Shown here piece after piece: positions 1 through 64,000 of a stretch of 64,000 nt of DNA. The stretch's first letter is position 1. Every line of letters begins with the position of its first letter. The position numbers and the translations under genes are program-made. The stretch is from Cytobacillus gottheilii (GTDB lineage Bacteria > Bacillota > Bacilli > Bacillales > Cytobacillaceae): contig NZ_LT800494.1 of NCBI RefSeq assembly GCF_900166665.1, positions 1,901,262 through 1,965,261 of the forward strand, given 5' to 3'. The notes beneath the pieces were generated by a model that was not told the DNA's origin, did no database searches, and saw only the letters and a list, made by a program, of their open reading frames with translations.

Positions 1-807
1 AAAGATTACTTTGACATAAATCATAATGAATTAGATATTTATAAAATTAACATTGATCCTGATGCAACAGTAGAAGCTGCCATTAAGCTAGAGGAAAACG
101 GATTAACTTATAAAGGCACTAGACATAAAAGTATTATGCTATTAAGCCGTTATTATAGATATCTTGGACACACTCAGGAAGAATCCGAAGCGTTACTCAT
201 TGATTGGATGAAAAATCAAGACAAAGAAACATATACAACTCCAATAGAAGAATGTATAAAGGATATTAAAAGGGTTAATAATTACATATTTGATAATGAT
301 ATTGGTTTAACAGTTGCAGACAAAGAAATTATAATTACATATCCAGATGTATTGAATATACTTAAAGCAAAAAATATGAATGATAAATTAATAGCTTATG
401 CTTTATTAGTACATAGCAAAAGGTATGAAAGTAAAAATGGTGTATTCTATATGTCATATAAACAAATGGCAAAGACAACAGGATTAAGCGAGAGAACTGC
501 AAATAGGACGATAAATAAATTAGAGGAATTAGGGATAATTGAAATTATAGAAAGAAATATTAAATCAGGAAATAGTAAAAATAATTTCAAGAAACCTAAT
601 AAATATAGAATGAATAAAATAGAAGCAGAAATAAGATATGAGTTAACATTAGAAGATGAATATATAAACGATGCTACTAAGTTTCATTTATTATTAGATG
701 CTTCAGTTATGATACTATTCACTGTTGAGGAATTAAAGGATTTACTACCTAAGAATCAATACTTATCATATAGGAAGGCTATACAATCAGCTACTCATAT
801 GTACTAA
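1..807 (+). CDS. Winged-helix replication/regulatory protein, 5' truncated by window edge
   Basis: The reading frame is open from the first base, so the true start lies upstream and at least 268 residues are visible. The C-terminal half has a winged-helix pattern: a helix ending in YKQMAKTTGLSERTANRTIN, then a basic strand-loop-strand (EELGIIEIIER), as in plasmid and phage replication initiators and GntR/MarR-like factors. The stretch before it (HKSIMLLSRYY... then WMKNQDKETY) resembles the helical region that precedes the wHTH in primase-linked replication proteins. No catalytic motif is visible. I infer DNA binding; a replication role is only a guess. A gene-free stretch of strong inverted repeats follows. 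Confidence 0.6.
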   Translation, partial: KDYFDINHNELDIYKINIDPDATVEAAIKLEENGLTYKGTRHKSIMLLSRYYRYLGHTQEESEALLIDWMKNQDKETYTTPIEECIKDIKRVNNYIFDNDIGLTVADKEIIITYPDVLNILKAKNMNDKLIAYALLVHSKRYESKNGVFYMSYKQMAKTTGLSERTANRTINKLEELGIIEIIERNIKSGNSKNNFKKPNKYRMNKIEAEIRYELTLEDEYINDATKFHLLLDASVMILFTVEELKDLLPKNQYLSYRKAIQSATHMY

Positions 808-862
808 CCTTTTATATTATATAAATAATTCTATTATACGACAGTTGAGTGCCGTTTTAGAT

Positions 863-991
863 TAGGTGTGATTGGGAAAGGGTAGAGCGGAAAAGTTAAG
901 AAAAGGGTGATAGATATATAAGTCTACACATCCAAAAAAGTTACACTTCCATCAAAAATAAATTAACTTTTCCCTTTACACCTATTCCGCT
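863..991. other. Nested inverted repeats in a gene-free stretch
   Basis: This lies in the 295 bp between two genes, where no ORF was found. TAGGTGT (863-869) pairs with ACACCTA (978-984), and inside it GGAAAAGTTAA (889-899) pairs perfectly with TTAACTTTTCC (963-973), closing a loop of about 63 nt. AGCGGAA (886-892) can also pair with TTCCGCT (985-991), which competes with the first fold. An SPBRE-like copy overlaps the right inner arm. The function is unknown: a structured RNA, a replication origin or an operator array are all possible. Confidence 0.5.
951..966 (+). repeat. SPBRE-like copy
   Basis: Degenerate copy of the 17-bp element, ATCAAAAATAAATTAA. It overlaps the right arm of the long inverted repeat in this gene-free stretch. 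Confidence 0.45.
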
Positions 992-1102
992 ATCAATTAT
1001 AATTAAATTAATTGAACTACTACTCATTTACCATTAATACTAATACATACCAACTAAACTAAACGAAAACCACAATCTCACTTAATCGGAGGTAAATATA
1101 AT

Positions 1103-1348
1103 ATGCAAACTCAACCTAACTATTCTGACGGAATCCTTAACACTCAGCGCATGATGATACTTACTGAATTTATTCTAGCTAATGATCTAGAGGATTTATA
1201 TGTTCAGCACTTAAAGCAGCTAAACCAACAAGCCGAATGGGATCATTTTAAGCCAGTTATTCAGGAGACAATTGCAGAGTTTGAAATCACTGAGGAAGAA
1301 ATTCAGGAGACAATGAAAGAATTATTCAAAGTTCCTGTAGCAATCTAG
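1103..1348 (+). CDS. Hypothetical acidic protein, 81 aa
   Basis: The ATG is preceded by GGAGG at 10-bp spacing. The product is small, acidic and predicted largely helical, with glutamine- and glutamate-rich segments (for example IQETIAEFEITEEEIQE). There is no signal peptide or membrane segment. I do not recognise a family. It is the first of a row of short genes. Confidence 0.75.
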   Translation: MQTQPNYSDGILNTQRMMILTEFILANDLEDLYVQHLKQLNQQAEWDHFKPVIQETIAEFEITEEEIQETMKELFKVPVAI

Positions 1349-1396
1349 AAAATTGAGATATTATTAAAATAAAACCAAAATAAAGGAGTGTTTTTC

Positions 1397-1594
1397 ATGG
1401 TAATCAAAATTAAAAGTACATATACTCATTCTCTAACAGTAGGTAAAGAATATAAGGTAGAAGATTTTAGAGTTAACACAAATGACGAAAATGAATTTGC
1501 TATGCTAATCGGCTGTGACGTAATTGACGATGATGGAGATCTTTATACTATTGTAAATTTTGATGAAGCTGAATACGAGGTTGTAAAGATGTAA
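1397..1594 (+). CDS. Hypothetical beta-rich protein, 65 aa
   Basis: The ATG lies 8 bp after AAAGGAG; the longer frame would start at a GTG inside the ribosome binding site and is unlikely. The product begins MVIKIKSTYTHSLTVGKEY and has an acidic middle (DDDGD). The pattern of a short strand, a turn at TVGKEYKVEDF and further strands suggests a small SH3-like barrel, but no family is recognised. An intrinsic terminator follows, so the gene looks monocistronic. Confidence 0.75.
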   Translation: MVIKIKSTYTHSLTVGKEYKVEDFRVNTNDENEFAMLIGCDVIDDDGDLYTIVNFDEAEYEVVKM

Positions 1595-1604
1595 TCAAAC
1601 TAAG

Positions 1605-1628
1605 AGGTTGCCAATGTGCAGCCTTTTT
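1605..1628 (+). terminator. Intrinsic terminator
   Basis: AGGTTGC and GCAGCCT form a stem with a 6-nt loop and one G-U pair, followed by a T run. It ends the 65-residue gene just upstream. Confidence 0.7.
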
Positions 1629-1640
1629 ATTTTGATCATT

Positions 1641-1657
1641 AATTATAAATAAATTAA
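1641..1657 (+). repeat. SPBRE-like copy
   Basis: AATTATAAATAAATTAA lies between a terminator and the next gene. No convincing -35/-10 pair was placed here. Confidence 0.6.
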
Positions 1658-1731
1658 AACCGAAAACAATAACATACTTATTTCCTCTCCATCATATACT
1701 CTAACAAACAGCCACACAGGAGGTATACTAA

Positions 1732-2043
1732 ATGAATTTAACTCAAAACGCTGCATATCAAGCTTTATCTAATTTCTTAAAGCAACACAAAGGTAAAAAG
1801 ATGAAAGTTGCCGTACATGCTTATAATATCTGCTTTGAGACTAATCTTATCAACTGGGATTATCAAGACACAGGAGGTATTATTTGTATAGTGGACGACA
1901 CTAACGCTATTGAAGTATACAACGGTAACAATGAAGAGATTACCGGATATACAACAGATCCAAGCGATATGTCTGTTTTCCCATATGTCGGTAATTTTGA
2001 ATTGAAAACTGAGTATTCTTCGATTGCCTTTAGGCTACTTTAG
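1732..2043 (+). CDS. Hypothetical protein, 103 aa
   Basis: The start is an ATG 10 bp after GGAGG. The product starts with a helical segment (MNLTQNAAYQALSNFLKQHK) followed by predicted strands, including an acidic stretch at about residues 50-75 (VDDTNAIEVYNGNNEEITG). There is no signal peptide. No family is recognised. A terminator follows the stop codon within 15 bp, and the leader carries an SPBRE-like copy. Confidence 0.75.
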   Translation: MNLTQNAAYQALSNFLKQHKGKKMKVAVHAYNICFETNLINWDYQDTGGIICIVDDTNAIEVYNGNNEEITGYTTDPSDMSVFPYVGNFELKTEYSSIAFRLL

Positions 2044-2055
2044 GGAATTACTTTG

Positions 2056-2083
2056 CTCCTTTACTTTGTGTAAGGGAGTTTTT
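2056..2083 (+). terminator. Intrinsic terminator
   Basis: CTCCTTTAC and GTAAGGGAG form a 9-bp stem (one G-U pair) with a 5-nt loop, followed by five T residues. Confidence 0.75.
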
Positions 2084-2086
2084 ATA

Positions 2087-2141
2087 TATTAAAAATAAAT
2101 TGAAATATATGTAGACAGATGAAATTAACCTGTGATACAAT
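2087..2141 (+). promoter_or_regulatory. Promoter with upstream SPBRE
   Basis: A perfect SPBRE (TATTAAAAATAAATTGA, 2087-2103) ends 8 bp before a -35 box TAGACA (2112). An 18-bp spacer leads to TACAAT (2136). It drives the 77-residue gene that follows. The SPBRE-to--35 distance is the same as in other promoters of the window. Confidence 0.75.
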
Positions 2142-2182
2142 CTAATTAATAAATCAGTTACATATCTAAAGGAGTGTTCTTA

Positions 2183-2416
2183 ATGACTAAGCAAGTCGAT
2201 CTATATGGAATCATTCTTAAACTTAATAAACTAGACAAACTGAAACAGCAGAAATTTGATGAAATCACTCAGCTTTCTAAAACTCATAAGTTTACTAATA
2301 AAGAAGTACAACAGGAACAAATAATGAATGTGGTCGCAGAGTTAAGGGATATTGAGGGCGAAATCAGTAGAATTCACGGCATTACAGTTGAATTGCCAGA
2401 AGACTTTAACATCTAA
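2183..2416 (+). CDS. Hypothetical coiled-coil protein, 77 aa
   Basis: The start is an ATG 8 bp after AAAGGAG; the longer frame would begin at GTG within the SD. The product is helical and charged (LNKLDKLKQQKFDEITQLSK), consistent with a short coiled coil, and ends in a hydrophilic tail. No family is recognised. It sits between its own SPBRE promoter and an intrinsic terminator, so it is probably transcribed alone. Confidence 0.75.
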   Translation: MTKQVDLYGIILKLNKLDKLKQQKFDEITQLSKTHKFTNKEVQQEQIMNVVAELRDIEGEISRIHGITVELPEDFNI

Positions 2417-2421
2417 CCGAG

Positions 2422-2443
2422 CCAGCCTAGTAAGCTGGTTTTT
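2422..2443 (+). terminator. Intrinsic terminator
   Basis: CCAGC and GCTGG form a 5-bp GC-rich stem with a 7-nt loop, followed by TTTTTC, six bases after the upstream stop codon. Confidence 0.75.
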
Positions 2444-2554
2444 CTTATGTCTATAAGGCGATAAAACAGCAATTTCATAGTAGTATTCACAAAACCGTCA
2501 CAAGGACATGTTACAATTATAGCCAATTGTATAGGCATAAAGGAGTGACGCTCA

Positions 2555-2740
2555 ATGACCAATAAACGAACACCAGTAACATTCACCACAGACGGCTACA
2601 AATACACCATATACGCAACAGATAAACTTGTAGAGGTACATGTATCAAAAGGGAATAGCGGCTTTATAGGCAAAGGAAAAACATTTCATGAGGCATTGCG
2701 GCAGGTGAAAGAGGGAATGGAAGAAAACTCTTCTCAGTGA
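2555..2740 (+). CDS. Hypothetical protein, 61 aa
   Basis: The start is an ATG after AAAGGAG at about 11 bp. The product is rich in predicted beta strands (FTTDGYKYTIYATDKLVEVHV) and ends with a helix (FHEALRQVKEGMEEN), a layout seen in small ssDNA- or RNA-binding folds, but no family is recognised. The terminator overlaps the last codons. Confidence 0.7.
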   Translation: MTNKRTPVTFTTDGYKYTIYATDKLVEVHVSKGNSGFIGKGKTFHEALRQVKEGMEENSSQ

Positions 2741-2756
2741 ATGGGAAGGGTTTTTT
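2726..2756 (+). terminator. Intrinsic terminator overlapping the stop codon
   Basis: AACTCTTC and GAAGGGTT form an 8-bp stem (one G-U pair) around the stop codon of the upstream gene, followed by TTTTTT. Confidence 0.7.
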
Positions 2757-2769
2757 ATTCTAATTAATA

Positions 2770-2824
2770 TATTAAAAATAAATTGAAATTAAGTATTGTA
2801 ATTTGATTGAATAGGGATTATAAT
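2770..2824 (+). promoter_or_regulatory. Promoter with upstream SPBRE
   Basis: A perfect SPBRE (2770-2786) ends 9 bp before TTGTAA (2796). A 17-bp spacer leads to a consensus TATAAT (2819). A second SPBRE lies further down the same leader, just before the ribosome binding site. Confidence 0.8.
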
Positions 2825-2869
2825 TAAGACAGTTAGAAATTACATAAAAATTGATTAAAGCAACGAATG

Positions 2870-2885
2870 TATTAAAAATAAATTA
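2870..2885 (+). repeat. SPBRE copy next to ribosome binding site
   Basis: TATTAAAAATAAATTA ends about 7 bp before GGAGG. It lies downstream of the likely transcription start, so it would be part of the mRNA leader. Confidence 0.7.
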
Positions 2886-2905
2886 CCTAATTGGAGGAAG
2901 TTAAA

Positions 2906-3085
2906 ATGAAGGTTACAATTAACTCAGTAAACAGATACGAGGCTGCAATGGATGAAATTTTTGAGCAATTTGCAGAGGTTGAAATTGAAATGACTGCAGA
3001 AAGAGAAGCTCAAGAAATTGAAGAGTTTTCAGATATGATCTTTGAAGAATTAAACAGAGATCTTAACCCACCAAGTCGAAACTAG
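2906..3085 (+). CDS. Hypothetical acidic protein, 59 aa
   Basis: The ATG lies 9 bp after GGAGG; an upstream in-frame TTG sits inside the SD region. The product is strongly acidic and helical (FEQFAEVEIEMTAEREAQEI), with a proline-rich end. No family is recognised. An acidic DNA-mimic role is conceivable but unsupported. The leader carries two SPBRE copies, one at the promoter and one near the SD. Confidence 0.7.
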   Translation: MKVTINSVNRYEAAMDEIFEQFAEVEIEMTAEREAQEIEEFSDMIFEELNRDLNPPSRN

Positions 3086-3137
3086 GATATATTCCTAGTC
3101 TGTCAGAGATGACCTTCTGGCACTGATGAGACAGGTT

Positions 3138-3154
3138 ACATAAAAATAAATTAA
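3138..3154 (+). repeat. SPBRE copy next to ribosome binding site
   Basis: ACATAAAAATAAATTAA, about 5 bp before AAAAGGAG. There is no room for a promoter between it and the SD. Confidence 0.6.
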
Positions 3155-3172
3155 CTAAAAGGAGATTATAAA

Positions 3173-3370
3173 ATGAGTCTATATACGCTAGGGCAAGAAT
3201 TACTAAAAGCAAAACAAGTACACTTTGCTAACTTTCACGGTGATAATGACAAGCTTGACCGTGATTTATCTGAAGAAGCCATATTAGAAATGGAAGATTA
3301 CTATATAGCACAATGCAAGCTTTACAATGATTGTGATGAAAATGATCCAGTATTAAATTGGAGGAACTGA
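3173..3370 (+). CDS. Hypothetical protein, 65 aa
   Basis: The start is an ATG 8 bp after AAAGGAG. The product is helical and acidic with a tyrosine-rich middle (MEDYYIAQCKLYNDCDEND). No membrane segment or known motif is visible. The next gene follows after about 60 bp with its own SD, so the two are probably co-transcribed. Confidence 0.75.
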   Translation: MSLYTLGQELLKAKQVHFANFHGDNDKLDRDLSEEAILEMEDYYIAQCKLYNDCDENDPVLNWRN

Positions 3371-3432
3371 TCAGTTTCACGGCTGTTTTTTCCTTTATAG
3401 GTATTTAGTAAAAGGATAAGGAGGTTCATATA

Positions 3433-3573
3433 ATGAAAGTATATGAGTTAATCGAACAACTAAAACAAATGCCTCAGTTCAATGTTGTAAAGTTAGACGA
3501 TGGGCAGTATGTGAATGACATTAGTGAAGTAGAATCAGACGATAGAGGCTATGTAATCATTAGACCATTATAA
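3433..3573 (+). CDS. Hypothetical small protein, 46 aa
   Basis: The ATG is preceded by AGGAGG at 7 bp. The product begins MKVYELIEQLKQMPQFNVVK and ends IIRPL. The segment 'ELIEQLKQMPQ' followed by two short strands resembles the small DUF-type proteins often seen in phage early regions, but no function can be given. A terminator follows. Confidence 0.7.
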   Translation: MKVYELIEQLKQMPQFNVVKLDDGQYVNDISEVESDDRGYVIIRPL

Positions 3574-3586
3574 ACACCAGATCAGC

Positions 3587-3616
3587 AACGTTCCTTCACC
3601 TAGGAGGAGCGTTTTT
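3587..3616 (+). terminator. Intrinsic terminator
   Basis: AACGTTCC and GGAGCGTT form an 8-bp stem (one G-U pair) followed by TTTTTC. Confidence 0.7.
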
Positions 3617-3659
3617 CTTTATATAAAAGAAGGATTTTATATTCAAAAAACGTTTGACT

Positions 3660-3713
3660 AATTGAAAATAAATTGAAAAATAACTAGACAAATGGTAAAA
3701 CTTCCTGTAAAAT
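3660..3713 (+). promoter_or_regulatory. Promoter with upstream SPBRE
   Basis: SPBRE (3660-3676) ends 8 bp before TAGACA (3685); a 17-bp spacer leads to TAAAAT (3708). TTGACT also sits exactly before the SPBRE, which gives a weaker second arrangement with the SPBRE as spacer. It drives the long polyvalent-protein gene. Confidence 0.75.
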
Positions 3714-3748
3714 TGTAATTAGTTAAGGGACATTACATACAGAACATT

Positions 3749-3765
3749 AATTAAAAATAAATTAA
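3749..3765 (+). repeat. SPBRE copy next to ribosome binding site
   Basis: AATTAAAAATAAATTAA, about 6 bp before AAAAGGAG, in the leader of the polyvalent-protein gene and downstream of its promoter. Confidence 0.7.
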
Positions 3766-3785
3766 TATTAAAAGGAGAGATTATC

Positions 3786-5660
3786 ATGTCAGTAGCTATG
3801 AAAATCAATGAGGAATTAAACGGAATCGAGTTATACTTTGATGGAAAGCCAGAAGCTGCAGTAAGAAATGATCTTAAGTCACACGGATATAGATTCAGCT
3901 CTTATAAGTCTTGCTGGTATGCTAAACAATCCGAGAAAGCTTTCAAAGTTGCTGACAAACTTACAAATAACAATGTAACGGAAATTGCCGCACTAGTTAA
4001 TGAGAAAGCAGTTAAAAAGCAAGTTAAGAAGGAAACTTTAAGCCTTTGGGATGCTACACAGTGGGAAGGGTTAGAAGTTTCTCAAAGTGTTAAAGATCAA
4101 GACGCAAAGGAAATTGCAAAAGAGATCCGAGCACATGTAAGAAAAAGATTCCCTAACATTAAGTTTTCTGTAAGAGTGCCTTACTATGGAAGAATCAGTT
4201 TTGATATTAAATCTAGTCCATTTGAAAAAGGTTCTACATACTTAAACGCTGTTAAAACTTATTGCGTGAATTTATTAGACGCTTACAGGCATTGCTATAG
4301 TGCTGCAGATTCTTATACTGATTATGCTGGAAGTTATAATTTTAACGGATGGGTTGAGATTTGCTGGGAGTACACACAAACAGAAGTAACAGAAGAAGTT
4401 AAAAAAGATATGGCTGACTTTGATGCAAAATTAGCAGTACACGAACAAGCAGAAGAGGAAAGAAAAGAAGCTGAGTTTCAGGAGTACATGAAGCAACAAG
4501 AAATAAGAAACGCTGAATATAAAAAGCAACAAGAGGAAGAAAAGAAACAAGTTGAAAACATCTATAGCAGCATTGAAGTTAAAGAGCTAGAAGAAAATGA
4601 GCAATATTTTGTTATCGGTTCAGAGTTTGCAGACCTAAACAAAAATTGCACACTTGATCAGTACAAGGAAGAAGTTGAAAAAGGTGCTTATTCATTAGAA
4701 GACGTAAGAATAGAAAAAGAAATCCATTTTAACAGCCTAGAAGCATTAGAAAACTTCTCAAACATGTTACTAAATGACTTTGATTTCCTAGCTAACACAG
4801 GCGGCAGCTATACAGAAGATACTCGTATTAACTCAATGACTGACTTTTATAATATGAGCGACTATATTAGAACATCCGTTAAATGGTTCTTAAAAGGTGT
4901 AGCAATCTATTTTAACAATGAATTGCAGTTTGTTGTTGATTGTCAGGGATACGACTATGCAAGATATGTCGGACTAACTTCAAACGCTAAAATTGAAAAA
5001 TCTGTAACAGTTGAGCAAGTGCAGAGCCAAGAGGAAAACACAGAATATAAGTTACAAGCTGACACACTGGCAGACATTTCAACAAGTGTAATTGATGAGC
5101 TAGACATTAGAACAACATGGAGCACTGACAACTGGAACGAATATAAAGAAGCTATGAAAGATAAGTTAAAAAATAAATTAAAGTTAACAAAAGAAATTAT
5201 ACAACAACTAGACATTGAAGAGCTAAAAGCAGCAATGTACAGACTACTACAAGAAGTTGACGGCATACAAGATCAATTTACTAATGCAGACATTCAGCAA
5301 GGTGAAAAGCTTACATTAATCTACATTTCCGATTTTGGAAGCATTGTAACAAACAGAATCACCTTTGACAGTGTAACTAATAGCAAGTATGCACAGTATG
5401 ACAATGCAATTAAATTAACATTCACACCAGAGAAAAAGCGTAAATTACACTACAAATATTTCTATTCTACAATGTTAGTTTATAAAGGTTGGGTTTCACT
5501 TCCTAAATCAGTATTACATGAAGAGGAGCAGAGAAACGGCTTCACAATCACTAAGAGTAAATACCATTCTTGCGATAACAGACAGTATGACGAGATCCTA
5601 TACTATTTTGAGCAGCAGGATATAGTACCTGTTATAAACACCTACAAACCGAGATTCTAA
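3786..5660 (+). CDS. Large polyvalent-type protein, 624 aa
   Basis: The start is an ATG after AAAGGAG. Residues about 5-60 (ELNGIELYFDGKPEAAVRND... SCWYAKQSEKA) match a small domain found in polyvalent proteins of conjugative elements and phages. Residues about 90-210 form a second globular domain rich in aromatic residues (GYNFNGWVEICWEYT-like). Residues about 215-270 are a charged coiled coil (EEERKEAEFQEYMKQQE), followed by two more globular parts. No catalytic motif is visible. Such proteins are often delivered with or act on incoming DNA and serve in anti-restriction. The adjacent methyltransferase-like gene supports a DNA-protection role, but this is inference. The heptamer ATAACAG cluster begins in its 3' end. 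Confidence 0.6.
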   Translation: MSVAMKINEELNGIELYFDGKPEAAVRNDLKSHGYRFSSYKSCWYAKQSEKAFKVADKLTNNNVTEIAALVNEKAVKKQVKKETLSLWDATQWEGLEVSQSVKDQDAKEIAKEIRAHVRKRFPNIKFSVRVPYYGRISFDIKSSPFEKGSTYLNAVKTYCVNLLDAYRHCYSAADSYTDYAGSYNFNGWVEICWEYTQTEVTEEVKKDMADFDAKLAVHEQAEEERKEAEFQEYMKQQEIRNAEYKKQQEEEKKQVENIYSSIEVKELEENEQYFVIGSEFADLNKNCTLDQYKEEVEKGAYSLEDVRIEKEIHFNSLEALENFSNMLLNDFDFLANTGGSYTEDTRINSMTDFYNMSDYIRTSVKWFLKGVAIYFNNELQFVVDCQGYDYARYVGLTSNAKIEKSVTVEQVQSQEENTEYKLQADTLADISTSVIDELDIRTTWSTDNWNEYKEAMKDKLKNKLKLTKEIIQQLDIEELKAAMYRLLQEVDGIQDQFTNADIQQGEKLTLIYISDFGSIVTNRITFDSVTNSKYAQYDNAIKLTFTPEKKRKLHYKYFYSTMLVYKGWVSLPKSVLHEEEQRNGFTITKSKYHSCDNRQYDEILYYFEQQDIVPVINTYKPRF

Positions 5661-5727
5661 TAGATTAGCAGTTTAACAGGTTTCTGCTATAACAAAAAGC
5701 CTGTAATATTCCAAGGAGGTTATAACA

Positions 5728-7329
5728 ATGTTTAATGAGAATCCTGATTTTTTCCCGACTCCGATACAGTTAATTCATAAAATGCTAAATAAAATAGACT
5801 GGAAATCAGGCATTAAGTCAATTCTTGAACCCAGTGGAGGTAAGGGCGACTTAATAGAAGCAATTCATAACAGATTTAAAAATAGTCAATATCACCATAA
5901 CAGAAAGAAATATGATATTGATACCTGTGAGATTGATCCTAATTTGCAAGCGATACTGAAATCAAAGGGACATAGGCTTGTACATGATGACTTTTTATCC
6001 TATGAGACATACAAGAAGTATGATGCTATAATTGCAAATTTCCCCTTTTCTGATGGCGATAAGCATTTACTTAAAAGCATTGAAATGCAGAGTCAAGGCG
6101 GTGAAATCGTTGCCTTAATTAATGCAGATACTATCCGCAATACTTACAGTAACACACGAAAAGACCTTATAAGAAAGCTAGAAGAGTTAAACGCAGAAGT
6201 TGAATTCATAGAAAATGCTTTTATAACAGCAGAGAGAAAAACCGGTGTAACAGTCGCATTAATACATATAGCAGTGCCTAAAATTGAAAATAACAGCATC
6301 CTTTTAGACGAACTGAAAAAAGAAGAGTTACATGAAACTAAAAACGAGTATAACAGCCGTACATTAATAGAGTCGGACTTTATACGAGGAATTGTTCAGC
6401 AATATAACTTTGAGATTAAAGCCGGATTGAAGCTAATTGAAGAGTATGACAAGCTTAAACCGTTAATGCTAACAAGTTTTAACGATAACAGTAACCCAGT
6501 ATTAAAGTTGTCATTAGAATATGAGGATAAAGACGGTAGCAGCCTAGAGAATGCATACATTAAGCAGATTCGCTCTAAGTATTGGAAAACCTTATTCAGT
6601 AATGATCAGTTTATGTCATTATTTACGAGCAATCTGAAACAGAAATATTTGCAGAAGGTTGATGAGTTAAGGGATTATGATTTTTCATTCTATAACATTT
6701 ATACATTAAGGATTGAATTGAGTAAGGAAATGACTCAAGGTGTCGAGGATACTATCATGGAACTGTTTGAGGAGCTTACAAATAAATATCATTACTATGA
6801 TGAAACATCTAAGAATATCCATTACTTTAATGGCTGGGCTACAAATAAATGTTACAAAATCAATAAGCGTGTAATTATTCCATTGAACGCATATGACAGT
6901 TGGTCAGGTAGATTTGAACCGAATGGCTATAAGATTAAAGACAAATTAACTGACATAGAGAAGGCATTTAATTACTTGGACGGAGGAAGAACGGAAGAAA
7001 TTGATATAACAGAAGCGTTAAAGATGGCACAGCATTATCAAGAAACAAAGAAAATTGATCTAAAGTTCTATACAATCTCCTTTTTCAAGAAAGGCACGGC
7101 ACATCTGGAGTTTAAAGATATGGAATTGCTCCACAAACTGAATTTACATGCTGCAAGATCTAAGAACTGGTTGCCTCCTACATATGGAAAAACAAAATAC
7201 AAAGACATGACAGCAGAAGAAAAGCAGACTATTGATGAATTCGAAGGTGAAAACTCATATAACAAAGTCATGAATAACAAGCAGTATTATTTCATTGAAA
7301 CGAGTAAATTATTGCAGCTAACATCATAA
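5728..7329 (+). CDS. SAM-dependent N6-adenine methyltransferase-like protein, 533 aa
   Basis: The start is an ATG after AAGGAGG. The N-terminal third is a Rossmann methyltransferase: motif I at about residues 38-47 (LEPSGGKGDL), an acidic motif II residue (CEIDPN), DDF near motif III, and a motif IV-like NFPFS at about residue 109 where typical N6-adenine enzymes have NPPY/F. The Phe in place of the first Pro is unusual and may lower or alter activity. The remaining 350 residues are a helical-rich region of unknown fold with the segment NGWATNKCYKINKRVIIPL, reminiscent of DUF4942-type proteins. It follows the polyvalent protein by 67 bp and is probably in one operon with it. Confidence 0.7.
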   Translation: MFNENPDFFPTPIQLIHKMLNKIDWKSGIKSILEPSGGKGDLIEAIHNRFKNSQYHHNRKKYDIDTCEIDPNLQAILKSKGHRLVHDDFLSYETYKKYDAIIANFPFSDGDKHLLKSIEMQSQGGEIVALINADTIRNTYSNTRKDLIRKLEELNAEVEFIENAFITAERKTGVTVALIHIAVPKIENNSILLDELKKEELHETKNEYNSRTLIESDFIRGIVQQYNFEIKAGLKLIEEYDKLKPLMLTSFNDNSNPVLKLSLEYEDKDGSSLENAYIKQIRSKYWKTLFSNDQFMSLFTSNLKQKYLQKVDELRDYDFSFYNIYTLRIELSKEMTQGVEDTIMELFEELTNKYHYYDETSKNIHYFNGWATNKCYKINKRVIIPLNAYDSWSGRFEPNGYKIKDKLTDIEKAFNYLDGGRTEEIDITEALKMAQHYQETKKIDLKFYTISFFKKGTAHLEFKDMELLHKLNLHAARSKNWLPPTYGKTKYKDMTAEEKQTIDEFEGENSYNKVMNNKQYYFIETSKLLQLTS

Positions 7330-7346
7330 CATTAAAAATAAATTGA
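7330..7346 (+). repeat. SPBRE copy
   Basis: CATTAAAAATAAATTGA directly after the stop codon of the methyltransferase-like gene, followed by TATAAC. Confidence 0.65.
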
Positions 7347-7504
7347 TATAACAGGATATGAGGGAGAGTTTGCTGGCTTTCCCTTTTTTAAAAAATCGCT
7401 ATAACAGAAACACTGGAGAATCACTGGATTTTTATTTATCTCAAAACTGCTATAACAGCCAAGCTAAAATATCACGGGCACTTTTTCAGAAAGGAGAAAA
7501 TACA

Positions 7505-7594
7505 ATGAAAACATTCATCCACAATAACAGTTATGTAATTTTAATTTGCGTATTATCTGCACTTGGTACATTTTTAGTCGGCACAACTTTATAG
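7505..7594 (+). CDS. Small single-pass membrane protein, 29 aa
   Basis: The ATG lies 8 bp after AAAGGAG. The longer open frame has no ribosome binding site at its earlier start. After MKTFIHNNS the rest (YVILICVLSALGTFLVG) is one hydrophobic helix. The function is unknown. The leader contains three ATAACAG copies in about 110 bp. Confidence 0.55.
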   Translation: MKTFIHNNSYVILICVLSALGTFLVGTTL

Positions 7595-7673
7595 GAAAAC
7601 TGATATAACACAAACTGTATTTTATCACCAGCCTTTTTTAACTACAAAATAGCACCTAGAGAGGAGTAACAGT

Positions 7674-7871
7674 ATGAACCGTATAACAGAGATGAAAGTA
7701 ACGCTATTCGGCATAGAATACACGCTAGGATACATAGAACAGACTGCTGCAGGTTACTTTGCTTATGACTATAACAATGAAATAATAACAGATAAAATGC
7801 TCATTTCAAATGCCGATGCTAGGCGGTTGGTTGTGGGGAAGTTTAATGAGGATCATGGAACGAGGTTTTAG
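7674..7871 (+). CDS. Hypothetical protein, 65 aa
   Basis: The start is an ATG after GAGGAG. The product has predicted strands (MKVTLFGIEYTLGYIEQT) and a C-terminal helix with basic residues (DARRLVVGKFNEDHG). No family is recognised and there is no membrane segment. Confidence 0.7.
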   Translation: MNRITEMKVTLFGIEYTLGYIEQTAAGYFAYDYNNEIITDKMLISNADARRLVVGKFNEDHGTRF

Positions 7872-7998
7872 TTAATAATTAAATTAAAAACAGATTAATC
7901 CTTAGAAAAATCTATATGCTAAAAATTTTTATTTTGGTAATATAGAACTATCAAGCTAAATGAAGGTAATACTTAAACAGAAATAAGGAGCAATCATT

Positions 7999-8832
7999 TT
8001 GTTTATATTGTTTATTTTAGTGTCTTTATCACTGTTAATTTTCACATCAATTGCAACTCTTAACTTACTTGGATTTCTTGGTGTTATTGTAATAATTATT
8101 ACTTTGGTAATTCCTATTTGGTACTTTTTCAAAAAATATAATGATATTGATTTAAATAATCCTAGTAATTATGTGATCATGTTTTTTGGATTAATAGGTT
8201 TAATTATACTTACTATACTAGTTGCTCAAATAGTATTTAGTATTACAGGTATAGAGAGTAAAGAAATTAAAAGAGAAGTTGAAGAGGATATGCAAAGAAA
8301 TGATTATAACAGCGCTATACGCTCGATAGAGAATCTTGAAGATGTGAATCATAAAGAAGCCGATAAAATGGAAAAAGTCGTCATAGCAGATTGGATAAAT
8401 TATTGCATAGAAGAAAACGACTCAGGATGTAAAGAGGATTTTCTTAAGTATTATAATGATGATTACAGTGCTGAGTATGTAGCACATGAGATATTAGGCG
8501 CAGATGGTTTACAAAAGTGGATTGACGAAGTGGATATATACAAATATGACAGAGCAACAAGAGAGATTGAGAGTAAAAGAGATTCACCTCCATACGAAGG
8601 AATGGATGAGAAATATATTTCCGAAACAAGCTGGGGCAAGTACACAGAGAAGAAGACTAGCGAAAATAACCCTAGAGGAAATACCTATACGTACATTTGG
8701 ATTAAGTGTGAATCAGGAACGCAAATATCGAGATATGCATCAGTTGTAGATGGAAAAGTTCTCAATGTAGACGAAAGCGAAGTAGCCGTTGAGGATATTA
8801 GTCCTCATATGAGATCTTGTTTAAAGAACTAG
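7999..8832 (+). CDS. Membrane protein with soluble C-terminal domain, 277 aa
   Basis: A TTG start lies 8 bp after AAGGAG. Residues 1-47 are two closely spaced hydrophobic segments and a third lies at about 60-85 (YVIMFFGLIGLIILTILVAQ), so three membrane spans are predicted. Residues about 95-277 are hydrophilic, with a helical stretch rich in Glu/Asp and two Cys (NYCIEENDSGC), then a beta-rich end (TYTYIWIKCESGTQISRYASV). It resembles DUF-type membrane proteins of Bacillus with a tetratricopeptide-like linker, but the family is not recognised. A long hairpin terminator follows. Confidence 0.65.
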   Translation: MFILFILVSLSLLIFTSIATLNLLGFLGVIVIIITLVIPIWYFFKKYNDIDLNNPSNYVIMFFGLIGLIILTILVAQIVFSITGIESKEIKREVEEDMQRNDYNSAIRSIENLEDVNHKEADKMEKVVIADWINYCIEENDSGCKEDFLKYYNDDYSAEYVAHEILGADGLQKWIDEVDIYKYDRATREIESKRDSPPYEGMDEKYISETSWGKYTEKKTSENNPRGNTYTYIWIKCESGTQISRYASVVDGKVLNVDESEVAVEDISPHMRSCLKN

Positions 8833-8854
8833 TAAAACAATGTTTTATAATAAG

Positions 8855-8925
8855 AAGTTTGTGAAAGGTGATTATGAATACCTATGTAATAAGGGTTTCT
8901 AGTCAGTATGATTCACAAACTTTTT
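8855..8925 (+). terminator. Long-loop terminator-like inverted repeat
   Basis: AAGTTTGTGAA pairs perfectly with TTCACAAACTT across a 46-nt loop, and a T run follows. The loop contains the start of a short degenerate ORF. Confidence 0.55.
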
Positions 8926-8978
8926 GTTGTTTATGGATCGTAAATATTTTCTTATATATTGAAAATAAATTGAAATAA
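8874..8978 (+). pseudogene. Possible remnant of a small paralogue, 34 codons
   Basis: An ATG after GAAAGGTG opens MNTYVIRVSSQYDSQTF and then runs into the SPBRE promoter. The first residues resemble the starts of two real genes nearby (MKTYVINYIGFQDE and MKTYVVIGEYGKYEE), which suggests a truncated duplicate. The match is short and may be chance. Confidence 0.25.
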
Positions 8979-9010
8979 CAGTTGAATATATGGGTTGTTT
9001 AGTCTATAAT
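8957..9010 (+). promoter_or_regulatory. Promoter with upstream SPBRE
   Basis: A perfect SPBRE (TATTGAAAATAAATTGA, 8957-8973) ends 8 bp before TTGAAT (8982); a 17-bp spacer leads to TATAAT (9005). It is the likely start of the transcript for the following small genes. Confidence 0.85.
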
Positions 9011-9054
9011 GTTAATTAGATAAAGGAAATACATACCAATAAGGGAGTGGGTAA

Positions 9055-9252
9055 ATGAAGACATATGTTATCAATTACATTGGCTTTCAGGATGAGATCA
9101 AAACAGCTAAACTAGAAGCTGAATCTTATGGTAAAGCATTACAGAGGGCAGAGCATGTTATAGGTGCAATTAATGAAACATTTGAAACTGGCAAATGTAG
9201 GTTGCTGGGTGTTGCTGCAATTAATGGATTAGAAGATTGGACAGATGATTAA
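9055..9252 (+). CDS. Hypothetical protein, 65 aa
   Basis: The start is an ATG after AGGGAG. The product opens with a strand (MKTYVINYIGF), then a helix (SYGKALQRAEHVIGAINET) and a second strand, an alpha/beta layout common in small phage early proteins. It shares its opening with the 98-residue protein at 12057. No function is known. Confidence 0.75.
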   Translation: MKTYVINYIGFQDEIKTAKLEAESYGKALQRAEHVIGAINETFETGKCRLLGVAAINGLEDWTDD

Positions 9253-9290
9253 ATGAAATTTCCCTCTCATGGGATTAAGGAGAGAAAAAA

Positions 9291-9536
9291 ATGTGGTTAA
9301 GATTCATTAAAGAGTTTATTTCGGATGATATATTATATAAGCAAAATTCATTGGAATATGTTGAAGATATATTTCTTGCCGAATGGTTAGTGACAAATGA
9401 ATATGTATTGCCTCAAAGCATACCAATGAATGAATATATTCCAGAAAGCGAATGTTGTATGCAGTGTGGTAAAGAGACAGATCGTGACGACAGCTTTTGT
9501 AGCAATTCCTGCAAAAAATATTATCTTATCGGGTGA
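9291..9536 (+). CDS. Small zinc-ribbon-like protein, 81 aa
   Basis: The start is an ATG after AAGGAGAG. Near the C-terminus ECCMQCGKETDRDDSFCSNS shows CxxC followed after 12 residues by C-x3-C (with the CKK that comes next), a probable zinc-binding knuckle like those in DUF2116-type proteins. The rest is helical and acidic. Function unknown; nucleic-acid or protein binding is likely. Confidence 0.7.
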   Translation: MWLRFIKEFISDDILYKQNSLEYVEDIFLAEWLVTNEYVLPQSIPMNEYIPESECCMQCGKETDRDDSFCSNSCKKYYLIG

Positions 9537-9582
9537 TTTATTCCCGTAAAACTTCTCTTTCATGAGAATGTAGGTGGTGAAA

Positions 9583-10026
9583 ATGGTGTTTAAAAATAAA
9601 GATAGAGTTTATATGAATGGTAAAGGATATGGGACATTTATTTCTTATGGAATCAATAGCAATGATGAAGCTATTGTAAAATTCGATAGTCAAAACTCAG
9701 AAGAAAATGAATTTGGTTACAATGTAATTCCTTCAATTCTACTTAAACATGAAGAAAATGCCTATATTCAATTAAAATTATCTAAGATAACAGATGGAAT
9801 TACCGGAGAAGTTATTAATATTAAGAATATGACTGGCAGGTGGTTTAGTTTTCAGAATAAGGATTTAAAACTTGGCAAGAGTTTAATTTTTAAAATTGTT
9901 GATGAGACGTTTGGCTACTGTAAAGTTGGCACAATCTTATCGATTGAAAGCAAGGTTATTAGGAAAAGGGATTACATATTTGTTACTACTGAAGATAGAG
10001 TGTATCAATTATTAAAAAGACAATAA
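9583..10026 (+). CDS. Hypothetical beta-rich protein, 147 aa
   Basis: I chose the ATG after AGGTGGTG; an in-frame GTG lies inside that site. Residues 1-55 (KDRVYMNGKGYGTFISYG) look like an SH3-like barrel, and the second half repeats a beta-rich pattern (VGTILSIESKVIRKRDYIFV). No family is recognised. Confidence 0.65.
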   Translation: MVFKNKDRVYMNGKGYGTFISYGINSNDEAIVKFDSQNSEENEFGYNVIPSILLKHEENAYIQLKLSKITDGITGEVINIKNMTGRWFSFQNKDLKLGKSLIFKIVDETFGYCKVGTILSIESKVIRKRDYIFVTTEDRVYQLLKRQ

Positions 10027-10058
10027 ATCAGGTATTTCATTTAGAAAGGAGTATGTTA

Positions 10059-10436
10059 ATGTTATTAACTAAAAATGATTTTAAAATCGATCAAATTGTA
10101 GCTTGCAAGCACGCAGGAAACAAAGCCAGATATGATAAAGGTTACACTTTAGGTAAAGTGAAAAGCGTTGGTAAAAAATATGTTACAGTTTCATTCAGCG
10201 ATGTAGGTAAGGGTATCCAGTTTACTTTGGAGGATAGTTTTGAAAGAGATTATTTAATACAGAAGTCTAACACTATAGGGGATTATGAATTATTCCCAAG
10301 TGAACAAGCTTATTTAGATTATGAAGAGAAGAATAGAAAGATAGATGAAATTGAAACGAAAGCATTTCCAAGATACGGTCAGTCAAACCTAACTATTGAT
10401 CAAGTAAGAAGAATATATGAAATTGTTAATGAATAA
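10059..10436 (+). CDS. Phage protein with N-terminal beta-barrel, 125 aa
   Basis: The SD GAAAGGAG ends 7 bp before the second ATG, which I take as the start; the first ATG is only 1 bp away. Residues about 10-60 (IDQIVACKHAGNKARY... LGKVKSVGKKYVTVSF) look like a small SH3/KOW-type barrel, followed by a helical tail ending DQVRRIYEIVNE. Similar proteins are common in Bacillus phages. Their role is unknown. Confidence 0.65.
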   Translation: MLLTKNDFKIDQIVACKHAGNKARYDKGYTLGKVKSVGKKYVTVSFSDVGKGIQFTLEDSFERDYLIQKSNTIGDYELFPSEQAYLDYEEKNRKIDEIETKAFPRYGQSNLTIDQVRRIYEIVNE

Positions 10437-10547
10437 AAATGAGAATTCTTATTAGAAATGCAGTTGGTTAAGTAATTGAGAAACTATTTATATCGAATTA
10501 GAAACACTAAGAAGAAATAAAATGAACATTTTAAAGGAGGATGCAAT

Positions 10548-10739
10548 ATGAAATTTGAAATTAGAATCCAATGTGCATGTGGGAATCAAGAGACAATTGA
10601 AATAAAAAGATATATTGATGATGAGTTTTCGTTACAAGACAGTATCAATGAGTCTGTATACTTTAAAGCAGACCAAAGTTATCCTGATGCAATCATGGTC
10701 GAGTGTGACTGTGGGAAAAGAGAAATTTTAGGTACTTAA
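10548..10739 (+). CDS. Small zinc-ribbon-like protein, 63 aa
   Basis: The start is an ATG after AAAGGAGG. Two CxC pairs, CACG near residue 10 and CDCG near residue 54, are spaced like a zinc ribbon whose two knuckles are brought together by beta strands. The middle is acidic. Function unknown. Confidence 0.65.
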   Translation: MKFEIRIQCACGNQETIEIKRYIDDEFSLQDSINESVYFKADQSYPDAIMVECDCGKREILGT

Positions 10740-10781
10740 TAAAGTAACAACTTGAATCAGAAATTTAAGAGGAGTGTAGAA

Positions 10782-11000
10782 ATGGAATATATGAATGATA
10801 AAGAATTAGCTGAAGTTTTTGCTAATCACTTACCTATTGGAATCGAAGAAACTGAAAGGCTAATTGAGGGAATCAAGAAAGGATATATGGTTGGGAAGGT
10901 GGATTATGTCATAGCTCTAGAGTCCAGAGACAGGGCTTTGAATGAGTTAATCAGGGAGAACAGATGGTTAAGGAATAAATTAGGATACCCAACAAAATAA
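10782..11000 (+). CDS. Hypothetical helical protein, 72 aa
   Basis: I chose the ATG 8 bp after AGAGGAG; the longer frame starts at a TTG with no SD. The product is helical and ends in a charged coil (ESRDRALNELIRENRWLRNK), suggesting a short coiled coil. No family is recognised. Confidence 0.65.
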   Translation: MEYMNDKELAEVFANHLPIGIEETERLIEGIKKGYMVGKVDYVIALESRDRALNELIRENRWLRNKLGYPTK

Positions 11001-11031
11001 CTATATTAATGGAATATGAGGAGTGAAAACA

Positions 11032-11181
11032 ATGAATGACGATAAATATTTAGTAGCACTAAGGGAAATTGACACTCATATAAGATCGACTAAAGATCCT
11101 ATAGAGCTTATTGTCGATACATTGCTTAGGACTTTACCAGAATATGAGGTCGATGAGGAAGACATTAAAGATTGGATTTGA
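11032..11181 (+). CDS. Hypothetical acidic protein, 49 aa
   Basis: The ATG is preceded by GAGGAGTG. The product begins MNDDKYLVALREIDTHIRST and ends EEDIKDWI. It is acidic and helical with no motif recognised. Its stop codon lies inside an SPBRE copy. Confidence 0.65.
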   Translation: MNDDKYLVALREIDTHIRSTKDPIELIVDTLLRTLPEYEVDEEDIKDWI

Positions 11182-11192
11182 AAATAAATTGA
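11176..11192 (+). repeat. SPBRE copy
   Basis: ATTTGAAAATAAATTGA overlaps the stop codon of the 49-residue gene and lies about 15 bp before the next SD. Confidence 0.65.
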
Positions 11193-11222
11193 TTAAATTA
11201 GATTAGATTGGAGTTAATCAAC

Positions 11223-11420
11223 ATGAGAGATTGGTTACTAAATCCTTGGATTTGGACAACAAAAGCAGAAGAACATAACAATTCATTTGTAGCCGGAGAA
11301 AGTGTTCCTTCTGAGTTAATGGCTAAAGGAGAATCAGAATACTTACCAAAGCAAGAATGGATCAATAAAGGTTATGTAAAACGTCAGGAGTTAGTCATGT
11401 TTGCAACAGAATTAGTATAG
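11223..11420 (+). CDS. Hypothetical protein, 65 aa
   Basis: I chose the ATG after TTGGAG. The product opens MRDWLLNPWIWTTKAEEHNN, tryptophan-rich, and is otherwise polar. No membrane segment is clear and no family is recognised. The next gene starts 11 bp after its stop, with the SD in between. Confidence 0.65.
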   Translation: MRDWLLNPWIWTTKAEEHNNSFVAGESVPSELMAKGESEYLPKQEWINKGYVKRQELVMFATELV

Positions 11421-11431
11421 GAGGGTTAAGA

Positions 11432-11545
11432 GTGGGATACCTTGTAGCGGCTGCTATATTACTTGCTGGATTGATTGTTGTAGGATGTGGAGTTAAGGTG
11501 TATCAGGATGAAGTTGAAGGTTTTCTTAATAAGTATATATTGTAA
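11432..11545 (+). CDS. Small membrane protein, 37 aa
   Basis: A GTG start follows GGAGGG. Residues 2-22 (GYLVAAAILLAGLIVVGCGV) form one membrane segment; VVGC is close to a lipobox, though the N-terminus lacks the usual basic residues. The tail is charged. The following SPBRE promoter overlaps its 3' end. Role unknown. Confidence 0.55.
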   Translation: MGYLVAAAILLAGLIVVGCGVKVYQDEVEGFLNKYIL

Positions 11546-11591
11546 ATAAATTGATTTAACAATTGATAAAATTAATGGGATTTAGTATGAT
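11538..11591 (+). promoter_or_regulatory. Promoter with upstream SPBRE
   Basis: SPBRE TATTGTAAATAAATTGA (11538-11554) ends 8 bp before TTGATA (11563); a 17-bp spacer leads to TATGAT (11586). It overlaps the stop of the preceding gene and drives the gene at 11660. Confidence 0.85.
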
Positions 11592-11659
11592 TTACATATG
11601 GAAGAAGTTGCATAAAACAATGAATTTCAAATTTTATAATGGCAAGGAGAGAGGTACTC

Positions 11660-12010
11660 ATGATTAAAGATAAAGTTATCAAATTTGGTTATGGAACAGT
11701 TTTAGTAGGGTCAAATGAATTGCTACGGACTGTAGAATTGGGCTTTATAGAGCTTCCAAATGAAATAGGAATGATATATAAGCAAAGTGATCTTGGTGAC
11801 ACTGTAACAGTGGATTCAGTAAAATTTAAGTATGATGCTGATATGCCAGACTTTTATAAAGAGTTGGAGAATTTATCTGAAAATAACCCGATAGTTGAAT
11901 TTAGAGGATTTACTTTTGATTTCACTAAATACAATGAGGAATCAGTTAAAGTAGTTAGGAATGGATTTAAAAATGCAATCATAGGGTTTAGATTGGCTTT
12001 AGCTTTTTAA
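11660..12010 (+). CDS. Hypothetical protein, 116 aa
   Basis: I chose the ATG after AAGGAGAGAGG; the upstream ATG lies before that SD. The product is beta-rich (KVIKFGYGTVLVGSNELLRT) with an acidic middle, and ends hydrophobic (AIIGFRLALAF). No family is recognised. Confidence 0.65.
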   Translation: MIKDKVIKFGYGTVLVGSNELLRTVELGFIELPNEIGMIYKQSDLGDTVTVDSVKFKYDADMPDFYKELENLSENNPIVEFRGFTFDFTKYNEESVKVVRNGFKNAIIGFRLALAF

Positions 12011-12023
12011 TAAATTGTGATTT

Positions 12024-12040
12024 TTATAAAAATAAATTTA
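12024..12040 (+). repeat. SPBRE copy next to ribosome binding site
   Basis: TTATAAAAATAAATTTA runs directly into AAAGGAG of the next gene. Confidence 0.55.
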
Positions 12041-12056
12041 AAGGAGAGAGTATAAG

Positions 12057-12353
12057 ATGAAAACTTATGTTGTAATTGGAGAATATGGGAAATATGAAGA
12101 GAAAAGACAAGAAATACTATATGCCGGAACAGACGATGCGAAAGCTAACTCTGCTGTTGAAGGTATGGAGTGGGATTATATTGAGATGCAAGTATGGCTA
12201 GATGGATATGTTATTAAATCATTTGAGCGAACAGATAATAATTGGGTCAAATTTTTCGACAAGAAAGAAGAAATTAAAAAGACGGTAGAGAGACTTAGAG
12301 AAGATCTGGTGAGCAATGAATTGTTATTAAGTAAGTTAGAATCAGATAATTAA
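12057..12353 (+). CDS. Hypothetical protein, 98 aa
   Basis: The ATG follows AAAGGAGAG. The N-terminal half has a strand-helix layout with MKTYVVIGEYGKYEEKRQEI, like the 65-residue protein at 9055. The C-terminal third (KKEEIKKTVERLREDLVSNE) is a coiled coil. No function is known. Confidence 0.7.
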   Translation: MKTYVVIGEYGKYEEKRQEILYAGTDDAKANSAVEGMEWDYIEMQVWLDGYVIKSFERTDNNWVKFFDKKEEIKKTVERLREDLVSNELLLSKLESDN

Positions 12354-12388
12354 TTATCATAAAATACGAGTTTTAAGGAGAGATTAAT

Positions 12389-12583
12389 ATGTTTAATGAG
12401 GAATTAAATTATGAGATTAGTATTTATGATGATGAAAATGATCTTATTGAAAGGTTCAATGTGAAAACTGAGGCTGAGAAGGAAACAATCATTCTAAATC
12501 ATTACACACTTAGTAAAGAAGCTTGGTTTTACGAAGTTAGAGAAAGTAAAATTGTTCAAACTGATAAAAAAGGAAAGTATTAA
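12389..12583 (+). CDS. Hypothetical acidic protein, 64 aa
   Basis: The ATG follows AAGGAGAG. The product is acidic and beta-rich (YEISIYDDENDLIERFNVKT). No family is recognised. It lies in a run of co-oriented small genes. Confidence 0.65.
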   Translation: MFNEELNYEISIYDDENDLIERFNVKTEAEKETIILNHYTLSKEAWFYEVRESKIVQTDKKGKY

Positions 12584-12596
12584 TAAAAGGCTGATT

Positions 12597-12612
12597 TTAC
12601 AAAAATAAATTA
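12597..12612 (+). repeat. SPBRE copy next to ribosome binding site
   Basis: TTACAAAAATAAATTAA-type copy, 2-3 bp before the SD AGCAGGTG. Confidence 0.5.
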
Positions 12613-12626
12613 AAGCAGGTGATAAA

Positions 12627-12902
12627 ATGAATATACACAGAGGGGAAATAATACTACATAAATTCGACTATGAAGATGGTGGACACTCAATCAATTATAG
12701 TTTTGACGGCAACAAAGACTTCAATTGGAAAACTAAGGCTTTTCGTATATTTAAAAATCAATGTGTTGGACATCCGAACATGACCATCTTTAAATGTAAG
12801 ACAGTTAGAGATGAACGTTATGAGAAAGCCAAGCAAATTCTAATTACTGCAGGTTATGAAGCAATAGAAGGCTGGGAGAATTATTTATCAAGGTTCAAAT
12901 GA
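12627..12902 (+). CDS. Hypothetical protein, 91 aa
   Basis: The ATG follows CAGGTGATAAA. The product mixes strands and helices and has two Cys (NQCVGHP and FKCKTV) that could bind a metal only as a dimer. It ends with an amphipathic helix (YEKAKQILITAGYEAIEGWE). Family not recognised. Confidence 0.65.
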   Translation: MNIHRGEIILHKFDYEDGGHSINYSFDGNKDFNWKTKAFRIFKNQCVGHPNMTIFKCKTVRDERYEKAKQILITAGYEAIEGWENYLSRFK

Positions 12903-12941
12903 AATATCCATTTTAACCACTAATTTAGAGGAGGAAAACTA

Positions 12942-13442
12942 ATGAAACAAATATATAAAGCAAATGACGGAACAATATTTGAAAATAAAAAAGATTGTTT
13001 GAAACATGAATTTAAGATTAAGGGAGGAGCAAAACAATTTACCTTAGAAGTGCTTGAGGCTGCAAAGGATTTTGAAAAACTTACTGGACTTGAGGTATTA
13101 GTAAAGCAAGCTGATGCAAGTATTGGATGGGATGGAGACCCAAACACTGATGTACAAAATTATGTTGAATGGCAAAAGGTTAATTTAGTTATAAGCAAAG
13201 ACGGCAAACAGATTGGTGAGAATTATAGTAGAGGTTCACAAGGAGGATTTACAAAGAAAAGTATTATTGAAGAACTTACTAGAGAATTTTATGCTCCATA
13301 TCAGAAAGTCCACGAAGGCGTTCTGAAAGAAAGCGAACATCAATCCTATTATGGTGAAGAGTATGAAGTCAATGGGGTCAATGTTAATGATATTCTGAGA
13401 GCTAATTTTGGAAAGAAAATTAGAATAGAAGTATTTGAATAG
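12942..13442 (+). CDS. Hypothetical protein, 166 aa
   Basis: The ATG follows GAGGAGG. The opening (IYKANDGTIFENKKDCLKHE) is a short module common at the start of small phage and plasmid proteins. The rest is mixed alpha/beta and polar, with no catalytic motif. It may be cytosolic; function unknown. Confidence 0.7.
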   Translation: MKQIYKANDGTIFENKKDCLKHEFKIKGGAKQFTLEVLEAAKDFEKLTGLEVLVKQADASIGWDGDPNTDVQNYVEWQKVNLVISKDGKQIGENYSRGSQGGFTKKSIIEELTREFYAPYQKVHEGVLKESEHQSYYGEEYEVNGVNVNDILRANFGKKIRIEVFE

Positions 13443-13494
13443 GGATGATTTTGTCAGAATATCGCAACAATTAAACTGAACAGAGGGTGATACA

Positions 13495-13680
13495 ATGATT
13501 AAAACGCTATTTGTTCTTAACGGCACAGAAGGCTGGGAATTCACTGTAGGAGAAGAGTTTCCCCGTAATAAACAAGTAATTAGAGAAATCTATGAGTGCA
13601 AAGAAAGGTATGTTGTTGCTTTTCGAAATAACTCAAGATTAATAGTAAAAACACCTCATGTCATGACTTTAAGTGAATAA
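13495..13680 (+). CDS. Hypothetical beta-rich protein, 61 aa
   Basis: The ATG follows AGAGGGTG. Alternating strands (MIKTLFVLNGTEGWEFTVGE and YVVAFRNNSRLIVKT) suggest a small barrel. It directly precedes the SinI-like peptide gene by 20 bp, so the two are probably co-transcribed. Confidence 0.65.
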   Translation: MIKTLFVLNGTEGWEFTVGEEFPRNKQVIREIYECKERYVVAFRNNSRLIVKTPHVMTLSE

Positions 13681-13700
13681 ATAGTTGAAGGGGAATGACT

Positions 13701-13802
13701 GTGACAGTTGATGAAGAGTGGTATTTGTTGATACTAGAAGCTAAAGAGATTGGATTGACAGTGGAAGAGGTTAGGGAGTTTATTGAAGGCTTTAAGAAAT
13801 AA
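13701..13802 (+). CDS. SinI-like anti-repressor peptide, 33 aa
   Basis: A GTG start follows AGGGGAATG. Nearly the whole peptide, from DEEWYLLILEAKEIGLTVEE to its Lys end, matches the core of Bacillus SinI (DQEWVELMVEAKEANISPEE in my memory), the amphipathic helical pair that binds SinR and pulls it off DNA. It lacks the extra N- and C-terminal residues of SinI. It could titrate host SinR, which controls biofilm and motility genes, or a phage Xre repressor. The match is to a short motif, so it needs a profile search. Confidence 0.65.
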   Translation: MTVDEEWYLLILEAKEIGLTVEEVREFIEGFKK

Positions 13803-13830
13803 TTAATGATATTTAGATAAGGAGAATATT

Positions 13831-14196
13831 ATGCTAACTGAAACAGTACTGCATTTTGATAAAGGTGAAATTACAGATGAACAAATTAAGGCGCATGTGC
13901 AGCATTATGTTAATTTAGCTGATGAAGGAATGAAACATCTCAATAATAATAACAGACAAGAGGCTATGAGGTGTCTAAAAGAAATTAGGAAGACAATGAA
14001 AGAAGAATATAGGTATTATGATAAATTAAAAGTACAAAAGGTAATGTGGAAAAACGAAAAATACAATATGTACTATAGTTTTATTAGAGATGCTTTTGTA
14101 AAACAAAACACTCCAAATGCTTATTCAACACTTAGCAGTAATCTTTATGATGTATGGGACTATGGATTAATACATTGTTCAACTTTTATTAAATAA
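13831..14196 (+). CDS. Hypothetical helical protein, 121 aa
   Basis: The ATG follows AAGGAG. The product is helical and charged (YVNLADEGMKHLNNNNRQEA, then CLKEIRKTMKEEYRYYDK), consistent with a helical bundle. No family is recognised. The DUF5677 gene follows 45 bp later. Confidence 0.65.
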   Translation: MLTETVLHFDKGEITDEQIKAHVQHYVNLADEGMKHLNNNNRQEAMRCLKEIRKTMKEEYRYYDKLKVQKVMWKNEKYNMYYSFIRDAFVKQNTPNAYSTLSSNLYDVWDYGLIHCSTFIK

Positions 14197-14241
14197 TCGA
14201 TAAAAATTATATTTTAATACAATCTTAAAAAGGAGAATATA

Positions 14242-15348
14242 ATGTTTGGCATTAATATTCAAACAGAATTTAAGGAAATTTTCAATCAAAAGACAGCAGA
14301 ATTATCTGGCAATAGGGATGAGTTAGACGTTCTTCTCGAAGGGTTACCTCATATAATGGATAGAGTTATAAATGAGTCAGCAGACTTGCTGTATAACTCT
14401 ATTATGGAAGGTATAAATGAAATCGATGAACATGAAGAAAAATTGATTAATTATTATCAAGAAAATGTAACTAAGGATTGGAAAGAAGCATTAAAGCTTC
14501 TGAAGGCTATTATAAGAATCAGCGAGGAAGCTTCTGAAGAAATATTAAATGAGTTAAAACGTGGAGAATACGAAGATCAAAATAACTTAATTTACTTTGT
14601 TTTATTCAAAATTCACTCCAGAAGTATATCGATATCAAAAGAAATAAATCTTCTACTTAGCAATGGTTATGCGGATGGAGCCTTAGCTAGATGGAGGAGC
14701 TTACATGAAAGTGCAATAGTATTCATACTATTGACAAGCAACTTCAACAATAAGGATTTCACTTACAATATTATAGAACGTTATATAGACTATTCAGCAA
14801 TTGAAGTTGCAAAAGAAGTAAAAAAGCTAAGCTTAATACAGAGTAGTGAAATGGACAATGATTACTTTAAAAAGATAGAGAAACGAAAGAGAGAATTGTT
14901 AAGTAAATATGGAAAGGACTTCTATTATGATAATTTTTGGGCTGCACCTTTATTTGGCAACAAGAAAGGAAAAATTCATTTTTATGAATTAGCAAGAAAG
15001 GCTGGAATGGGTAAGCTAAATCAATATTACATGAAAGCAAGCCAGCAAGTTCACTTAAGTCCTAAGGGACTAGTCGAAAATTTGTCGATACCGGCAGACT
15101 TAGACAGTAGCAAATACTTATTATACGGAAGTTCGCTGTATGGTCTCTCAGTGCCTTTACAATTAACAGCGGATTCCCTTATACAAATTACTACCAACTT
15201 TATTTTACTCCAAGAGAGTCTTGATAGGGTGGTTTTTTCAAAGTTCTTATCAAGATTGGCAAAAGAGTGCAAAATAATCACAAGTAGAATCAATACTGAG
15301 TTGTTGAGTAAAGTTAACAAAACTAATTCGACACGAGAAGAAGGATAA
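14242..15348 (+). CDS. DUF5677-type protein, 368 aa
   Basis: The ATG follows AAAAGGAG. Residues about 120-220 carry the DUF5677 signature: a helix with SNGYADGALARWRSLHESAI followed by a long helical region and, near residue 270, ASQQVHLSPKG with a conserved His. The N-terminal 110 residues are helical and acidic. DUF5677 proteins are scattered through bacteria, phages and genomic islands. Their role is unknown, though they often sit near defence or mobile genes. No membrane segment is seen. Confidence 0.75.
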   Translation: MFGINIQTEFKEIFNQKTAELSGNRDELDVLLEGLPHIMDRVINESADLLYNSIMEGINEIDEHEEKLINYYQENVTKDWKEALKLLKAIIRISEEASEEILNELKRGEYEDQNNLIYFVLFKIHSRSISISKEINLLLSNGYADGALARWRSLHESAIVFILLTSNFNNKDFTYNIIERYIDYSAIEVAKEVKKLSLIQSSEMDNDYFKKIEKRKRELLSKYGKDFYYDNFWAAPLFGNKKGKIHFYELARKAGMGKLNQYYMKASQQVHLSPKGLVENLSIPADLDSSKYLLYGSSLYGLSVPLQLTADSLIQITTNFILLQESLDRVVFSKFLSRLAKECKIITSRINTELLSKVNKTNSTREEG

Positions 15349-15411
15349 TAAAATGAAATTTTTATAAGCATTGGGTTATAATGGTCTAAAAAAACTTAGG
15401 AGTTGTTTCTC

Positions 15412-15747
15412 ATGTCAGATAAGAATGTTAAATCATTTGCAGAGCACAAATTAAGTAAATTACCACAAGATAGACAGGATTTCATTAAAAGAACTTTAGA
15501 AGAAGATGATGGTTTTGAATTATCTGATTTCGTTAATGAAAACCAAATTGACACTGATGAGCAAGGTCTGGTTATCAATAATGAATATAGAATTGACGAA
15601 AACAGATTTTACATGCTCATTGGTCATAAAGTATCTGAGAAGAAAATTGAGTTAAATTTCTCAGACAACATTGTAGATGTAAAGAGGATATTAGAAATAT
15701 CTATTAATGAAGACGGTGATCTGGTTGTTAGGAATAAGGAAAGCTAA
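15412..15747 (+). CDS. Hypothetical protein, 111 aa
   Basis: The ATG lies 7 bp after TTAGGAG; a TTG in the SD region gives the longer frame. The first half is helical (LSKLPQDRQDFIKRTLEEDD) and the second half is beta-rich (RFYMLIGHKVSEKKIELNFS). Family not recognised. Confidence 0.65.
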   Translation: MSDKNVKSFAEHKLSKLPQDRQDFIKRTLEEDDGFELSDFVNENQIDTDEQGLVINNEYRIDENRFYMLIGHKVSEKKIELNFSDNIVDVKRILEISINEDGDLVVRNKES

Positions 15748-15764
15748 TAGGTTTTCCTTTCTTA

Positions 15765-15781
15765 TAATATAAATAAATTGA
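15765..15781 (+). repeat. SPBRE copy
   Basis: TAATATAAATAAATTGA, about 8 bp before the GAGGTG that serves the next gene. Confidence 0.6.
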
Positions 15782-15801
15782 AATATCATGAGGTGTTCAG
15801 T

Positions 15802-15966
15802 GTGAAACGAGTCCAAGTAACTGATGAAGATAGTCCATTTTACGGCAGAAAGGGAACTATCCTACAGACTAAGAGATACTTTAACGTTGTGCAGCTAGAC
15901 GACTATCCTTATGAGGTTAATTTTCCAGACGATGAAATTGAAATTATTGAGGAGGAAGAAGAATGA
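15802..15966 (+). CDS. Small SH3/KOW-like protein, 54 aa
   Basis: A GTG start follows ATGAGGTG. The segment VTDEDSPFYGRKGTI followed by FNVVQLDDYPYEVNF is the pattern of a KOW/SH3 barrel that binds RNA or protein, and the C-terminus is a run of Glu. It overlaps the next gene by 4 bp (ATGA), indicating coupled translation. Confidence 0.65.
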   Translation: MKRVQVTDEDSPFYGRKGTILQTKRYFNVVQLDDYPYEVNFPDDEIEIIEEEEE

Positions 15967-16148
15967 TTGCAGTAATTAAACAGCAGGGAGCAGGTAGTTT
16001 TGAATTGCAGCATAAGCATAATATTGATTCAAAGATCGTTTCATTTGCTATGAGAAATAGTGATCCAGAGGTTTTGAAATCATCTGCAGAATTGGATTGG
16101 GTTAAGTCAGACAGAGGGAATGTGTTGTGGACTGCTCAGTTAGTTTAG
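15963..16148 (+). CDS. Hypothetical protein, 61 aa
   Basis: The start ATG overlaps the stop of the upstream gene, whose Glu codons GAGGAGGAAGAA supply the SD. The product is mixed and polar with a Trp-containing end (DWVKSDRGNVLWTAQLV). No family is recognised. Confidence 0.65.
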   Translation: MIAVIKQQGAGSFELQHKHNIDSKIVSFAMRNSDPEVLKSSAELDWVKSDRGNVLWTAQLV

Positions 16149-16149
16149 T

Positions 16150-16166
16150 TGTTAGAAATAAATTAT
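16150..16166 (+). repeat. SPBRE copy next to ribosome binding site
   Basis: TGTTAGAAATAAATTAT, about 4 bp before the SD AAAGAGGTGG of the HNH gene. Confidence 0.5.
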
Positions 16167-16182
16167 AGAAAGAGGTGGCAAA

Positions 16183-16908
16183 TTGACGAGTTATTGTAAC
16201 CTAAATACTAAAAAAGAATGTAAAATGAGAACCTCCTATGTGGTTAATCATAGGATTATTAATGGAATAGAGCATAAACTTTGTTCCGATTGCAAAATTT
16301 GGCATCCCTTAACTGAAGAACACTTCTATAAAAATAAATCATCTGCTGACGGTTACAATCCTTACTGTAAACAAAGAACAATTGAGAGAACATTAGAGCA
16401 CAGGAACAGCAACAGAGAAGAAAATCTAGCGAAAATGAGGGTTTATGGAAGAGAGTACATGAGAAGACCAGAAAGAAAAATACCACAAAGAGAAAACGCT
16501 AGAAGGATGAGAGAAAAGGGACAATTAAGAAAGTGGCAAAACGACAACCCAGAGAGAATTAGGGAGTATAACAAAAGGAGAGTGGAATCAAAAAAGCATG
16601 ATATAACGGAAGATGAATGGTTCGCATGCTTGGAATTTTTTAATTACAGTTGCGCATATTGCGGTACTTCTGATGATACTCACTATATACTCTACAAAGA
16701 ACAGTTGCATAAAGAACATGTTGATCACAATGGGAGCAATTACATAGACAATTGTGTGCCTTCTTGTAAGTTATGCAACAGCAACAAACATGAAAAGGAG
16801 TTTAGAGATTGGTATACTCCTGATAATGAAAAGTTTTCCAAAGAAAGGTATAATAAAATTATAGAATGGCTCACTAAAGAATGTTTTATAGCGTTAAACT
16901 TAGTCTAA
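16183..16908 (+). CDS. HNH endonuclease, 241 aa
   Basis: A TTG start follows AAGAGGTGG. The N-terminus carries a zinc-ribbon-like HKLCSDCKIWHPLTEEHFYK segment, the centre is very basic (Arg-rich, about residues 65-125), and residues about 155-220 form the HNH domain: CAYCG, then EHVDH with the catalytic His, and CVPSCKLCNSNK with the second Cys pair. Such enzymes nick or cut DNA and occur in phages as homing endonucleases or packaging nucleases. It stands alone among small early genes, which favours a free-standing homing-type enzyme. Confidence 0.8.
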   Translation: MTSYCNLNTKKECKMRTSYVVNHRIINGIEHKLCSDCKIWHPLTEEHFYKNKSSADGYNPYCKQRTIERTLEHRNSNREENLAKMRVYGREYMRRPERKIPQRENARRMREKGQLRKWQNDNPERIREYNKRRVESKKHDITEDEWFACLEFFNYSCAYCGTSDDTHYILYKEQLHKEHVDHNGSNYIDNCVPSCKLCNSNKHEKEFRDWYTPDNEKFSKERYNKIIEWLTKECFIALNLV

Positions 16909-16910
16909 CA

Positions 16911-16945
16911 ATGAAGAAGCTGACCACTTAGATCAGCTTCTTCAT
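16911..16945. terminator. Bidirectional terminator between convergent genes
   Basis: ATGAAGAAGCTGA and TCAGCTTCTTCAT form a perfect 13-bp stem with a 9-nt loop. It follows the HNH gene and also contains the last codons of the minus-strand zinc-ribbon gene. Confidence 0.7.
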
Positions 16946-17101
16946 TCCACAATTGCTACACTCACGAAGGAATTTACCATCGCCAACTTTACTTATGAAA
17001 TGGCTACGTCCGCAGTTATCGCATTGTCCCGAGTTCTTATCAGGGAAGTCTTTATAATCATATGTGATAGATAGGTCTATGTTATTATAATCTGGTTTCA
17101 T
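16928..17101 (-). CDS. Small zinc-ribbon protein, 57 aa, minus strand
   Basis: The ATG lies 7 bp after GAGGTG on the minus strand; an earlier in-frame ATG has no SD. Residues about 28-52 contain CDNCGRSHFISK and CSNCGMKK, a complete CxxC/CxxC zinc ribbon, probably nucleic-acid binding. It runs against the early operons, so it may be expressed in the lysogen or constitutively. Confidence 0.75.
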   Translation of the reverse strand: MKPDYNNIDLSITYDYKDFPDKNSGQCDNCGRSHFISKVGDGKFLRECSNCGMKKLI

Positions 17102-17164
17102 GACGTTCACCTCAGATAACAATATAGCATGTCTTTTAACTCAATAAAAGTAGGGGATAATAAA

Positions 17165-17488
17165 ATGGCAGATAAGGTAATATTTGAATTTCTGATTGAA
17201 GAATATGATAAATTTGGAGTATCATGCATTACTGCAAGTGTTATTGACAATAAAGAAGAATTGTTAAGCAATTTAAACACTGAAAGGGAAGATCTAATTG
17301 CTTTATCAGATGAAAATGATATCGCTCTTTATGACTCAGCAAGAGTAGATGTTGATGAGTATCGAGCAAGATTATCGGATTTTAACCTACCATTAATTAC
17401 GCTTCTAGGAATTGTTCGAGATATTAAAAGAATGTCTAGTGAATTGAATAGTAGTGAGGATCGAGTGATTAATACATTGCTTTTATAA
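17165..17488 (+). CDS. Hypothetical protein, 107 aa
   Basis: I chose the ATG after TAGGGGAT; an upstream in-frame ATG lacks an SD. The product is acidic and helical (ELLSNLNTEREDLIALSDEN) with an opening strand (DKVIFEFLIEEYDKFGVS). No family is recognised. Confidence 0.6.
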   Translation: MADKVIFEFLIEEYDKFGVSCITASVIDNKEELLSNLNTEREDLIALSDENDIALYDSARVDVDEYRARLSDFNLPLITLLGIVRDIKRMSSELNSSEDRVINTLLL

Positions 17489-17503
17489 GGAGGGATATTA
17501 AAA

Positions 17504-17695
17504 ATGAAAATCTACAAAGCGGACGGCACATCAGTGGACATTGCTGATGACAAAATAGAAGTTATAGAAATCAAACCTGAAAACATTAAAGAAATCATAC
17601 AATCTTCCACAGGTGTTGATATACTCATGTATGATGGATCAGCCAAGCATTTTTATGGAGCTAAAACAGACGGTCATTCGATACTGTTTGATTAA
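17504..17695 (+). CDS. Hypothetical protein, 63 aa
   Basis: The ATG follows AAGGAGGG. The product is beta-rich (MKIYKADGTSVDIADDKIEV) and acidic. The family is not recognised. It is the last plus-strand gene before the minus-strand gene and the Xre regulator. Confidence 0.65.
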   Translation: MKIYKADGTSVDIADDKIEVIEIKPENIKEIIQSSTGVDILMYDGSAKHFYGAKTDGHSILFD

Positions 17696-17701
17696 AACAA
17701 T

Positions 17702-17719
17702 CATTTCAATATTGAAATG
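17702..17719. promoter_or_regulatory. Perfect 18-bp palindrome
   Basis: CATTTCAATATTGAAATG is an exact palindrome six bases after a stop codon. It has no loop and no T run, which suits a dimeric protein binding site better than a terminator. Confidence 0.5.
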
Positions 17720-17755
17720 TAATTGCAACAAAATATTTGTTTTATAGATAAAAAC

Positions 17756-17787
17756 AGCCTGCCGATAAACTAAATCAGCAGGCTTTA
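17756..17787. terminator. Bidirectional terminator
   Basis: AGCCTGC and GCAGGCT form a 7-bp GC-rich stem with a 15-nt loop. T-rich DNA follows on the plus side and AAAA precedes it, so it can serve both converging genes. Confidence 0.65.
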
Positions 17788-17795
17788 ATTATGTA

Positions 17796-17957
17796 TTAAG
17801 CTATATCTTCATACCAGTCTTTGTTGATAATATCCAAAACATCTAAAACAATTACTTGTCCATCCGGCATTACAATCACAATTTTACCACCACAAGCTAA
17901 ATCTACTTCAAAATCTAAACCTGCTGCAACTAGAGTAATTTCGCCAACTTTTTTCAT
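17796..17957 (-). CDS. Hypothetical protein, 53 aa, minus strand
   Basis: On the minus strand an ATG follows AGGAGG at 9 bp. The product begins MKKVGEITLVAAGLDFEVDL and ends INKDWYEDIA. It is beta-rich, with a central ACGGKIVIVMPDGQVIVLDV hairpin, and acidic near the end. The gene diverges from the Xre regulator at 18103, so the two may share the 145-bp intergenic control region. No family is recognised. Confidence 0.65.
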   Translation of the reverse strand: MKKVGEITLVAAGLDFEVDLACGGKIVIVMPDGQVIVLDVLDIINKDWYEDIA

Positions 17958-18071
17958 TGATAAAACCTCCTAAATTATATTATGATACACATGTAGAGTA
18001 ATAGAAACACTGTCTATGGATATTATATAATTCTTATAAGAATAAAACAAACACAAAATTGCTTTTTAATA

Positions 18072-18086
18072 CACACAAATTGTGTG
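18072..18086. promoter_or_regulatory. Palindromic operator candidate upstream of Xre gene
   Basis: CACACAA, one base, TTGTGTG: perfect 7-bp half-sites ending about 17 bp before the Xre start codon. Position and form suit autoregulation by the Xre protein or control of the divergent small gene. Confidence 0.55.
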
Positions 18087-18102
18087 CGTGGAGATGATCT
18101 TA

Positions 18103-18795
18103 ATGGAAGTGCTAGCTAAAAGATTAAAGTGGTTAAGAAATAACAAGGGATATGCCCAAAAAGAAGTTGCAAAAATGATAGGTATGACAACTAGTGCCTA
18201 TCAAAAATTTGAGCTGAATGAAAGGCAGCCTAAATTAGACATATTGTTGAAGTTTTGTGATATTTACGATGTAACGTCCGATTTTCTGCTTGGAAGAGAA
18301 ATAGATAATATTGAATTGGAAAGATTGAGAGTAATGTTGAAGCAAATGAGTCATCGAGTGTCTGTGTTGACCAGTAAGCACAAGGAATTTTTAACGAAAA
18401 TCAGCAATATGAGAGCAATGATGATTGAAGTAGCAGCAGAAAAAGGTTTTAACCATTCAGAAACAGCTGAAATTTCTAAAGAGTTAGATGCACTCCTATC
18501 ACAGGTTACCGCATTACAACAAGAATTGGTTCATCAAAGCTCTAGAAAAAATGATATAGTAAAAATGTACATCGAAGTATTTCTAGAAATACCATTTTCT
18601 AATGCTAAGTACGATAGCCTAATAAGTGAGTTTGCACCTTACACACTTCATGAACAAGCCACTCTATTTGAAACGTTTGACTTAATACTAACTAGTAATA
18701 CTCTAGGCAGTTTAGGATCAATTAAAACTGATGTTCCATATGAAGAGATTGATGAGATAAAGAAAGATGTAGCTAAAAGGATTAATGGGTTTTAA
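18103..18795 (+). CDS. Xre-family regulator, 230 aa
   Basis: I chose the ATG after GGAGATGAT. Residues about 1-60 form a typical Xre/Cro helix-turn-helix (LKWLRNNKGYAQKEVAKMIG, then TSAYQKFELNERQPKLDILL). Residues about 62-150 are helical and likely coiled coil, and the rest is a helical domain of unknown type rather than a peptidase or LexA-like domain. Its place just before the arbitrium locus suggests a role in lysogeny control. The palindrome upstream is a likely operator. SPbeta also has Xre genes near this position. Confidence 0.8.
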   Translation: MEVLAKRLKWLRNNKGYAQKEVAKMIGMTTSAYQKFELNERQPKLDILLKFCDIYDVTSDFLLGREIDNIELERLRVMLKQMSHRVSVLTSKHKEFLTKISNMRAMMIEVAAEKGFNHSETAEISKELDALLSQVTALQQELVHQSSRKNDIVKMYIEVFLEIPFSNAKYDSLISEFAPYTLHEQATLFETFDLILTSNTLGSLGSIKTDVPYEEIDEIKKDVAKRINGF

Positions 18796-18825
18796 AACAC
18801 TGATTTTATTGTTTGAAAAAAGTTA

Positions 18826-18854
18826 CGAGAATATCAATCTTTTTGATATTCTCG
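18826..18854 (+). terminator. Strong hairpin after Xre gene
   Basis: CGAGAATATCAA and TTGATATTCTCG form a perfect 12-bp stem with a TCTTT loop. There is no T run after it, so it may be a weak terminator or a processing site. Confidence 0.55.
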
Positions 18855-18883
18855 GTATTCAATTATAAATAAATTGGTATACT
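18855..18883 (+). promoter_or_regulatory. Probable promoter with SPBRE in the spacer
   Basis: AATTATAAATAAATTGG occupies the 17 bp between a weak GTATTC and TATACT. A TATAAT also follows two bases later. It drives the small gene before aimR. Confidence 0.5.
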
Positions 18884-18904
18884 GTATAATAAGAGGTGAA
18901 AATG

Positions 18905-19060
18905 ATGGATAAATTAGAAATATTTGGAGTAATTCCGTTTAATAGTTTAAAAGAGAAGCGAAAAGCAGTACATAAGCTAAAGTCTGAATTTGGTCAAAAT
19001 TTCTCATATACTGTAGATAATAGCATGATTGCTTACAAATCCTCCGTTTTTCAATATTAA
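18905..19060 (+). CDS. Hypothetical protein next to aimR, 51 aa
   Basis: The second of two adjacent ATGs lies 6 bp after AGAGGTG. The product (MDKLEIFGVIPFNSLKEKRK, then KLKSEFGQNFSYTVDN) is basic in the middle and polar. It sits alone between the Xre gene and aimR with its own SPBRE promoter. No family is recognised. Confidence 0.6.
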   Translation: MDKLEIFGVIPFNSLKEKRKAVHKLKSEFGQNFSYTVDNSMIAYKSSVFQY

Positions 19061-19086
19061 TATTCTTTCGTGAATAAACAGGTTTG

Positions 19087-19141
19087 TATTGTAAATAAAT
19101 TAATAAATTATATTGACTACCATATCTTTACCAAGTAAAAT
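19087..19141 (+). promoter_or_regulatory. aimR promoter with upstream SPBRE
   Basis: SPBRE TATTGTAAATAAATTAA (19087-19103) ends 9 bp before TTGACT (19113); a 17-bp spacer leads to TAAAAT (19136), 30 bp before the aimR start. The SPBRE suggests that the prophage master repressor controls aimR. Confidence 0.8.
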
Positions 19142-19171
19142 AAAGTTATAAATTGGTGAAGGATGAAGAAC

Positions 19172-20317
19172 ATGTCAAAGCTTACATTGAAACAAATGAT
19201 GTTGAACGAGATCGAAGCTGCACCAAGAGGACTAGCTGAAGAATTGGCTAAGATTGCGGGATATTCAAGTGGTACAAACTTTACAAGAACCTTAAAAGAC
19301 CCAGACAAGGACATTGAGAAACTAGATGGATTTTTCAAAGTAGCTCTTCACCTTTTTCCTAATGAATATGAAGAGTTACTGAAGAACTTTGTTGATGAAA
19401 TAAACCCAAAAAGAATAACAGCTAGATTGTGTTTAGAGTATCTTACTTTGTATCATATGTATGAATTGAAAGAGGCACTTCTTAATAGAATGTTAACTTC
19501 TAATAGTAGAGACGTGATTGATTTCGCCAGTGTGTACCATGTACAGCATCTTTATGAAATGAAAAAACTAGATTTCTCAGATGCGATTTGTAAGCTGAAC
19601 TCATACTCCAATTCAAAACCAGAAGTTAAATCATTTGCTAAGATCTCTCAAATATATTGTTATTATGCAATTAGAGATATTACAATGTTAAAACTCCAAT
19701 TGGACGAGTTAGAGAGTGAGATAAGTAATATTAAAAATGCTTTTATTAGAAACTCATATATGGGAAGATTGTTTCGTATAAAGGTTGATATCAGTTTTCA
19801 TAGCGGAAACATTGGAGACCTATTGGAGCAAATATTTATTCTTGATAAAGCATTAGATCCTACTAAGTCCATGACATACCTCCAAATAGGTAACTCTTAC
19901 ATGTTAAAAAGCTTTGATAAAGCAATGGAGTTTTACAAAAAAGCTTTAGAGTGTAAAAACAATAAGACAGAACAACAGATTAAACAAAGCATAAATTTCA
20001 TTTCCTGTCTTTGGAATAAAGTTGACAATTTTTGTAGCGATGGAACAATGAGCAATGATTTATTTTACTATGCGAGAACCAACAACAAAGCAATGGCTGA
20101 AGATATATTAGATAATATTGATTTTGAGAAATTAAACAATCACCAAAAAGCGTTTAATCATTATTATCGAGGTATTCTTGAAAATAACAAGTATCATTTT
20201 TACAAATCTATAGAATTCTTTAACAAAGCTGGAGAAAAGTTTTACAAATTGATCCCAATAATGGAATTGAAAAAGCTAGGTGAAAATGAAGTTATTCTTG
20301 AAGCGTTGTCAGCATAA
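19172..20317 (+). CDS. aimR: AimR arbitrium receptor/regulator, 381 aa
   Basis: I chose the ATG 8 bp after AAGGA; an ATG nine bases upstream lies too close to it. From memory of the SPbeta protein (386 aa), segments align along the whole length: PKRITARLCLEYLTLYHMYE, NAFIRNSYMGRLFRIKV, YLQIGNSYMLKSFDKAMEFY and the end FYKSIEFFNKAGEKFYKLIP followed by MELKKLGENE. Residues 1-60 are the helix-turn-helix (APRGLAEELAKIAGYSSGTN) and the remainder are TPR-like repeats that bind the arbitrium peptide. In SPbeta and phi3T the peptide-free dimer activates aimX and favours lysis; bound peptide stops this and favours lysogeny. aimP follows 30 bp downstream. Confidence 0.93.
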   Translation: MSKLTLKQMMLNEIEAAPRGLAEELAKIAGYSSGTNFTRTLKDPDKDIEKLDGFFKVALHLFPNEYEELLKNFVDEINPKRITARLCLEYLTLYHMYELKEALLNRMLTSNSRDVIDFASVYHVQHLYEMKKLDFSDAICKLNSYSNSKPEVKSFAKISQIYCYYAIRDITMLKLQLDELESEISNIKNAFIRNSYMGRLFRIKVDISFHSGNIGDLLEQIFILDKALDPTKSMTYLQIGNSYMLKSFDKAMEFYKKALECKNNKTEQQIKQSINFISCLWNKVDNFCSDGTMSNDLFYYARTNNKAMAEDILDNIDFEKLNNHQKAFNHYYRGILENNKYHFYKSIEFFNKAGEKFYKLIPIMELKKLGENEVILEALSA

Positions 20318-20347
20318 GCTTAAAACTTGAAAGGAGGTGAAATACAA

Positions 20348-20503
20348 ATGAAGAAGCTAATTTTAAAATTAACCTTGGCTGCATCTCTACTTTTCGCAGG
20401 TGCAAGTGCAGTTTCAGCAGACGAAGGAAAACAATCTGCAGAAAATGAAGTTTATAGTACTTTTACTACTAAACAACTTGATCCGGGCGGCGGCGGAAGC
20501 TAA
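20348..20503 (+). CDS. aimP: AimP arbitrium pro-peptide, 51 aa
   Basis: A perfect SD (AAAGGAGGTGA) precedes the ATG. Residues 1-24 are a classic signal peptide: MKKLILK, a hydrophobic core LTLAASLLFAGA, and AVSA before the cleavage site. The pro-region leads to the C-terminal LDPGGGGS. By family logic the last six or so residues (PGGGGS or DPGGGGS) are the mature signal taken up by the oligopeptide permease. It lacks the RGA-type ending of the SPbeta and phi3T peptides. The glycine codons are GGC GGC GGC GGA, strikingly GC-rich for this AT-rich DNA. A hairpin terminator follows. Confidence 0.9.
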   Translation: MKKLILKLTLAASLLFAGASAVSADEGKQSAENEVYSTFTTKQLDPGGGGS

Positions 20504-20526
20504 ACATTAAATGCATTTATACATAG

Positions 20527-20560
20527 ATGGACACTTGTTGCTAATTGCAACGGTGTCCAT
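20527..20560 (+). terminator. aimP terminator / aimX attenuator
   Basis: ATGGACAC-TT-GTTGC and GCAAC-G-GTGTCCAT form a 13-bp stem with a small bulge and a 5-nt loop, followed by TTTGTATTTT. In the arbitrium system readthrough beyond aimP into aimX is the regulated step, so this hairpin may be the control point. Confidence 0.75.
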
Positions 20561-20578
20561 TTGTATTTTAGGCGAAAA

Positions 20579-20610
20579 AGTCCAATTTATAAAAATATAA
20601 AAATCGGAAC
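20579..20610. promoter_or_regulatory. 32-bp inverted repeat, copy 1, after aimP
   Basis: Left arm AGTCCAATTTAT and right arm AAAAATCGGAAC flank 8 bp. They match the two perfect copies at 24751 and 28581 in 10 of 12 and 11 of 12 positions, with identical spacing. It lies between the aimP terminator and the candidate aimX, where the AimR binding site is expected. AT-rich -10-like DNA (TATAAA) lies at its centre. Confidence 0.7.
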
Positions 20611-20632
20611 GAAACTGGGGAGGAAGATGGGA

Positions 20633-20821
20633 ATGAAAAAGCAAGCTTCAGCATTACAGCAATTAAAAATGGGATACTTTGTAGCAAGGATGGAGAGATT
20701 TGAGCGTGAATCAAATAAGTGTGTACATTGTTGGCAGGGAAATTGTGGCTGCAATACAAAATCAACTGTATCAGATAGTGCATTTATCAATTATGAAGGT
20801 AATGAATTACAATATGTATAA
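20633..20821 (+). CDS. Candidate AimX, 62 aa
   Basis: I chose the ATG 9 bp after GGGGAGG; the earlier frame runs through the aimP terminator. The product is basic at first (MKKQASALQQLKMGYFVARM), has a zinc-knuckle-like CVHCWQGNCGC, and a polar tail. It is the only gene between the aimP hairpin and a strong terminator, exactly the place of aimX in SPbeta and phi3T, where a short protein of about 50 residues inhibits lysogeny. The identity rests on position only; no sequence resemblance was seen. Confidence 0.6.
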   Translation: MKKQASALQQLKMGYFVARMERFERESNKCVHCWQGNCGCNTKSTVSDSAFINYEGNELQYV

Positions 20822-20825
20822 GATA

Positions 20826-20870
20826 AAGCGTAGGTGATTAGAGACAATCTAACGATACCTACGCTTTTTT
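20826..20870 (+). terminator. Intrinsic terminator after candidate aimX
   Basis: AAGCGTAGGT and ACCTACGCTT form a perfect 10-bp stem with a 21-nt loop, followed by TTTTTT. It closes the arbitrium unit. Confidence 0.85.
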
Positions 20871-20922
20871 ATTGTAAATAAATTGATTTTATTATTTACA
20901 GATTAGATAAATGTGGTAGAAT
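20870..20922 (+). promoter_or_regulatory. Promoter with upstream SPBRE
   Basis: SPBRE TATTGTAAATAAATTGA (20870-20886) ends 8 bp before TTTACA (20895); 16 bp later is TAGAAT (20917). It drives the small genes and the sigma factor that follow. Confidence 0.8.
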
Positions 20923-20962
20923 AGTAGTATAGAAATAAAGTATTGAAGGAGTGTGTCTCAGA

Positions 20963-21145
20963 ATGTCAAGTAAACTTGCTAACATCAATGAGCAACGCTA
21001 CAAGAATTACTATCAGGCTACTGGATCAGATAATTGCTGCATAGAGAAAATAAACTACATAGACATATTCCCAGTACAGCCCGATAAAGCAAAGGAGATG
21101 AGAAAAGGTTACATGAAGATGCTTTCAGATATACATAAAAAATAA
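20963..21145 (+). CDS. Hypothetical protein, 60 aa
   Basis: The ATG follows AAGGAGTG at about 11 bp; in-frame GTGs lie within the SD region. The product (MSSKLANINEQRYKNYYQAT, then NCCIEKINYIDIFP) is basic with a pair of Cys and ends in a Lys-rich helix. Family not recognised. It is the first gene of the unit that carries the sigma factor. Confidence 0.6.
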   Translation: MSSKLANINEQRYKNYYQATGSDNCCIEKINYIDIFPVQPDKAKEMRKGYMKMLSDIHKK

Positions 21146-21150
21146 ATTAA
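21134..21150 (+). repeat. SPBRE copy next to ribosome binding site
   Basis: CATAAAAAATAAATTAA contains the stop codon of the upstream gene and lies about 5 bp before AGGAGG. Confidence 0.5.
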
Positions 21151-21168
21151 TAATAGGAGGTGAAGAGG

Positions 21169-21345
21169 TTGGGATTGAAAGTTTACTCAATTGAAGGAAA
21201 ACTGTCAGTGCCGGATAATTTAACACATCAAGAAATGTTAAGTTTGTTTTATGATGCATTAAAAGAAAAGGGAATTCATTTTGCGGGAGCTACAAAAGAG
21301 GTTGGGCACGTACATAATGAATTAGATAGATATAGTTGCTTATGA
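21169..21345 (+). CDS. Hypothetical protein, 58 aa
   Basis: A TTG start lies 8 bp after AGGAGG. The product has a strand (LKVYSIEGKLSV) and a helix (THQEMLSLFYDALKEKGIHF) with a polar tail, an alpha/beta layout. No family is recognised. It lies between SPBRE copies just upstream of the sigma factor gene. Confidence 0.6.
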   Translation: MGLKVYSIEGKLSVPDNLTHQEMLSLFYDALKEKGIHFAGATKEVGHVHNELDRYSCL

Positions 21346-21357
21346 AAATAAATTATT
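21341..21357 (+). repeat. SPBRE copy next to ribosome binding site
   Basis: TATGAAAATAAATTATT contains the stop codon of the upstream gene and ends a few bases before GGGAG of the sigma factor gene. Confidence 0.5.
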
Positions 21358-21375
21358 ATAGGGAGATTATCTGAG

Positions 21376-21954
21376 ATGTATAAAGGGTTTAGCAACGAAG
21401 AATTAATTAAATTGTATAGAGAGAATCAAGATGAAAATATTAAAGATTACTTTTTTGGAGTTAATAAAAATTTAGCGTTCAGCATTTGTAATAAATACAT
21501 AAAGCGACATGATAAACTAAGAGAAGATGTGGAATCTGAAGCATTAGTGGGATTAGTAAAGGCATTTAATACTTTTAATTTAGATAAAGGATATAAATTT
21601 ACTACTTATGCCGGAATGGTCATTAGAAATGAAGTTTTAAAATTTTTACACCAAGTAAACAAAATCAACAAATTAAATACCTGCAGTCTATTTGCAAAAT
21701 TGAATTCTGACGATGAGTCTCTGATGATGATTGATTTAATTTCAACAGGGGAAATTGGGATAGAGGAACTAGTTATCTTAGATGAAGCTTCTGTAAATTT
21801 CTTAAGCAGAGCAACGGAAAGAGAAAGAGATATATTCATATTAACTTACTTTGAGGATGATCTAAGTCAGCGTAAGATAGCTGAAAGGCTGGGTGTTAGT
21901 CAAAGGACTGTATGCAAAACGTTAGGAAGAATAAATAAATTGCTAAGTGCGTGA
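21376..21954 (+). CDS. Phage RNA polymerase sigma factor, 192 aa
   Basis: The ATG follows AGGGAG. Residues about 10-85 are region 2: IKRHDKLREDVESEALVGLV, then NTFNLDKGYKFTTYAGMVIR, the core-binding and -10-binding helices. Residues about 135-190 are region 4 with a helix-turn-helix (ATERERDIFILTYFEDDLSQ and RKIAERLGVSQRTVCKT). It fits the sigma-70 family as in phage and sporulation-type factors. It would direct host RNA polymerase to a set of phage genes, possibly late genes outside this window. Its gene follows the arbitrium unit under an SPBRE promoter, so it should be off in the lysogen. Confidence 0.88.
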   Translation: MYKGFSNEELIKLYRENQDENIKDYFFGVNKNLAFSICNKYIKRHDKLREDVESEALVGLVKAFNTFNLDKGYKFTTYAGMVIRNEVLKFLHQVNKINKLNTCSLFAKLNSDDESLMMIDLISTGEIGIEELVILDEASVNFLSRATERERDIFILTYFEDDLSQRKIAERLGVSQRTVCKTLGRINKLLSA

Positions 21955-21995
21955 TTATATGAAGAAAAAATTCTATTTTATATGGAGGGGACAAA

Positions 21996-22718
21996 ATGAG
22001 AGAAAATGCATTTAAAGTGCTAGTCGGATCACATAATTACAATTTAAACACAGCCAATTCAGATAAGGATTATAAAATGTTCTTCTATCCATCATTTGAA
22101 GATTTGTATTCTGGAGAGAAGTATTCAAAAGCTACAACAGGAGAAACAGAAGATGTGGAATTACACGATATTAGAAAGCTGCCAGATATGTTATGGAAAA
22201 GCAATGTAAACTTTCTTGAAGTTTTATTTAGCAAAGAGGTAGAAGAGTACAGAGCTTATTTTAATTTATATAAAGAATTACATAGTAAACGTGAAGAAAT
22301 CGCCAGCATGAATCTGCCTTACTTGTATGATGCTTGTATGGGCATGTTCCATAAAAAGAAAAAAGAATTTGAGAGAGATATTGAGAAGAGTGTTGATTGG
22401 TCAAAGGTTTCGAAACATACAATGTCTGTAACTAGAATTGTTGATTTCTTACATAGATATGAAGCAAACAATTGGTCATTTGAGAATGCTATTTACTATA
22501 GTGAGAACGAACATATGAGAAATACTTTACTCGATATTAGGAATGGTAAATATGAGACTGAAACTGAGTTAAGAGTGTTTATTGATGGATCTGAAAGGTT
22601 ACTACAAGCAATTAAACCAGTGTATAAGAGCAAGCAAACCAATGAAGAGGTTAAAGAATGGATGTATAAAACAGTTAAGTGGGAAGTTGAAGAAAAGATT
22701 TTTACGGAATTACAATAA
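21996..22718 (+). CDS. RlaP-type nucleotidyltransferase, 240 aa
   Basis: The ATG follows ATGGAGGGG. Residues about 10-30 show the polymerase-beta nucleotidyltransferase signature VLVGSHNYNLNTANSDKDYK (G-S, then S-D-x-D), and the next conserved Asp-type residues (DVELHDIRK) follow at about 54. This matches the RlaP family, predicted nucleotidyltransferases linked to RNA repair. The C-terminal half is helical and may bind RNA or tRNA. A role in tRNA repair against host anticodon nucleases is inference. Confidence 0.75.
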   Translation: MRENAFKVLVGSHNYNLNTANSDKDYKMFFYPSFEDLYSGEKYSKATTGETEDVELHDIRKLPDMLWKSNVNFLEVLFSKEVEEYRAYFNLYKELHSKREEIASMNLPYLYDACMGMFHKKKKEFERDIEKSVDWSKVSKHTMSVTRIVDFLHRYEANNWSFENAIYYSENEHMRNTLLDIRNGKYETETELRVFIDGSERLLQAIKPVYKSKQTNEEVKEWMYKTVKWEVEEKIFTELQ

Positions 22719-22737
22719 AAATAAATGGAGGAAGTTA

Positions 22738-23511
22738 ATGAGTGAAATAATTGTAACTTATGAGAAAGATAGAAATGTTATTGTCAAAGGAGAAAGTTGG
22801 GTTTACACTGACAGTCTAAATCTGGCAGATGTTTTAGATGTTGAACATAAGGAGGTAATGAGAAAGATACGTCAAATACTGACTGATTATAAAATTGAGG
22901 AGGGTGGAGAATCTCCACCGTCATCAGACAACAGGGATTACATTAGGAAACATACTGATTTCACATATGGCATCTCTTATTACAAAAATAAACAAAATAA
23001 ATTACAGCCTTTTTATAAATTAACCAAAGACTTATTAATGCTTACGATTTTTGGATTTAATAAACAGAAAGCACAAGACATGCAGCTTACATATATAGCA
23101 AAATTTAATGAAATGGAAAAAGAGTTACACTATTGGAGGGCAAGATATTTAGGTATAATATCAAGAAATAAATTTACATTAGCAATTAAAGATTACATAG
23201 AAAATCCAACGACTAAAGTTTATGCTCAATATACAGATTTAGTTTATCAAACACTTTTTGGGTTAAGAGCTAGGCAAATTAGGAAAATGTATGGAATTAA
23301 GCCAAATGCAAATGTGAGACCTTTTTTAGAAGCTGAGAGTACAGAAGTGGTAGATGCATTAGAAAAAGAATTGCAGATGTTCTTATCATACGGACTAACC
23401 TTTGAGAAAATCGAACAGTTAACTCAAGAAAAATATAAAGAACCATATGAATTAAGGATGGATATGAAAAAAGTAAACAAGCATATAAGCAGACAAAAGA
23501 AAATAAAATGA
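22738..23511 (+). CDS. Rha-family antirepressor-like protein, 257 aa
   Basis: The ATG lies 6 bp after GGAGG; the longer frame starts inside the upstream gene. Residues about 10-125 fit the phage Rha domain: VTYEKDRNVIVKGESWVYTD, DVEHKEVMRKIRQIL, and the hallmark FYKLTKDLLMLTIFGFNKQK followed by YIAKFNEMEKEL. The C-terminal half is helical and basic. Rha proteins are DNA-binding phage regulators, often antirepressors whose expression interferes with lysogeny. Confidence 0.85.
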   Translation: MSEIIVTYEKDRNVIVKGESWVYTDSLNLADVLDVEHKEVMRKIRQILTDYKIEEGGESPPSSDNRDYIRKHTDFTYGISYYKNKQNKLQPFYKLTKDLLMLTIFGFNKQKAQDMQLTYIAKFNEMEKELHYWRARYLGIISRNKFTLAIKDYIENPTTKVYAQYTDLVYQTLFGLRARQIRKMYGIKPNANVRPFLEAESTEVVDALEKELQMFLSYGLTFEKIEQLTQEKYKEPYELRMDMKKVNKHISRQKKIK

Positions 23512-23544
23512 TCCTTTTAAGGGATTAAACTAGGAGGAAATAAA

Positions 23545-23931
23545 ATGGATTTAGAACAATTGCGTAACTGGTTTGCTTCTGAAGAAGGTAAACAATCAGT
23601 TGAAAAACTTATTGATGAATTAAAACTAGAAGAATCTGAAGCGATAAAGGCAGAGGAGAATAGCAAATTGACTTACCCAGATGGTCAAAAAGTTAAAAGA
23701 GGGGATTTGTTCATTGACACTGAGGCAAAAAGAAGATGTGAGAGTGATCCATCATCAGAGGTGTTCGGTTATTACAACTATGTATATCGTATAAATGAAG
23801 ATGAAACTGTGGATTTGTGCATTGATGGAAACTTTGCCCTTAAACTTAATAGCACACCGTTTAACTTTGACAATGCAGAGCTTATTGAAAGAGATGCAAA
23901 TCTATATAGTCCATTAGAGGAAATTATTTAA
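23545..23931 (+). CDS. Hypothetical protein, 128 aa
   Basis: The ATG follows AGGAGG. The N-terminal 50 residues are acidic and helical (LRNWFASEEGKQSVEKLIDE), followed by a beta-rich region (GQKVKRGDLFIDTEAKRRCE). Family not recognised; similar layouts occur among phage early proteins. Confidence 0.65.
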   Translation: MDLEQLRNWFASEEGKQSVEKLIDELKLEESEAIKAEENSKLTYPDGQKVKRGDLFIDTEAKRRCESDPSSEVFGYYNYVYRINEDETVDLCIDGNFALKLNSTPFNFDNAELIERDANLYSPLEEII

Positions 23932-23971
23932 ATAGAAAGCAGAATTTATAAGGAATTAGGAGGAAATATTG

Positions 23972-24232
23972 ATGAGTATGACAGTTAGATATGCAGTAAA
24001 AATGAAGAATGGTGAATATTTAAGGCAAGACTTTGATGAGCAGCGTATTGAAACAGTAAGATTATGGTCTGTAGAAAATGCTATTGATGCTGATTTGTTC
24101 AGATCAGAAAGTGAAGCGCAAAGATTAATCAAAGAAGTGTTAACTGGAAATACAAATTTGCTGGTATTGTACGATGACGAAAACCCACCCAATGAAGTTG
24201 TTAAATTGACAATAGGCTTTAAGATTGATTAA
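23972..24232 (+). CDS. Hypothetical protein, 86 aa
   Basis: The ATG follows TTAGGAGG. The layout is strand (TVRYAVKMKNGEYLRQDF), helix (SVENAIDADLFRSESEAQRL), strand, as in several small proteins in this window. No family is recognised. Confidence 0.65.
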   Translation: MSMTVRYAVKMKNGEYLRQDFDEQRIETVRLWSVENAIDADLFRSESEAQRLIKEVLTGNTNLLVLYDDENPPNEVVKLTIGFKID

Positions 24233-24243
24233 AAGAACACATT

Positions 24244-24260
24244 TATTGAAAATAAATTAC
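24244..24260 (+). repeat. SPBRE copy next to ribosome binding site
   Basis: TATTGAAAATAAATTAC, about 8 bp before AGGCGGTG. Confidence 0.65.
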
Positions 24261-24279
24261 ATATCAAGGCGGTGATTTA

Positions 24280-24474
24280 ATGAACATGATTGATAAAAAT
24301 AAAGTAGTTACTCACATGGAAAGACGTTTAGCAGCACTACAAGACCGTAGAATGCGTGACTTCTCAGGTGGAACACAATCGGATATCTTTGCAATTAGGG
24401 AGCTTGAATACTGGTTATCGTGCTTTAAACGAGGAGTTTATGATATGAAGCTATGGGAAAACGAGGGAATGTGA
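24280..24474 (+). CDS. Hypothetical protein, 64 aa
   Basis: The ATG follows AAGGCGGTG. The product is helical and basic (VTHMERRLAALQDRRMRDFS), with a Trp-containing end. Its stop codon abuts the start codon of the next gene, so translation is likely coupled. Confidence 0.65.
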   Translation: MNMIDKNKVVTHMERRLAALQDRRMRDFSGGTQSDIFAIRELEYWLSCFKRGVYDMKLWENEGM

Positions 24475-24669
24475 ATGAAATTAGATGAGTTATCAACCAA
24501 GGAACTGACAATATTACAAGATCTACTAAGTGAAGAAATAGAAACAATTAGAGAGTTAAATAGTAAATACAATTTACATAAAGGGATTATTGCTACTAGG
24601 GAAGAAAGAGTAAGATATTATGAATTAATTAAAGTAAAGATAAATAACGCGCTAGGGGTATACAAATAA
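24475..24669 (+). CDS. Hypothetical helical protein, 64 aa
   Basis: It begins at the ATG directly after the upstream stop; the upstream GAGGGAATG supplies the SD. The product is an amphipathic coil (LSTKELTILQDLLSEEIETI) consistent with a dimerising helix hairpin. No family is recognised. A terminator follows. Confidence 0.65.
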   Translation: MKLDELSTKELTILQDLLSEEIETIRELNSKYNLHKGIIATREERVRYYELIKVKINNALGVYK

Positions 24670-24693
24670 ATATACATAAAGCATGGACTTTTG

Positions 24694-24719
24694 AGATCTA
24701 CAACTTGTAGGTCTTTTTT
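24694..24719 (+). terminator. Intrinsic terminator
   Basis: AGATCTAC and GTAGGTCT (one G-U pair) with loop AACTT, followed by TTTTTT. Confidence 0.75.
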
Positions 24720-24750
24720 ATTTGTAAATTTTTCTTGACAATAGGCAAAT

Positions 24751-24782
24751 ATTCCAATTTTTCTATTGCTAAAAATCGGAAT
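24751..24782. promoter_or_regulatory. 32-bp inverted repeat, copy 2, before the recombinase/mrpR operon
   Basis: ATTCCAATTTTT, 8 bp, AAAAATCGGAAT. The arms are complementary except for one position. It overlaps the likely -35 region of the operon. Both arms are identical to copy 3 after mrpR. It is a likely operator. Confidence 0.75.
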
Positions 24783-24795
24783 GATATGGTAAGAT
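24766..24795 (+). promoter_or_regulatory. Candidate promoter of the recombinase/yopQ/mrpR operon
   Basis: TTGCTA, 18 bp, TAAGAT. The -35 box lies inside the 32-bp inverted repeat. A TTGACA at 24735 has no good -10 partner. An SPBRE lies just downstream. Confidence 0.45.
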
Positions 24796-24802
24796 TAATA
24801 CA

Positions 24803-24819
24803 TATTATAAATAAATTAA
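24803..24819 (+). repeat. SPBRE copy in the mrpR operon leader
   Basis: TATTATAAATAAATTAA, about 30 bp before the SD of the first gene of the operon. If it binds MrpR, the repressor would control its own operon. Confidence 0.65.
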
Positions 24820-24859
24820 AAATATAGATAGAGATAAAGAGACTATGGAGGAGATTATA

Positions 24860-25021
24860 ATGGATTTAGCTAAGTGGGATATTTACAATTGGGTAGAAAG
24901 AGCGTCTAGAACTGCAGAGATTAGAGAAATGGAAAAGAATTTGAATGAAATCAACAAGATCAGGTACTTACTGGAGAAGCGAATAAGCAAAAGAAGAGGA
25001 GGTTATACAAATGCAATCTAA
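24860..25021 (+). CDS. Small helical protein, first gene of the recombinase operon, 53 aa
   Basis: The ATG follows GGAGGAG. The product is a charged helix (WVERASRTAEIREMEKNLNE) with a basic end (LLEKRISKRRGGY). Its 3' end overlaps the recombinase gene by 11 bp, so translation is coupled. It holds the place of SPbeta yopO but is not recognisably similar. Confidence 0.65.
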   Translation: MDLAKWDIYNWVERASRTAEIREMEKNLNEINKIRYLLEKRISKRRGGYTNAI

Positions 25022-26084
25022 TGTAATTAAATTAGAAAATGAACATATGAAGTCGTTGGATATTATAAATCATTACTTTAGTCAATTAACCTCTTCTCAT
25101 CGAGACTTTGAAGGGGAAAGAACAGATAGAACTAAATGTGAATATGAATCGGATCTTAGACAATTTTTCTTATTGATGAGAAACAAACAAAAAGGTAAAG
25201 AGTTGGAGTTTTTGTATTTAGATGAACTAAGTATCCAGGAAGATGAATTTAAAGAGTATATAGAAACCCTACAAGCCATAAAGAAACCAGATGATACTTA
25301 TCTGTATACTAATAAAACGATAAATAGAAAAATCTCAGCACTAAAAAAGTATGTTAGATTTCTAAAAGATAAAAAGTACATTAAAGATGATGTTTCTTAC
25401 CTAATAGCAATTAAAGGAACAAAAGAAAGGTCGCTAAGTTACGGTGCTTTAGAAGCACATGAGGTCTTAAAGATGGCTGAACTGGCAAGACTAGAGACAC
25501 ATTATCCAAGAGAAAAGAGACTAATGCTGCTACTTTCATTCAAAACTGGATTAAGAAGAGATGAAATATTTAACTTAACTTGGGATTCATTTGTAGAAAG
25601 AGAAGATGGAGTAGAAATTCAGTTTGTAGGTAAAGGATATGAAGACTTTCAAATCAAAATATCCAAAGAGTTTTACCAAGAGATTAGGGAAACCTTAAAT
25701 GATAAAGAAGCTTTGTTTGAAATGGATAAAAAGACTGTAACAAATATGATGAATAAATTTACTAAGAAATTAGGTATTTCACCAAAGAGAAGAATAGTTT
25801 TCCATAGTGTAAGAAAAGCCTTTGGAAGCTGGATTTTTGAGACTACTGGAGATATCAATCAGGCTAGAAAAGCTTTAAGACATAAATCAATTGTAACTAC
25901 TCAACTATATTTGAATGCAAAAGACTTACAATTACACAATACTCTATTTGGTATTGAGAAATTAGATGAAGATTTATACAAGGAAACTGATCATGAAGTA
26001 CTACTAAGGGCAATTAGTGAATTACCTAAAAGTCATATACTCATGTTGAATTCCAAAATAAGTGAAATAAATAAATTAAATTAG
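25011..26084 (+). CDS. Tyrosine recombinase, YopP-like, 357 aa
   Basis: The ATG follows GAGGAGG. Residues about 25-120 are a SAM-like core-binding domain, and 140-320 the catalytic domain. The active-site set is present: Arg in TGLRRDEIFNLTW, Lys in GKG of the hairpin, HSVRKAFGSW (H-x-x-R), LRHKSIVTTQLYL with the second His and the nucleophilic Tyr. It therefore looks catalytically competent. SPbeta YopP lies at the same place next to YopQ and YopR. SPbeta integrates with a separate serine recombinase, so this enzyme may have a regulatory or resolution role rather than integration. Confidence 0.85.
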   Translation: MQSNVIKLENEHMKSLDIINHYFSQLTSSHRDFEGERTDRTKCEYESDLRQFFLLMRNKQKGKELEFLYLDELSIQEDEFKEYIETLQAIKKPDDTYLYTNKTINRKISALKKYVRFLKDKKYIKDDVSYLIAIKGTKERSLSYGALEAHEVLKMAELARLETHYPREKRLMLLLSFKTGLRRDEIFNLTWDSFVEREDGVEIQFVGKGYEDFQIKISKEFYQEIRETLNDKEALFEMDKKTVTNMMNKFTKKLGISPKRRIVFHSVRKAFGSWIFETTGDINQARKALRHKSIVTTQLYLNAKDLQLHNTLFGIEKLDEDLYKETDHEVLLRAISELPKSHILMLNSKISEINKLN

Positions 26085-26113
26085 TCCTTAATTGTTTACT
26101 TAGTACTAATATC

Positions 26114-26131
26114 TAATATAAAATAAATTAC
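26114..26131 (+). repeat. Degenerate SPBRE copy
   Basis: ATATAAAATAAATTAC-type copy, about 20 bp before the SD AGAGGTG of the yopQ-like gene. Confidence 0.4.
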
Positions 26132-26167
26132 AGGAGAACCTGTCTAAATAGAAGAGGTGTATATTTA

Positions 26168-27502
26168 TTGTTACAAGATAGAGAATTACTAGAACAGAAT
26201 TTAATTAAACCTACACTAGAGATTAAAAGAAAAAGAAAAGTTGTAAGAGAAATTAAAGATAATTTAGCAACTAGTCATGCAATTTACGATGGTACAGTTC
26301 AAGAATGGATTAATAATCCTGCTGAAGAATTGTCTGGTTTGGATGAAAGATTACTGTATTTATTTGCAGAACAAGTTTTCAATGAAACTAAGGACTTATC
26401 AGTAGATCCTGAAGAGTTTTTCACAGAGTATGAAATTAAAACAGCTAAACAGTACTCAGGAAAGATGTTTATTAAAGATGATTTGAAACTTCCAATTACA
26501 TTTGAACCACCTGTTATTGAGTATTCTCACAATGTTTGGACTATGAGAATTCATATTAAGTTATTGGTTGATATGCTAAAGTCTAAATTATTAAATTGGA
26601 ATCCAGAGTCTCAACGTGAAGCTACCTATAGAAGAGTCAATGGAGAAATGGTTGAAGAAGCAACTGTATATTTAGATAATGTTATTGAAATGAAAAATTT
26701 AATTAAAGTTAATAAATTAGAAATCACACAAATTATTCTCAATGCTTCTGCTGGTAGTGCTGATAATGGTGAAGAAGTAACATATAACAGTGATACTTAT
26801 GAGTTACAAGTAAACAAAGGTACAAAGCTAGATGTTGTAGATGGTTATCACAGAATATTAGCAGCAGCTAGAGCAATGGATGAGAAACCAAATATTGATA
26901 TGTATTTCGATTTAAAATTGCTTAACATGACTGTAGACAGAGCTGCTGCATACCTTGCTCAGATTTCTAAAGGTGAGAGAATTTCTGAAACTAAAAGAAA
27001 AATTATGAGTAAAGATACAGATGCAATCAAAGTAGTGGAAGAGTTAAATAGTAGATCAGAATTAGCAGGTAGGATTTCAAAGAAAGAAGGATTAACTCCA
27101 TCTATAGGAGAAATTGTTACTTATAATACCTTACTGAATTCTATAGAGAAAAACTTTGAATTTAAAAATAAAAAAGATATGTATGATGTTTCTGATTACC
27201 TAACTGAATTTTTTGATGTGTTTTTAAGCTATTATGAGGAAGAATTTAATGAGAAGTATCAAGAGACAAAGAAAGTATCATTAATTAATTCTAATTTTAT
27301 GTTTTCAGGATATGTTAGGTTAGCATCTAGAATGATGGAAGAAGAAATAGATTCTAGAGATGTACGGAAGTATATCAATAAGATTAACTTTAATAAAGAC
27401 AATCCAGAATGGAAACAAAGAGGAATTCTCGATAATAAAGGAAACTTAACTAGAGGAAGTGTAAAATTTATTGAGAATTATTTCGATGAGATAAATTTAT
27501 AA
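26168..27502 (+). CDS. YopQ-like protein with DGxHR motif, 444 aa
   Basis: A TTG start follows AGAGGTG. At about residue 225, VDGYHRILAAARAMDEKPNI is a variant of the DGQHR/ParB-like motif that binds nucleotide or DNA ends in ParB/DndB-type proteins. The segment before it (VNKLEITQIILNAS) fits the same fold. The rest is helical. It occupies the position of SPbeta yopQ between yopP and yopR. The role in SPbeta is not settled; the context implies a part in lysogeny control. Confidence 0.75.
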   Translation: MLQDRELLEQNLIKPTLEIKRKRKVVREIKDNLATSHAIYDGTVQEWINNPAEELSGLDERLLYLFAEQVFNETKDLSVDPEEFFTEYEIKTAKQYSGKMFIKDDLKLPITFEPPVIEYSHNVWTMRIHIKLLVDMLKSKLLNWNPESQREATYRRVNGEMVEEATVYLDNVIEMKNLIKVNKLEITQIILNASAGSADNGEEVTYNSDTYELQVNKGTKLDVVDGYHRILAAARAMDEKPNIDMYFDLKLLNMTVDRAAAYLAQISKGERISETKRKIMSKDTDAIKVVEELNSRSELAGRISKKEGLTPSIGEIVTYNTLLNSIEKNFEFKNKKDMYDVSDYLTEFFDVFLSYYEEEFNEKYQETKKVSLINSNFMFSGYVRLASRMMEEEIDSRDVRKYINKINFNKDNPEWKQRGILDNKGNLTRGSVKFIENYFDEINL

Positions 27503-27536
27503 TTGAATAACTAGGGAATTGAAGGGATTGTGAATC

Positions 27537-28496
27537 ATGGAATTTTATAATCAGACAGTTAAAGAGAGATACTTGAATTCAATTGAAAATGAGGATTCTA
27601 GAAATACTGTAAAATATACTTTTCAATACTCTAAAAATACAGAGATAATTCACGAAAAAGATTTGTATAATTTTAGCATGAACGAGATAACTGAAGTAAT
27701 GAAGAATGCCCCTAGTACGGAAAATACTTTAAAATTAACATTGTCTAATATGAGAGCGTATTTATCTTGGTGCATTAAAAATGGATATAGAAGCGATAAT
27801 ATTAATCCTTTAACAACTGTGCCAAATTCTTGGGCAGAAGAGTTTGTAGATAGAGTGAAAAAGACTCATTTCTCATTTGATGAAATTCAAACAATAATAG
27901 ATAATCTACGTAACGAAAGAGAGAAGGCAATTGTTCAATGCTGGTTTGAAGGTGTTGGGGGAAAACAGTTTAGCGAACTAATAAATTTAACTTACAACGA
28001 CATAGATTGGACAAATAATACATTAAGACTAACAAACGAGAATGGTGAAATTAGAGAAATTAAAGTATCTGAATTGTGCTTGCAAAGAATTCAGGAAGCA
28101 CATGATCAAACAGTTTACAAAATGTTAAATAGAGTTGGAAATGAGAGACCTATTGACCTTATACATTCCGATCACGTATTTAGACCAACTGCAACAAAAA
28201 GAAGCACTGGAGATTCTCTAGGCGTTTCCGCAATATATGCAGTAATTTTGCAAATTAAAGAAGATCAGTCTTTAGATATTTTTAGTTATAATTCAATTCG
28301 TCAGAGCGGTCAAATATATGAAGCTTATCAAGTGTATGATAAAAAAGGGAAAATAGTGGGCGAAGACTTAGATGCTATAGGGGAGAAATATCAAGCAGCT
28401 AAAAATTCATTTGGTAGTCCAAATAGAAATTTAATGAAGAGATATATAAATAGCAAAAACCTAAAAGAATTGTATAATGTGGATGTAGAAATTTAA
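27537..28496 (+). CDS. mrpR: MrpR (YopR)-like master repressor, 319 aa
   Basis: The ATG follows TTGAAGGG. It has the two-domain fold of tyrosine recombinases: core-binding residues 1-105 (LKLTLSNMRAYLSWCIKNGY), then a catalytic-like domain (FEGVGGKQFSELINLTYNDI). The first catalytic Arg is replaced (GK in place of LR) and the H-x-x-R His is Asn (YNSIRQSG), so it should not recombine DNA. SPbeta MrpR is likewise a recombinase-fold repressor of about 325 residues that binds SPBRE and holds the prophage silent. Position after YopP and YopQ homologues supports this. Confidence 0.82.
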   Translation: MEFYNQTVKERYLNSIENEDSRNTVKYTFQYSKNTEIIHEKDLYNFSMNEITEVMKNAPSTENTLKLTLSNMRAYLSWCIKNGYRSDNINPLTTVPNSWAEEFVDRVKKTHFSFDEIQTIIDNLRNEREKAIVQCWFEGVGGKQFSELINLTYNDIDWTNNTLRLTNENGEIREIKVSELCLQRIQEAHDQTVYKMLNRVGNERPIDLIHSDHVFRPTATKRSTGDSLGVSAIYAVILQIKEDQSLDIFSYNSIRQSGQIYEAYQVYDKKGKIVGEDLDAIGEKYQAAKNSFGSPNRNLMKRYINSKNLKELYNVDVEI

Positions 28497-28518
28497 CCCT
28501 GTATTTTAGCAGGGTTAA
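28493..28518 (+). terminator. Hairpin at the end of mrpR
   Basis: TTAACCCTG and CAGGGTTAA form a perfect 9-bp stem with an 8-nt loop that includes the stop codon. There is no clear T run, so termination may be partial. Confidence 0.55.
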
Positions 28519-28530
28519 GATTTACTTATA

Positions 28531-28547
28531 TATTAAAAATAAATTAA
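28531..28547 (+). repeat. SPBRE copy after mrpR
   Basis: TATTAAAAATAAATTAA lies between the mrpR hairpin and the 32-bp inverted repeat, in a 303-bp stretch with no plus-strand gene. Confidence 0.7.
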
Positions 28548-28580
28548 CTCACTAAAATAAGTTTGAAGAAGGGTTAATTC

Positions 28581-28612
28581 ATTCCAATTTTTCAAAAAAT
28601 AAAAATCGGAAT
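28581..28612. promoter_or_regulatory. 32-bp inverted repeat, copy 3, after mrpR
   Basis: ATTCCAATTTTT, 8 bp, AAAAATCGGAAT: the same arms and spacing as the copy before the operon, with a different centre. No gene starts next to it on the plus strand; the minus-strand Xre gene ends about 190 bp downstream. The rest of this stretch (to 28767) shows no further feature. Confidence 0.75.
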
Positions 28613-28767
28613 ATTTAATAGCATATTCACCATTTTGTCAATAATTATTTTTATAATGTGCAATGTTTCGACAAAACTAGACAAGGACAAAACTGTTTTT
28701 ATGTTGTAAAATGTATTTATCAGATAATTTTAATCATGTAAAAAAGTTCATTACTTACGAACCGAGA

Positions 28768-28798
28768 GGTAGGTGAAAGAACTTCACCCGTACCTACC
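28768..28798 (-). terminator. Hairpin after the minus-strand Xre gene
   Basis: GGTAGGT and ACCTACC pair around a nested GGTGAA/TTCACC hairpin, ending two bases from the stop codon of the minus-strand gene. It has no strong T run. Confidence 0.5.
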
Positions 28799-28799
28799 C

Positions 28800-29015
28800 T
28801 CAATCATTCCATTCGTATAGGTCTTCTATCCTACACTTCAATGTCCTAGATATAACTCTTGCTGTACTCAAACTCATGATATTTTTATTGTTTATGTAAG
28901 CTGATATCTGAGATTTGGCAATTCCCGTTTTAGAGATTAAGTCTGCTTGAGTCATATATCTAGAATTTAATAGATCTAAGAGTAGGCACTTTCCGACAGA
29001 GTATTCTGGTGGCAT
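28800..29015 (-). CDS. YopS-like Xre regulator, 71 aa, minus strand
   Basis: On the minus strand an ATG lies 10 bp after AAAGGAGG. Nearly the whole protein is one Xre helix-turn-helix: LLDLLNSRYMTQADLISKTG, IAKSQISAYINNKNIMSLST, then a short last helix ending CRIEDLYEWND. In SPbeta YopS is a small Xre protein directly after yopR. It is divergent from the next plus-strand gene and probably controls the shared 217-bp region, which holds repeated ACGAAC cores. Confidence 0.85.
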   Translation of the reverse strand: MPPEYSVGKCLLLDLLNSRYMTQADLISKTGIAKSQISAYINNKNIMSLSTARVISRTLKCRIEDLYEWND

Positions 29016-29072
29016 CGGAAAGTTACCTCCTTTATGTAACCTAGGTAAATCATACCAAAATGCTCAGTTTTA

Positions 29073-29153
29073 AACAAGAAATATTTTCTAACGATAATTC
29101 TTGTTAACGAACGTTATACAGTTTATAATAGAAATACGAACAAAGTACGAACA
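29073..29153. promoter_or_regulatory. Operator cluster between the Xre gene and the divergent gene
   Basis: AACAAGAA (29073) and TTCTTGTT (29098) form an inverted repeat whose right arm overlaps the plus-strand -35 box. TACGAACA occurs twice, at 29135 and 29146, exactly 11 bp apart, and a third ACGAAC core lies at 29107 within the spacer. These are likely sites for the divergent Xre repressor. Confidence 0.65.
29101..29129 (+). promoter_or_regulatory. Promoter of the 29233 gene
   Basis: TTGTTA, 17 bp, TATAAT. Unlike most promoters here it has no SPBRE but is surrounded by ACGAAC repeats, suggesting control by the YopS-like protein instead of MrpR. Confidence 0.75.
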
Positions 29154-29232
29154 TAAGTTCTCTTTAAGGAGGCGGATCATAAATAATATTAGGAGGTTGC
29201 TATATTATTAAACATAAAAAGGAGATTAATAG

Positions 29233-29475
29233 ATGAAAAAGAATGTTGCTCACGTATCTGTCAATTTGGACTTGATTATCAAGACGTATTTAAGTGAACA
29301 GGGATTCTTAGATGAATTTTCTGAGGGTGCAATTAATGATATAGAATTAAAATTCAATCTGGATGATGGCAGCGTACATAGAGTGAACTTTGCTGCATTA
29401 ACTGGACTTGAAGTGTTGAAGTTTGAGGATAATAGTAAAGAAGACGAAGAAAAAGCCACTGACGGCAATCAGTGA
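29233..29475 (+). CDS. Hypothetical protein, 80 aa
   Basis: The ATG follows AAAAGGAG. The product is acidic, with a helical start (VNLDLIIKTYLSEQGFLDEF), a beta hairpin (DIELKFNLDDGSVHRVNFAA) and a very acidic tail. No family is recognised. It stands alone behind a promoter that lacks an SPBRE, so it may be made in the lysogen or under the Xre protein. Confidence 0.7.
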   Translation: MKKNVAHVSVNLDLIIKTYLSEQGFLDEFSEGAINDIELKFNLDDGSVHRVNFAALTGLEVLKFEDNSKEDEEKATDGNQ

Positions 29476-29591
29476 CTCAGAAATGTCTATGTAGACAAAG
29501 AACAAATTTGCGACTTGTTCTGTCAATATAATAATACCACAATTTGAGACAGAAATGAAACAAAAAATCATTCAATTATGAATCTAAATTC

Positions 29592-29635
29592 AGTCACCTA
29601 CGATCAAACATGATGAAATACGGTCAAAGGTGACT
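29592..29635. other. Inverted repeat with internal direct repeats
   Basis: AGTCACCT and AGGTGACT form a perfect 8-bp inverted repeat. Inside it lie the near-identical TACGATCAAA and TACGGTCAAA. No T run follows. The 278-bp gap between genes contains this and the next promoter and no ORF. Confidence 0.5.
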
Positions 29636-29663
29636 ATTTATTTTGATTAAAATGGGGATTTTA

Positions 29664-29718
29664 TATTGTAAATAAATTGATAATATATGTTGACTTATTA
29701 AAAATAAATTGATAATAT
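29664..29718 (+). promoter_or_regulatory. Promoter with two SPBRE copies
   Basis: SPBRE TATTGTAAATAAATTGA (29664-29680) ends 9 bp before TTGACT (29690). A second perfect SPBRE (29696-29712) exactly fills the 17-bp spacer before TAATAT (29713). Repressor bound to both would cover the whole promoter. Confidence 0.9.
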
Positions 29719-29753
29719 CGTAGATAAGAAGGAAAGAATTGGAGGAGATAAGA

Positions 29754-29960
29754 ATGATGGCGAGGAATCACCTAGAAAAACTTAGAGAAGCAGCACAACT
29801 AGCGACAATACATATAGGAAAGCCAGAAGAAGAGTTGACAGAGCTGGATATTAAGAAGTCATTGGGAAGTTTAGATGAGGTGTTGTATCAGTATGAAGCT
29901 GCTGTGATTTTACTTAGGGAAAAGATTTATGAAATCAGGGAGAAAGAGGGGAAGAAATGA
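29754..29960 (+). CDS. Hypothetical helical protein, 68 aa
   Basis: The ATG follows GGAGGAG. The product is helical and charged (LREAAQLATIHIGKPEEELT) with a coiled-coil end (LREKIYEIREKEGKK). Its stop overlaps the next start codon. Function unknown. Confidence 0.65.
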   Translation: MMARNHLEKLREAAQLATIHIGKPEEELTELDIKKSLGSLDEVLYQYEAAVILLREKIYEIREKEGKK

Positions 29961-30133
29961 ACGTTCAAAGCGAAAAGGGGAATAAGATTGGCAAAAAGAT
30001 TGAGGATCTTATGGAAGCTTTAATTTGTGGTTTTGAAGAAGATGAAAAAATGTTAGAACGTGAAATTGATAAATTGCAAGAAGAGTATTTTGTTATTGAG
30101 GGAGTTTACTTTAGATCAGTTTTAGAAAATTAA
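29957..30133 (+). CDS. Hypothetical acidic protein, 58 aa
   Basis: The ATG overlaps the stop of the upstream gene (ATGA), with GAGGGGAAG as SD. The product is helical and acidic (GFEEDEKMLEREIDKLQEEY). No family is recognised. It is translationally coupled to the upstream gene. Confidence 0.65.
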   Translation: MNVQSEKGNKIGKKIEDLMEALICGFEEDEKMLEREIDKLQEEYFVIEGVYFRSVLEN

Positions 30134-30146
30134 TGGAGTGATTGAA

Positions 30147-30590
30147 ATGAAAACATGTCCAAAACTAATTCACACGGCAAAGGATAGAGTAAAAGCATTA
30201 AGTCACACAAAAGATTTAACTGATTTAAATTCACCTGAAGAGCATACATACAAACTGTTTCACTATTATGATGAGAAGCCTTTAGATGTTTACGTTAAAA
30301 CAAATATCAATCCGGTTGCATTTGAATTATTACTGGCTAGAATTCAATTTGAAGCTGCTGAAATTGATGATCACTATGCTTTAGGTCAGGAAGAGATTGC
30401 TGAAACTATTTTGAGAGATTTATATGGTGTTAATCTTATTGATGAAGCGCAGGTAGTTGATCAAGAGTTTGACATGTATTATGTATGGGAGAAATGGTGC
30501 GGATTGTATAGTGAGGTAATGGAATTAAATATATTTGATAATGATCAACTTAGAGCAGAATTAGAAAAGATTTTGCCAGTTGGAGTTTAA
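30147..30590 (+). CDS. Hypothetical protein, 147 aa
   Basis: I chose the ATG after TGGAGTG. The product is mainly helical and acidic, with one Cys near each end (KTCPKL and WCGLYSE). There is no membrane segment or known motif. Confidence 0.65.
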   Translation: MKTCPKLIHTAKDRVKALSHTKDLTDLNSPEEHTYKLFHYYDEKPLDVYVKTNINPVAFELLLARIQFEAAEIDDHYALGQEEIAETILRDLYGVNLIDEAQVVDQEFDMYYVWEKWCGLYSEVMELNIFDNDQLRAELEKILPVGV

Positions 30591-30606
30591 ATAATACATG
30601 CATTTT

Positions 30607-30623
30607 AATTAAAAATAAATTTC
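30607..30623 (+). repeat. SPBRE copy next to ribosome binding site
   Basis: AATTAAAAATAAATTTC, 2-3 bp before AAAAGGAG. Confidence 0.55.
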
Positions 30624-30639
30624 TAAAAGGAGTGTTAAA

Positions 30640-31272
30640 ATGAACATCAAGAACATTGTTTTAGGTGAACCTATCGAGAACTTTCTCAAGATTCGTCAGC
30701 TCGATAGATATATGACAGGACATAACGGTTACATAGCAGGTGGAGTCTTCAAGAATATTTTTAACAACGAGAAAATTAAGGACGTAGACATTTTCTTTGA
30801 AAAGAGTAAAGACTTCATTGAAGCAGATGAAGAGTTTAAAAAGAATGAGAATTATAAATTTAAGTATAAAAATAAGAAAGTCACTGCATACATAAATATC
30901 AAAACTGGAGTAATAGTTGAATTAATCAAACATAAATTTAAGAAGCCATTGGATATGATTGCTGAATTTGATTTTACAATCACTAAGTTTGTCTATTACA
31001 AGGTTGATAATTCAGAAGATGAAGAGTTTAGTTGGGAGATTGCATATCATAATAAGTTCTTTGAACACTTACATATGAAACGATTAGTTATTGATGAAGA
31101 AGTAGAGAACATTATATTGCCAGTAAATACATTTAATCGTATGTTCAGGTATGCAAGATACGGATACTTTCCATGCAGAGAATCGAAAGCAAAGATTATT
31201 CAAGCAATGAGAAGGCTGCCTTCATTTTCTGAAGAATTACTAGGCATTGAATTGTATAACGGTTTAGATTGA
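30640..31272 (+). CDS. Nucleotidyltransferase-fold protein, 210 aa
   Basis: The ATG follows AAAAGGAG. Residues about 28-52, GHNGYIAGGVFKNIFNNEKI then KDVDIFF, show the GG...D-x-D pattern of poly(A) polymerase/CCA-adding type nucleotidyltransferases, with a later Asp in AEFDFTITKF. The C-terminal part (RLVIDEEVENIILPVNTFNR) resembles the helical head that follows this domain. It may act on tRNA or other RNA ends; the substrate cannot be told. It is the second nucleotidyltransferase of the window. Confidence 0.7.
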   Translation: MNIKNIVLGEPIENFLKIRQLDRYMTGHNGYIAGGVFKNIFNNEKIKDVDIFFEKSKDFIEADEEFKKNENYKFKYKNKKVTAYINIKTGVIVELIKHKFKKPLDMIAEFDFTITKFVYYKVDNSEDEEFSWEIAYHNKFFEHLHMKRLVIDEEVENIILPVNTFNRMFRYARYGYFPCRESKAKIIQAMRRLPSFSEELLGIELYNGLD

Positions 31273-31318
31273 TCATATGAAATGAGAATTTTAAATGGAA
31301 TAAAGGAGGAATATTTTC

Positions 31319-32404
31319 ATGAGCGAAAATACATTTGTAGCCAATAAAGACAGTTCTACAATAGCAGTACAAAACGGCAACAAAGAAACTCTTGATAAGG
31401 TTTTTGATTTATTAGAAACTAGAGGATTTACCATTCAAACAGATCAGGAAATACTAAAAGAATACCCTTTGTTAGCAAATACACATTGGGAAGGTTTTAA
31501 AGGTAAATTGTTATTTAAAGCAAACATATATCCAGCAGGATTTAAGCTGGAATTCTATCAAGAAGTAGTTACGCAAAATAGACACGGTGGGTATTATGAT
31601 TCTGACAAATTTAAGAAAATGCCATATTTGACTAGGTGTGAATATATTCTTAATCGCAAACACATTTGTGAGTTACTAGAATCAGAAGGATTTATAAATG
31701 AAACTAAGCCTGTATTCAAATACGCATTTGATGAAGTAATCAATCGAATTAAAACATGCTGGCATTATGAGGAAGGGAAAGAACTACCCGACCATAAGTT
31801 ACCAACTTATAATGCAGAAGACAGAGATAATAAACGTATTTACAATGGGCAGGTTAAATATTTTCGAGATCACAAAGGGCGCTTAAAACGTGGGACTGTT
31901 TATCATAACATTAATAATATGTGGTGGGTAGTCTTAAATAAGCGTGAATTTACCAATGTTGCATCTTTTCATCTGTTTGATATATCCAAAGAAGATGATC
32001 TTGTACCAAAAAAATATAGCAAGAGAATACCGGAGAGAATAAAAGTAGAAAAGGCAAGGAAGCGTTTCAATGAGGAATTTAGCTACTCTATGCTGCAAGA
32101 AATACATATTAACCATTTAAGATTAATGATTTCTGAGAAATTGATTAACCATGATAAAGAAATAAATATGTCGGTTAAAGTTCCACGCAAAAAAGATACT
32201 GTAGCATTGAAGACAAAAGGACTTAGATATGCGGCAATAAACGTTTCAGGATCTTATTTTGATAATAGAGAAGGTATTACATTTAATGAAAATGGATTTA
32301 TTGGTTTCGCTGGATGGGCATCCGATTATAATGTCAAACCTTTTGTAGAGGCATTTGTCGATTGGATGGACTGGTTTGATAAAGTGAATAAACAAGTAGC
32401 TTGA
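31319..32404 (+). CDS. Hypothetical protein, 361 aa
   Basis: The ATG follows AAGGAGG. The N-terminal 60 residues (TLDKVFDLLETRGFTIQTDQ) and the segment HGGYYDSDKFKKMPYLTRCE resemble modules found in plasmid and phage polyvalent proteins. Residues about 180-205 (YFRDHKGRLKRGTVYHNINN) suggest a nucleic-acid-binding strand-loop. No catalytic motif is recognised. It may be cytosolic; function unknown. Confidence 0.6.
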   Translation: MSENTFVANKDSSTIAVQNGNKETLDKVFDLLETRGFTIQTDQEILKEYPLLANTHWEGFKGKLLFKANIYPAGFKLEFYQEVVTQNRHGGYYDSDKFKKMPYLTRCEYILNRKHICELLESEGFINETKPVFKYAFDEVINRIKTCWHYEEGKELPDHKLPTYNAEDRDNKRIYNGQVKYFRDHKGRLKRGTVYHNINNMWWVVLNKREFTNVASFHLFDISKEDDLVPKKYSKRIPERIKVEKARKRFNEEFSYSMLQEIHINHLRLMISEKLINHDKEINMSVKVPRKKDTVALKTKGLRYAAINVSGSYFDNREGITFNENGFIGFAGWASDYNVKPFVEAFVDWMDWFDKVNKQVA

Positions 32405-32448
32405 AATACGATCAAATTCCGAATTTATTTTAATTAAGGAGGACTAAG

Positions 32449-32787
32449 ATGATTAAAGCCGATATTGTAATGATGGATGAGACAATTTTAAATGATGTAA
32501 TGCTTTTTAGAGATAGAAATCTTGGCGATGCTCAAATTTTGACTAGAGAAGAAGCTGAGAAGCATTTAAATTTTGATAGTGATAGAATAGTTTATTTTAG
32601 CGGCAAGTTTGTACAAGGCGGTTTGATTCCTAAGCAGATTATGGAGTATAAGCTTAAAGAGGACTCAGAGACAATTAAGAACAGAATTAAGGAGTTTGTT
32701 AAGAACAATAATTCAATATATGATACCAACGACACTGCAGAATACATAATTGAATATAGAGAACAGTTACTGAAATTATTAAAGTGA
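32449..32787 (+). CDS. Hypothetical protein, 112 aa
   Basis: The ATG follows AAGGAGG. The product is mixed alpha/beta with a hydrophobic core segment (DRIVYFSGKFVQGGLIPKQI) and a helical acidic C-terminus. No family is recognised. Confidence 0.65.
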   Translation: MIKADIVMMDETILNDVMLFRDRNLGDAQILTREEAEKHLNFDSDRIVYFSGKFVQGGLIPKQIMEYKLKEDSETIKNRIKEFVKNNNSIYDTNDTAEYIIEYREQLLKLLK

Positions 32788-32815
32788 AAATTAAACTAAT
32801 AGAAAGGAGAATTAG

Positions 32816-33364
32816 ATGAACACATATTACGCAGGGATCGGCTCTAGAGAAACACCTAAGGAGATATTAGAGTATTTTGCACGAGTAGCAGCATATTTGG
32901 CAACAAAAGGTTTTACATTGCGTTCAGGTGGTGCTGAAGGCGCAGATAAGGTTTTTGAAATAGGTTGCGATAAAGTGAATGGAGAGAAGGAAATTTACTT
33001 ACCGTGGAAGGGATTTGAAAAATCAACTTCAAATCTAATCGTTTGGAAGCCTAAAGCTTTTGAGATAGCAGAAGAATTTCATCCAAATTGGGAACGCTTA
33101 TCTCAAGGTGCAAGAAAGCTACAAGCCAGAAACACTCATCAAGTTTTAGGAAATGATCTTGAAACACCGTCAAAGTTTATAATTTGCTGGACTAAGAATG
33201 GAAAAGGACAAGGTGGAACAGGTCAAGCATTGAGAATGGCTAGACATTATGAGATTCCGATATTTGATGCTGGGAGTTTTGCAAGTATTGATGAGATAAA
33301 GATCAGCCTAAAAGAGTTTTTGTTGAGCAATGAATTTTTAAGCGAAGAAGATATTGATAAATAA
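32816..33364 (+). CDS. SLOG/DprA-like Rossmann protein, 182 aa
   Basis: The ATG follows AAAGGAG. It opens with YYAGIGSRETPKEILEYFAR and then FTLRSGGAEGADKVFEIGCD, the conserved glycine-rich loops of the SLOG (LOG/DprA/TIR-SLOG) superfamily that bind nucleotides or nucleotide-derived ligands. WTKNGKGQGGTGQALRMARH fits the third conserved loop. Phage members are usually annotated as DprA-like. A ligand-binding or ligand-degrading role, perhaps against nucleotide-signal defence, is inference. Confidence 0.75.
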   Translation: MNTYYAGIGSRETPKEILEYFARVAAYLATKGFTLRSGGAEGADKVFEIGCDKVNGEKEIYLPWKGFEKSTSNLIVWKPKAFEIAEEFHPNWERLSQGARKLQARNTHQVLGNDLETPSKFIICWTKNGKGQGGTGQALRMARHYEIPIFDAGSFASIDEIKISLKEFLLSNEFLSEEDIDK

Positions 33365-33385
33365 TACAATAAATCTGAAATTTTA

Positions 33386-33402
33386 TAGTGAAAATAAATT
33401 GA
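33386..33402 (+). repeat. SPBRE copy next to ribosome binding site
   Basis: TAGTGAAAATAAATTGA, directly before CAAAGGAG. Confidence 0.6.
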
Positions 33403-33417
33403 CAAAGGAGTTATAAA

Positions 33418-33876
33418 ATGACATATACAAGAGAAGATTGTATTAGAGATACTAAGGAACATATTGCACAAGTTCGTGAATTTATGCTTGTATTTGCTCA
33501 AGAGTTAATTAATCGAGCTTTGGTACACGATAAATCAAAATTAGAGCAACCAGAGGTAGACATTTTTACAGAATATACACCAAAGCTAAAACACAGTACA
33601 TATGGATCTGATGAGTACAAAGGGTTTCTTAAAGAAATGCAAGTTGCACTAAAGCATCATTATGCAAATAACAGTCATCATCCTGAGCATTATGATAACG
33701 GAATTCGAGGAATGGACTTAGCAGATATTGTAGAAATGATATGCGACTGGAAAGCGGCAACAATGAGACATGAAGATGGAGACATTAGAAAGTCAATTGA
33801 CTTGAATCAATCTAGATTTACATACTCAAATGACTTAAAGGATATTTTCTTAAACACTGTAAAATTATTCGATTAG
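33418..33876 (+). CDS. DUF5662-type protein, 152 aa
   Basis: The ATG follows AAAGGAG. The features are VHDKSKLEQPEVDIFTEYTP, HHYANNSHHPEHYDNGI and MICDWKAATMRHEDGD: conserved His/Asp residues like those of DUF5662 and HD-related helical hydrolases. These could bind a metal and act on a phosphorylated substrate. The DUF assignment rests on remembered motifs; function unknown. Confidence 0.75.
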   Translation: MTYTREDCIRDTKEHIAQVREFMLVFAQELINRALVHDKSKLEQPEVDIFTEYTPKLKHSTYGSDEYKGFLKEMQVALKHHYANNSHHPEHYDNGIRGMDLADIVEMICDWKAATMRHEDGDIRKSIDLNQSRFTYSNDLKDIFLNTVKLFD

Positions 33877-33887
33877 GAGGCGTTAAT

Positions 33888-34175
33888 TTGAGAATTAGTG
33901 ATAGTTGTGTAAGTGCAGAAGATGTTAAATTGGAGTGTGGAGCAGACAGTCTAATAGGATACATGCAAATAGGATTCGGAATCATGATTGTTAAGGAAAG
34001 AAAATTTAAAAAGCCAGAATGGATTGGTTATATAGATTATCATTGTGAGTATTTAGGTGATGATTTGCTTATTTCTAAAGTCGTTATCTATGAAGACGAA
34101 AAGGAATCAAGAAGGTTAACTGACTTATTCAAAGGTAAAATTTTGATCACGTCTAAAAGAGACAATATCACTTAA
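33888..34175 (+). CDS. Hypothetical protein, 95 aa
   Basis: A TTG start follows AGGAGG. The product has a beta-rich core (IGYMQIGFGIMIVKERKFKK) and a basic tail. It lies 11 bp after the DUF5662 gene and is probably coupled to it. Family not recognised. Confidence 0.65.
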   Translation: MRISDSCVSAEDVKLECGADSLIGYMQIGFGIMIVKERKFKKPEWIGYIDYHCEYLGDDLLISKVVIYEDEKESRRLTDLFKGKILITSKRDNIT

Positions 34176-34214
34176 AAGTCTAGATTTATGATTGGAAAGG
34201 AGAGAGGTATTAGA

Positions 34215-34370
34215 GTGCTTAAGTGGATTAAACGACTTATCTGTGAATATAGAGGGCATATTTGGGAAACTTACACTGTCAGCACGGGATATTGGGGCAA
34301 TGACATTGAACAAGCAGGTTACTGTAAAAGATGCCAATGGGACACGCACGGAGAATATTCTAGGGGTTGA
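34215..34370 (+). CDS. DUF1660-like small protein, 51 aa
   Basis: A GTG start follows GGAGAGAGG. The pattern 'LKWIKRLICEYRGHIW' near the N-terminus and GYCKRCQWDTHGEY near the C-terminus matches the short prophage proteins of the DUF1660 type (CxxH-like plus CxxC), probable zinc binders. The overlapping frame +1 is open here too, but this frame has the recognised motif. Confidence 0.65.
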   Translation: MLKWIKRLICEYRGHIWETYTVSTGYWGNDIEQAGYCKRCQWDTHGEYSRG

Positions 34371-34374
34371 TACG

Positions 34375-34527
34375 GTGTTTAAGAAATATCAAAGGATAGT
34401 TGATTTATTGTGGAATTTAGAAAGAAAAGGTTTATATGGAGAAGAAATGATTGAGCTAAAAGAAGAATTAGAAAAACTTCAGGACGAATTAAAAGAGGAT
34501 TTTAGGCAAATAGATTTACTAAAGTAG
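34375..34527 (+). CDS. Hypothetical helical protein, 50 aa
   Basis: I chose a GTG 8 bp after AGGGG, four bases past the upstream stop; the longer frame overlaps the DUF1660-like gene almost entirely. The product is an acidic amphipathic helix pair (YQRIVDLLWNLERKGLYGEE, then KEELEKLQDELKEDFRQ). Function unknown. Confidence 0.55.
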   Translation: MFKKYQRIVDLLWNLERKGLYGEEMIELKEELEKLQDELKEDFRQIDLLK

Positions 34528-34573
34528 CATTGAAATGCAGATAAAACAGTTCTTTTAAAAGGAGAGAATAGAA

Positions 34574-34780
34574 ATGAAAAATACAAACTTTAACAATACA
34601 AGTGAATATGCTTATCTTAGTGCGCTTATAAGTCTTCAGGATACGTTATTTAACATGATGAATAATGGTGATTTCACAAGTGATCAAGTAAAAAAGCTAA
34701 TACCAACTTTGGATTATTCAAATGAAATTACAAACCTTCCAATCACAGAATTTAATAAGACTCATGATACTTTAAATTGA
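34574..34780 (+). CDS. Hypothetical protein, 68 aa
   Basis: The ATG follows AAAGGAGAG. The product is polar and helical (YAYLSALISLQDTLFNMMNN) and ends DTLN. The next gene follows 13 bp later. Family not recognised. Confidence 0.65.
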   Translation: MKNTNFNNTSEYAYLSALISLQDTLFNMMNNGDFTSDQVKKLIPTLDYSNEITNLPITEFNKTHDTLN

Positions 34781-34793
34781 AGGAGGAACTAGA

Positions 34794-35039
34794 GTGGCTG
34801 AATTAATCAATCGGAAAACTGTCTTAGAGTACAAGTATGAAAGTGAAAGAGATATGCTGCTACATGAAAAGATTATGAAGCAAGATGGCTGGTATGTTGA
34901 ACCCATGCAAAAACAACTTAAATATTTCTTAGGTGATTTGTATAAAGCGTATAGTAAAGTAGCTTCTCAAGGAGCATTTTTAAGCAGCAATACTCGTAAT
35001 AGTGAGCGAGTTACATTCACTTTGAACAATCGAACATAA
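34794..35039 (+). CDS. Hypothetical protein, 81 aa
   Basis: A GTG start follows AAGGAGG. The product opens AELINRKTVLEYKYESERDM, has the segment KQDGWYVEPMQKQLKYFLGD and ends with beta strands. No family is recognised. Confidence 0.65.
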   Translation: MAELINRKTVLEYKYESERDMLLHEKIMKQDGWYVEPMQKQLKYFLGDLYKAYSKVASQGAFLSSNTRNSERVTFTLNNRT

Positions 35040-35069
35040 AATAAATCAAATACAAGGGAGAGGGTTGAA

Positions 35070-35315
35070 ATGGAACTATTAAATGAAATGTTTGAAAAAT
35101 ATCATCACACTGGCAGATTAGCTGTTAAAGAAAGTAAGAATGAAGACTGTATTGTCTATGTCGTGTGGGAAATTGATGAACAAAATAATAGTGTTAGGCT
35201 TGTAGAGTTGGATAATCCCTTAGATGGAGATAAAGATTTCGTAGACTTAAATGTTGTGAATGTTTACTTACTTGATCCTCTAGAGGTAATAGAAAGAGTC
35301 ATTGAATTGAAATAA
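35070..35315 (+). CDS. Hypothetical beta-rich protein, 81 aa
   Basis: The ATG follows GGGAGAGGG. Alternating strands (GRLAVKESKNEDCIVYVVWE and NSVRLVELDNPLDGDKDFVD) suggest a small beta sandwich or barrel. Acidic; function unknown. Confidence 0.65.
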   Translation: MELLNEMFEKYHHTGRLAVKESKNEDCIVYVVWEIDEQNNSVRLVELDNPLDGDKDFVDLNVVNVYLLDPLEVIERVIELK

Positions 35316-35338
35316 AATTTTCAATAAATTCGCTATAT

Positions 35339-35355
35339 TATTATAAATAAATTAA
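35339..35355 (+). repeat. SPBRE copy next to ribosome binding site
   Basis: TATTATAAATAAATTAA, directly before TAAGGAG of the phosphoesterase gene. Confidence 0.65.
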
Positions 35356-35368
35356 TAAGGAGTAAATT

Positions 35369-35914
35369 ATGAGAAGAATTTGGTTTACAGTAGACACTCA
35401 CTTTGGTAGTAAAAGAACATTAGAGTTGTCGAAAAGACCGTTTAGCAGCGTAAAAGAAATGGATGAAACCGTGATTAATAACTGGAATAGCGTTGTAAGA
35501 TATGATGACATTGTTTATCATCTAGGCGATTTCGGTGATTATAATAATTCCAGTAGGTTAAACGGGAAAATACATCTTCTATTTGGGAACTATGAGAGAA
35601 AGGATATTGAAGAAGCTGAAGTGACAGGTATTTCAATTAAGGGTTTAAGGAAAAGATTCTATACAGTTGATGACAGACTTAATTATAGTATTTCATTTGA
35701 TGATCACATTATCGCTTTGGCTCACGAACCGAGCAACATGATAGGAACTGTATTTAATCTATTTGGACACATACATAAACTGCAAATGGTAAGACGTAAT
35801 GGATTGAATGTCGGAGTGGATTGTCATAACTTTACACCTATTGACTTGGAAACTGTTTTGTTCTATAAGAACGCAATTGAAAATCATTATGATGATGAGG
35901 TATTTGGTAAATAA
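35369..35914 (+). CDS. Metallophosphoesterase, 181 aa
   Basis: The ATG follows AAGGAG. The five calcineurin-like motifs are present: D-x-H in TVDTHFGS, G-D-x-x-D in YHLGDFGDYN, G-N-Y-E in LLFGNYERKD (normally GNHD/E, here Tyr replaces His), the His of ALAHEP, and GHIH near residue 130. Small phage members remove phosphates or cut phosphodiesters, for example cyclic nucleotides. The GNHD His replaced by Tyr may alter activity. Substrate unknown. Confidence 0.85.
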   Translation: MRRIWFTVDTHFGSKRTLELSKRPFSSVKEMDETVINNWNSVVRYDDIVYHLGDFGDYNNSSRLNGKIHLLFGNYERKDIEEAEVTGISIKGLRKRFYTVDDRLNYSISFDDHIIALAHEPSNMIGTVFNLFGHIHKLQMVRRNGLNVGVDCHNFTPIDLETVLFYKNAIENHYDDEVFGK

Positions 35915-35925
35915 AATCCGACTTT

Positions 35926-35942
35926 TATTAGAAATAAATTGA
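35926..35942 (+). repeat. SPBRE copy
   Basis: TATTAGAAATAAATTGA, about 18 bp before AAAAGGAG. Confidence 0.6.
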
Positions 35943-35972
35943 ATTATTATACATATAAAAGGAGCAATGAGC

Positions 35973-36356
35973 ATGAAAAAAGGACTTAAAATTGGCGCAG
36001 CAGTTTTAGGAATGGGATTAATTTTTGGTGTAGGTGGGATTGTAGGAGCAAATAGTGACTGGAAAACTGTAGTCATTAACGATGCAAGTAAACAAATTGG
36101 TCAAGCTGGATATGAGAAGAAGGAAGAATTACTGAGCCAAGATGTATCCGGTCAGATGAAGATGGCAGCTAATCCTACAATTGAGGAAGAAATGGCAGAT
36201 TTACAGAGAATGCTAGATGAGTATTATCAGATGAAGTTAGACGGATTGACAAATACCGCTGAGTTTCAAGCGTTGGAACAACAGATTACTCAAATAAAGC
36301 AAAATGTATTTGAGCGTTATCGCAAAGAGATCGACCAAGCGTTTGGAGGACAGTAA
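35973..36356 (+). CDS. Membrane-anchored helical protein, 127 aa
   Basis: I chose the second ATG, 8 bp after GGAG. Residues 5-26 (LKIGAAVLGMGLIFGVGGIV) form one membrane anchor or uncleaved signal. Residues about 45-127 are helical and polar with Gln-rich coils (YQMKLDGLTNTAEFQALEQQ), and probably face outward. Role unknown. Confidence 0.65.
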   Translation: MKKGLKIGAAVLGMGLIFGVGGIVGANSDWKTVVINDASKQIGQAGYEKKEELLSQDVSGQMKMAANPTIEEEMADLQRMLDEYYQMKLDGLTNTAEFQALEQQITQIKQNVFERYRKEIDQAFGGQ

Positions 36357-36375
36357 GATTTTGGAGGTGTAGAAA

Positions 36376-36765
36376 ATGGAAGTATTAGCTACTGCTAGAC
36401 TTGAATACAATATCGGTGAATCAATCGGTAGTGGTTGGGAAGGCTTATACCTGAATGTTAAGTTTAAAGAGAAGGGGAAGTACTTTAAGACTAGATTAAA
36501 CGAATGTTTGGCATCTACTTTTAATGTAGTTAACTCACATCTAGTTCCCTCAGAAGAAGACAGATATGCGTCCTTTGATGAATACTATGAAGATGTTGAA
36601 TACATAATTTCTAATGAAGATCTAGTAAAGAAAGTAGCTGAGAAAATGATAAAAGAATACTATAGCAAATTAAGCGAAAGAGATATCAAAAACAACCAAA
36701 CAGCAAAGATGGCTGACTTAGTAAACAAATCACCTAAGATTGAAGTCAAAGTAACAATAGATTAA
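36376..36765 (+). CDS. Hypothetical protein, 129 aa
   Basis: The ATG follows TTGGAGGTG. The product opens beta-rich (EVLATARLEYNIGESIGSGW), is acidic in the middle and ends helical and basic. No family is recognised. Its stop overlaps the frame upstream of the macro domain gene. Confidence 0.65.
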   Translation: MEVLATARLEYNIGESIGSGWEGLYLNVKFKEKGKYFKTRLNECLASTFNVVNSHLVPSEEDRYASFDEYYEDVEYIISNEDLVKKVAEKMIKEYYSKLSERDIKNNQTAKMADLVNKSPKIEVKVTID

Positions 36766-36803
36766 TGAAATCGAGTTTTCATAATGAATTTGGAGGTGGA
36801 AGA

Positions 36804-37256
36804 ATGATCAAACAAGTTAACGGAAACATTTTGAATGCTTCAGAGAATATTATTGCCCATCAAGTAAACTGTCATTCTGTCATGGGAGCAGGACTAGCAA
36901 AACAACTTAGAAGTAAATATCCTGACCTTTTTGAATCTTATAAGACTTATTGTGATTCATTCAGCCATGATAGACAAAGTTTATTAGGTAAATGCTTCTT
37001 TGTACTAACTAACGGTAAAATGATTGCTAATGTCTTTGGGCAGTATAGATACGGAAGAGGACAAAGACACACGAACTACATAGCGCTTGAAAAAGGGTTG
37101 GAATCCTTGAAGGAAGCTGCTGAAGAGTTAGAATTATCTGTTGCCATTCCATACGGCATTGGATGCGGTCTAGCTGGAGGGGATTGGGAAGTAGTTTATG
37201 AGATTATTGTGAGAGTATTTGACGATTATGATGTGACAATTTATAAGTATCAATAA
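36804..37256 (+). CDS. Macro domain protein (ADP-ribose binding/hydrolase), 150 aa
   Basis: The ATG lies 7 bp after TGGAGGTGG; an in-frame ATG at 36765 has no SD. It has the macro domain pattern MIKQVNGNILNASENIIAHQ, VNCHSVMGAGLAKQLRSKYP and the end AIPYGIGCGLAGGDWEVVY. The N-x-x-x-x-G-A-G-L loop is typical of Poa1p/ALC1-like macro domains that bind ADP-ribose or remove it from substrates. In a phage it could reverse host ADP-ribosylation or destroy ADP-ribose-based defence signals (inference). Confidence 0.88.
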   Translation: MIKQVNGNILNASENIIAHQVNCHSVMGAGLAKQLRSKYPDLFESYKTYCDSFSHDRQSLLGKCFFVLTNGKMIANVFGQYRYGRGQRHTNYIALEKGLESLKEAAEELELSVAIPYGIGCGLAGGDWEVVYEIIVRVFDDYDVTIYKYQ

Positions 37257-37288
37257 AATAATGGATTGATTGGAAAAGAGGTGAACTA

Positions 37289-37435
37289 ATGAAAGCAACT
37301 ACTGCTTATGCATTTGTTTGGATTTCAACTGGACTTGCTGTTACGGCTGCAGTATGGGTAACTAAGTCTGCTAGTCCGTTATGGGCATTATTAATCCCCA
37401 CACTTATATCGTTCAGTGGAAAACAAGAAGATTAA
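37289..37435 (+). CDS. Small membrane protein, 48 aa
   Basis: The ATG follows AAGAGGTG. Two hydrophobic segments (AFVWISTGLAVTAAVWV and PLWALLIPTLISFS) are separated by a short polar turn, so a two-span hairpin is likely. Role unknown. Confidence 0.6.
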   Translation: MKATTAYAFVWISTGLAVTAAVWVTKSASPLWALLIPTLISFSGKQED

Positions 37436-37448
37436 TAAAAATAAATTA
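37433..37448 (+). repeat. SPBRE copy next to ribosome binding site
   Basis: TAATAAAAATAAATTA overlaps the upstream stop codon and runs into AAAGGAGG. Confidence 0.5.
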
Positions 37449-37462
37449 AAGGAGGATAAAAA

Positions 37463-37843
37463 ATGAACGTAGGTTTTAGTATTCCAATCCATGCTGATAG
37501 CAAAAAGTATATTGATGAAACACTAGGATCTTATGAAGAAGTCAAGTCAATCCAAACAATAAGCAATCCAATTATACATATGTACGCTAAAAGAGACACT
37601 TTAGACTTAAACACTGGTGAATTGTACGGGTATACTGATGCACTGTTTAGTGAACATCATGTTTATGACACAAAGTTAAGCAAAGTATATAAATCAAAAG
37701 GTTTACATGATGCAATTTACTTCGGCTACGGCGCTGAGGTATCCAATGTCAAAGTGTTTAAAGACGGCAGTACATTGGTTCACTTAAGAAACGGTGAGTA
37801 TGAAATGAGTTTTGGAACAGCAGTTCACGTATATAAAAAATAA
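37463..37843 (+). CDS. Hypothetical protein, 126 aa
   Basis: The ATG follows AAAGGAGG. The product is beta-rich and soluble (NVGFSIPIHADSKKYIDETL, then KVFKDGSTLVHLRNGEYEMS). No family is recognised. Confidence 0.65.
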   Translation: MNVGFSIPIHADSKKYIDETLGSYEEVKSIQTISNPIIHMYAKRDTLDLNTGELYGYTDALFSEHHVYDTKLSKVYKSKGLHDAIYFGYGAEVSNVKVFKDGSTLVHLRNGEYEMSFGTAVHVYKK

Positions 37844-37886
37844 TAAAACTCACCTTTTATGAGGAGAAGGAGGACTAGGATTTTTC

Positions 37887-38348
37887 ATGATTAACAAAAA
37901 CACAATTGAATTTGTAGGCATTGGTCAAATGTATAATCACAAAGACAGGAAATACACTGATGTTAAATTGGAATTTAAGTCTTCAGATATTAATTTTGAT
38001 GTTTCTAATGGAGAACACTTTATTAATATGAAAGTTGATTTTGATAAAACAAAAGGTAAGTATTGGGTAATTGAAACTATTGATAAAAATGAAGAGGTGG
38101 TAATTATGAACAAAACACTACTAGAAGCTAAGAAAAAATTAGAGGAACAATTAGATGGATATTATCATTCAGTTCAAGGTCATGACGATAGAATTAAAGC
38201 GCTAGAAGAGGAGATAAAAGAGATTGGTGGGAAGAGAGCAAAGGCTTTCCAGTTTATTGCAGAAGCTGAAGCAGAAATTTTGCAAATTGAAGAGTATTTA
38301 AAATGGAAAGAGATCCAAGAAGTGAAACTTTGTGAAAATGAGGGTTGA
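37887..38348 (+). CDS. Hypothetical protein with coiled-coil C-terminus, 153 aa
   Basis: The ATG lies 12 bp after GGAGG. The first 70 residues are beta-rich (YTDVKLEFKSSDINFDVSNG). Residues about 74-150 are a coiled coil (EAKKKLEEQLDGYYHSVQGH, then KALEEEIKEIGGKRAKAF). A strong internal SD, GAAGAGGTGG, precedes an in-frame ATG at 38106, so a separate 80-residue coiled-coil product is possible. Confidence 0.6.
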   Translation: MINKNTIEFVGIGQMYNHKDRKYTDVKLEFKSSDINFDVSNGEHFINMKVDFDKTKGKYWVIETIDKNEEVVIMNKTLLEAKKKLEEQLDGYYHSVQGHDDRIKALEEEIKEIGGKRAKAFQFIAEAEAEILQIEEYLKWKEIQEVKLCENEG

Positions 38349-38421
38349 TATACCAACGTTTGAAAGGTGATTTCACAATCTCTTTTATCATAAAATGTAG
38401 TTTTTATTGGAGGTGAAAAAC

Positions 38422-38598
38422 ATTCTGTTCACATTGGTTTCATTAATGAGTATCTTTTTCATATATGCAATTATCTCAGTAATTTGGCAGCAGTTAGAAA
38501 TCAGTATGTGCAGCAAATATACAACTAAAACAATTGATACGATAGTAGCTATTGCGTTTGCTATCTCAATTTATTTAAATATTTTACTCATTAATTAA
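38422..38598 (+). CDS. Small membrane protein with a possible ATT start, 58 aa
   Basis: TTGGAGGTG is a strong SD, but no ATG, GTG or TTG lies at normal distance. An ATT 6 bp after it is the best-placed codon; CTG follows, and a TTG lies at 38434. The product has two hydrophobic segments (ILFTLVSLMSIFFIYAIISV and IVAIAFAISIYLNILLI). The coordinates use the ATT start and are tentative. Confidence 0.45.
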   Translation: MLFTLVSLMSIFFIYAIISVIWQQLEISMCSKYTTKTIDTIVAIAFAISIYLNILLIN

Positions 38599-38646
38599 AA
38601 ATAAATTAAAAAATTACTTTACATATTAAAAATAAATTGATATTAT
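38592..38646 (+). promoter_or_regulatory. Promoter with two SPBRE copies
   Basis: An SPBRE-like copy (to 38609) ends 8 bp before TTTACA (38618). A perfect SPBRE (38624-38640) fills the 17-bp spacer before TATTAT (38641). It drives the gene at 38679 and possibly the replication operon. Confidence 0.88.
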
Positions 38647-38678
38647 AAGTATACAGTCAACGAAAGGAGGTCGAGAGA

Positions 38679-39020
38679 TTGAAAGTGTACGAGGTTTCAA
38701 AAAAGGCATTAGATCAATACAGACAGACGGTTAAAGGGAATGAAAAAACGAGCAGGTCACAAGTTGTTCTAAAGCTGAGTAGAAACATTCAACTGGTTAA
38801 GAAAGAAGCACCTGAGAGAATTGAAAAGAAGTTGTTTACTACAACTTATAAATACGGAAACTTACATATTGCAACAAGGTTTGGTCGAATTGTTTCTGTA
38901 GTAAACCATACTGGAAAGCCAGTAGATTGGACGTTTCCTCAAAAGCGATACATACAGTTAAACAGGCAATATGGCATTAAAGATTGTAAGTATACTAGCA
39001 GCAAGCGAAATAGACGTTAG
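38679..39020 (+). CDS. Basic hypothetical protein, 113 aa
   Basis: A TTG start follows AAAGGAGG. The product is basic throughout (KKALDQYRQTVKGNEKTSRS) with a beta-rich middle (YKYGNLHIATRFGRIVSVVN) and a Lys/Arg end, so nucleic-acid binding is likely. It is the first gene behind the double-SPBRE promoter and before the replication genes. Family not recognised. Confidence 0.65.
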   Translation: MKVYEVSKKALDQYRQTVKGNEKTSRSQVVLKLSRNIQLVKKEAPERIEKKLFTTTYKYGNLHIATRFGRIVSVVNHTGKPVDWTFPQKRYIQLNRQYGIKDCKYTSSKRNRR

Positions 39021-39106
39021 GGAGGTGATGAGCTATCGAGCGAAGTCCGCCTAAAAGAAATATTTTATAAGAATGTTAGATGGAAATACATATGATTATG
39101 GTTATA

Positions 39107-39123
39107 TATTAAAAATAAATTAA
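39107..39123 (+). repeat. SPBRE copy next to ribosome binding site
   Basis: TATTAAAAATAAATTAA, 7 bp before GGAGG of the SSB-like gene. The following TATAAT abuts the SD and cannot be a -10 box for this gene. Confidence 0.7.
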
Positions 39124-39145
39124 TATAATTGGAGGAATTACATAT

Positions 39146-40489
39146 ATGGCATTGAAAAATAGAACAGACATTAAGCGTAACAAGAAGCACAGTGGAAAAG
39201 AGTTTCGTAACGAGTTCCGATTTATTGGCTTAGTTAAGCCTGTACGAAAGAAAGAACAGGATGGAGATAGCTGGTTCGATGTTCCGTTCTACCAAAATAC
39301 AATAACCACGACTAAAAAAGATCGTAGAGTATTGCAATTTAATGTTGAAACTGCATATAGAAATGAGTTAAAAGTTGAATTAGCCGGAATGGAAAAGGAC
39401 ACGGCATACATCTACAGCTCAAAACATAAGCAATCAGCACCAATTGCTTGGGAAGATCGTTTAGATAAGACGAAATACCCTGATGAAACTTACCATTATA
39501 TTGAGCAAGAGTGGGATAAAACTGAAAGCCTAAGCAAAATTATCACTGAAGAAATGTGGGCTGACGTAAGAGGACATTACGAATTTGATGTATTCGTAAA
39601 TGACGATGAAGAAGAGATTAAAACTGTTAAACGTATCATTGATCAAGTTTACCCTTTACGTAACGGTGAAGTTACTGTTAAAGGTTTAAAAGATGGAGAC
39701 CAATTCCGAGTTTATGACAGTGAAACAGAAGGAAATCAATTGGGATTCGGTAAGGCTGATAAAGACGGGGTTGCCGTTATTAAAGTAGGTTGGTTAAACC
39801 CAGAAGGCGGAACACTGTACCTTTGCAAAGTAGAAGGAGACACAGAAGGAAAGCGAATTGTGCAAGAATATAACGCAGATGTTGTTGAAACAGAAAGAAT
39901 CACTGTAAAAAATAATGTAACAAATGATATTCAATTAATCGGTAAAGATGGTAAAAAGCAATATGTACCGTATGTAAGAGACTTTAGAGATGAAAATTTC
40001 TTTGAAGTAAATGCTTTTGAAATGCAATTAGGTATTAGAAGTACATACCAAAATGAAGAAACTAAGAATACGAAAGTCAATGCTTTTTATCTGGCGTATG
40101 GCAAAGAAAAGAGCGCAGTCCGAGATGTTGAGTTAGAAGTATTCTATAAAGAGCCTGCAGAGGGTAAAGACGCAATCGCTTCTGCTTTCTCAAAACTTGA
40201 AAAATTGGACTTCTTAGTAGCTGAAGGGGTTGATAATAACCGTGCAGAATTCGCTATGGTTGAAATCCAAGAAACAGAAGACGATAATCCTTTCGCTGAC
40301 GTAGGTGAAAAAACAACTGCTTATGAGCAAGTCTCTACTGGAACTAAAAAGGGTTTAGAGATCTTAAATTATATCAGTGGTACATTCAAACGAGGGATTT
40401 TAACAGAAGAAGATATTGCTGTAGAATCTGCAGATGTCGGAAATCCATTTGCAACAGTTGAAATTTCCGAAGATGATCTTCCATTTTAA
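39146..40489 (+). CDS. Large SSB-like single-stranded DNA-binding protein, 447 aa
   Basis: The ATG follows TTGGAGG. The C-terminus DVGNPFATVEISEDDLPF is an acidic tail ending D-D-L-P-F, the signature through which bacterial SSB recruits partner proteins; a second acidic NPFADVG stretch lies at about residue 375. The N-terminal part has beta strands with many basic residues and could hold OB-like folds, though none is recognised. At 447 residues it is far longer than typical SSB (about 170). Its place at the head of the replication operon agrees with an SSB or replisome scaffold. Confidence 0.72.
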   Translation: MALKNRTDIKRNKKHSGKEFRNEFRFIGLVKPVRKKEQDGDSWFDVPFYQNTITTTKKDRRVLQFNVETAYRNELKVELAGMEKDTAYIYSSKHKQSAPIAWEDRLDKTKYPDETYHYIEQEWDKTESLSKIITEEMWADVRGHYEFDVFVNDDEEEIKTVKRIIDQVYPLRNGEVTVKGLKDGDQFRVYDSETEGNQLGFGKADKDGVAVIKVGWLNPEGGTLYLCKVEGDTEGKRIVQEYNADVVETERITVKNNVTNDIQLIGKDGKKQYVPYVRDFRDENFFEVNAFEMQLGIRSTYQNEETKNTKVNAFYLAYGKEKSAVRDVELEVFYKEPAEGKDAIASAFSKLEKLDFLVAEGVDNNRAEFAMVEIQETEDDNPFADVGEKTTAYEQVSTGTKKGLEILNYISGTFKRGILTEEDIAVESADVGNPFATVEISEDDLPF

Positions 40490-40506
40490 CAAGCAGCTCA
40501 ACTATA

Positions 40507-40523
40507 GATTATAAATAAATTAA
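40507..40523 (+). repeat. SPBRE copy next to ribosome binding site
   Basis: GATTATAAATAAATTAA, about 8 bp before TTAGGAG. Confidence 0.6.
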
Positions 40524-40546
40524 TTAATATATTAGGAGATGATTGA

Positions 40547-41704
40547 GTGAGTTTACGTAAAAAAACTAAGAAGAATACCCCTAAAGTTGAATTACAATCA
40601 ATTATTACACTGGTTGCAGGGGGATATAAGACAGGTAAAACTAGACTATGGAAAGAAGTAACTGAGCTACACTATGCTGATCCAGACGATGTACTATTAA
40701 TGGCATTTGAAGATGGCTACGAAACATGGGAGTTAGACAACATTGTCCCATTGCATGAAGAAGGTACAGATAAGAACCTTTGGAAAGTATGGGAATACTT
40801 TAAGAAATCTGCCGTTCCTGAACTGGTACAAGAAGCTAAGGATGGACGAATTACTAAACTAATCGGTGTAGATACTGCAGACCGAGCAATCGACACTTGT
40901 ACAGCATGGGTAATTCGTGATAGATCACAGAAATACGGTAAAGAATTTGTGTCATTACAAGATATCTCTGATAAAACCAACGAAAACGGATGGACAGCTT
41001 TGTTTGAGGAACTGCGCAAACCTTTTGACACTCTAAAAAATGCAGGGTATGGCTTGTTCTATATTTGCTGGACAAAAGAAAAGGAAACCACATTACATAA
41101 TGGCTTAAAGTACAACTCAATTCAGTTAATGATGAATAATTCAGCTAAGAAAGTATTTGAATCACAGGCAAGTTTAATCTGCTGCTTATTTAACGAAACA
41201 ACTGTTTATGACCGTAGTGGTAATGAGTTAGAAGATAACCTAAAGGATAAGAAGAAGCGTGATGTAGCAAGTAACTTCCATGAAACAAAAACAATGATGT
41301 ACTTCAGACCTTCCGAATTTGTTGAAATTGCTGGTGGACGTTATACAGAATTACCAGAGAAGGTTGAGTACAGTGCAGAAAACTTCTTAAAAGTCTTTGA
41401 AGATGCCGTAAATGGACAATTAAAAAAGACAAAGAAAACTGTGGACGAGTTAAAAGTAGATGAAGAAACAACTCGACAAGTTAAAGCTAACGAAGTGGCT
41501 GACCGACTAGAAGCAGAAGAGAACAGTTCTGAGAGCCTCATGGAACAAATTAACGACATTATTGTAAAAATGACATCTAAACAGAAACAAGATGCAGCTA
41601 CTGGTTTTGAGAAGGAATTCGGTGTTAAGAACTACAAACAAGAAGAAGGTAATGTAGAAAAGTTGAAAAAGGCTTTAGAAATCGTTTCAAAGATCACAAA
41701 TTAA
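40547..41704 (+). CDS. RecA-fold ATPase (Sak4/YorG-like), 385 aa
   Basis: A GTG start follows TTAGGAG. Walker A is at about residues 25-37 (VAGGYKTGKTRLWKEV), Walker B at about 106 (KLIGVDTADRAI), and a later FYICWTKEKET fits the sensor strand. This is the layout of phage Sak4-type single-domain RecA-like ATPases that promote single-strand annealing or exchange. The C-terminal 100 residues are acidic and helical. In the replication operon it may load recombination on ssDNA or act with the helicase. Confidence 0.78.
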   Translation: MSLRKKTKKNTPKVELQSIITLVAGGYKTGKTRLWKEVTELHYADPDDVLLMAFEDGYETWELDNIVPLHEEGTDKNLWKVWEYFKKSAVPELVQEAKDGRITKLIGVDTADRAIDTCTAWVIRDRSQKYGKEFVSLQDISDKTNENGWTALFEELRKPFDTLKNAGYGLFYICWTKEKETTLHNGLKYNSIQLMMNNSAKKVFESQASLICCLFNETTVYDRSGNELEDNLKDKKKRDVASNFHETKTMMYFRPSEFVEIAGGRYTELPEKVEYSAENFLKVFEDAVNGQLKKTKKTVDELKVDEETTRQVKANEVADRLEAEENSSESLMEQINDIIVKMTSKQKQDAATGFEKEFGVKNYKQEEGNVEKLKKALEIVSKITN

Positions 41705-41714
41705 ATAATTTAAT

Positions 41715-41748
41715 ATCAAGGGCAGATTCGTGTTTATCTGCCCTTGAT
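41715..41748 (+). terminator. Strong hairpin within the replication operon
   Basis: ATCAAGGGCAGAT and ATCTGCCCTTGAT form a perfect 13-bp stem with an 8-nt loop and a short T run (TTT). It may attenuate transcription between the upstream SSB/ATPase genes and the helicase part of the operon. Confidence 0.75.
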
Positions 41749-41773
41749 TTATAAACGGTGGTGAATGTAGGTA

Positions 41774-42370
41774 ATGAGGCTCGTAAAGTGTAACTGGTGT
41801 AAAGAAAAAGAAAATAAAGAGTCGATGTTTGCAGAAGAAAAGGTTACAGAGCAGTTAAATAAAGACGGTTCTCCAAGGATAACACGTAAATACTTCCATA
41901 ATGATTGCCATTCACTGTACTTACAGGATAAAGAACAAAAGGAAAAAGAACTAAAAGCACTTGATCAACTGTATCAATATCTAATTAAATTACATAACTT
42001 AGATGTTCTTGATGGAAGAATGATGGAGAAAATTCAAGACTTACGAAACGGTTCAATTAAGGTAAAGGCAAAGAAGATTAAGAGATATAAAGAAGGTGTT
42101 CCTTATGAATTAATGCTGGAAACCTACAAATTTATTGAAGACCGTGCCGACTATATTAAAAAAACTAATGAATTTAAGACAGAGTGGAACGAGTTTTCAT
42201 ATATTTTTGGAACGATGGTTAATAACATCAACGCTATAAAAGACGCAGCAGTAAAGCGAAAAACGGCTGAACGTATGAATAAAGCAATAAAAATAAACCA
42301 AGAAACAGTCGAAGTACAGGTTAAAAATTCGACTAAAAAAGATGAGTTAGATATCTCAGATTTTTTGTAA
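41774..42370 (+). CDS. YorH-like replication operon protein, 198 aa
   Basis: The ATG follows GGTGGTGAATG. The N-terminus has CNWCKEKENK and, further on, FHNDCHSLYLQ, a probable zinc site (C-x-x-C ... H-x3-C). The rest is helical and basic. It precedes the DnaB-like helicase, as helicase loaders often do, and ends in an acidic DELDISDFL. Loader function is inference; the resemblance to SPbeta YorH is by position. Confidence 0.6.
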   Translation: MRLVKCNWCKEKENKESMFAEEKVTEQLNKDGSPRITRKYFHNDCHSLYLQDKEQKEKELKALDQLYQYLIKLHNLDVLDGRMMEKIQDLRNGSIKVKAKKIKRYKEGVPYELMLETYKFIEDRADYIKKTNEFKTEWNEFSYIFGTMVNNINAIKDAAVKRKTAERMNKAIKINQETVEVQVKNSTKKDELDISDFL

Positions 42371-42382
42371 AGGACGGATTGA

Positions 42383-43885
42383 ATGAAATATTTAAAGGAG
42401 TTTGTAGAACCCTCTTACATCCACGAATCCCTCCTTGTTGGCTATTTGTGGGCTAATCCAAGTTTATTCCAAAAATATAAAACACACAGAGTAACTCAGG
42501 ATACATTCACTGAATCAGTTTGGCTATTCTACTTTACAGTTGGTAAACAAATGTTTGAAAATGGTATTCGAGAATTTGACGATAAGACTGTATATTCTTT
42601 CTTAGTTTCCCGTCCAAAAGAGAAAAACAAAAAATCATATATAGATGCTTATAATGATTTTGGAGGATATGAAACTATTTCAGAGTTGATGGATGCTTGT
42701 AAAAAAGACACCCAGAATGATGAATACCATTTCAGTGAAGTGCAGAAGTTTGAGAGTTTGCGTAAGTTACAGAAAGATTCCCTTATAAATGTTGAAGACA
42801 GGGATTTAATTGAAAAAGTATTAAAGATGACTCTAAAGCAAGTTCAATTATACATAACTGTTAAACATAAAGAAGCCTTTTCACACGTTAACTCTGGTGA
42901 TGTAATTGAGCATGATTTAGTCGATAACCTGCAAGATACGATAGATGATTTAAACTCTGGTGAATCAATGGGATCTCCTTTACATGATGCTCCAAGACTA
43001 AATAGGAAAATTAAAGGTTGGAAAAACGGTTCACTTTATTATCTTGTTCTTTCTTCGGGTGTTGGTAAATCATCATTAGCGATGGAAAAGTTCGTTCTTA
43101 GTTTGTTTGAGAATAAGGAGAAGGCTTTACTTGCTATAAATGAAGAAAGTGTTAAAAAATGGAGGTCACTGTTACTCGCTACAATTAGTTCAAAAATCAA
43201 TAAAAAGCCTATTAACCGTGAAAAAATGTTTGAGGGAAACTTCAAACAAGAAATGTTGGATAAATTAGAGGCGGCTAAAGAATGGGCGTGGAAACATGGG
43301 CAAGGTTTGGTCAAAACACTTGAGTTAAAAAAGTATAGAGTAGAAGATATCTTAAGCCGTGTTGAGTTGTACCGACCAAAAGGTTATACAAAATTAATCA
43401 TTGACACATTCAAGCCAGACAGATCCACATCTGATTTAGCAAGATGGGAATCCTTTTCAAACTCTGCTCAAGAATTACATGATTTGATTAAAGAGGACAA
43501 TTACAATGTCGGCACTTTAGCTACTGTACAATTGAAGCTTGGTAAAGAAACACGTTATTTAGATTTAGATAGTACAGGTAAATCAATGGAAATTAACGAA
43601 GTTGCAGCAGTAGTAATGATGGGACGTTTGCTGTTTGCTGACGAGTATCAAGAAGAAAAGGGTAAATTTAAATTACATCCGTACAACTATAAAAAAGATG
43701 AGTTAACAGGAGAATGGTATACGGAGGAATACGCACTAGACCCTAATAAGACTTACCTAGTGTTATTCTTAGCAAAGAATAGATTTGGAAGTGAAGAAGA
43801 GCAAATTATTTACGAAGTTAACTATGAAATCAATTCATTTAAAGAAGTAGCGTTTGTAAAAGTACCACGTTACGGAGGAATGTGA
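42383..43885 (+). CDS. DnaB-like replicative helicase (YorI-like), 500 aa
   Basis: The ATG follows AAAGGACGG. Residues 1-170 are the helical N-terminal part. The RecA core follows: Walker A YYLVLSSGVGKSSLAMEKFV at about residue 215, Walker B YTKLIIDTF at about 337, and ATVQLKLGKETRYLDLDSTG for the following motif. The size fits the DnaB family (about 450-500). It unwinds DNA at the fork with the neighbouring primase-like protein. SPbeta YorI is the matching helicase. Confidence 0.85.
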   Translation: MKYLKEFVEPSYIHESLLVGYLWANPSLFQKYKTHRVTQDTFTESVWLFYFTVGKQMFENGIREFDDKTVYSFLVSRPKEKNKKSYIDAYNDFGGYETISELMDACKKDTQNDEYHFSEVQKFESLRKLQKDSLINVEDRDLIEKVLKMTLKQVQLYITVKHKEAFSHVNSGDVIEHDLVDNLQDTIDDLNSGESMGSPLHDAPRLNRKIKGWKNGSLYYLVLSSGVGKSSLAMEKFVLSLFENKEKALLAINEESVKKWRSLLLATISSKINKKPINREKMFEGNFKQEMLDKLEAAKEWAWKHGQGLVKTLELKKYRVEDILSRVELYRPKGYTKLIIDTFKPDRSTSDLARWESFSNSAQELHDLIKEDNYNVGTLATVQLKLGKETRYLDLDSTGKSMEINEVAAVVMMGRLLFADEYQEEKGKFKLHPYNYKKDELTGEWYTEEYALDPNKTYLVLFLAKNRFGSEEEQIIYEVNYEINSFKEVAFVKVPRYGGM

Positions 43886-43898
43886 TGTAGGTGATACC

Positions 43899-44960
43899 AT
43901 GTCGGAGTTCCAAGAAATAAAGAAAAGAATACATAAAGAAGAAAAAATTGAGGATTTGCTCGATTTACTTGAATGCTGGGACATTACAAAAGAACAAAGT
44001 GGAAAGCTAATTGTGGCTGGTTTGCCCGATGGGGATAATCCAAGAAGTGTTCAAGTTAAAAATAATGAAAATCTAACCAGTAATATCAGATCGAAAGGGA
44101 TCGATGGAGATGTATTTTTCTTAGTATCTTATATCATTTATGGTTCAGATACAAAAGAAAAGTTTCAAAACACCTTACATAAAAGTAAATTCTGGATATG
44201 CCAAAAGCTCGGATATGTAGAATACATTGATGAGTTTTACAAAGTAACATCTTCGCAGCACATTGAAAAACCTACATATAACTCATGGTTAAAGAAATTG
44301 AAAAGCCAAAGCGCAGTCAATGTTAATGAAAATAAAGTTCATCCTTATAAAGTTTACAATTCCTTTGGTATTATCCCATACAAAGGCTGGATTGACGAAG
44401 GCTTATACCCTTCTACTCAAAAGGAGTTTGAAGTAGGGATTGATGTGAACAGCGAGAGAATAACATTTACTGTTCATAATAGAAAGGGAGAGTTAATCGG
44501 TATTAAAGGTAGGTATTGCGGTAACGATGAGAAAATTAAAAACCAATACAAATATATTTACCTGTTACCTTGTAATAAATCTATTGAGTTCTTTAATTTC
44601 CACCGTGCTTTACCTTATATCGAGGAGAAAAAAGAAGTAATAATAGTTGAAGGTGGCAAAACAACAATGTTCCTCCATCAATGGGGATTTAAAAACTCCA
44701 TAAGTATAGAAGGAGATAGTTTATCAGACTATCAGATTAAAATTCTTAAAGAGTTAGGGTTAGACATCAGGTTTATATTTGCTTATGACAAAGGCAAAGA
44801 TGCCGAATTTGTAGTTAAGGAAGCTTCTAAGCTGCACGGTAGATTGAGATATGGAATTTACGATGTTGAAAATTTGCTTGAAGATAAAGATTCGCCTACA
44901 GACAAAGGTAAAGAAGTATGGGAACACCTCTACTTAAACAATCAATACAAAATAAATTAG
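43899..44960 (+). CDS. Toprim primase-like protein (YorJ-like), 353 aa
   Basis: The ATG follows TAGGTGAT. Residues about 245-320 form a Toprim domain: VIIVEGGKTTMFLHQWGFKN with the catalytic Glu, and FIFAYDKGKDAEF where D-x-x-x-D replaces the usual D-x-D. The centre (HNRKGELIGIKGRYCGND) matches the region before Toprim in DnaG-type primases. No separate N-terminal CHC2 zinc finger is seen. It should make primers for the DnaB-like helicase complex. The next gene follows within 16 bp. Confidence 0.8.
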   Translation: MSEFQEIKKRIHKEEKIEDLLDLLECWDITKEQSGKLIVAGLPDGDNPRSVQVKNNENLTSNIRSKGIDGDVFFLVSYIIYGSDTKEKFQNTLHKSKFWICQKLGYVEYIDEFYKVTSSQHIEKPTYNSWLKKLKSQSAVNVNENKVHPYKVYNSFGIIPYKGWIDEGLYPSTQKEFEVGIDVNSERITFTVHNRKGELIGIKGRYCGNDEKIKNQYKYIYLLPCNKSIEFFNFHRALPYIEEKKEVIIVEGGKTTMFLHQWGFKNSISIEGDSLSDYQIKILKELGLDIRFIFAYDKGKDAEFVVKEASKLHGRLRYGIYDVENLLEDKDSPTDKGKEVWEHLYLNNQYKIN

Positions 44961-44976
44961 TAAATGGAGGGATAAA

Positions 44977-46668
44977 GTGCATTTTAAATTACTGGGAAGC
45001 AATGACTATGAACTTGATCCTGTTGGAGTGATATTTCAAAATAGAGGAGTCAAGGACTACAATCGATTAATTAATTTAGATGAAAAGGCAGAAATTCATT
45101 TCTCTAAGTTAAAAAATATAGATAAAGCTGTAAACCTGTTATTAAAGCATATTGAAGCGAATAGTATAATTTACATTCAACCGGACAGCGATTGCGACGG
45201 ATACTGTTCATTCGCAATGTTATTACTTTACTTAAACAAAGTCTTTCCTAATATTCAAATTAAATGGAAATTACATGACGGTAAGCAACATGGCATTAAT
45301 TTAAAGGATATAACTGATGATATTCGACTTGTAATTATCCCTGATGCCGGAACAAATCAATACAAAGAGCATGCGGCATTGAGCAATAAAGGGATTGACG
45401 TTATTGTACTTGACCATCATGAATGTGAAAAGGAATCAAAACATGCAATAGTTGTTAACAGTCAACTTTCCCCAGACTATTCTAATAAGAATATTTCTGG
45501 GGCAGGTATTGTTTATAAATTTTGTCAGGCTTTAGATGAAAAATTAGGATTATCTCTTTCTCAGAACTATTTAGATTTAGTGGCGATTGGAAATATTGGT
45601 GACATTATGGATCTAAGAGAAATCGAGACTCGGTATTTAGTTAAAAAGGGTTTGGATAATATAAAGAATCCATTGATTAAGGCTATTATTGAAAAACAGG
45701 ATTACTCAATGAACAGCATTATCAATATACATAATGTAGCATTTTTTGTAGTTCCTTTAATAAATGCAGCAGTTAGAGCAGCTACTGAAGATGAAAAAAT
45801 TCAAATGGTAAAGTCCTTTCTAGAGAGTGACGAAAAAGTATACTATAAGCGCAAAAATGAGTTTGTAGACATACATACTGACACTGCTCGAATGCTAGGT
45901 AATATTAGAAATAGGCAGAACAAATTAAAATCATCGAATACCGAAGTTATTAAATCTGATGACGAATTAGTAAAAAACGTTTTAGAGGACAAGGTACTTG
46001 TAATTGATGTTACTGAAAAACTAGATAAAAAACTAACTGGTCTGGTTGCAAATGAATTATCTAAAGCATATAGAAGACCAGTGCTGTTGTATAGAAGAAG
46101 TAAAGGGCTTCTTAAAGGTTCTGCCAGAGGCTATGAGAATGGAGAAGTTAAAGACTTTCGTGAGTTTCTACTTACTTCAAAGCTATTTAATTTCTGTGAG
46201 GGACACGGTAATGCATTTGGTTTTGAAATAAAGGAAGAGAATCTACTTAAGTTAAAAGATTATTTCGAAATAAATTTAAAAGATGAAATAGACATTGACT
46301 CAATCGAGGTAGATTTTATTATAAACTTTAGCGAAATAACTAGAGAAACTGTTGAAAGTATAAGCGCTTTAAGAGATGAATGGGGATCAACACTTTTTGA
46401 GCCAAAAATAGCTATAACTCGTATCCCAGTTCAAAGAGGCGAGGTTTACCTAAAAGGAAAGAAAAATAACACCTTAAAATTTGTTCATAATGATATTGAA
46501 TTTATTAAATTTTACTTTAATCAAACAAAATTTGAAGAGTTGTTTGATGAAGGAGAAACCTATTATGTTGACGTATTAGGAAAATGCCGTACAAACGAAT
46601 GGGAAGGCAGAAAGACACCTCAAATAGAAATAGAGCAAATTGAAGTAGTTGACCGCCTATACTTTTAG
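44977..46668 (+). CDS. RecJ-like DHH-family exonuclease (YorK-like), 563 aa
   Basis: A GTG start follows TGGAGGG. The DHH phosphoesterase motifs are clear: IYIQPDSDCDGYCSFAMLLL (D-x-D), VIIPDAGTNQY, and IDVIVLDHHECE (DHH). Residues about 380-430 include the DHHA1-type GSARGYENGEVKDFREFLLT and CEGHGNAFGFEIKEE with the conserved G-G/H-x-x-A pattern. Single-strand 5'-3' exonuclease for recombination or Okazaki processing is likely. SPbeta YorK is the counterpart. Confidence 0.88.
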   Translation: MHFKLLGSNDYELDPVGVIFQNRGVKDYNRLINLDEKAEIHFSKLKNIDKAVNLLLKHIEANSIIYIQPDSDCDGYCSFAMLLLYLNKVFPNIQIKWKLHDGKQHGINLKDITDDIRLVIIPDAGTNQYKEHAALSNKGIDVIVLDHHECEKESKHAIVVNSQLSPDYSNKNISGAGIVYKFCQALDEKLGLSLSQNYLDLVAIGNIGDIMDLREIETRYLVKKGLDNIKNPLIKAIIEKQDYSMNSIINIHNVAFFVVPLINAAVRAATEDEKIQMVKSFLESDEKVYYKRKNEFVDIHTDTARMLGNIRNRQNKLKSSNTEVIKSDDELVKNVLEDKVLVIDVTEKLDKKLTGLVANELSKAYRRPVLLYRRSKGLLKGSARGYENGEVKDFREFLLTSKLFNFCEGHGNAFGFEIKEENLLKLKDYFEINLKDEIDIDSIEVDFIINFSEITRETVESISALRDEWGSTLFEPKIAITRIPVQRGEVYLKGKKNNTLKFVHNDIEFIKFYFNQTKFEELFDEGETYYVDVLGKCRTNEWEGRKTPQIEIEQIEVVDRLYF

Positions 46669-46686
46669 AGAAAGGAGAGTTCTAGT

Positions 46687-48987
46687 TTGTTAATTACTCC
46701 TAAGTTAGAAACAGAAGTAACTAAAAAATATAAGAAATATTGGGCAAATACATTTGAAGAGATAGAAGAAAGTTTTCTAAAAGATAAGCCGAAATTAGGT
46801 GTATTTGACTCTGAAACAACTGGTTTACATATCAAAAAAGATAAACCTTTTATGTGGGTTTTCGGCTGGATGCTTCCAAAAGATAAGCAAAGTGAAGACG
46901 TAAAAGGAAGAGTTTTCGCTTTTGAACATAATGAAGATATATTAAATAAGATTATTGAATTGACCAAACAGCTCACAATGGTAGTTGGACATAATGTTAA
47001 GTACGATTTACATATGGTTATAAATGGAGGAATAAAAGATAGTAAAGTTTATTCAATGAAAAATGTATCCGATACAATGGGTATCTGCAGAATGTCATTT
47101 GATGCTGTTTCAGCAAGAGATGGAGGAGACGTACTAGCGCTTAAAAAAATTGCGGAAAAGTACATTGATCCAAGAGCTGCTGAATTTGAAAAAGAGGTTA
47201 AGAAAGAGTTAAAGAAAATTAACGATGCAAAAAGAGGTATCTTAAAAGAACTCCTCCAACCATACAAAGAGATTGGATGGAAACTCGGTACAATTAAAGA
47301 GGCTTACAAAGTTAAAAAACGAAATGACATGGACTTGTTTACTAAAGAAAGAAAGCAGCGGTGGATAGAAGTTCCTAAAGAAATCGAAGAGTTGTATTTT
47401 AAATGGATGGAAGATCATCCTTTTGCGGACTATTCTGAAGTCGATAGAAATATCATGATGGAATATGTACATGGTGATGGCATTTACACGCTTGAAATTG
47501 TTGAGAAATTTTACCCTACAGTGCTCCAACGTAATCAAAAGGCTTTATTTGAAAAAGAAAATAAATTGATTATAGAGTTATTGAAAATGGAACGTGTAGG
47601 TATGAAAGTCGATATGAAGTATCTACAAGACTGTTTTATAAAGTGTGACAATGAAATTCAGAAACTTTATGAGGAATTGTGGGAGATTGTAGGAGAAAAT
47701 TTCACGGTTTCACAGGAAAAGATTATTGCAGGTTATTTTGAAGCAGTTTTAGGTGAAAGACCGTCCTCAACAGATAAGTCATTCCTAAAGAAACATAAAG
47801 ATATCCGTGTGGCTCAATTAATCACTAGGCTAAGACGTTTAGAAAAATGGCAGTCTACGTATATCTCAAGGATTATTGAAGTAGCAAGCTATGATGGTAA
47901 TTTCTATACGCAATACGGACAATTTAATACAGTGTCCGGCAGATTAGGATCTGATGCACAGCAATTTCCAAAAGAGCGCATTCTCACTGAGGAAGGAGAA
48001 GCTTACGAAAAAGAAAACGGTGAAGGGAAAGCTCCTGTAGAAATGGAAATATTCTCACCTCGGAGAGCATTCATAGTTGAAGGAGGAGAGTATGATAAAA
48101 TCGCATACTTTGACCTATCACAAATTGAACTAAGAGCACAAGCAAATTATACTATGCTGCTAGGGAGACCTGATCTAAATTTATGTCGTGCTTACATGCC
48201 TTATAAATGTTTCCACTATAAAACTGGTGAAGAGTACAAATTTGAAACTAAAAAAGACAGGCTTCGATGGAGAGAAAAACAAGAAAATGGAGATTCGGTT
48301 TGGTTGATGGAAAATAAAACTCCTTGGGTTCCGACTGATGTACATAGTGAGACGAGTCATAATACATTGATTGCGCTTGGATACAAAACCGATAATAAGT
48401 ATAAGTCTTACCAGCATGTTAAAGATTCTCCTGTTGATGAAAAGTCATTTAAGAAATTCTGGCGGTATATTGGTAAGATGTTTAACTTTATGAGGAACTA
48501 TGGTGGAGGCGCTAAAAAAGCATCTGAGGCGTTAGAGGTGTCAATGGAAATTGCTAATGCATTAGTTTCAGGTTGGTCAAACACTTTCCCAGAAGTATCT
48601 TATTATCAGAAAATGGTCAGTAGTAAAGTACAGTCTACGCACCATGCAACAAATATGTATGGTCGAGTGTATTTTCTAACTAATACGGATAAAGCTTACA
48701 AAGTAGGAAACTACTTAGTACAAGGCTCTTGCGCAGATATGTTGAAAGATTACGTTGTTCAGATAGGTAGATTCTTGGATGAAAACAACTGTAAAACAAA
48801 GTTTCTTGCTAATATTCATGACGAGCTGCAGTTCCTAGTTCATAAAGGGGAAGAATGGATTTTCCCACATATTAAAAGAATCATGGAAGATGTAGAGTGG
48901 ATGAAAGTTCCAGTAGTTGTTGACTTAGAAATTACGGAAACGACTTGGGCAGAGAAAAAAGAGGTTGAGTTGGAAATTGTGGCTTAG
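46687..48987 (+). CDS. Family A DNA polymerase with 3'-5' exonuclease, 766 aa
   Basis: A TTG start follows AAAGGAGAG. The exonuclease motifs are FDSETTGL (residues 40-47), VGHNVKYDLHM at about 99 and YVHGDGIYT at about 258, so proofreading should be intact. The polymerase motifs are A YFDLSQIELRAQ at about 475, B MFNFMRNYGGGAKKASEA at about 600, and C IHDELQF at about 713. This is a T7/Pol I-type enzyme. SPbeta itself, as I recall, has a PolC-like family C polymerase (YorL) at this place, so the replisome differs. It ends the replication operon. Confidence 0.92.
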   Translation: MLITPKLETEVTKKYKKYWANTFEEIEESFLKDKPKLGVFDSETTGLHIKKDKPFMWVFGWMLPKDKQSEDVKGRVFAFEHNEDILNKIIELTKQLTMVVGHNVKYDLHMVINGGIKDSKVYSMKNVSDTMGICRMSFDAVSARDGGDVLALKKIAEKYIDPRAAEFEKEVKKELKKINDAKRGILKELLQPYKEIGWKLGTIKEAYKVKKRNDMDLFTKERKQRWIEVPKEIEELYFKWMEDHPFADYSEVDRNIMMEYVHGDGIYTLEIVEKFYPTVLQRNQKALFEKENKLIIELLKMERVGMKVDMKYLQDCFIKCDNEIQKLYEELWEIVGENFTVSQEKIIAGYFEAVLGERPSSTDKSFLKKHKDIRVAQLITRLRRLEKWQSTYISRIIEVASYDGNFYTQYGQFNTVSGRLGSDAQQFPKERILTEEGEAYEKENGEGKAPVEMEIFSPRRAFIVEGGEYDKIAYFDLSQIELRAQANYTMLLGRPDLNLCRAYMPYKCFHYKTGEEYKFETKKDRLRWREKQENGDSVWLMENKTPWVPTDVHSETSHNTLIALGYKTDNKYKSYQHVKDSPVDEKSFKKFWRYIGKMFNFMRNYGGGAKKASEALEVSMEIANALVSGWSNTFPEVSYYQKMVSSKVQSTHHATNMYGRVYFLTNTDKAYKVGNYLVQGSCADMLKDYVVQIGRFLDENNCKTKFLANIHDELQFLVHKGEEWIFPHIKRIMEDVEWMKVPVVVDLEITETTWAEKKEVELEIVA

Positions 48988-49084
48988 AAACCTTGCTATA
49001 TCAACGTTTTCAGAGCCTATTTTTCCAATAAAATAAGACTTTCATAAGAAGTGATTATTTTAGTGAAAATTTAACAAATTACAC

Positions 49085-49113
49085 TATACATTGTAAATAA
49101 ATTGATTTATAAT
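49085..49113 (+). promoter_or_regulatory. Promoter with SPBRE in the spacer
   Basis: TATACA, 17 bp, TATAAT. The SPBRE-like CATTGTAAATAAATTGA covers the spacer, shifted by two bases compared with the double-SPBRE promoters. It drives the 3D-domain protein region. Confidence 0.65.
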
Positions 49114-49174
49114 GATAAATATAAAGAAGAAAGAGAGGTGATGAAGTCTAACCCTTTGAGGTTGGACAATCACT

Positions 49175-49489
49175 ATGATCAAAAAACAACTGGTTTACAC
49201 AGGGGCAATTGGAGTTTTAGCTTTAACAAATGTAGTTGCTGCAAGTCTTACATACAAAGAATTGAATATTAAAGAACAAGAGATTATTAACTTACAAGAG
49301 GAAAACAGTCAGCTCAGGGGAGACATATTCAGCAAGAACAACCTATTAGAAAAACAACAAGGTGAGATTGATACATATGAAGAAGAATTACCGATTAAAA
49401 ATAAATTGATAACAAAACAATCAGATGAGATTGAGAAGCTTAAAAAGGAATTAAATCAGGTTAAGGGTGAGAATAAGGAATTACCCTAG
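49175..49489 (+). CDS. Membrane-anchored coiled-coil protein, 104 aa (N-terminal half of a split YorM-like protein?)
   Basis: The ATG has a weak SD (TTGAGG). Residues 4-26 (KQLVYTGAIGVLALTNVVAA) are a signal anchor. Residues 28-104 are a continuous coiled coil (KELNIKEQEIINLQEENSQL onwards) that ends at CCC TAG. The 3D-domain ORF begins in the +1 frame across this stop. In YorM-type proteins anchor, coil and 3D domain form one chain, so this is probably the first half, either joined by a +1 frameshift or by a recent mutation. Confidence 0.7.
   Translation: MIKKQLVYTGAIGVLALTNVVAASLTYKELNIKEQEIINLQEENSQLRGDIFSKNNLLEKQQGEIDTYEEELPIKNKLITKQSDEIEKLKKELNQVKGENKELP
49393..49409 (+). repeat. SPBRE copy inside a coding region
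   Basis: GATTAAAAATAAATTGA within the coiled-coil gene (read as Ile-Lys-Asn-Lys-Leu-Ile). Confidence 0.5.
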
Positions 49490-49844
49490 TGAGATGCCGA
49501 GTAGAGGGGAATCTACAAAGCGAAGAAGTATTTATATGCAAGCAACAGCTTATACAGCTAATTGCAATGGATGTTCTGGGATTACATACAGCGAGTATAA
49601 TGTGAAGAATACGATTTACTACAACGGATACAGAATCATTGCTGCAGACTTTAATAAGATTCCTCTTTACTCAATTGTTAGAGTTAAGACTGATACAGAA
49701 ACATTTGAAGCGATTGTTCTTGATACTGGGGGAGCTATCAGAGGAAGCAATGTAATTGATTTACTAGTTGGATCTTATGATGAAGCTATTCAATTTGGGA
49801 GGCAAAATGTTAATGTGACAATTCTAAAAGAAGGAGGGGAATAA
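49467..49844 (+). CDS. 3D-domain protein (YorM-like), 125 aa
   Basis: The frame opens at a GTG inside the coiled-coil gene, with an ATG at 49494 as another possible start; neither has a good SD. Residues about 25-120 are the 3D domain: QATAYTANC, IAADFNKIPLYSIVRV, VLDTGGAIRGSNVIDLLVGS, giving the three Asp residues of the double-psi beta-barrel seen in MltA-type and resuscitation-factor-like enzymes that act on peptidoglycan. A signal peptide is missing unless the coding is joined to the upstream anchor. Confidence 0.72.
   Translation: MRIRNYPSEMPSRGESTKRRSIYMQATAYTANCNGCSGITYSEYNVKNTIYYNGYRIIAADFNKIPLYSIVRVKTDTETFEAIVLDTGGAIRGSNVIDLLVGSYDEAIQFGRQNVNVTILKEGGE
49484..49490 (+). other. Candidate +1 frameshift site CCC TAG T
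   Basis: The zero frame reads TTA CCC TAG TGA; slipping of the Pro tRNA from CCC to CCT gives TTA CCC (T) AGT GAG ATG and enters the 3D-domain frame. CCC followed by a slow stop codon is a known shifty context for +1 frameshifting in Gram-positive phages (Listeria phage PSA uses CCC-type sites). The fused product would have about 222 residues. Confidence 0.5.
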
Positions 49845-49845
49845 A

Positions 49846-50631
49846 TTGACTAAAGTGTTTAAGTTTAATATTGAAAATAAATTGATACTAAACACGAAGA
49901 GAAAAGACTTATCCAAATACAATGGGGAACTAGTTGAAGTTGTTGAAATAATTGATGATGCAATTACATATGACTACATAATTAAAATTCCCAACCAGCC
50001 AAAAGTAAGGGTAAGAGAAAATGAACTTCAAGAGGTAAAGGATGAGAACATATTGCAACTTAGAACAGGACAAAGAGTAATTTACACTCCATTAGATGTA
50101 ACGGTAACAGTTGAACAATTAAATCTATTATACGGTCAGATTTCAGTTAGATTTCCTGATGGTGGAGTACAGGTTGTAGGACTTGAATTAATAAAAGTAG
50201 AGGAAATACCTCAAAGGAAAAGTTGGGACGAATATTTCATGGATATTGCAATAAAGGTATCCACTAGAGCAACATGCGACAGACTTCATGTCGGTTGCGT
50301 GATAGTTAAAGATAAGCAAATTGTTTCAACCGGATACAACGGTAGCGTTTCAGGTGAAAAACATTGTGACGAGATTGGGCATTTATATAATGATCAAAAT
50401 AGATGTATTAGGACAATTCATGCTGAGCAAAATGCAATATTATTTGCAGATAGAAACTCATTAAAAGGTGCAACTGCGTATGTAACGCATAAGCCATGTG
50501 AGAATTGTGCCAAATTGCTTGTTCAAGCAGGAATAGTTAGATTGATATATCTTCACGAATATGAAAATACATACAGTGATTACTTTTTAAAAATGATAGA
50601 AAGCGAACATATGAAAGGAGCATTGGTTTGA
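49846..50631 (+). CDS. dCMP deaminase with N-terminal extension, 261 aa
   Basis: A TTG start follows AAGGAGGGG. Residues about 130-261 are the deaminase: ATCDRLHVGCVIV, HCDEIGH, TIHAEQNAILFA (H-x-E) and KPCENCAKLLVQAG (P-C-x-x-C), the zinc site of the dCMP/ComEB family. Residues 1-125 contain two beta-rich modules (NGELVEVVEIIDDAITYDYI and TGQRVIYTPLDVTVTVEQLN) not usual in these enzymes. It turns dCMP into dUMP for thymidylate supply and overlaps the kinase gene by 4 bp. Confidence 0.88.
   Translation: MTKVFKFNIENKLILNTKRKDLSKYNGELVEVVEIIDDAITYDYIIKIPNQPKVRVRENELQEVKDENILQLRTGQRVIYTPLDVTVTVEQLNLLYGQISVRFPDGGVQVVGLELIKVEEIPQRKSWDEYFMDIAIKVSTRATCDRLHVGCVIVKDKQIVSTGYNGSVSGEKHCDEIGHLYNDQNRCIRTIHAEQNAILFADRNSLKGATAYVTHKPCENCAKLLVQAGIVRLIYLHEYENTYSDYFLKMIESEHMKGALV
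49869..49885 (+). repeat. Perfect SPBRE copy inside a coding region
   Basis: TATTGAAAATAAATTGA lies 24 bp into the dCMP deaminase gene, read as Asn-Ile-Glu-Asn-Lys-Leu-Ile. It could be an internal operator. Confidence 0.55.
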
Positions 50632-51146
50632 ATATAGCTCTGGTTGCAAAAATGAGAAGTGGAAAAGATACGCTTGCAGACTATGTTATTAAAAAATATG
50701 GATATACTCGCTTTGCTTTTGGTGATGGGATTAGGGAAGTGGCAAGAGAGCTTTTCCCAGAGCAAATGAAAGATGGAAATAAACCAAGAGCATTGCTCCA
50801 AGGAATAGGGCAATCAATGAGGAAGTTTGATAATGATGTTTGGGTGAACCGTTGTTTTACGGAGATTAAAAAGAGTGAAAAGGATCGAATTATTATTACT
50901 GACTTAAGGCAGCCTAATGAATTTGCACGAGTTAAGGAAGAGGGATACATAACTATTAAGATTGTCTGTGATGATGAGATTAGGATTAATCGAATATTAG
51001 AAAGTAACGATAACTTTAATAAAGCAGACTTATATCATGAAACGGAAATGCACATTGATACATACGATTGTGACCACGTTATTTACAATAATGACAGTTT
51101 AGAGAGTTTGTTTGATCAGTTTAATAAAGTAATGAGAGTTATTTAA
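50628..51146 (+). CDS. Deoxynucleoside monophosphate kinase, 172 aa
   Basis: A TTG start overlaps the upstream stop, with GAAAGGAG as SD. The P-loop is IALVAKMRSGKDTLADYVIK, a G-K-D/T variant typical of phage dNMP kinases and dephospho-CoA kinase-like enzymes (SPbeta YorS). RIIITDLRQPNEFARVKEEG is the following Asp-containing region. It phosphorylates dNMPs and works with the deaminase and ribonucleotide reductase to feed replication. Confidence 0.82.
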   Translation: MNIALVAKMRSGKDTLADYVIKKYGYTRFAFGDGIREVARELFPEQMKDGNKPRALLQGIGQSMRKFDNDVWVNRCFTEIKKSEKDRIIITDLRQPNEFARVKEEGYITIKIVCDDEIRINRILESNDNFNKADLYHETEMHIDTYDCDHVIYNNDSLESLFDQFNKVMRVI

Positions 51147-51172
51147 AAAATTAAATTGAAGGGTTGATGAAA

Positions 51173-51565
51173 ATGAAGAAACTTTTAACAATTCTAACTG
51201 GGTTCATGGTAATTATTATACTAGCAGGATGCGAAACAGAAGCAGACACAGTAAATCACAATTTAAGCAAGTCTGCAGATTCTTTTGAAGTGCAGCGTAG
51301 AATAGTATTTTTTAACGGGATAACAGACAAATATCTATTAACTGTCGAAGGCTTATGTTCGTTAAATGTTGAAGATGCTAAGAATTTGCGAGTAACTTGT
51401 AAAGTTGGAGATGATCAATACAAAAGACATTATCTTGGTCTGAGCGACAATGTAAGCTACTTCGTTGAGCAAACTGATGCTAAGACAGAAGATCCATTCA
51501 GATACAAGGTAATATTTAGACCTGAATCAATTATTCCAGATATTGATTTACAGACAAGTAATTAA
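51173..51565 (+). CDS. Beta-sandwich lipoprotein, 130 aa
   Basis: I chose the ATG 9 bp after GAAGGG. Residues 1-20 are a lipoprotein signal (KKLLTILTGFMVIIILAGC) with the lipobox LAGC. The mature part (SFEVQRRIVFFNGITDKYLL, then CSLNVEDAKNLRVTCKV) is beta-rich with two Cys. It matches the conserved lipoproteins of unknown function found in Gram-positive phages, where the mature domain sits outside the membrane. A superinfection-exclusion role is possible, with no direct evidence. Confidence 0.75.
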   Translation: MKKLLTILTGFMVIIILAGCETEADTVNHNLSKSADSFEVQRRIVFFNGITDKYLLTVEGLCSLNVEDAKNLRVTCKVGDDQYKRHYLGLSDNVSYFVEQTDAKTEDPFRYKVIFRPESIIPDIDLQTSN

Positions 51566-51607
51566 TTGAGGTAAAAGGATAATTTCAATGGAAGTTGAGG
51601 TGGAAAC

Positions 51608-51763
51608 ATGGAGAAATTGCCAATATTGTTTGCTATTGCGATAGTGTTAATCCTTTTATTTATCTTAGGACTAGGATTTGCTATAGCGAAGATAGGATTG
51701 ATTGCTATCGTGTGGGCATTAGCAATAGTTGGAGTGTTATTCTTACTGGCACAAATATTGTAA
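51608..51763 (+). CDS. Small two-span membrane protein, 51 aa
   Basis: The ATG follows TTGAGGTGG. Almost the whole product is hydrophobic (MEKLPILFAIAIVLILLFIL, then ALAIVGVLFLLAQIL), with a glycine/lysine turn at about residue 26. It could be a holin-like or other small integral protein. It is the first of several such genes in a row. Confidence 0.6.
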   Translation: MEKLPILFAIAIVLILLFILGLGFAIAKIGLIAIVWALAIVGVLFLLAQIL

Positions 51764-51791
51764 TGAAATGAATAATTTATGAGGTGATAAT

Positions 51792-52118
51792 ATGATAAGA
51801 AGCTTTCAGTTTGATGGGTTGACAGTTTATGCGGATGATTTAGAACACGCAAAAACAATTATAAGAGAGTATTATGAAAATATACTAGAAGAGCGATTAG
51901 CAAAAGGTAAAGAAACTGACTATAACGAGGTTTATACATATTTTCCTATAAGTGAAATTATAGAGGAAGATATTCCTTTTATATACGATTATAAAAGAAA
52001 AGGTACGGATGATGAAATAGCTTCATTACCTTTGAGTAGAGCGTTTAAATATGAAAGTTACAGAAAAAAAGCTGAAAAGAAATGGGAAGGTTATCCTATT
52101 AGTTTTTGGATGATTTGA
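51792..52118 (+). CDS. Hypothetical protein, 108 aa
   Basis: The ATG follows TGAGGTGAT. The product opens FQFDGLTVYADDLEHAKTII and is acidic and helical, with a basic C-terminal stretch (YESYRKKAEKKWEGYPISFW). No membrane span. Function unknown. Confidence 0.65.
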   Translation: MIRSFQFDGLTVYADDLEHAKTIIREYYENILEERLAKGKETDYNEVYTYFPISEIIEEDIPFIYDYKRKGTDDEIASLPLSRAFKYESYRKKAEKKWEGYPISFWMI

Positions 52119-52156
52119 TAAAATAATTCATTTATATCGAAAAGGAGAGTGAGAGC

Positions 52157-52264
52157 TTGAGTCCATTAGTTTTCATTTTATGTTTAGCAGCTAGCTTTGC
52201 AGTAGGATATAGTTTGGGAAACTCAAAGGGTTACTGGACTGCGTTTGAGTCATTCAAAAAATAA
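52157..52264 (+). CDS. Small membrane protein, 35 aa
   Basis: A TTG start follows AAAGGAGAG. Residues 2-22 (SPLVFILCLAASFAVGYSLG) form one membrane span, followed by a short polar tail with two aromatic residues. Role unknown. Confidence 0.5.
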   Translation: MSPLVFILCLAASFAVGYSLGNSKGYWTAFESFKK

Positions 52265-52296
52265 ACCAGTCTATCTTATTAAAAGAGGTGGTATAA

Positions 52297-52509
52297 ATGT
52301 CATTAAAAATAGGAAATAAAGTACGCAACATTCACAACAACACAGAAGGAAACCTTGTTTATTCTTCATCTGGTGCAAGTATTGCTGGATTTAAAGAAGA
52401 AAATGGGGAGAAATGCCACTTTCAAACCCTTGGGCAACCGATTCATATGTATGAAAAGGACTGGAAAAGAGTTTATAAATTTAAGTTTAATATGAAAGAT
52501 TATAATTAA
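52297..52509 (+). CDS. Hypothetical beta-rich protein, 70 aa
   Basis: The ATG follows AGAGGTGG. The product (LKIGNKVRNIHNNTEGNLVY, then KCHFQTLGQPIHMYEKDWKR) suggests a small SH3-like barrel and basic tail. Family not recognised. Confidence 0.65.
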   Translation: MSLKIGNKVRNIHNNTEGNLVYSSSGASIAGFKEENGEKCHFQTLGQPIHMYEKDWKRVYKFKFNMKDYN

Positions 52510-52554
52510 ATTAAAATTCGAATTTCTTTCATTGATTAGAAAGGAGGAGATGCT

Positions 52555-52707
52555 TTGGTTACAAATTTCATTTTCTTAGTGTTGTATGTGCTAACGGCGC
52601 ATGTGGCTGTTACAGTTTCACATAAAGTCTTAAAATATACACGAGAAGAGGCGATGTTGGGAGTCCTAATAAGTTTAGCGTGTGTGATCTTAGTTTATGT
52701 AGATTAA
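52555..52707 (+). CDS. Small two-span membrane protein, 50 aa
   Basis: A TTG start follows AAGGAGGAG. Two hydrophobic stretches (FIFLVLYVLTAHVAVTVS and AMLGVLISLACVILVYV) flank a basic loop (HKVLKYTREE). Function unknown; part of the small membrane-protein run. Confidence 0.55.
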   Translation: MVTNFIFLVLYVLTAHVAVTVSHKVLKYTREEAMLGVLISLACVILVYVD

Positions 52708-52730
52708 AAATACATATAAATCATAAGTTT

Positions 52731-52747
52731 TATTGTAAATAAATTAA
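52731..52747 (+). repeat. SPBRE copy next to ribosome binding site
   Basis: TATTGTAAATAAATTAA, about 7 bp before AAGGAG. Confidence 0.65.
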
Positions 52748-52766
52748 TAAACTAAGGAGAATTGAT

Positions 52767-52991
52767 ATGGGTAAATTTAAAAGCTTTTTATTTAGGAGTA
52801 GGTTCTTATTCTACGGTTTGTTCTGCGGTTCGATAACCAATTATCTATGGTTACCAGTGGCTCAATTATCAGTAGGATTATCAGTTATACTTTCGATTGC
52901 TACTCTATTGTTATTAATAACTGCAGCATTTTACCTAGACTATAGGTTTATTAGCAAGAAACAAATTAAGGGAAGTGAAAACAATAGATAA
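52767..52991 (+). CDS. Two-span membrane protein, 74 aa
   Basis: The ATG follows AAGGAG. After a basic start (MGKFKSFLFRSRFLFYGLFC) there are two hydrophobic segments, the second VGLSVILSIATLLLLITAAF, and a basic tail. Its end overlaps the start of the next gene by 17 bp. Confidence 0.6.
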   Translation: MGKFKSFLFRSRFLFYGLFCGSITNYLWLPVAQLSVGLSVILSIATLLLLITAAFYLDYRFISKKQIKGSENNR

Positions 52992-53409
52992 AATATTAAA
53001 TCATATCGTTCCTTCGAGTCATCAAGTAGTCAGGTATGGAATAGTCGATGAGAAGATTTTCAAGGAAGTAGAAATGACAACATCTTTGTATGAGCACATA
53101 GAGATTGTAACAAACTTTTACGATGATGAAAGAAATCCATTTCGCTGCAACTGGACTGATGTGGAGGGCATGGGCTACGGATGGGTTTGGATGCAATATG
53201 AAGAAAAAGATTGGCACAAGATGATGGGGAAACTCGTTCAGCATGAAACAAAATCTTTATTGAAGGTAATGGATGATACGCTTTACTTTGTTTATGAGAA
53301 GAAGAAGGCTAAAACATATCACTTTGTAACAATGGGTCGTTTTGTAACAAAGGGAGGTTGGCGAGAAGACACTATAATAACATTATCGAATGAAGAATTA
53401 TTTTATTAA
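52975..53409 (+). CDS. Hypothetical protein, 144 aa
   Basis: A GTG start follows AAGGGAAG inside the previous gene. The product is soluble, mixed alpha/beta, rich in aromatic residues (GMGYGWVWMQYEEKDWHKMM). Family not recognised. Overlap with the upstream membrane-protein gene suggests coupled translation. Confidence 0.6.
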   Translation: MKTIDKILNHIVPSSHQVVRYGIVDEKIFKEVEMTTSLYEHIEIVTNFYDDERNPFRCNWTDVEGMGYGWVWMQYEEKDWHKMMGKLVQHETKSLLKVMDDTLYFVYEKKKAKTYHFVTMGRFVTKGGWREDTIITLSNEELFY

Positions 53410-53428
53410 AAGAAGGAGGGTGAACCAA

Positions 53429-53590
53429 ATGAAGAAAAGTGCTCGACATTCAATGCTAATATACATTTCATTTTTTGTGGCTGCGGTTTTATTGGGAGCA
53501 TTCATTGACGAAGTTAATGTTTCACATGTTCCTTTATTGATTTTATTTTACTTAGGCGGACTAGTGGCTGGTATAAGATTTGTTAAATAA
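53429..53590 (+). CDS. Small two-span membrane protein, 53 aa
   Basis: I chose the ATG after GAAGGAGGG. Two hydrophobic segments (LIYISFFVAAVLLGAFI and VPLLILFYLGGLVAGI) with a short loop. Function unknown. Confidence 0.55.
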   Translation: MKKSARHSMLIYISFFVAAVLLGAFIDEVNVSHVPLLILFYLGGLVAGIRFVK

Positions 53591-53648
53591 GAAGAACAAA
53601 AATGATTATCATTGCAAATAAGTTGATGTATAAAAAGGAGATGTTGGG

Positions 53649-54095
53649 ATGTTGTTTCTAAGTTTATTATTCTTATTGTTTAGTATTTATGGACTTATTA
53701 ACGGAAGATTGTTTCACAAGTTTCAGCTAGAGAATGCAAAATATACGGTTAAGCATAAGAAAGGAGAAATAAAAGATATTCCCAGTGAGCACATTGTAAA
53801 AGGATTATTCTTTTTCGGATACGCAGTAGTTATGCTTATTCTTCAAATAATTTTAGTAATAAATGCAATCAAAATTGATCCACTTCTGTATCCAACGCTG
53901 GCTTTCATTGTAGTAATGTTTATTAACTTTATTGTCGCTCAGAAGTCCTCGAAAGCAGATTTAGATACTGAAATTGGAATTGCACAGTATTTATCTAAAG
54001 CAGCAAGAAAGAGAAGCTTTAAGGGACTAGTTTTCGGAATATTAAATGTAGCATATTTTACATATTTGTTTGCTGTATTGCTTGGACTGGTTTAA
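53649..54095 (+). CDS. Polytopic membrane protein, 148 aa
   Basis: The ATG follows AAAAGGAG at about 9 bp. Four hydrophobic segments are seen, at about residues 1-20, 52-72, 78-97 and 128-147, with basic loops. A variant SPBRE (ATTGCAAATAAGTTGAT) lies upstream at about 53619. Role unknown. Confidence 0.65.
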   Translation: MLFLSLLFLLFSIYGLINGRLFHKFQLENAKYTVKHKKGEIKDIPSEHIVKGLFFFGYAVVMLILQIILVINAIKIDPLLYPTLAFIVVMFINFIVAQKSSKADLDTEIGIAQYLSKAARKRSFKGLVFGILNVAYFTYLFAVLLGLV

Positions 54096-54110
54096 TAAAA
54101 AATAAATTAA
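54094..54110 (+). repeat. SPBRE copy next to ribosome binding site
   Basis: AATAAAAAATAAATTAA, directly after the stop codon of the membrane protein gene and about 5 bp before AAAGGGG. Confidence 0.5.
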
Positions 54111-54127
54111 TACAAAGGGGATACTTA

Positions 54128-54583
54128 ATGTCTATTACCGAGAATAAAGGAATGTTTTCATCAAATACGGACATGTGGGCAACACCAAAAGATTTTTATG
54201 ATGAATTAAATAAGGAATTTGGATTTCAAACTGATGTTTGCGCAATACCTGATAATGCTAAATGTGAAAATTACTTCACTCCTGATTTAGACGGACTAAA
54301 GCAAGACTGGGAGGGTGTCTGTTGGATGAATCCTCCTTACGGTAGAGTAATTGGTCAATGGGTGAAGAAAGCATTTGAAGAAAGTGAAAAGCACGGGTCA
54401 GTAGTAGTATGTCTGCTACCAGCTAGAACAGATACTAAGTGGTGGCATGAATACTGTATGAAAGGTGAAATTCGACTAGTAAAAGGTCGTTTAAAGTTTG
54501 GAGATAGTAAGAATTCAGCACCGTTTCCAAGTGCAGTTGTTATCTTTGGCAATCATCGCAGAGGCGAATTGTCAGCAATATAA
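54128..54583 (+). CDS. Phage Dam-type N6-adenine DNA methyltransferase, 151 aa
   Basis: The ATG follows AAAGGGG. The signature of the phage DNA N-6-adenine methyltransferase family (Dam, short form) is present: SNTDMWATPKDFYDELNKEF, DVCAIPDNAKCENYFTPD, MNPPYGR (the catalytic NPPY) and SVVVCLLPARTDTKWWHEYC. These enzymes methylate adenine, commonly in GATC or related sites, which protects the phage DNA from restriction. It is one of three clear methyltransferase genes between 54 and 57 kb. Confidence 0.88.
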   Translation: MSITENKGMFSSNTDMWATPKDFYDELNKEFGFQTDVCAIPDNAKCENYFTPDLDGLKQDWEGVCWMNPPYGRVIGQWVKKAFEESEKHGSVVVCLLPARTDTKWWHEYCMKGEIRLVKGRLKFGDSKNSAPFPSAVVIFGNHRRGELSAI

Positions 54584-54651
54584 TTGAAATACATAGATTA
54601 ATTGGTTAACCCTTATATACATAATTAAGAGCTAATAAAAACGAGATTTTA

Positions 54652-54668
54652 TATTAAAAATAAATTAA
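54652..54668 (+). repeat. SPBRE copy next to ribosome binding site
   Basis: TATTAAAAATAAATTAA, about 5 bp before TTAGGAG. Confidence 0.7.
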
Positions 54669-54684
54669 TATTAGGAGTGTTAAA

Positions 54685-55512
54685 TTGGTTAAATTTCAAC
54701 CAGTAATTAAATGGAGCGGAAGTAAAAGAAGTCAATCAGAAAGAATCATATCTTTATTCCCAAAGGAAATTGAAACATATTATGAGCCATTTGTTGGTGG
54801 CGCAAGTGTTCTATTTCAGTTATTACATAGCGATATAAAAGTCAATAGTTACATATGCAGTGATATAAATGGAGACTTAATTAGTCTGTGGAATGAGATT
54901 AAGAGTAATCCATTAGACATTATTGAGACTTACTTTAAATTATGGAAAGAACTAAATGCAGATGAAGATATTGAACGCAAGAAACAATATTTTTATAGTG
55001 TTAGAGAAAGGTTTAATAAAACAAGGAATCCTCACGATTTTCTATTCTTGTCAAGAACCTGCACCAATGGATTAATAAGGTTTAATTCCAGTGGCAATTT
55101 CAACACATCTTTTCATTTTAGTAGAAATGGAATTGTTCCTGAGTCATTGCAAAAAATCATTATTGATTGGTCAAATAAATTAAACGAAAATGATGTTCAA
55201 TTTATACATAGGAGTTATGAATTAATTAATACATTGGAAGGGGATTTATTATATCTTGATCCTCCCTATGCAAACACTAAAGGAATGTATTATGGAAAAT
55301 TAGATTATGATTTATTTTGGAATTGGCTAAAGGGGCAAAGAGGGAGATACCTTCTAAGCTTTGATGGTAAGCGAGCAGATGTTGATAATACATATGCAGT
55401 ACCAGAATACATATACAACGAGCACATCTATTTACATAGTGGAAGAAGCAGCTTTAAAGATTTAAAGAATCAAGTAGTTGAGCAAGTACAAGAGAGCTTA
55501 TACATAAAGTAG
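54685..55512 (+). CDS. D12-class N6-adenine DNA methyltransferase, 275 aa
   Basis: A TTG start follows TTAGGAGTG. It has the D12 family motifs in order: VIKWSGSKRSQS, YYEPFVGGASVLFQLL (motif I, F-x-G-G), CSDINGDLISLW, and LLYLDPPYANTKG (catalytic DPPY). Its size matches Dam of E. coli (278 aa). A product that recognises GATC is plausible but not shown. The gene ends before a convergent minus-strand gene. Confidence 0.9.
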   Translation: MVKFQPVIKWSGSKRSQSERIISLFPKEIETYYEPFVGGASVLFQLLHSDIKVNSYICSDINGDLISLWNEIKSNPLDIIETYFKLWKELNADEDIERKKQYFYSVRERFNKTRNPHDFLFLSRTCTNGLIRFNSSGNFNTSFHFSRNGIVPESLQKIIIDWSNKLNENDVQFIHRSYELINTLEGDLLYLDPPYANTKGMYYGKLDYDLFWNWLKGQRGRYLLSFDGKRADVDNTYAVPEYIYNEHIYLHSGRSSFKDLKNQVVEQVQESLYIK

Positions 55513-55533
55513 TAATTAAAATCTGGGTTTTAT

Positions 55534-55561
55534 AAAAAAAGAGCCCTTAATATAAGGACTC
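55534..55561 (-). terminator. Terminator of the minus-strand gene
   Basis: On the minus strand GAGTCCTT and AAGGGCTC form an 8-bp stem (one mismatch) followed by seven T residues. It overlaps the last codons of the gene. Confidence 0.75.
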
Positions 55562-55843
55562 AGATTTATCAGTTTCTCTTTTATAAATAGCATAAGGAGT
55601 AGACAGCTTTCCATCAATATAATCTTGAGGATCTGCAGTTGATATTTCACCTTGGTCACGAACGTATTGAGTAATAACCATATTATACATGTGAGCGACA
55701 CGGCACAGTCCATCTATTACATTGTAAAGCTGATGATCATCTGTACGCTGCGTAGTTGCCCATAATTGTATGTCTAGAAGTTGTTTCTTAGTTTGTTCAA
55801 GAGAATTAAGATCAAACTTGTCAGTTAATTTACTTGATCCCAT
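55547..55843 (-). CDS. Hypothetical helical protein, 98 aa, minus strand
   Basis: I chose the ATG after GAAAGGA on the minus strand. The product is helical (LNSLEQTKKQLLDIQLWATT, then LYNVIDGLCRVAHMYNMVIT) and soluble. It runs against the early operons, so it may be expressed in the lysogen. Family not recognised. Confidence 0.7.
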   Translation of the reverse strand: MGSSKLTDKFDLNSLEQTKKQLLDIQLWATTQRTDDHQLYNVIDGLCRVAHMYNMVITQYVRDQGEISTADPQDYIDGKLSTPYAIYKRETDKSESLY

Positions 55844-55904
55844 TAACTTCATTCCTTTCAGTTAGGATAATATACGACATTGTATTAAGGAGTGAAGAAA
55901 TTTA

Positions 55905-55921
55905 GAACTAAAATAAATTAA
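55905..55921 (+). repeat. SPBRE copy next to ribosome binding site
   Basis: GAACTAAAATAAATTAA-type copy, directly before AAAGGAG of the small gene. Confidence 0.45.
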
Positions 55922-55934
55922 AGGAGATGATGAT

Positions 55935-56096
55935 ATGAGTATGCAATACGGAGCTAAAACAGTTCAAGAGTTGTTGAAGGTGATTGATCATTTAGGAGAA
56001 CAAATGTATAAATTTGGAGATTGTAATAATGGTATTAAGGAGATTTTGATCACCAGAGATGAAGATGACGGTAGTTTTACTATTACTAGTGATTGA
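55935..56096 (+). CDS. Hypothetical protein, 53 aa
   Basis: The ATG follows AAAGGAG. The product has a helix (YGAKTVQELLKVIDHLGEQM) and a beta strand (EILITRDEDDGSFTI). Family not recognised. Confidence 0.6.
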   Translation: MSMQYGAKTVQELLKVIDHLGEQMYKFGDCNNGIKEILITRDEDDGSFTITSD

Positions 56097-56114
56097 GATA
56101 AAAGCTGAATTTTA

Positions 56115-56131
56115 TATTATAAATAAATTAA
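56115..56131 (+). repeat. SPBRE copy next to ribosome binding site
   Basis: TATTATAAATAAATTAA, about 7 bp before TTAGGAG. Confidence 0.65.
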
Positions 56132-56149
56132 AATATTAGGAGTGTTTGA

Positions 56150-57268
56150 GTGGAGAAGATTAAAGTATTATCATTATTTAGTGGCATTGGTGCATTTGAA
56201 AAGGCACTAACAAATTTGAAGTTAGAATTTGAACTTGTTGGGTTTAGTGAAATAGACAAATATGCGATTGAATCATATGCTGCAATACATAACGTTGATA
56301 AAAGTTTAAATTTAGGGGATGTAAGTAAGATTGAAACTGAGAGTATTCCAGATTTTGATTTAATGACATATGGATTTCCATGTCAGGATATATCAGTTGC
56401 AGGCAGACAGAAAGGTTTCTCAGAAAATAGTGAGACAAGATCAAGTTTACTTTGGGAAGCAATGAAGATAGCGAAAGTGAAGCAACCCAAATATATGATT
56501 GCTGAAAATGTTAAGAATCTAATCGGGAAAAAGTTCAAAGATGACTTTGACAAATGGCTAAATGACTTAGATGACTTAGGGTACAATACATATTATGAGG
56601 TACTAAACTCAAAAGATTTCGGTGTCCCGCAAAATAGAGAAAGGGTATTTGTTGTTAGCATTCGTAAGGATATTGACAATAAGGAATTTAAATTCCCCAA
56701 AGGTGAAACCACAGGAGTTAAATTAAAAGATGTTCTTGAAGACACCATCAACGAAAAATATTACTTGAGTGAACAAGTGCAAAAACGATTTAAGTTTAAT
56801 GAAAAATACCATCATAGTTTAATAGGAACAACTGCCCCTGAGTTTAGAACAATTGGACAGCGAGATTTAGTTTATAAGGAAGAAGGAGTTATGGGAGCTT
56901 TGGTTGCTACTGATTATAAGCAACCGAAGCAGATACTTGAAGTAGTAGGCAATTTGGATATAAACGGTATGGATTGTATCAAAAGAGTGTATTCAACAAA
57001 TGGATTGAGTCCCACATTAACGACTATGGAAGGTGGCAATAGGCAACCAAAGGTATATGAAGGCGAATATAAGATTCGAAAATTAACTCCATTAGAATGT
57101 TGGCGATTAATGAGTTTCAGTGATGAGGATTTTAATATAGCAAAAGAAACATTAAATAATACATATCATAAAGGAAAAGATAGATCGGATTCACAATTGT
57201 ACAAGCAATCAGGCAATTCAATTGTTGTGAAAGTCGCAGAAGAGTTGCTCAGAAAATTATTTAATTAA
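56150..57268 (+). CDS. C5-cytosine DNA methyltransferase, 372 aa
   Basis: A GTG start follows TTAGGAGTG. All main motifs are present: I LSLFSGIGAFEKAL, IV YGFPCQDISVAG with the catalytic Cys, VI MIAENVKNL, VIII FGVPQNRERVFVV, and at the end IX/X RKLTPLECWRLM with YKQSGNSIVVKVAEELL. SPbeta carries a C5 methyltransferase as well (M.SPbeta, about 440 residues). The variable region is short, so a single target is likely. No restriction enzyme gene is adjacent, which fits self-protection. Confidence 0.95.
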   Translation: MEKIKVLSLFSGIGAFEKALTNLKLEFELVGFSEIDKYAIESYAAIHNVDKSLNLGDVSKIETESIPDFDLMTYGFPCQDISVAGRQKGFSENSETRSSLLWEAMKIAKVKQPKYMIAENVKNLIGKKFKDDFDKWLNDLDDLGYNTYYEVLNSKDFGVPQNRERVFVVSIRKDIDNKEFKFPKGETTGVKLKDVLEDTINEKYYLSEQVQKRFKFNEKYHHSLIGTTAPEFRTIGQRDLVYKEEGVMGALVATDYKQPKQILEVVGNLDINGMDCIKRVYSTNGLSPTLTTMEGGNRQPKVYEGEYKIRKLTPLECWRLMSFSDEDFNIAKETLNNTYHKGKDRSDSQLYKQSGNSIVVKVAEELLRKLFN

Positions 57269-57278
57269 AAATAAATTA
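57262..57278 (+). repeat. SPBRE copy at a gene end
   Basis: TAATTAAAAATAAATTA contains the stop codon of the cytosine methyltransferase. Confidence 0.6.
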
Positions 57279-57322
57279 CATAATACATATCTAATTGAAA
57301 ATCTCTAAAGGAGTGAGTTAAA

Positions 57323-57508
57323 ATGAACTCGGAATTAACACCTGAGAATGCGCTACAAAAAGTAAACAACGCATACATGTTACTGGATGATATTTTCCAT
57401 AAACTAGACAATAAGAAATTAGATTGCGCACATTTGTCATCTGCTAATGAAAATTTGACACAAATCAACAAATTATTATATCAAATATCTACAATATTTG
57501 AGCTATAA
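57323..57508 (+). CDS. Hypothetical helical protein, 61 aa
   Basis: The ATG follows AAAGGAGTG. The product is an amphipathic helical hairpin (LQKVNNAYMLLDDIFHKLDN, then LSSANENLTQINKLLYQIST), probably oligomeric. Function unknown. Confidence 0.65.
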   Translation: MNSELTPENALQKVNNAYMLLDDIFHKLDNKKLDCAHLSSANENLTQINKLLYQISTIFEL

Positions 57509-57523
57509 GGAGGGTTTTCGACA

Positions 57524-57724
57524 GTGAAACCAGCCATAAATGAAGATAAAAGAGTTGTTTTATTAGAACATATAGATGACATAGAATCAGAGATTTATAA
57601 GCTTGTCGGTGACTTAGAAAATGATCCAGAGGTAAGCGAAGAACTGTGGAAAAAGATTGATCAGCAAGACAAAGTAATTAATAAAAAGATACGGAAATTA
57701 AAAGATGAGGTTTATTATACATAA
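57524..57724 (+). CDS. Hypothetical helical protein, 66 aa
   Basis: A GTG start follows AGGAGGG. The product is acidic and helical (LEHIDDIESEIYKLVGDLEN, then VINKKIRKLKDEVYY). It lies 15 bp after the preceding gene. Function unknown. Confidence 0.65.
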   Translation: MKPAINEDKRVVLLEHIDDIESEIYKLVGDLENDPEVSEELWKKIDQQDKVINKKIRKLKDEVYYT

Positions 57725-57747
57725 TATTTGCAAAAGGAGGTTGGAAA

Positions 57748-57921
57748 ATGGATAGTGTAAAAATGCTTATCAGAATAATTATACATGGTTGGAAGCTGGA
57801 CTATCACTTAAAGAAGCGACATTTATTCAACAATCTTAATCATCCCACCGTCTTTAGATATCATTTTGAAATGGCTCAGTATTATTATGAAAAGATACAT
57901 GGGGAAAGCCACAAAAAATAG
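57748..57921 (+). CDS. Basic small protein, 57 aa
   Basis: The ATG follows AAAAGGAGG. The product is basic and aromatic-rich (IIIHGWKLDYHLKKRHLFNN) with many His. No membrane span is certain. It could bind nucleic acid; family not recognised. Confidence 0.6.
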   Translation: MDSVKMLIRIIIHGWKLDYHLKKRHLFNNLNHPTVFRYHFEMAQYYYEKIHGESHKK

Positions 57922-57928
57922 ATATCTA

Positions 57929-57982
57929 TATTGAAAATAAATTGAAAAACATATTGACCTATTGAAAATAAATTGATATGAT
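57929..57982 (+). promoter_or_regulatory. Promoter with two SPBRE copies
   Basis: Perfect SPBRE (57929-57945) ends 8 bp before TTGACC (57954). A second perfect SPBRE (57960-57976) exactly fills the 17-bp spacer before TATGAT (57977). Third example of the double arrangement. Confidence 0.9.
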
Positions 57983-58042
57983 AAATACAAGTTGATAGAG
58001 TGGTTGAAAGGCTGCTCTATCTTTATAAGAGAGGTGAGAACA

Positions 58043-58150
58043 ATGCCGAATATGTTAAGGCTGAAAAAGTTAAACATGCTAATTGAATCACTAGAAAAGA
58101 AACTGAATCAGCTTAAATTGGAAAGGGAACGGATGTTTGCTAACTGTTAA
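58043..58150 (+). CDS. Small helical protein, 35 aa
   Basis: The ATG follows AGAGGTGAG. The product (MPNMLRLKKLNMLIESLEKK, then LNQLKLERERMFANC) is a single basic leucine-rich helix like a coiled coil. Function unknown. Confidence 0.55.
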   Translation: MPNMLRLKKLNMLIESLEKKLNQLKLERERMFANC

Positions 58151-58185
58151 TCATCTGATATAATTATCGTGAGGTGAATTAAACC

Positions 58186-58572
58186 ATGCGTGCAAATATC
58201 AGTGATGAGTTACTTAACGCAATTGACGAAAAAATATTTATCGACTTAGAAATCAATGCACTAAATAGTAAGTTACATAAAGCTGAAAAAGAAGGCAATA
58301 AAGGATTTGCTGAACATTTGAATCAAATCATATTGAAAGTAATTAATGACAGAAAGAACATTAACGAATATCTCAAGAAGCAAGGTGTAAAAGTATTTGA
58401 ACCGGAACACTTTTATGATAGAGAAGGTGAAGATCCAATCTTTGTTGATTACCGTTATTATCAGAGAATCAATGGAGGATACAAAGAAGGTGTGCAGCGT
58501 TACTGGATAAGCGGTATCAAGTATAAGCTTAAAACAAGGTTAAATAAGCACTTTGCTCAAGTTAGGAAGTAG
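58186..58572 (+). CDS. Hypothetical protein, 128 aa
   Basis: The ATG follows GTGAGGTG. The first 70 residues are helical (DELLNAIDEKIFIDLEINAL) and the end is basic (RYWISGIKYKLKTRLNKHFA). No known motif. The next gene follows 4 bp after the stop. Confidence 0.65.
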   Translation: MRANISDELLNAIDEKIFIDLEINALNSKLHKAEKEGNKGFAEHLNQIILKVINDRKNINEYLKKQGVKVFEPEHFYDREGEDPIFVDYRYYQRINGGYKEGVQRYWISGIKYKLKTRLNKHFAQVRK

Positions 58573-58576
58573 ATAA

Positions 58577-58795
58577 ATGGATAACATTTGTATGGTCTGT
58601 GGAGAGGTTTTTGAAGGAGCCAGTCAGACGATTGAACTGAGAGATAGTAATGACAGAGATAAGTTTCATATTACGGGACATATCTCCTGCACTGATTCTG
58701 TAATGGACAAGATTAAGAGAATGAAAGATTTCAAGAAGATGAAGTTGGATAAGGTTTTGGAGGAATTGGGATTTAATAATAAAGGAGGAAAGTAA
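58577..58795 (+). CDS. Small zinc-binding-like protein, 72 aa
   Basis: The ATG lies 10 bp after TTAGGAAG, four bases past the upstream stop. CMVCGE near the N-terminus and ITGHISC (H-x-x-C) near residue 37 form a plausible zinc site, followed by a basic helix (KIKRMKDFKKMKLDKVLEEL). Function unknown. Confidence 0.6.
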   Translation: MDNICMVCGEVFEGASQTIELRDSNDRDKFHITGHISCTDSVMDKIKRMKDFKKMKLDKVLEELGFNNKGGK

Positions 58796-58797
58796 AA

Positions 58798-58980
58798 ATG
58801 AACATTGAAAATAAAGATAAAATAATTGATGGACTAAAAAAGACCTTAGAAGTTTATAGTCAAGCACTAGATGATATTAAGAACGTCTCCACACTTGACG
58901 AGTACCAAGGTTCTAATGCTTCCTTACTGTTGAAAGCTTGTTATGATATCGCAAAAACTGCGAAACCGCAACTAGGTTGA
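58798..58980 (+). CDS. Hypothetical helical protein, 60 aa
   Basis: The ATG follows AAAGGAGG. The product is helical (DKIIDGLKKTLEVYSQALDD). It lies 2 bp after the previous gene and is coupled to it. Function unknown. Confidence 0.65.
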   Translation: MNIENKDKIIDGLKKTLEVYSQALDDIKNVSTLDEYQGSNASLLLKACYDIAKTAKPQLG

Positions 58981-59005
58981 GATTAATTAAAAGATTCATT
59001 TTATA

Positions 59006-59022
59006 TGTTATAAATAAATTGA
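59006..59022 (+). repeat. SPBRE copy next to ribosome binding site
   Basis: TGTTATAAATAAATTGA, about 7 bp before AAGGAAGGTGG. Confidence 0.6.
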
Positions 59023-59042
59023 TATAAAAGGAAGGTGGTTTA

Positions 59043-59432
59043 GTGAAGAGGATTAACCTAAGTGTTGATATTGAAGATAATGATGTACTAGGAGAAAGTA
59101 TAAAAAATGCAATTGCAGCACAAGCAAAACAGATTGCACGACAAGAATTAGAGAAAGAGTTAGTTTCAGAAATGGAAAGGATCGTAACTGCGAAAGTGAA
59201 CGAAATCAAAAGTTCTTCATACTGGAATTCAATCACGAGCCGTCTTACTGACTTGGTGGTACAGAAGCTTGATAAAGAAATTCGCTTAAATACAGAAGAA
59301 ATCAATAGCATGGTTGAAGATAAAGTTTCCACATTCTTAGATCAGAAATTGAATAGCGCAAAAGGCTTAGATGGATTTATTCAAAGTTATGTGGATCAAT
59401 CATTATCAAAGATATTAGCTAGAAAATTATAA
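59043..59432 (+). CDS. Hypothetical coiled-coil protein, 129 aa
   Basis: A GTG start follows AAGGAAGGTGG. The product is a long charged coil (IAAQAKQIARQELEKELVSE, then LVVQKLDKEIRLNTEEINSM). No membrane span. It may be a structural or scaffolding helix bundle; family not recognised. Confidence 0.65.
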   Translation: MKRINLSVDIEDNDVLGESIKNAIAAQAKQIARQELEKELVSEMERIVTAKVNEIKSSSYWNSITSRLTDLVVQKLDKEIRLNTEEINSMVEDKVSTFLDQKLNSAKGLDGFIQSYVDQSLSKILARKL

Positions 59433-59470
59433 AATATGATTTTCATTGACATTTGAAAGGGGTGAGAACA

Positions 59471-59617
59471 ATGACTAGCGGTGATAAAGAGGCATTAACA
59501 CAATACATCAGTGACCTACACCTTAGAGGTGAACTTTACGATAAAGCTGGAGAATCCAGAGAAGCTAATCAGATATTCAAAATAGCAGCAGAGTTGCAAC
59601 AAATGATTAATCAATAA
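59471..59617 (+). CDS. Hypothetical helical protein, 48 aa
   Basis: The ATG follows AAAGGGGTGAG. The product (LTQYISDLHLRGELYDKAGE, then ANQIFKIAAELQQMINQ) looks like a single TPR-like helical hairpin. Function unknown. Confidence 0.6.
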   Translation: MTSGDKEALTQYISDLHLRGELYDKAGESREANQIFKIAAELQQMINQ

Positions 59618-59621
59618 CATA

Positions 59622-59638
59622 CATTAAAAATAAATTGA
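59622..59638 (+). repeat. SPBRE copy near ribosome binding site
   Basis: CATTAAAAATAAATTGA, followed by TATACT and then TTGGAGG within about 7 bp. Confidence 0.6.
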
Positions 59639-59657
59639 TATACTTGGAGGAAATTTG

Positions 59658-59888
59658 ATGTTCAAGCGTAAAACTAACAAGAATGAAATGGTACGTACAG
59701 TATTTGAAAACACAGTAGAAAAGAAATTCAGTCCTGTACGCAAATTCTATGCAATCTTAACTGTTGATGGCGCAGAAAAGCTTACTACATACGAAAGTAT
59801 CTCACGAACAGATGCAAAAGAACAGTTTGAATTTGAAGCTAAGTCACTTCATGGTTCATTTGATGGGAAGGTTTATAGCTTTAATTAA
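59658..59888 (+). CDS. Hypothetical protein, 76 aa
   Basis: The ATG follows TTGGAGG. The product is basic at the start (FKRKTNKNEMVRTVFENTVE), then alpha/beta with a helix (SRTDAKEQFEFEAKSLHG). Family not recognised. Confidence 0.65.
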   Translation: MFKRKTNKNEMVRTVFENTVEKKFSPVRKFYAILTVDGAEKLTTYESISRTDAKEQFEFEAKSLHGSFDGKVYSFN

Positions 59889-59898
59889 AATAAATTGA
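59882..59898 (+). repeat. SPBRE copy at a gene end
   Basis: TAATTAAAATAAATTGA overlaps the stop codon of the upstream gene and lies about 5 bp before TAGGGGTGG. Confidence 0.55.
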
Positions 59899-59914
59899 AT
59901 ATAGGGGTGGAGAA

Positions 59915-60262
59915 GTGGGGAACTTGTATGCTTTTAAGTCATGGTTGGTGAGCGTGAATGAAGCAGATGAAGATGGAGTTTTGCACACGATTGAGGCTGA
60001 TTTGTATCCCAGAAAGGGAGATTTGATTGCTACAGATCAGAATGGAAGAACTTCTCTCATTAGTCGGGAATTATTAGAGAATGAATTGATTCCTGTAGAG
60101 AAAGTACAATCACTCGTTGAAAAACCTAAAAAGAAAAATCCATTTGAAAGCATGAGTGAAGAACAGTTATCTGAAGCATATGGACAATCTTGGGTAAACA
60201 ATGATGTAGACGAATCCGACTTGGCGATGCTGGCGGAGTATAGAATGAATAAAGCCTTTTAA
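59915..60262 (+). CDS. Hypothetical protein, 115 aa
   Basis: A GTG start follows GGGGTGGAG. The first 70 residues are beta-rich (YAFKSWLVSVNEADEDGVLH, then ADLYPRKGDLIATDQNGRTS), the rest acidic and helical (KNPFESMSEEQLSEAYGQSW). No family is recognised. It is the last gene before the ribonucleotide reductase genes. Confidence 0.65.
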   Translation: MGNLYAFKSWLVSVNEADEDGVLHTIEADLYPRKGDLIATDQNGRTSLISRELLENELIPVEKVQSLVEKPKKKNPFESMSEEQLSEAYGQSWVNNDVDESDLAMLAEYRMNKAF

Positions 60263-60291
60263 TAACATTAGATATACATATAGAGTTTATA

Positions 60292-60308
60292 TATTAAAAA
60301 TAAATTGA
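60292..60308 (+). repeat. SPBRE copy upstream of the ribonucleotide reductase operon
   Basis: TATTAAAAATAAATTGA, preceded by TTTATA and followed by TATGAA. It is about 20 bp before the start codon of the large subunit gene. Confidence 0.65.
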
Positions 60309-60327
60309 TATGAAAGTGGGTAATTGA

Positions 60328-62616
60328 GTGACGTTAATTACAAAGGACAAAGGAAGAAGAAAATTACCTTTTGATAAGGAACGGTTAGAGCGTTCAGTTG
60401 ATAAAGCGTTGGAAGACTTTCCACATTTAAATTCAGACAAGTACAAACAACGTATCATTCGCTTTGTTTCTGACAATGAAGAGTTTCGTGCAGCTAAGAT
60501 TACAGACAAGTTAATTCTAAATGCATTAGACAATATCACACGTGAGGAGCCTGAATGGACATTTGTAGCTGCTCAGACATTCTTAAATAAACTCTATAAA
60601 GAAGCTTCTTATAACCGTTCATACGATTATTCAGATAAGTACGGTAGTCTATACGGATTACTGAAGCACCTAGGTGAAAAGGGAGTTTATTCAGAATTAA
60701 TCCTAAAAGAGTATACGAGAGAAGAGATTAAAGAAGCTGAGTCATTAATTGATCCAGAAAAAGATAAACTGTTTAACTACATCGGCTTAAAAACTCTTTA
60801 TGACCGTTACTTGGCAAAAGATAAAGATAGGCGGACTTTTGAATTACCGCAGGAACGTTGGATGATTATTTCAATGGTTCTTATGGTTAATGAACCGAAA
60901 TCACAGCGAATGCAGCTTGTCAGTGAAGCATATTGGGCATTATCCAACCTTTATATGACGGTTGCAACTCCTACATTATCTAATGCTGGTAAGGCTTTTG
61001 GACAATTATCTAGCTGTTTTATTGCTACAACTGATGACAGTCTACAGTCTATTTATGATGATAATACGGATATCGCCAACCTGTCTAAAGGTGGAGGCGG
61101 AATTGGAATCTACTTAGGTAAAATTAGAAGTCGTGGTAGCGATATTAAAGGATTTAAAGGTATCTCTTCAGGCGTTCTGCCATGGATGAAGCAATTAAAT
61201 AATACTGCAGTCAGTGTTGACCAACTGGGTCAAAGACAAGGTAGTATTAGCGTAACTCTTGATGCGTGGCATAAAGATATCTTCTTATTCCTAGAGAGCA
61301 AACTAAACAATGGGGACGAGCGACTAAAGGCTCACGACTTATTCCCTGCTGTTAGTATCCCAGATTTATTTATGGAAAAGGTAAATGCTCGAACTGATTG
61401 GTATTTGTTTGATCCTCATGAAGTTAGGGAAGTGATGGGTTGGTCGCTTGAAGATTCATATGATGAAAAAGAAGGTAGCGGAACATTTAGAGATCGTTAT
61501 GAACAATGCGTAAACAATAATGATTTATCTAAAGTGAAAGTTCCGGCTATTGACATCATGAAAGCAATTATGAAATCAATGCTTGAATCAGGTACACCGT
61601 TCTTATTCTTCCGTGATGAAGTTAACAGAAAGAATCCAAATAAACACGCAGGAATGATTTATTGTACTAACCTCTGCGTTGAAGTGGTTCAGAACCAATC
61701 TCCTACAAGACTTATAAACCAATACATACAGGGTAATAAAATTATCACTGAAAAAGAAATTGGCGACTTTGTAACTTGTAATCTCTCTTCGATTAACTTA
61801 GGTAGAGCAATTACTGATGAAGAGTTAGAAAGACTTATCATGATTCAAATTAGAATGTTAGATAATGTAATAGACATTAACTCAATTCCTGTTCTACAGT
61901 CTCAATCAACAAACCAGAAATATAGAGCAATTGGACTTGGAACATTCTCTTGGCATCATCTTTTAGCTTTGAAGGGCATTAAGTGGGAAAGTGAAGAAGC
62001 CGTTGAATTTGCGGATAAACTTTATGAAAAAATAGCTTATTTAACAATTAAGGCTTCAAATGAGTTAGCGATTGAAAAAGAAAAATATCCGGTATTTGAA
62101 GGTTCTCAGTGGTCAACTGGGGAGTATTTTGACATTAGAGGTTATGGAGAGCAAGATGACACTACTCGCTTTGTAACTAATGAACAGTGGTTGCAGCTGA
62201 AGCAGAGTGTACAAGAACATGGAATGCGCAATGGATATTTGATGGCTGTGGCTCCAAATGGCAGTACGAGTGTTATTGCAAATGGTTCTGCTTCAATTGA
62301 TCCTATCTTTGCTCAGTTATATTTTGAGGAGAAGAAGAATTATAAGATCCCTGTAACTGCTCCAGACCTTAATCCTAAGACAGTTTGGTTCTATGACGGT
62401 GCTTATAATATTGACCAAAAGTGGAGCGTAAGGCAAAACGCAGCAAGACAAAAACACATTGACCAGTCGCAAAGTTTCAATCTATACGTTAGAAATAATA
62501 TTAAAGCGAAAGACCTACTGGACTTAATTGATATGGCATGGGAAGAAAAATGCAAAACAACTTATTATATCCGTTCAACTACAGGGGAGTATGATGAGTG
62601 TGAAACATGTACATAA
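60328..62616 (+). CDS. Class I ribonucleotide reductase large subunit, 762 aa
   Basis: A GTG start follows AGTGGGTAATTGA, with a modest SD. Residues 1-95 are an ATP-cone (TLITKDKGRRKLPFDKERLE, the allosteric on/off site), unlike the short NrdE of many Firmicutes. Catalytic residues: LSSCFIATTDD (redox Cys), YCTNLCVEVVQNQ (N-x-C-x-E radical and acid residues), FVTCNLSSINLG (second redox Cys), TTYYIR (Tyr pair of the radical path) and the C-terminal CETC. No intein interrupts it, unlike the SPbeta enzyme. It reduces NDPs to dNDPs with the small subunit two genes downstream. Confidence 0.93.
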   Translation: MTLITKDKGRRKLPFDKERLERSVDKALEDFPHLNSDKYKQRIIRFVSDNEEFRAAKITDKLILNALDNITREEPEWTFVAAQTFLNKLYKEASYNRSYDYSDKYGSLYGLLKHLGEKGVYSELILKEYTREEIKEAESLIDPEKDKLFNYIGLKTLYDRYLAKDKDRRTFELPQERWMIISMVLMVNEPKSQRMQLVSEAYWALSNLYMTVATPTLSNAGKAFGQLSSCFIATTDDSLQSIYDDNTDIANLSKGGGGIGIYLGKIRSRGSDIKGFKGISSGVLPWMKQLNNTAVSVDQLGQRQGSISVTLDAWHKDIFLFLESKLNNGDERLKAHDLFPAVSIPDLFMEKVNARTDWYLFDPHEVREVMGWSLEDSYDEKEGSGTFRDRYEQCVNNNDLSKVKVPAIDIMKAIMKSMLESGTPFLFFRDEVNRKNPNKHAGMIYCTNLCVEVVQNQSPTRLINQYIQGNKIITEKEIGDFVTCNLSSINLGRAITDEELERLIMIQIRMLDNVIDINSIPVLQSQSTNQKYRAIGLGTFSWHHLLALKGIKWESEEAVEFADKLYEKIAYLTIKASNELAIEKEKYPVFEGSQWSTGEYFDIRGYGEQDDTTRFVTNEQWLQLKQSVQEHGMRNGYLMAVAPNGSTSVIANGSASIDPIFAQLYFEEKKNYKIPVTAPDLNPKTVWFYDGAYNIDQKWSVRQNAARQKHIDQSQSFNLYVRNNIKAKDLLDLIDMAWEEKCKTTYYIRSTTGEYDECETCT

Positions 62617-63055
62617 GATTTTAGTAGTTGTATATTCTGCTAGTGGTTACACAAAAAGATCAGCGAGTATAATTGAAAATAAATTAATCGGAATGGGATA
62701 TGAGGTTTATCTTCATATCCTTTCTAAAGAAAGTAAAGATATAAATGTGGCAAACTATGATTTTATGTTTATTGGTTCGCCTACATATGATAGAGGAAAG
62801 ACACCTAAACCGATGTTGAACTTTTTAAAGAAGACTTTAAAGGAAGATAAAGTTACTGGAATGACTTGTGCGGTATTTGGCAACGGTGAAACGCAATGGG
62901 GTAATTATTGTAAAGCAGTTGATGAAATCACATATCACCTAAAGAAGTATGGAAATAGAATAGTTAATCAAGTAAGGATTGAGCAAAATCCAGTAAACGA
63001 TTATCAGATTGAAGCAATAGAAAATTTTGTTGTAGAAGCATTAAGGAGGAATTAA
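62594..63055 (+). CDS. Flavodoxin/NrdI-like protein, 153 aa
   Basis: The second of two tandem ATGs lies 5 bp after GGGGAG; the gene overlaps the end of the large subunit by about 23 bp. FMN-binding loops: LVVVYSASGYTKRSA (the T-x-S-G-x-T phosphate loop), IGSPTYDRGKTPKPMLNF and AVFGNGETQWGNYCKAVDEI. Between the two reductase genes it should reduce or activate the small-subunit cofactor, as NrdI does in class Ib systems, though it looks more like a true flavodoxin. An SPBRE-like copy lies inside it. Confidence 0.85.
   Translation: MSVKHVHKILVVVYSASGYTKRSASIIENKLIGMGYEVYLHILSKESKDINVANYDFMFIGSPTYDRGKTPKPMLNFLKKTLKEDKVTGMTCAVFGNGETQWGNYCKAVDEITYHLKKYGNRIVNQVRIEQNPVNDYQIEAIENFVVEALRRN
62670..62687 (+). 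repeat. SPBRE-like copy inside a coding region
   Basis: TAATTGAAAATAAATTAA within the flavodoxin gene (read as Ile-Ile-Glu-Asn-Lys-Leu-Ile). Confidence 0.45.
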
Positions 63056-63057
63056 AT

Positions 63058-64000
63058 TTGAGATTAGAACTAGATACGGTACTACAATCAACAGACTTTT
63101 TAGTTCCAGAGAATCCTAACCGTTCAAACAGTGTGTTAAATGGTGACAGCAGCGGTATCTTAACTTGGAATGATATTGCTAAAGAGCTTGTTTATAAAAG
63201 ATACAAAGAAGCATTAGGTAACTTTTGGACACCTTTTGAAATCAACTTAGGATCAGATGTTAAGCAGTACAAAGACCTATCAGAAGAGGACAGAGAGCGG
63301 TTCAGAAAAGTAAATGCTTTAGTGGCTATTTTAGATTCAGTTCAGCCAGTATGGTTCAACTTAATGGGACAATACATTACTGATAGCTCTATACAACACT
63401 TACTTACAATCTTATCTCAGCAGGAAGTTGTACATAATCATTCATATTCCTATGTTTTGTCTACTCTAGAAGAGTATAAAAATCAAAATAAGGCATTTGA
63501 AATTGCAAGAACAGATGAAGTTGTATACTTTAGAAATAAATTAATATTTGATGTGTATCGAGATTTTAAAAAGCATCCTACTGTTAGAAACTTTATTAGA
63601 GGTATGATTGCTTCAATGCTATTGGAAGGAATTAATTTTTATTCTGCATTTGCTTATTTCTATAATCTTGCTAGAAATCAGAAGCTCGTTGCTACTTCAA
63701 CAATGATAGCGTATATCAATAGAGATGAGCAACTTCACACGAAAGTAGCTGCAGATATCTTAAATTTTATATTGGAAGATCAACCGCACTTACAAGACTA
63801 TGCCAAAGAGTTTGCTTTAGAGTTCTTCCCTCAAGTAGTAGATAAAGAGATTGAATGGTCAGAGTATATTCTTAAAGGCGAAGAAGATATTGATATGTTT
63901 GAAATGAAACGTTATATTCAGTATCGTGCAAACAAAGTATTGTCCCTATTGAATATGAAAGAAATTTACAAAGGAATTGAATCTAATCCTATGCCTTGGA
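63058..64000 (+). CDS. Class I ribonucleotide reductase small subunit, 3' truncated by window edge
   Basis: A TTG start lies 8 bp after AAGGAGG, two bases after the flavodoxin stop. I translated 314 codons without a stop. The diiron site is complete so far: Asp in ALVAILDSVQ, E-x-x-H-x-x-x-Y in QEVVHNHSYSY (including the tyrosyl-radical Tyr), Glu in LLEGINFYSAF, and E-x-x-H in NRDEQLHTKV. Family length is about 320-350, so only a short C-terminus is missing. It makes the radical used by the large subunit. Confidence 0.92.
   Translation, partial: MRLELDTVLQSTDFLVPENPNRSNSVLNGDSSGILTWNDIAKELVYKRYKEALGNFWTPFEINLGSDVKQYKDLSEEDRERFRKVNALVAILDSVQPVWFNLMGQYITDSSIQHLLTILSQQEVVHNHSYSYVLSTLEEYKNQNKAFEIARTDEVVYFRNKLIFDVYRDFKKHPTVRNFIRGMIASMLLEGINFYSAFAYFYNLARNQKLVATSTMIAYINRDEQLHTKVAADILNFILEDQPHLQDYAKEFALEFFPQVVDKEIEWSEYILKGEEDIDMFEMKRYIQYRANKVLSLLNMKEIYKGIESNPMPW

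What the first reader, a model, noticed from the sequence alone, without database searches (positions are those of the whole stretch)
20579..28612. A 32-bp inverted repeat occurs three times, linking the arbitrium unit to the mrpR operon
The element is two 12-bp arms, ATTCCAATTTTT and AAAAATCGGAAT, separated by exactly 8 bp. Copies at 24751 (before the recombinase/yopQ/mrpR operon) and 28581 (after mrpR) have identical arms. The copy at 20579 (between the aimP terminator and the candidate aimX) matches 10 of 12 and 11 of 12 positions with the same spacing. I saw no other full copy in 64 kb. The positions suit an operator for AimR or another switch protein that connects peptide signalling to expression of the master repressor. 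It differs from the widely spaced AimR site I remember for SPbeta.
Basis: partly seen in the sequence, partly recalled or inferred. Interest (0 to 1): 0.88.

Follow-up and report, generated by a model that had tools for sequence, protein, structure and literature searches.

The report
Arbitrium receptor sites on lysogeny switch
A short inverted DNA repeat found three times in this bacterial virus is most likely the landing site of AimR, the receptor of the viral "arbitrium" peptide signal, and one copy sits at the promoter of the virus's master repressor, which suggests a direct wire from viral communication to the decision to stay dormant.

Summary
The repeats are real and far beyond chance. 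Three diverged SPbeta-like prophages carry them three times, at the same places: after aimP, before yopP-yopQ-mrpR, after mrpR. A half-site profile built without the tested phage ranks exactly those three first in each of four phages (21-35 bits; next best 9.3). No such dyad was found in 13 of 13 MrpR loci without a detected AimR, or in 5 of 5 loci with a YopS-like protein and another AimR DNA-binding domain (DBD). One occurs beside an AimR of matching DBD in another bacterial family.

Copy 1 starts 18 nt after the aimP hairpin; the proven AimR antitermination sites of SPbeta and phi3T start 16 and 17 nt after theirs. Read as ATTCC-22-GGAAT, the dyad has the long AT-rich AimR architecture. Copy 2 encloses a -35 box of the mrpR-operon promoter, clearly in three relatives, weakly here. 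Best reading: AimR operators, antiterminating aimX at copy 1 and repressing mrpR at copy 2.

Binding is untested. One AimR phage (L059) lacks the repeat, AimR recognition residues vary, and seven similar dyads lie in genomes without an AimR-like DBD. New variant of a known kind.

The parts
20579..20610 (+). Copy 1: dyad (3 mismatches) between the aimP hairpin and the RBS of the aimX-like ORF; proposed AimR antitermination operator
24751..24782 (+). Copy 2: exact dyad before the yopP-yopQ-mrpR operon, enclosing a candidate -35 hexamer (TTGCTA, 24766-24771; -10 TAAGAT, 24790-24795); proposed AimR repressor operator
   Evidence: the promoter is clear in L052, L053, L057 (10 of 12) and weak here (8 of 12 plus TGn)
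28581..28612 (+). Copy 3: exact dyad between mrpR and the convergent yopS
20527..20560 (+). Hairpin after aimP, ending 18 nt before copy 1; proposed aimP terminator
   Evidence: hairpin chosen by eye; the strict terminator scan did not report it
19163..20317 (+). aimR, the cognate receptor
   Evidence: Pfam AimR PF22871 E 8.1e-54; PDB AimR chains, best E 1.1e-38
20327..20503 (+). aimP candidate (ORF start codon as listed; precursor ending ...LDPGGGGS)
   Evidence: position after aimR
20627..20821 (+). aimX-like ORF, 64 aa, CxxCW...CGC
   Evidence: aligned with homologues at the same place in L052, L053, L059
25011..26084 (+). yopP-like tyrosine recombinase, in the operon behind copy 2
   Evidence: Pfam PF00589 E 5.1e-18
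26168..27502 (+). yopQ-like gene (DndB family), same operon
   Evidence: Pfam PF14072 E 2.2e-9
27537..28496 (+). mrpR, master repressor homologue, same operon
   Evidence: Pfam PF22822 E 3.6e-20, PF22823 E 8.3e-17
28667..28676 (+). TTCGACAAAA, invariant in 7 aligned SPbeta-like loci; 70.5 bp from the centre of copy 3
28800..29015 (-). yopS-like small Xre protein, convergent with mrpR; rival binder
   Evidence: Pfam HTH_26 E 4.7e-12; homologue in SPbeta
24809..24818 (+). AAATAAATTA element just downstream of copy 2; possible counterpart of the MrpR site
   Evidence: function inferred

Best explanation
The inverted repeat is the DNA operator of this phage's AimR. Peptide-free AimR binds as a dimer to the outer boxes (ATTCC-22-GGAAT). 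At copy 1, right after the aimP hairpin, it acts as an antiterminator so that the aimX-like gene is expressed, as shown by experiment for phi3T and SPbeta. At copy 2 it covers the -35 region of the yopP-yopQ-mrpR promoter and lowers transcription of the master repressor. At copy 3 it acts on a conserved promoter-like element between mrpR and yopS. When AimP peptide accumulates, AimR leaves the sites, aimX falls, mrpR rises and lysogeny is favoured. Shown here: the sites, their conservation, their positions, their association with AimR. Inferred: binding, the sign of regulation at copies 2 and 3, peptide control.
For: Exactly three sites at homologous places in four phages; leave-one-phage-out profile 21.3-35.0 bits against at most 9.3 for the next best. 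13 of 13 MrpR loci without detected AimR lack it (best 12.5 bits). L171, another bacterial family, AimR with a DBD of the same group: dyad of 27.2 bits 224 bp upstream of aimR. Hairpin-to-operator gap 18/17/16/17 nt in the four phages, 16 in SPbeta, 17 in phi3T, 16 in each of four AimR-like loci; altering this distance abolished phi3T AimR function (PMC10769878 section 7). Those four AimR-like loci (DBD profile E 5e-19 to 4e-17) have GTTTCC-22-GGAAAC at that place. SPbeta AimR has a site between yopR and yopS, the place of copy 3 (PMC8612738 passage). Copy 2 has the -35 box inside the dyad at element positions 14, 15, 15 in three phages and 16 for the weaker window candidate.
Against: L059 has an AimR DBD of the same group and the same operon but no such dyad (best 12.7 bits); only a different weak dyad stands at the copy 1 place. 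AimR recognition-helix residues differ between the four phages although the arms are shared (by eye). Seven dyads of 22.9-35.5 bits lie in genomes without an AimR-like DBD (best E 0.21). The window's own copy 2 promoter is weak, with two competing candidates of 9 of 12. The aimP hairpin failed the strict terminator scan. L171 also has a small Xre-like ORF (9714-9989) beside aimP, so it does not fully separate AimR from a small Xre protein. No binding data.
Confidence: 0.7

Rival explanations
1. The dyad is the operator of the small Xre protein YopS (28800-29015), a Cro-like regulator that would repress the mrpR operon after DNA damage (LexA-like box at 29148).
For: YopS homologues accompany the dyad in all four phages (45-65% identical proteins in L052, L053, L057); yopS is next to copy 3; LexA-like box beside yopS in the window and L052; L171 has an Xre-like small ORF too.
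Against: SPbeta, phi3T and L059 have yopS but no such dyad (best 8.2, 6.2, 12.7 bits), and 5 of 5 loci with YopS-like proteins (40-52% identical) and another AimR DBD lack it. Copy 1 has the AimR terminator gap. L215 keeps one weaker dyad (20.6 bits) with no YopS found in the fetched 20 kb, though its AimR frame is cut to 178 aa.
Confidence: 0.12
2. The dyad is a tyrosine-recombinase core site (two 12-bp arms, 8-bp centre) used by YopP to flip or excise the yopP-yopQ-mrpR segment.
For: 12-8-12 geometry; two exact copies flank the operon; YopP is an integrase-family protein.
Against: The 8-bp centres differ between copies. 0 of 4 loci with YopP, YopQ and MrpR but no detected AimR (L013, L014, L054, L156) have it. 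Copy 1 is not beside the operon.
Confidence: 0.03
3. The dyad is the operator of MrpR itself (or of an unknown phage or host regulator).
For: It flanks the mrpR operon; autoregulation is plausible. Similar dyads in genomes without AimR show that another protein could use such a site.
Against: SPbeta MrpR binds SPBRE, a 15-bp motif (PMC10516654 passages), which as derived here does not resemble the arms. 13 of 13 MrpR loci without detected AimR lack the dyad. A host regulator would have to explain absence from AimR-less SPbeta-like loci of the same bacterial family (L054, L055, L056, L058).
Confidence: 0.12
4. The repeat works as an RNA hairpin.
For: Antisense-strand hairpins of -7.1, -10.4 and -10.9 kcal/mol for the three copies.
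Against: On the sense strand the three window copies have an A.C mismatch in the stem; z-scores 0.62, -0.57, -2.91. In 6 of 13 copies the position-6 pair is A.C, so pairing is not kept; the arms vary independently there, as in a DNA dyad.
Confidence: 0.03

Closest known systems
phi3T AimR site (aimP - terminator - AimR site - aimX; AimR as antiterminator; PMC10769878)
   Same: Copy 1: hairpin, 16-18 nt gap, long AT-rich dyad, small gene at once behind it. Core distance TTC-24-GAA against TTC-25-GAA.
   Different: Extended 12-bp arms ATTCCRATTTTT; three strong copies in the phage's lysogeny region; phi3T shows no such dyad before phi3T_92 or after phi3T_97. The aimX-like protein here is a different, cysteine-rich one.
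SPbeta AimR operators (ATCACT-25-AGTGAT; a further site between yopR and yopS; PMC6458997, PMC8612738)
   Same: Same positions as copies 1 and 3; hairpin gap 16 nt.
   Different: Different box and spacing; no AimR dyad of that kind reported at an mrpR promoter in the passages I saw.
SPBRE, the MrpR element of SPbeta (PMC10516654)
   Same: Repeated phage element read by a lysogeny regulator.
   Different: 15-bp motif at ten ChAP-seq peaks, CAAATAATATGTATA-like as derived; not a long dyad and unlike the arms.

Membership tests
AimR operator | Bound by AimR, released by its peptide | not testable with these tools
   needs gel shift or footprint
AimR operator | Lies between the aimP terminator and aimX | tested here: met
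   copy 1 in window, L052, L053; in L057 the place is met but no aimX-like cysteine protein follows
AimR operator | Fixed short distance after the terminator hairpin (16 nt SPbeta, 17 nt phi3T) | tested here: met
   18, 17, 16, 17 nt in the four phages (hairpins set by eye); not met by copies 2 and 3
AimR operator | Two inverted boxes about 25 bp apart with AT-rich spacer (published 6-25-6) | tested here: inconclusive
   ATTCC-22-GGAAT, or TTC-24-GAA; near but not equal; true box unknown
AimR operator | Cognate AimR encoded beside it | tested here: met
   window, L052, L053, L057, L171; not met for L062-L068 dyads
MrpR site (SPBRE) | 15-bp SPBRE-like sequence | tested here: not met
Tyrosine-recombinase core site | Two arms of about 11-13 bp with a 6-8 bp centre (recalled) | tested here: met
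Tyrosine-recombinase core site | Identical centres in recombining partners (recalled) | tested here: not met
   CTATTGCT, CAAAAAAT, AAAAATAT

The most novel reading that the evidence does not exclude
In one group of SPbeta-like phages AimR is wired directly to the master repressor: the same dimer antiterminates aimX at copy 1, represses the yopP-yopQ-mrpR promoter by covering its -35 box at copy 2, and acts on a conserved, possibly RNA-producing unit convergent with yopS at copy 3. Arbitrium would then reach lysogeny without needing an AimX-MazF relay.
Probability: 0.55. Interest if true: 0.76.

Novelty: new variant of a known kind. Interest (0 to 1): 0.64.

Why it matters
How AimR and MrpR are connected is called unclear for SPbeta (PMC10516654 passage), and in phi3T the route runs through AimX, phi3T_93 and MazEF (PMC10769878 passages). 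An AimR operator on the mrpR-operon promoter would be the shortest possible route and can be tested with one gel shift and one reporter. The hairpin-to-operator gap of 16-18 nt, shared by two proven and eight predicted sites, also gives a simple rule for finding AimR operators in other phages.

Tried and rejected
Tyrosine-recombinase site: considered first because of the 12-8-12 geometry; dropped because the centres differ and YopP loci without detected AimR lack the dyad. MrpR element: dropped (SPBRE differs; 0 of 13 loci). RNA hairpin: dropped. Megablast of 11.5 kb against phages: no match. Viral-contig scan with MrpR: no relative; exact-pattern scan of viral contigs: 0. Viral-contig scan with the AimR alignment: two loci, of which L214 carries an AimR 100% identical to that of L052 and is not counted again. 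The pooled dyad-spacing histogram over 52 loci downstream of AimR has its highest count at 22 (28 against 5.8 expected), but terminators and homologous loci dominate it and many other spacings exceed the control too, so I do not use it. First extraction of AimR frames ignored strand and was redone. An automatic hairpin finder missed or misplaced several imperfect hairpins, so hairpins were set by eye; an end could be off by one or two bases. Plasmid collection: no match to one solitary-dyad region. Pfam on nine proteins near solitary dyads and one near the fourth copy: replication-type or HTH domains or nothing, no AimR. No structure prediction was run, since it would not decide binding specificity. 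Genome-contig scan: 16 stretches in 84,980 genomes, four of them named Neobacillus, Mesobacillus or Bacillus sp., the rest scattered and probably chance. Literature absence rests on searches in one open-access library; none of the four papers listed by one search holds the phrase "mrpR promoter".

Rows dropped or limits: 33 loci were scored for comparison; the 24 called controls (12.7 bits or less) exclude L171, L215 and the seven solitary-dyad loci L062-L068, which scored 20.6 or more. L069 and L070 (one search hits) were not scored; their matches lie inside longer ORFs. G005, G018, G101, G126 and G162 (one search hits) were not fetched at length. "Without detected AimR" means tblastn at E 0.001 in stretches of 13-27 kb; for the six family genomes behind L054, L055, L056, L058, L060, L061 the AimR family search of whole genomes also found none, and the genomes behind L154, L155, L157, L159 are not among the AimR matches, but the genome behind L156 has an AimR on another contig, and the rest of phages E3 and Perkons was not read.
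Full report
OBSERVATION. The element is as described. Two copies match exactly and the third has three mismatches; shuffles give none. Over spacers 0-30 the only other dyad at 20 of 24 or better that is not a shifted register is a weak one at 63446 with spacer 20. In the whole genome there is one more place at up to three mismatches, 43.7 kb upstream of the window, and the reversed control pattern finds none.

SURROUNDINGS. Pfam identifies AimR (PF22871, E 8.1e-54), a tyrosine recombinase (yopP), a DndB-family protein (yopQ), MrpR (PF22822, PF22823) and two Xre-type proteins. SPbeta and phi3T have the same order aimR-aimP-...-yopP-yopQ-mrpR-yopS; here several further ORFs separate the aimX-like ORF from yopP.

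RELATIVES. MrpR was sought in 193 genomes of the bacterial family (18 with a match at E 0.001 or better) and the dyad in the same 193 (17 with a match at two mismatches or fewer, against 7 with the reversed control). Three diverged prophages (L052, L053, L057; MrpR 31-36% identical) carry three copies each, in the same three gaps: after aimP, before yopP, and after mrpR facing yopS. A symmetric half-site profile built from the other phages and run on each held-out phage ranked the three sites first in all four (21.3-35.0 bits); the next best was 9.3 bits. With spacers 4-12 other than 8, at most one hit of 14 bits or more per spacer appears, at spacers 7 and 9.

WHICH PROTEIN. Of 13 loci with MrpR but no detected AimR (four of them with YopP and YopQ), none has such a dyad (best 12.5 bits), so MrpR, YopP and YopQ are poor candidates. 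Five of five loci with a YopS-like protein (40-52% identical) and an AimR whose DBD differs by eye lack it too. Conversely L171, from another bacterial family, has an AimR with a DBD of the same group and one dyad of 27.2 bits 224 bp upstream of aimR; tblastn found no YopS or MrpR in its 36 kb, but a 91-aa Xre-like ORF lies beside aimP. A profile of six DBDs matched 16 of 397 genomes of the order. In four of these (L207, L209, L210, L211) an AimR-like gene, with no aimP visible by eye, is followed by a hairpin and the dyad GTTTCC-22-GGAAAC. In L215 the aimR frame is cut to 178 aa and one weaker dyad (20.6 bits) remains after mrpR.

THE HAIRPIN GAP. In phi3T and SPbeta AimR is an antiterminator: its site follows the aimP terminator, and in the phi3T reporter lengthening that distance by 69 bp or shortening it by 8 abolished function (PMC10769878, section 7 read in full). 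I measured the distance from hairpin end to operator start, with hairpins set by eye: window 18, L052 17, L053 16, L057 17, SPbeta 16, phi3T 17, and 16 in each of the four AimR-like loci; L059, with a different weak dyad, 20. This is the strongest single argument that copy 1 is an AimR site. No plus-strand promoter-like match lies between the hairpin and the aimX-like ORF. The strict terminator scan, however, did not report the aimP hairpin. Copies 2 and 3 do not have this gap.

GEOMETRY. Counting only the outer boxes the site is ATTCC-22-GGAAT, and the TTC and GAA cores are 24 bp apart; in phi3T (AAGTTC-25-GAACAT) they are 25 bp apart. SPbeta AimR binds spacers of 23-28 bp with similar affinity and loses binding sharply once 2 bp or more are removed (PMC6458997 passages). 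Which bases are the true box here is unknown.

COPY 2. In L052, L053 and L057 a promoter with 10 of 12 consensus matches has its -35 hexamer inside the dyad (element positions 14, 15, 15) and its -10 just outside the right arm. The window has a weaker candidate there (TTGCTA-18-TAAGAT with TGn, 8 of 12) and two competitors of 9 of 12. A protein on copy 2 would block the first. Repression of the master-repressor operon by peptide-free AimR is the natural reading and has the right sign: no signal, less MrpR, lysis. This step is inference. phi3T shows no AimR-like dyad before its operon.

COPY 3. SPbeta AimR is reported to bind a site between yopR and yopS (PMC8612738 passage). Here copy 3 lies upstream of TTCGACAAAA, invariant in all seven SPbeta-like loci aligned. 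The distance from the dyad centre to it is 70.5, 80.5, 81.5 and 70.5 bp in window, L052, L053 and L057: two classes about one helical turn apart. This hints at action from a fixed face of the helix, but four cases are few.

AGAINST. L059 has a DBD of the same group, yet no such dyad. Recognition-helix residues differ between the four phages more than the arms do. Seven dyads of 22.9-35.5 bits lie in loci L062-L068 of the same bacterial family, on contigs from 35 kb to 6.7 Mb, at least one beside a plasmid-type replication gene (L063), in genomes without an AimR-like DBD (best E 0.21); some other protein may use a very similar site. In L062 and L066 the dyad ends 9 bp before a TTTACA hexamer. 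The fourth genomic copy scores 30.4 bits but lies in a longer predicted hairpin.

LITERATURE. Seen: PMC10516654 abstract and passages; PMC8612738 passages; PMC6458997 passages; PMC9232636 passages; PMC8270828 passages; PMC10769878 passages and section 7 in full; the others in search listings only. In searches I found no report of an AimR site at the mrpR-operon promoter; preprints and most subscription papers are not covered.

VERDICT. AimR operators: about 0.75-0.8. Repression of the mrpR operon through copy 2: about 0.55. A new variant of a known kind: another AimR box type, used three times, one copy apparently wired to the master repressor.

Noticed in passing
window, 33 places on the + strand (for example 19093, 24809, 28537): AAATAAATTA occurs 33 times on the + strand and 0 on the - strand of the window; counts +/- are 0/6 in L007, 0/7 in L008, 14/2 in L009, and 3/0 in about 94 kb of SPbeta. 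Many copies lie just before ribosome-binding sites, as SPBRE does before SPbeta yopM; possibly this phage's MrpR element or a phage promoter element.
   Followed up: partly
window 28667-28812; L052, L053, L057, L059, SPbeta (L012:12333), phi3T (L216:8902): TTCGACAAAA, single-copy in the window, followed by a -10-like sequence and hairpin-rich DNA up to the 3' end of yopS; conserved in seven SPbeta-like loci. It may make a small RNA convergent with yopS.
   Followed up: partly
window 20627-20821; L052, L053, L059: Small protein with CxxCW...CGC after copy 1, conserved in four phages, unlike phi3T AimX; L057 has a different ORF there. A candidate alternative AimX.
   Followed up: partly
L007:7514-7545 (G000:C4:1857513-1857544): Fourth copy in the genome (30.4 bits), between minus-strand ORFs, upstream of a 67-aa ORF and a DUF2204-type nucleotidyltransferase-like gene; part of a longer hairpin.
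   Followed up: partly
L062-L068 (one search names Neobacillus cucumis, N. dielmonensis and Mesobacillus foraminis for matching contigs): Solitary dyads of 22.9-35.5 bits without AimR; in L062 and L066 they end 9 bp before TTTACA of a promoter-like sequence. Binder unknown.
   Followed up: partly
window 29148-29161; L052:16291: LexA-like boxes CGAACATAAGTTCT and CGAACATTTGTTCC beside yopS; SPbeta yopS is also listed with an SOS box (PMC8270828 passage).
   Followed up: partly
L181 (G197:C7), L182 (G307:C1): Seven AimR-like tblastn matches in tandem within about 10 kb in each of two genomes.
   Followed up: no
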